Shown here piece after piece: positions 1-7,364 of a stretch of 7,364 bases of DNA. Every line of letters starts with the position of its first letter. The first letter of the stretch is position 1. The stretch is from J061 sp003695725 [NCBI: Candidatus Schekmanbacteria bacterium]. GTDB lineage: Bacteria > Schekmanbacteria > GWA2-38-11. The translations under genes were made by a program, and so were the position numbers. The notes under the pieces are model-generated. The model searched no databases. It was given only the letters and a program-made list of their open reading frames with translations, and had not been told where the DNA came from. The stretch lies in assembly GCA_003695725.1 (NCBI GenBank), contig RFHX01000066.1, forward strand, positions 1 through 7,364, read 5' to 3'.

Positions 1-112
1 AAAGAGATTAATTTAAAAAGGTTTGAAGAATAAATTAAATGGGATTCTAAATCAATAAAAATATTGTTTTGATCTTCTTTTAAATCAATAACTATTTAGT
101 TTTTTAACTTCT

Positions 113-140
113 TGACAATTGATTTTAGTGGTTTTATCAA
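113..140 (+). promoter_or_regulatory. Putative sigma-70-type promoter of the DAHP synthase gene
   Basis: A perfect -35 box TTGACA lies at 113-118. A partial -10 box TATCAA (4 of 6 matches to TATAAT) follows at 135-140 after a 16-bp spacer. Transcription would begin near 147, giving a leader of about 30 nt. The -35 is convincing, but the -10 is weak and the region is AT-rich, so chance matches are possible. No attenuator or riboswitch-like structure fits in so short a leader. Confidence 0.45.
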
Positions 141-161
141 TAAAAATGAAGAAATTGTTAT

Positions 162-178
162 AGGGAGGATATAGGTTG
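162..178 (+). promoter_or_regulatory. Strong ribosome binding site that decides the TTG start
   Basis: AGGGAGGA at 162-169 is a near-ideal Shine-Dalgarno sequence. Its GGAGG core (164-168) is 7 nt from the TTG at 176. The first in-frame ATG (188) would be 19 nt away, too far. The TTG is therefore preferred as the start codon. Confidence 0.8.
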
Positions 179-1192
179 ATAATTGTAATGCAGCCGTCGG
201 CAACGAAGGAAAATATCAACAGAGTTGTCAAAAAGATAAGGGATTTTGGGTATAAAACACATAAAATAGTAGGTGTCGAGCGCACAGTAATAGCGGCAGT
301 GGGCGATGAGAGGGGCAAAGCGCGGCTACAATCTCTTGAGTCTTTGCCCGGTGTAGAATCTGTAATGCCCATTCTTAAGCCTTACAAACTGGCAAGTCGC
401 GAATTCAAGTCAGAAAATACCATAATAAAGGTTGGCAATGTCAAAATAGGCGGAAAAAAGGTTGTTGTAATTGCAGGTCCATGTTCGGTAGAATCTTATG
501 GCCAGATGCTATCTGCGGCAAAAGCTGCTAAAAAAGCAGGAGCTTCCCTTTTAAGAGGAGGAGCATTCAAACCGCGCACATCACCCTATAGCTTTCAGGG
601 ATTAGAGGAAGAAGGATTAAAGATTTTAGCCAAAGTGAGAGAAAAAACGGGTTTGCCTTTTGTAACTGAGATAATGGATACAACAGATGTAGATATGGTT
701 GCTGAATATTCTGATATGCTTCAAGTAGGAGCGAGAAATGTACAAAATTTTGCTCTATTAAAAAAACTCGGTAAAATCAAGAAACCTATATTGCTGAAAC
801 GGGGAATGATGACGACTATGACTGAATTTTTAATGTCAGCCGAGTATATTCTTTCAGAGGGAAACGGCAGAGTTGTCCTTTGTGAAAGAGGTATTCGTAC
901 ATTTGAAACAGAAACAAGAAATACTCTCGATTTAAGTTGTATTCCAGTAATGAAAAGCAAATCACATTTGCCCATTATTGTCGATCCAAGTCACGGTGTC
1001 GGATTAGTTGAGTATGTTCCTCCGATGGCAAAAGCTGCAATTGCCGCAGGTGCAGATGGACTTTTGATAGAAATGCACCCAAAACCTGAAGAGGCATTCT
1101 CCGATGGACAACAGTCGCTCAATCCAAACGCTTTTTCTGAGTTGATGAAAGGCCTCAAACCATTCATAAAAGCAGCCGGTAGGACTTTTTAA
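176..1192 (+). CDS. aroF: 3-deoxy-7-phosphoheptulonate (DAHP) synthase, type I-beta with N-terminal ferredoxin-like regulatory domain
   Basis: This cytoplasmic enzyme condenses phosphoenolpyruvate with erythrose 4-phosphate to DAHP, the first step of the shikimate pathway to aromatic amino acids. The 338 residues match the length and domain plan I recall for the Thermotoga maritima type enzyme. Residues 1-66 form a ferredoxin-like domain, and the TIM barrel follows from about 67. Visible motifs are GPCSVE (101-106), KPRTSPYSFQG (132-142), LLKRG (206-210), CERGIRTFE (236-244) and DPSHG (270-274). Expected metal ligands are Cys103, His273, Glu299 and Asp310, all present. In characterised family members the N-terminal domain gives feedback inhibition by aromatic amino acids; that is inferred here. 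No chorismate mutase domain is fused. The TTG start is chosen because of the Shine-Dalgarno site 7 nt upstream. The gene stands alone on its strand and converges on the transporter gene, leaving one base between stops. Confidence 0.97.
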   Translation: MIIVMQPSATKENINRVVKKIRDFGYKTHKIVGVERTVIAAVGDERGKARLQSLESLPGVESVMPILKPYKLASREFKSENTIIKVGNVKIGGKKVVVIAGPCSVESYGQMLSAAKAAKKAGASLLRGGAFKPRTSPYSFQGLEEEGLKILAKVREKTGLPFVTEIMDTTDVDMVAEYSDMLQVGARNVQNFALLKKLGKIKKPILLKRGMMTTMTEFLMSAEYILSEGNGRVVLCERGIRTFETETRNTLDLSCIPVMKSKSHLPIIVDPSHGVGLVEYVPPMAKAAIAAGADGLLIEMHPKPEEAFSDGQQSLNPNAFSELMKGLKPFIKAAGRTF

Positions 1193-1193
1193 G

Positions 1194-2375
1194 TTAGAAA
1201 AATCTCTTCCTTTCTTTATCATCCAAGAAGTAAAAGTGTTTTTTACGAATAAATACATTTAGTGGAAGAAGTGTCAAAAGGGTAAGAAAGAGGAAAACAC
1301 TCTTTAGCCCTAAAAATGAGAGAATAAATGTTGAAATTAGAGGCGCCGCTGCATTTCCCGTAAAACGGGCAGTGTTTAGGATTCCTATATCAGTGCCTGT
1401 ATATCTATTGGCGACAATTCCGAGACAAAGCGGCATTATTGCTGCAGCGAAAAAGGTTTGCACAACACGCATCGTAGTAAAGGAATATACATTCTCAGCA
1501 AAGAGATGAAGAAGTTGAAAGAGTGAAGCCAATACAGAAAATAGGACAATGAAGTTATATATTTTCCTCTCAGACGGTAAAGAAGGAAGCAGATATGCAC
1601 CGCAAAAGGAAGAAATGCCGTAAATGAAAACAATGACTCCTGCTGTAATTACCGAATCATTTTTGCTGTAATTGAAAGAGCTTAAAATGGTTGGCAAAAT
1701 TGCTGGAAGGTATACGGTGTGAATTGTGGCTGAGAAGGAAAGAAACCATAGCTCGAGGTAGCGTAATTTGATCTTTTTATTTGGATTTTCAGAAAAGATT
1801 TCTTTGCCTGTGTTGTTTAAAAATACTGCTGTAAAAATAAATACCAATGCCATTATTGATGATGCAAGGATAAAAGCCGAAAAATAGCTGAATTTGTATG
1901 CAATATAAGCGCCTATTGGAGGACCAAAAAGTTGGCCTAAAGTTATTGAAGATTGAAATTTCCCTATTTGTGGAGAGAGCTCTTTTTGTGAGACAGATGA
2001 TTTGAGTATTATAAGTCCTATTGTAGAAATTCCACCCATAATTCCTTGAATAAATCTAAATAGTAAAAGTAAAGGTAGATTTTGGGTAGAGGAAATTAGA
2101 AGTAGGACAATTGAGTGAGAGACAATCCCCCTGAGATAGAGGGTTTTTGGGTTGATTTTTGATGATAATTTTCCCCAAATCGGAGAAAAGATAGCGGCGC
2201 CAATATTGGAAGCGGAAAGAATCAAACCGGTCCATAAAATAGTTTTTGAAAGAGAATATTTACTTATTGAGTAAATATAAAAAGGGAGCAATACAATTAT
2301 TGAGCTTAAAGAAAGTGCAGTGCCAAACTGGGCTATGAATAAAACTGATGTATTTTCTAAATAATCTGTTTTCAA
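1194..2375 (-). CDS. Major facilitator superfamily transporter, substrate unknown
   Basis: A 393-residue inner-membrane protein of typical MFS length, with about 12 hydrophobic segments in two halves. The first spans roughly residues 11-36. The halves are separated by a charged cytoplasmic loop (about 187-206, rich in Lys, Glu and Asn). A degenerate motif A-like loop GKLSSKINPK (68-77) follows the second helix, and a motif C-like GPPIGAY (151-157) lies in helix 5; motif C is associated with drug/H+ antiporters. The tail is short and strongly basic. These signs favour an efflux-type MFS carrier, but nothing identifies the substrate. The start is TTG at 2375-2373, sharing bases with the TGA stop of ogt (TTGA, 4-bp overlap). 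No clear Shine-Dalgarno is seen, so translation probably depends on coupling to ogt. It is the last gene of the pilin-ogt-transporter set. Confidence 0.88.
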   Translation of the reverse strand: MKTDYLENTSVLFIAQFGTALSLSSIIVLLPFYIYSISKYSLSKTILWTGLILSASNIGAAIFSPIWGKLSSKINPKTLYLRGIVSHSIVLLLISSTQNLPLLLLFRFIQGIMGGISTIGLIILKSSVSQKELSPQIGKFQSSITLGQLFGPPIGAYIAYKFSYFSAFILASSIMALVFIFTAVFLNNTGKEIFSENPNKKIKLRYLELWFLSFSATIHTVYLPAILPTILSSFNYSKNDSVITAGVIVFIYGISSFCGAYLLPSLPSERKIYNFIVLFSVLASLFQLLHLFAENVYSFTTMRVVQTFFAAAIMPLCLGIVANRYTGTDIGILNTARFTGNAAAPLISTFILSFLGLKSVFLFLTLLTLLPLNVFIRKKHFYFLDDKERKRFF

Positions 2376-2950
2376 AGTTTTTGATTTGTCTTTTTTTCCA
2401 AGGTTAAGAGTCTCTCTTTAATTTCCTTTCCTCCTGTGAAACCTCCCAAATCGCCATTTGATTTTATTATTCGATGGCAGGGAATGATTAAAGGAATGGG
2501 ATTCTTCCCTAGGGCATTTCCAACAGCTCTTGACAATGAGGGGCTTCCTAATTTTTTTGCGATGCTCTGATAAGTTGTAGTTTCTCCATAAGGAATCTTT
2601 AATACAGCTTTCCAAACAGCAATTTCAAAATCTGTTGCTTTCAAAATGCATAGAGATTTGAATTGAGGCGCATTCCCTTTTTTAAGATATTTTAGGATGA
2701 CAGAAGAATATCCTGCTGTTAGTTTTGCTGAATAAGATAATCTGACGAAGGGAAAAGAGGAAAAATATTTTATAAAACGTCTTTCAGAATCTTTACCAAT
2801 AGTGATATTGCATATTAAATTATCAATTACGGCAATATATATTTTTCCTATTGGTGAATAAAAATGTGAGTAAAAGACTGTTGTTTTTTTATCTGCTAAT
2901 CGACTATTTCCAGGGACCCTGTCCGTTTGAGCAATTTTCAACTGAAGCAT
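2372..2950 (-). CDS. ogt: Methylated-DNA--protein-cysteine S-methyltransferase (O6-alkylguanine-DNA alkyltransferase)
   Basis: A suicide DNA-repair protein that moves alkyl groups from O6-alkylguanine (and O4-alkylthymine) in DNA onto its own cysteine. The 192 residues contain the RNase H-like N-terminal domain (about 24-105) and the DNA-binding winged helix with active site (about 106-188). The acceptor is Cys158 in PCHRI (157-161; codon at 2477-2479). RAVGNALGKNP (141-151) carries the recognition-helix Arg141 and the Asn145 expected of the family. There is no Ada-type N-terminal zinc domain, so this is a stand-alone Ogt. The start is ATG at 2950; the only other candidate is a TTG at 2941. 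Either start adds about 20 residues before family similarity begins and makes the gene overlap the pilin gene by about 40-47 bp. The Shine-Dalgarno is weak (GGA 7-9 nt upstream), suggesting coupling to the upstream gene. Confidence 0.95.
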   Translation of the reverse strand: MLQLKIAQTDRVPGNSRLADKKTTVFYSHFYSPIGKIYIAVIDNLICNITIGKDSERRFIKYFSSFPFVRLSYSAKLTAGYSSVILKYLKKGNAPQFKSLCILKATDFEIAVWKAVLKIPYGETTTYQSIAKKLGSPSLSRAVGNALGKNPIPLIIPCHRIIKSNGDLGGFTGGKEIKERLLTLEKKTNQKL

Positions 2951-3518
2951 CGTAAATCCATGTTTTTATTCTTCCATTCGTTGTTACGCTGATGGCTCTC
3001 CAATGAATGGTCTTTTGATCATGATCTTCATCGTCATCCTCAGGGATTAAATATACAGACCCATTTTTGTCGGGCCTTCCTGTTGGCGTGAATGTTACTT
3101 TGTCTCCTGTAAAGTGAATGCCGTCAGAGTCTATTGTGCCTCCGCAAGTGGTCCTTTTTACCCCTGACTTTGCTCTACCAAATTTGATTCCTGATGGAAG
3201 ATGGTATCTTTCTGCATCATAAAGGGTTTCTGTAGGATCCTTTGTGCCATCGTTGTCATCATCATCAAGTATTTCATATCTATAAATGTTATTTGCGTCT
3301 GGAGAATAAAAATAAACAATAAAATTGTTGTTTTCAGATACAGCTTTAAGACGTGCCCATTGAAGGTTCGAAGCAAGAGTTCTTACTGCATTGTTGACTC
3401 GAAATTTAGGAAGCATATTTATAAGGTTAAACATAGCAATACCTGCAACTAAACCAATGATTACCACGACAATTATTATCTCAATCATGGTAAATCCTTT
3501 TATACCTTTTTTATTCAT
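2904..3518 (-). CDS. Type IV pilin-like / type II secretion pseudopilin, GspH/FimT family
   Basis: A 204-residue prepilin. The leader MNKKGIKG ends in Gly8 and is followed by Phe9, with Glu13 at mature position +5. This is the prepilin-peptidase (PilD) site, and a hydrophobic helix follows to about residue 30. The following region (QWARLKAVSENN, 53-64) and the C-terminal TTNGRIKTW (179-187) look like GspH/FimT minor pilins, which prime or cap pseudopili in the inner membrane and periplasm. Two acidic stretches stand out: residues 85-97, which fit a DxDxDGxxDxxE calcium loop, and EDDDEDHD (160-167). Cys125 and Cys196 could form a disulphide. The reading frame stays open to a TTG at 3650, but the ATG at 3518 is chosen because it gives a textbook short leader and lies about 50 nt downstream of a good -10 box. 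No other pilus or secretion gene is visible, so the machine it serves is unknown. Confidence 0.9.
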   Translation of the reverse strand: MNKKGIKGFTMIEIIIVVVIIGLVAGIAMFNLINMLPKFRVNNAVRTLASNLQWARLKAVSENNNFIVYFYSPDANNIYRYEILDDDDNDGTKDPTETLYDAERYHLPSGIKFGRAKSGVKRTTCGGTIDSDGIHFTGDKVTFTPTGRPDKNGSVYLIPEDDDEDHDQKTIHWRAISVTTNGRIKTWIYDASVENCSNGQGPWK

Positions 3519-3566
3519 ATGGCTGATAATCGAATTTAGAAATTTAAATGTGAAGGTCTCAGATAA

Positions 3567-3595
3567 AGTATATAGGGCTATTAAGTAAATGTCTA
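3567..3595 (-). promoter_or_regulatory. Putative sigma-70-type promoter for pilin-ogt-transporter set
   Basis: On the minus strand TAGACA (3595-3590, 5 of 6 to consensus) is followed by a 17-bp spacer and TATACT (3572-3567, 5 of 6). Transcription would start near 3560, about 40 nt before the pilin ATG at 3518. A transcript starting there excludes the longer TTG start at 3650. No second promoter is evident in front of ogt or the transporter, both of which overlap the gene before them. Confidence 0.6.
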
Positions 3596-3633
3596 TATAG
3601 TTATTGATAGAGTTTCTAATTTTTTGAAAATTT

Positions 3634-3654
3634 GAGAATTTCTCTTCCAAGAGA
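3634..3654. repeat. Overlapping inverted repeats in the chemoreceptor-pilin intergenic region
   Basis: GAGAATTTCTC (3634-3644) is a palindrome apart from its central base. TCTCTTCCAAGAGA (3641-3654) is a perfect inverted repeat with a 2-base centre, and more GAGA sequence follows to 3658. The two share TCTC, so the strand could fold either way. The cluster lies 36-57 nt downstream of the chemoreceptor stop and about 40-60 nt upstream of the pilin -35 box. It could be a weak terminator or a protein-binding operator. No long T tract follows on the minus strand, so terminator function is doubtful. Confidence 0.4.
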
Positions 3655-3689
3655 GAGATTTATATTATCATTGGAGAAAAACAGATTTT

Positions 3690-5720
3690 TTAAAAAGATT
3701 CTAATATCTTTTCGTCTTCAGAGCTATTGAAGGGAATTATATTTTCTACATTATTTTCTTTGACTATTTTAGTTGGATCTTTTTTCTTTTTGACTTTTCC
3801 TTTTTCAGTTAGGATAAAGTTGCCCATCATATCTTTTACTTCAGCAGATTGTCCTGCCAATTCTTGTGATGCGCTTGCAAGTTGTTGTGAGCTTGCGGCA
3901 TTTTGTTGAGTTATTATGTTGAGCTGGTCAACTTCGGAAAAGATGTTGTTTGCTCTTTCATTTTGTTCTATCAATGCTTGTGCTATTTGCTTTATTTCAT
4001 TGTTTGCTTTGTTGATGTGTTCGAGTGTTTCATTCATTATGTTAATTACCGAGTCATTGATTTGAACTGCGTTTTCAGCGTTTTCTATTGAATCTTTGAT
4101 AAGTTCAGCCGAATTTCTTGCCGCTTCAGCACTCTTGATAGCAAGATTTCTTACTTCCTCTGCAACAACGGCGAATCCCTTTCCTGCTTCGCCTGCCCTT
4201 GCCGCTTCAACAGAGGCATTGAGAGCAAGAAGGTTTGTTTGAAAGGCAATTTCATCGATTGTCTTTACAATCTTTCCTGTCGCATCCGATGATTCCTTTG
4301 TTTTCAATATTGCTTCAGATAAGATATTCATTTTCTTCATGCTTTCATCTGTCAATTTTTTCGCATCTTCTGAGATTTCCATTGCATGCTTTGCTGAGTT
4401 GCTGTTTTTATTTGTAACTTCCTTCATTTCTTCGATGTTTTTAGAAATATTCTCCTGTGATTGTGTTTGTTCATATGCTCCGCCTGCAAGCACCTGACTG
4501 CTTTCCGAAATCTGTCTCGAAGCTTCAAGGACCTGTTCAGCCGAACATTTTGTCTGTAACAGAATTGTATCAAGATTTGAAACTGCTTTATTGAGCGATT
4601 CCTTTATTTTTGCGAATTCGCCAGCATAGTCATTTTTCATTCTAACGGCAAGGTTATAGTTTGCGATTTTTTCAAGTACTTCAGCTGATTCATCAATAGG
4701 TTTTATAATAGAATCGAGAAGTTCATTTGAAGTTACAGCAAGTTTCCTGAAACTTCCCTTATACTTTGATACATCAACTCTCTTTTTAAGATTTCCTTCC
4801 TTTGCGCTTCTGATGACTGCTTCAGTATCATCTATAACTTCTCTTAATGTATTCTGAAGGTTCAAGAAGGATTTATTCATCTCATCTTTTTCACTTTTCA
4901 TTACTGCAGAAATTTTAAGTTTGCCATTTGCCAATTCGTTGACACATTTAGCGGCATTTTTTATATATTCTGTCAATTCTCTGAAAGCTTGCGCCAACAT
5001 CCCTATCTCATCCTTTGAATTATATTCTATTTCTATATTTGTTTCGCCCATCGATATCCTCTTTGCTGTTTCTGAGATATCTTTCAGCGGTTTTGTAATT
5101 CTTCTTAAAATTAGGAAAATTATTGAAGCAAGAACTAAGGTAAGAAGGAATGATTTTATGAGATCTTTTCTTATGTTTGCGTTGAGCATCTTTATTTTCG
5201 AATTTGCCCACATTTCTAAATTTAAAAAAGCCATTATCTTTCCTTTTTCAACATTGCTGTGACAATCAATACATCTTTCATCTGCTTTGATTGGGATTAG
5301 TCCCTCAATGAACTCCTTACCTCTTATATTATTGTTTAAGTTAAAGTTTTCAGAATCACTGCCGGAATTGGATTTGACTAAATTTTTGATTTTCTCTTTT
5401 TGTAGTTTTTCACTTGCTTTTGAAGAGAGATAAATTTTCCCATCAGATGTTATAATTGATACTCCTTTGACAGAATCTATTTTAACTGCATCGTTGATTG
5501 TTTGCTGAATGATTTGTTTTTCACCTTTTACCATACTGCTTTTTATTACGGACTTTACTAAAGCCGATAAGTCAGTTGCTTCTTTAATCAGGTCTGTTTT
5601 AAATTCTTCTTTTGCTTTTTTGGTTTGAAAATAAGTGTTTATCCCTAAAATTATCAAGAGAGTGGAACAAATCATCAAAGCTGTTTTTATTGAAATCCCA
5701 ATACCTTCACTCCTTTTCAT
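3690..5720 (-). CDS. Methyl-accepting chemotaxis protein with periplasmic haem-c sensor domain and multiple HAMP-like modules
   Basis: A 676-residue transmembrane chemoreceptor that should control a CheA kinase through CheW. In order: first membrane helix (about 9-28); periplasmic sensor (about 29-187) containing CIDCH at 150-154, a CXXCH covalent haem-c site (bases 5259-5273); second helix (about 188-206); HAMP with TKPL and DEIG (about 207-256); two or three further HAMP-like stretches (about 257-385); long coiled-coil arms; and the hairpin tip [20 protein letters not shown] (491-510), near-identical to the conserved MCP signalling motif. The sensor layout resembles the DUF3365/Tll0287-like haem family. 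It lacks a C-terminal xWxxF pentapeptide for CheR/CheB docking and ends in a lysine-rich linker and acidic tail. The start is ATG at 5720, 6 nt after GAGGAG; a TTG at 5726 abuts that Shine-Dalgarno and is rejected. It follows the HDOD gene by 22 bp, so the two are probably co-transcribed. Confidence 0.96.
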
Positions 5721-5726
5721 TAGCAA

Positions 5727-5732
5727 CTCCTC
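5727..5732 (-). promoter_or_regulatory. Ribosome binding site of the chemoreceptor gene
   Basis: GAGGAG on the minus strand lies 6 nt before the ATG at 5720-5718. It directly touches the TTG at 5726-5724. Spacing therefore favours the ATG and makes the protein two residues shorter than the longest open frame. Confidence 0.8.
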
Positions 5733-5742
5733 TTATAGTTGT

Positions 5743-6588
5743 TTATAGAAATGAATTTCCAATCCTCTCTACTTCAGTGACTAATTCAAAGATTATAAGA
5801 TTTAGCTCTTTCCCTATTATTTCAAGAAGCTTGGCATTTTCTATCTCCGGTTTGTATGCAATACCATCTGCGCCAATTCCGATTCCTGCCATTAAACACA
5901 TAAGGTCGCTGAGGTGTATGATTTCTATTGATTCTCTTATTTCTTCAGGGCTTTTATCCGGTTCATGATGATATTTAATTATTGTTGTCAGTTCATTTGG
6001 AAAATTCCACTTCTCAGAAAGTATTGCTCCAACTTCGGCATGTGTAGTATTTAGGATTTCTTTTTCAGCTTCCGAAAATGTGCATTTTTTTTGAATCACG
6101 AGTTTGTAAATTTTCATATATTCATTTTTTACATATCTGCTTAATATAAGTTTCCCTATGTCGTGGAGAAGAGATGCTGTAAAAAGCATAGTTTGGTTTT
6201 CTCTATTCATTTTCTTCAACAATATTTGTGAAGCGCTTGCGCATCCTGTCGAATGCCTATAAAGTTCTCCTTCATCAAGACAATATCCATCGATTTCTTC
6301 TTTCAAAAAATTTGCAGAACTTCCCATCAAAGCAATCTTGATAAGTTCATTAGTGCCAACATAAGTTGCCGCTTCATTGAGAGATGAAACCTTTCTCATT
6401 AGCCCATAATAAGCTGAATTGCATATTTTCAAGGTATTGGCTGTAATTGCTGGATCATACTTGATGATGTCAACTATCTCTGACAACTCAACATCCTTCT
6501 TATCAAGTAATGCTACAGTTTTCATAAAAACTGTCGGCAATGTGGGGAGAGTTTCGATACTCTCCATTATTTCATTTAAGCAGTTCAT
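5743..6588 (-). CDS. HDOD-domain signalling protein
   Basis: A 281-residue cytoplasmic protein made almost wholly of one HDOD domain (about residues 4-205) with a helical C-terminal part. The N-terminus ETLPTLPTV (12-20) and DPAITANTLKICNSAYYG (45-62) are typical of HDOD proteins. The HD-like part keeps His112, His142-Asp143 (LLHDIGKL), His183, His207-His208 and Asp228. HDOD proteins are commonly found in bacterial signalling and chemotaxis clusters and usually act as scaffolds; enzymatic activity is generally not demonstrated. The retained ligand pattern leaves metal binding possible. No receiver, GGDEF or EAL domain is attached. The gene lies between cheB and the chemoreceptor on the same strand, 22 bp before the latter, suggesting a role in the same pathway. 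The ATG at 6588 is chosen because family similarity begins almost at once, but no Shine-Dalgarno is visible before it. Confidence 0.92.
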   Translation of the reverse strand: MNCLNEIMESIETLPTLPTVFMKTVALLDKKDVELSEIVDIIKYDPAITANTLKICNSAYYGLMRKVSSLNEAATYVGTNELIKIALMGSSANFLKEEIDGYCLDEGELYRHSTGCASASQILLKKMNRENQTMLFTASLLHDIGKLILSRYVKNEYMKIYKLVIQKKCTFSEAEKEILNTTHAEVGAILSEKWNFPNELTTIIKYHHEPDKSPEEIRESIEIIHLSDLMCLMAGIGIGADGIAYKPEIENAKLLEIIGKELNLIIFELVTEVERIGNSFL

Positions 6589-6595
6589 AACTGAG

Positions 6596-6667
6596 TTAAC
6601 AGAAAAAATCTTTTAGATTAAATTTATCGTCATAACTCATTGATATTTTATAAATAAAATCTTCCAT
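6596..6667 (-). CDS. Possible 23-residue micro-ORF between cheB and the HDOD gene
   Basis: An ATG 4 nt after the cheB stop opens a frame of 23 codons (MEDFIYKISM... ending KDFFC) closing with TAA 7 nt before the HDOD ATG. It fills nearly the whole 83-bp gap. A weak AAAAGG lies 12 nt upstream of its ATG, inside the end of cheB. The HDOD gene has no Shine-Dalgarno of its own, so translation of this frame could deliver ribosomes to the HDOD start. The product resembles nothing I recognise. A frame this short is quite likely by chance in AT-rich DNA. Confidence 0.25.
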   Translation of the reverse strand: MEDFIYKISMSYDDKFNLKDFFC

Positions 6668-6671
6668 AGGA

Positions 6672-7364
6672 TTAGCATACCTTTTGTACTTTTGAATTTT
6701 TTGATGCTGCTTTTAAAATTGAAGAAGCTATATCTTTCAAGTGTGCAATCTCGTTCACCGCACCGAGCTTAATCGCTTCCTGCGGCATTCCAAAAATAGC
6801 TGAGGATTCTTCGTCTTGAGCTATTGTGTAAGCTCCTCTTTTGTGCATTGCCAACAAGCCTTCTGCTCCATCTGAGCCCATTCCAGTGAGAAGCACGCCA
6901 ACTGCATTTTCCTTTGCCTGTGAAGCAACAGAATAAAAGAGAACATCGATGCTCGGTTTTTGATAATTGATTAATGGTCCATCCTTTATTTTGGTAAAAT
7001 AGTTGCCGTTGTTTTTTACGATACTAAGGTGTTTGTCTCCCGGTGCAATATATGCCTTGCCATCTTCAATCAGAGTATTGTCTTGAGCTTCGCAGACTTC
7101 CATTGCGCTTATTCCATTGAGTCGATCGGCAAATTGTTTTGTAAATCCTGCAGGCATATGAAGTACTATTACACAGGCAGGAGAATTTGGAGGAAGTGAA
7201 GTAATTATTTCTTGAATCGCCTGCGGTCCCCCTGTGGATGCGCCAATTGCTATGATTTTATTAAAAGAAAGAAATGAAGGTTGAATTTTTGGAATAACTT
7301 GATTGATATCTTTTCTATAAATTTTGCCATTGATTTTTGCTATGGCCGCTGCCCTGATAGAATG
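6672..7364 (-). CDS. cheB: Chemotaxis response regulator protein-glutamate methylesterase CheB, C-terminal part (cut by window edge)
   Basis: CheB removes methyl groups from (and deamidates) glutamyl residues of chemoreceptors, giving adaptation. The frame is open to the window edge, so 230 residues are visible. They comprise an interdomain linker (HSIRAAAIAKINGK...) and the complete methylesterase domain from about visible residue 36. The catalytic triad is present: Ser43 in GASTGG (codon 7236-7238), His69 in HMPAGF (codon 7158-7160) and Asp165 in TGMGSDG (codon 6870-6872). The AAQ/IAPG-type core (YIAPGDKH) and the C-terminal FGMPQEAIKLGAV are also typical. The N-terminal receiver domain expected of CheB must lie beyond 7364. 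The Met codon at 7157 is internal, in the middle of the active site, and is not the start. The stop is 4 nt before the micro-ORF and 83 bp before the HDOD gene. Confidence 0.95.
   Translation of the reverse strand, partial: HSIRAAAIAKINGKIYRKDINQVIPKIQPSFLSFNKIIAIGASTGGPQAIQEIITSLPPNSPACVIVLHMPAGFTKQFADRLNGISAMEVCEAQDNTLIEDGKAYIAPGDKHLSIVKNNGNYFTKIKDGPLINYQKPSIDVLFYSVASQAKENAVGVLLTGMGSDGAEGLLAMHKRGAYTIAQDEESSAIFGMPQEAIKLGAVNEIAHLKDIASSILKAASKNSKVQKVC

What the first reader, a model, noticed from the sequence alone, without database searches (positions are those of the whole stretch)
3690..5720. Chemoreceptor whose periplasmic sensor carries a c-type haem motif
CIDCH at protein residues 150-154 lies between two membrane helices, so it faces the periplasm where haem c is attached. 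This predicts a chemoreceptor that senses redox state or a gas such as O2, NO or CO. Haem-c MCP sensors have been characterised in Geobacter, but the sensor sequence here may be a distinct version, with a long Asn/Ser-rich segment (about 118-132) before the haem motif.
Basis: partly seen in the sequence, partly recalled or inferred. Interest (0 to 1): 0.6.

Follow-up and report, generated by a model that had tools for sequence, protein, structure and literature searches.

The report
Periplasmic haem-c chemoreceptor, known Geobacter type
This gene encodes a chemotaxis receptor that very probably carries a covalently bound haem outside the cell membrane to sense redox state or nitric oxide; it is an ordinary new member of a sensor family already solved in Geobacter.

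Summary
Observation confirmed: a 676-residue chemoreceptor at 3690-5720 (-) with CIDCH at residues 150-154, between two hydrophobic segments. Its sensor passes the Pfam cut-off for PF21563 (29.4 bits, cut-off 27), the family of the Geobacter haem-c sensors GSU0935 and GSU0582 (166 and 160 bits). It stays below the DUF3365/Tll0287 cut-off. C150, C153 and H154 are kept in 18 of 18 rows and in 30 of 30 of a larger, overlapping set; a motif-blind search gave a haem motif in 30 of 30 loci inspected. Met63 aligns with Met60, the distal ligand of GSU0935, and is kept in 29 of 30. The Asn/Ser-rich stretch is a variable loop. The gene probably ends a che operon (inferred from a contig overlap) in a genome with flagellin, one detected CheA and three detected chemoreceptors. 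Most likely mechanism: redox-linked Met/His haem switch; NO or CO displacing Met is the main rival. No haem was measured. New member of a known kind; interest low.

The parts
3690..5720 (-). mcp: haem-c chemoreceptor, 676 aa
   Evidence: translation; Pfam: PF21563, HAMP, HAMP_2, MCPsignal
5727..5731 (-). AGGAG ribosome-binding site 6 bases upstream of the ATG
   Evidence: sequence
5634..5705 (-). TM1, about residues 6-29
   Evidence: hydropathy
5247..5561 (-). sensor domain, residues 54-158, PF21563 Mcp40H-20_sensor
5532..5534 (-). Met63, candidate distal haem ligand, aligned with Met60 of GSU0935
5325..5369 (-). Asn/Ser-rich loop, residues 118-132; variable, no sign of conservation
5259..5273 (-). 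CIDCH, residues 150-154: Cys150/Cys153 thioethers, His154 proximal ligand (inferred)
5091..5168 (-). TM2, about residues 185-210
   Evidence: hydropathy
4962..5114 (-). HAMP, residues 203-253
4572..4766 (-). second HAMP (HAMP_2), residues 319-383
3858..4394 (-). MCP signalling domain, residues 443-621
   Evidence: gap-free 302-residue alignment with Tsr
5743..6588 (-). HDOD protein, 281 aa, ending 22 bases before the mcp start
   Evidence: 56% identical to the HDOD protein of the relative's che operon
6672..7364 (-). cheB, 3' part (5' end beyond the contig end)

Best explanation
A transmembrane chemoreceptor with a single-Cache (PAS-like) periplasmic domain that carries one haem c. Haem is attached through Cys150 and Cys153 with His154 as proximal ligand, and Met63, near the end of the first periplasmic helix, is the distal ligand in the reduced state. 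Oxidation releases Met63 and reduction lets it bind; this moves the N-terminal helices against the beta-sheet, passes through TM2 and two HAMP segments to the hairpin tip, and sets the CheA kinase that is probably encoded in the same operon, biasing flagellar motion. Shown here: domain order, family, conservation of the haem-ligand positions, genomic setting. Inferred from GSU0935/GSU0582: haem attachment, ligand switch, helix movement. The sign of the response is unknown.
For: PF21563 over cut-off; the GSU0935 and GSU0582 stretches are strong members of PF21563. The profile of the 18-row alignment, window included, finds 3b42 and 3b47 as its only clearly significant solved relatives (1.9e-16 and 6.1e-15; next 0.0022). 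A profile built without the window scores the window sensor at 99.4 bits, and none of 200 shuffled copies is reported. C/C/H columns kept in 18 of 18 rows and in 30 of 30 loci; a haem motif in 30 of 30 motif-blind loci. Met at the GSU0935 Met60 position in both GSU chains and 16 of 18 homologues and in 29 of 30 of the larger, overlapping set. Model: motif on a short helix between two strands, Met63 in the first long helix. The genome has CcsB over its cut-off with ResB beside it, for haem-c attachment, flagellin-type proteins, one detected CheA, three detected MCPsignal proteins. The relative in the same family has the same receptor (41% identity) with CIECH and Met in a complete che operon. 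Redox-linked Met switch in the GSU sensors: PMC8396549, passages.
Against: No haem or ligand was measured. The window sensor is only 16.5% and 17.6% identical to the two solved sensors over 109 and 108 aligned residues, and phmmer with the window sensor alone finds neither at E <= 1. Two of 18 homologues lack the Met (L015, L026). The structural model is weak (mean pLDDT 61.6, four-row alignment, model residues 74-109 below 50) and holds no haem; 3b42 and 3b47 are not among the fold-match rows shown. The 2026 preprint argues that signalling members of the related Tll0287 family are NO sensors.
Confidence: 0.68

Rival explanations
1. Same haem-c sensor, but the physiological signal is nitric oxide (or CO) bound at the distal site, with redox state only a precondition.
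For: GSU0582/GSU0935 bind NO and CO (PMC8396549 and PMC3460858, passages), displacing Met60 in the reduced form (PMC8396549, passage); a signalling sCache_heme protein holds NO with slow release (PMC12889525, parts 1-3 of 6 read).
Against: The window protein stays below the Tll0287 cut-off and carries the Met; the preprint's tested signalling protein is described as lacking the axial Cys, and whether it has the Met was not checked. The one COX1-family protein detected in the genome is best matched by cbb3 oxidase models, and no NrfA was detected, so no link to NO metabolism was seen; other NO enzymes were not sought and the genome is in 374 contigs.
Confidence: 0.22
2. Aerotaxis receptor that binds O2 directly.
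For: The genome has a COX1 protein best matched by cbb3-type oxidase models, so oxygen is probably met; haem proteins can bind O2.
Against: The two related sCache_heme proteins tested form no stable O2 complex and autoxidise (PMC12889525); a Met-ligated haem c disfavours O2 binding (general knowledge). O2 could still act indirectly by oxidising the haem.
Confidence: 0.05
3. Not a haem protein: CXXCH binds zinc or forms a disulphide, and the Cache pocket binds a small molecule.
For: The predicted fold resembles ordinary extracytoplasmic sensor domains; no haem was measured.
Against: Conservation of C, C, H in a family with two haem-c crystal structures, the conserved Met, and a genome with several multihaem proteins and a System II maturation pair.
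Confidence: 0.05

Closest known systems
GSU0935 (PDB 3b42) and GSU0582 (PDB 3b47), haem-c chemoreceptors of Geobacter sulfurreducens; Pfam PF21563
   Same: Same Pfam family, CXXCH at the same place, Met at the distal-ligand position; TM-sensor-TM-HAMP-MCP order (theirs from PMC8396549 and PMC3460858, passages).
   Different: 16.5% and 17.6% identity over 109 and 108 aligned residues. The window hairpin aligns to Tsr over 302 residues without gaps, as expected of a 36-heptad receptor, although the Pfam name says 40H. The window gene sits in a probable che operon, whereas Geobacter chemoreceptor genes are described as dispersed (PMC2577667, passage). Whether the GSU proteins also have HAMP_2 was not tested.
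DUF3365/Tll0287-like (PF11845), sCache_heme of preprint PMC12889525
   Same: Described as a Cache fold with CXXCH on a short helix inserted between strands 3 and 4 and with signalling fusions; the window model has the motif on a short helix between two strands.
   Different: Window scores 11.1 bits (whole protein) and 14.4 bits (sensor piece) against a cut-off of 24.1; the distal position is Met, not the Cys of Tll0287. The genome has a separate member over the cut-off (L001, 92.9 bits). The preprint counts GSU0582 and GSU0935 in its data sets; here their sensor stretches match PF21563 and not PF11845 at E <= 1.
Di-haem relatives with a further motif 38-44 residues before the motif at the window's site (for example L033 in the same genome, L078-L080)
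   Same: Align over the whole sensor; all 22 share Met63 and the last C/C/H.
   Different: 22 of 30 loci inspected carry two motifs; in 16 of these 22 the last one is CX4CH. The window has one. Sensors with an added motif are already reported (PMC3831638, passage, naming Gsu0591 and Gsu0599).

Membership tests
PF21563 Mcp40H-20_sensor (GSU0935/GSU0582) | Score over the curated Pfam cut-off (27 bits) | tested here: met
   29.4 bits whole protein, 32.8 first 234 residues
PF21563 Mcp40H-20_sensor (GSU0935/GSU0582) | CXXCH near the C-terminal end of the sensor | tested here: met
   CIDCH 150-154; C, C, H invariant in 18 of 18 rows
PF21563 Mcp40H-20_sensor (GSU0935/GSU0582) | Distal Met equivalent to GSU0935 Met60 | tested here: met
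   Met63 in the same column as the Met of both GSU chains; numbering derived and PMC8396549; ligation itself not tested
PF21563 Mcp40H-20_sensor (GSU0935/GSU0582) | Covalent haem c, high-spin oxidised and low-spin reduced | not testable with these tools
   needs protein
PF21563 Mcp40H-20_sensor (GSU0935/GSU0582) | Helix-swapped dimer | not tested
   only a monomer was predicted
PF11845 Tll0287-like / DUF3365 | Score over the curated Pfam cut-off (24.1 bits) | tested here: not met
   11.1 bits whole protein, 14.4 first 234 residues
Cache superfamily fold | Long N-terminal helix, beta-sheet, Cache-like neighbours in structure comparison | tested here: inconclusive
   first rows are mostly extracytoplasmic sensor domains, Z up to 10.5 over 124 residues (whose note says a best Z of 7 to 8 is common by chance); the model has mean pLDDT 61.6
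Methyl-accepting chemotaxis protein | MCPsignal domain and HAMP | tested here: met
   PF00015 125.4 bits, HAMP 66.7, HAMP_2 66.5

The most novel reading that the evidence does not exclude
PF21563-type sensors and their di-haem relatives form a Met/His haem-c switch class much wider than the Geobacter pair: the distal Met is kept in 29 of 30 sampled proteins from 30 genomes, mono- and di-haem, on kinases, cyclases and chemoreceptors. In this lineage such a sensor is the receptor built into what looks like the only che operon, so the organism's flagellar navigation would be set mainly by periplasmic redox state rather than by nutrients.
Probability: 0.25. Interest if true: 0.42.

Novelty: new member of a known kind. 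Interest (0 to 1): 0.22.

Why it matters
It extends a solved family of haem-c chemoreceptors to a poorly sampled lineage and ties it to a probable che operon, and it points to one residue (Met63) whose mutation would separate redox sensing from NO sensing, a point on which the Geobacter work and the 2026 preprint lean differently. It does not change the picture of how such receptors work.

Tried and rejected
Asn/Ser-rich segment as a special feature: rejected. It falls in a loop of variable length and composition, and the closest relative found (41% identity overall) does not share it. Loss of a first haem motif at that place, as in di-haem relatives: possible, but the solved GSU sensors also have only one, so no loss is needed; no tree was made (the tree module was loaded but not run).

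DUF3365/Tll0287 membership: tested, below cut-off.

Direct link to solved structures by single-sequence search: none at E <= 1; only the family profile reaches 3b42 and 3b47. These two are not among the fold-search rows shown (50 of 243 matches; 50 entries); they are described as helix-swapped dimers, which may hide them from a monomer model.

Close relatives in the named genome collection by the window sensor: none confirmed (which may leave out the window's own or very near genomes). The di-haem query gave three Nitrospinota/Nitrospinae loci. The phylum of the window was not determined; a guess at Schekmanbacteria, for which I only looked up the name, has no support here.

NrfA: none detected. 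Promoter and terminator scan: near the chance level (14 found, 11.3 expected; 3 found, 2.2 expected).

A C-terminal tether pentapeptide: the tail ILESF resembles FLQSF and ILQSF of two receptors of the relative, but it does not fit the aromatic-x-x-aromatic consensus that I recall; not pursued.

Full report
Observation. The ORF at 3690-5720 (-) reads 676 residues from an ATG preceded by AGGAG. CIDCH is at residues 150-154. Hydropathy gives two membrane segments, about 6-29 and 185-210; the protein has 5 Cys and 3 His, and 17 of 200,000 shuffles of it contain CXXCH. HAMP starts at 203, a second HAMP (HAMP_2) spans 319-383 and the MCP signalling domain 443-621.

Family. Pfam places the sensor (54-158) in PF21563, Mcp40H-20_sensor: 29.4 bits for the whole protein, 32.8 for the first 234 residues, cut-off 27. 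The stretches of GSU0935 (3b42) and GSU0582 (3b47) printed score 166.3 and 160 bits against PF21563 and give no PF11845 match at E <= 1, so PF21563 is the family of the Geobacter haem-c chemoreceptors.

Homologues. PF21563 was sought in 98 genomes, the window's own included: 13 have a match at E <= 0.001 (11 with a match over the cut-off), 18 places in all. From these I aligned 17, the window being one (L027, a PF11845-type protein with CLQCH, was left out), plus the own-genome paralogue L013, which is below the cut-off (14.2 bits). In the 18 rows C150, C153 and H154 are invariant; two rows, L022 and L030, have one or two extra residues between the cysteines. The wider profile search found matches in 116 of 386 genomes; of these I inspected the 30 loci fetched, L031-L060, one for each of 30 genomes, which overlap the first set: C, C and H in 30 of 30 and Met at column 63 in 29 of 30 (the exception is L045). 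Because a profile that holds the motif favours motif-bearing hits, I repeated the search with a ten-row alignment that stops before the motif: 42 of 193 genomes matched, and all 30 loci fetched, the window among them, carry C-x(2-4)-CH within 200 residues of the start of the match. In one of them, L105, that motif is at the place of the first motif of the di-haem relatives, and the window's site reads C-x5-CH. The motif-blind profile was still built from haem-type proteins, and the places without a fetched locus were not inspected. A profile built from 17 rows without the window scores the window sensor at 99.4 bits (E 1.9e-27 for 177,635 sequences), with none of 200 shuffles reported.

Ligands. 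In the alignment of the profile with 3b42, Cys106 of the chain corresponds to Cys140 of GSU0935 in the numbering of PMC8396549, so the Met in the profile's conserved Met column, chain position 26, is Met60. PMC8396549 (passages) gives Met60 and His144 as axial ligands of GSU0935, with Met bound in the reduced form and released on oxidation, and reports CO binding in the reduced form and NO in both. Met63 of the window falls in the Met60 column, shared by both GSU chains and by 16 of 18 other homologues (L015 and L026 lack it). In A1 as first aligned the count is 15 of 18 rows, the window included, at that exact column; L016 has its Met one column off there.

Structure. A four-row model (window, L078-L080) has mean pLDDT 61.6 and pTM 0.52: long helix, second helix, two strands, a poor stretch 74-109, a strand, a short helix at 121-126 where the motif (model residues 123-127) lies, a strand, a last helix. 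The preprint PMC12889525 (parts 1-3 of 6 read) puts the haem motif on a short helix between strands 3 and 4. Foldseek and VIA-align list mostly extracytoplasmic sensor domains first (WalK, a LapD relative, PctC, TlpC; Z up to 10.5). The model is too weak to judge haem geometry.

Setting. HDOD (5743-6588) ends 22 bases before mcp, and cheB (6672-7364) runs off the contig. Contig C287 of the same genome ends in the 5' part of cheB and overlaps the window's end by 161 bases with 2 mismatches, so the operon is probably cheY, cheX, a protein with a C-terminal receiver-like part (29.3 bits, just under its cut-off), cheA, cheW, cheR, cheD, cheB, HDOD, mcp. That the two contigs adjoin is inferred. The nearest genome, G001 (same family, other genus), has the same receptor (41% over 632 columns) with CIECH and Met, plus a CZB zinc-binding domain that the window lacks, lying between a cheW-like gene and a cheR-like gene in a similar operon that ends in cheB and HDOD (only cheB, HDOD and the receptor of it were run against Pfam, the other names rest on reading the translations). 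The HDOD proteins are 56% identical. Two other genomes of the order gave no match at 1e-20 (one is 70% complete). The window's genome (374 contigs, 97.8% complete) has one CheA detected, three MCPsignal proteins, two flagellin-type proteins, CcsB with ResB beside it, one COX1 protein best matched by cbb3 oxidase models (only the matched part was scanned and it is under the whole-protein cut-offs), no NrfA detected, and several multihaem proteins.

Mechanism. Most likely a haem-c redox switch: Met63 binds reduced iron and leaves oxidised iron, moving the N-terminal helix and hence TM2, HAMP and the hairpin, whose 302-residue gap-free alignment with Tsr suggests ordinary CheA control. NO or CO at the same site is the main rival. 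Direct O2 binding and a haem-free role are unlikely.

Novelty. The kind is known (PMC8396549, PMC3460858, PMC3831638 and PMC2577667, passages; PMC12889525, parts 1-3 of 6). Paper searches. The window protein is a new, divergent member.

Noticed in passing
window 6672-7364 and L075 (G000:C287) 6573-7093: The two contigs overlap by 161 bases with 2 mismatches inside cheB, which suggests strain variation broke the assembly there and gives the rest of the che operon.
   Followed up: yes
L068 6552-9035: The relative's version of this receptor carries a C-terminal CZB zinc-binding domain (PF13682, 48 bits), so one receptor may combine haem and zinc sensing; the window copy shows none.
   Followed up: partly
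window 3693-3707; L062 and L065 receptor ends: Receptor tails ILESF, FLQSF and ILQSF look alike and may tether CheR or CheB, though they do not fit the recalled aromatic consensus.
   Followed up: no
window 5743-6588: HDOD protein next to cheB in two genera (56% identity), an unexplained partner of this che system.
   Followed up: partly
L031-L060: 22 of 30 relatives inspected have two haem motifs in the sensor, the last one CX4CH in 16 of the 22; the conserved Met is kept in all 22.
   Followed up: partly
window 2904-3650 (-): GspH-like pseudopilin with a prepilin N-terminus, lying between mcp and a methylguanine-DNA methyltransferase-like gene whose listed frame overlaps its 3' end.
   Followed up: no
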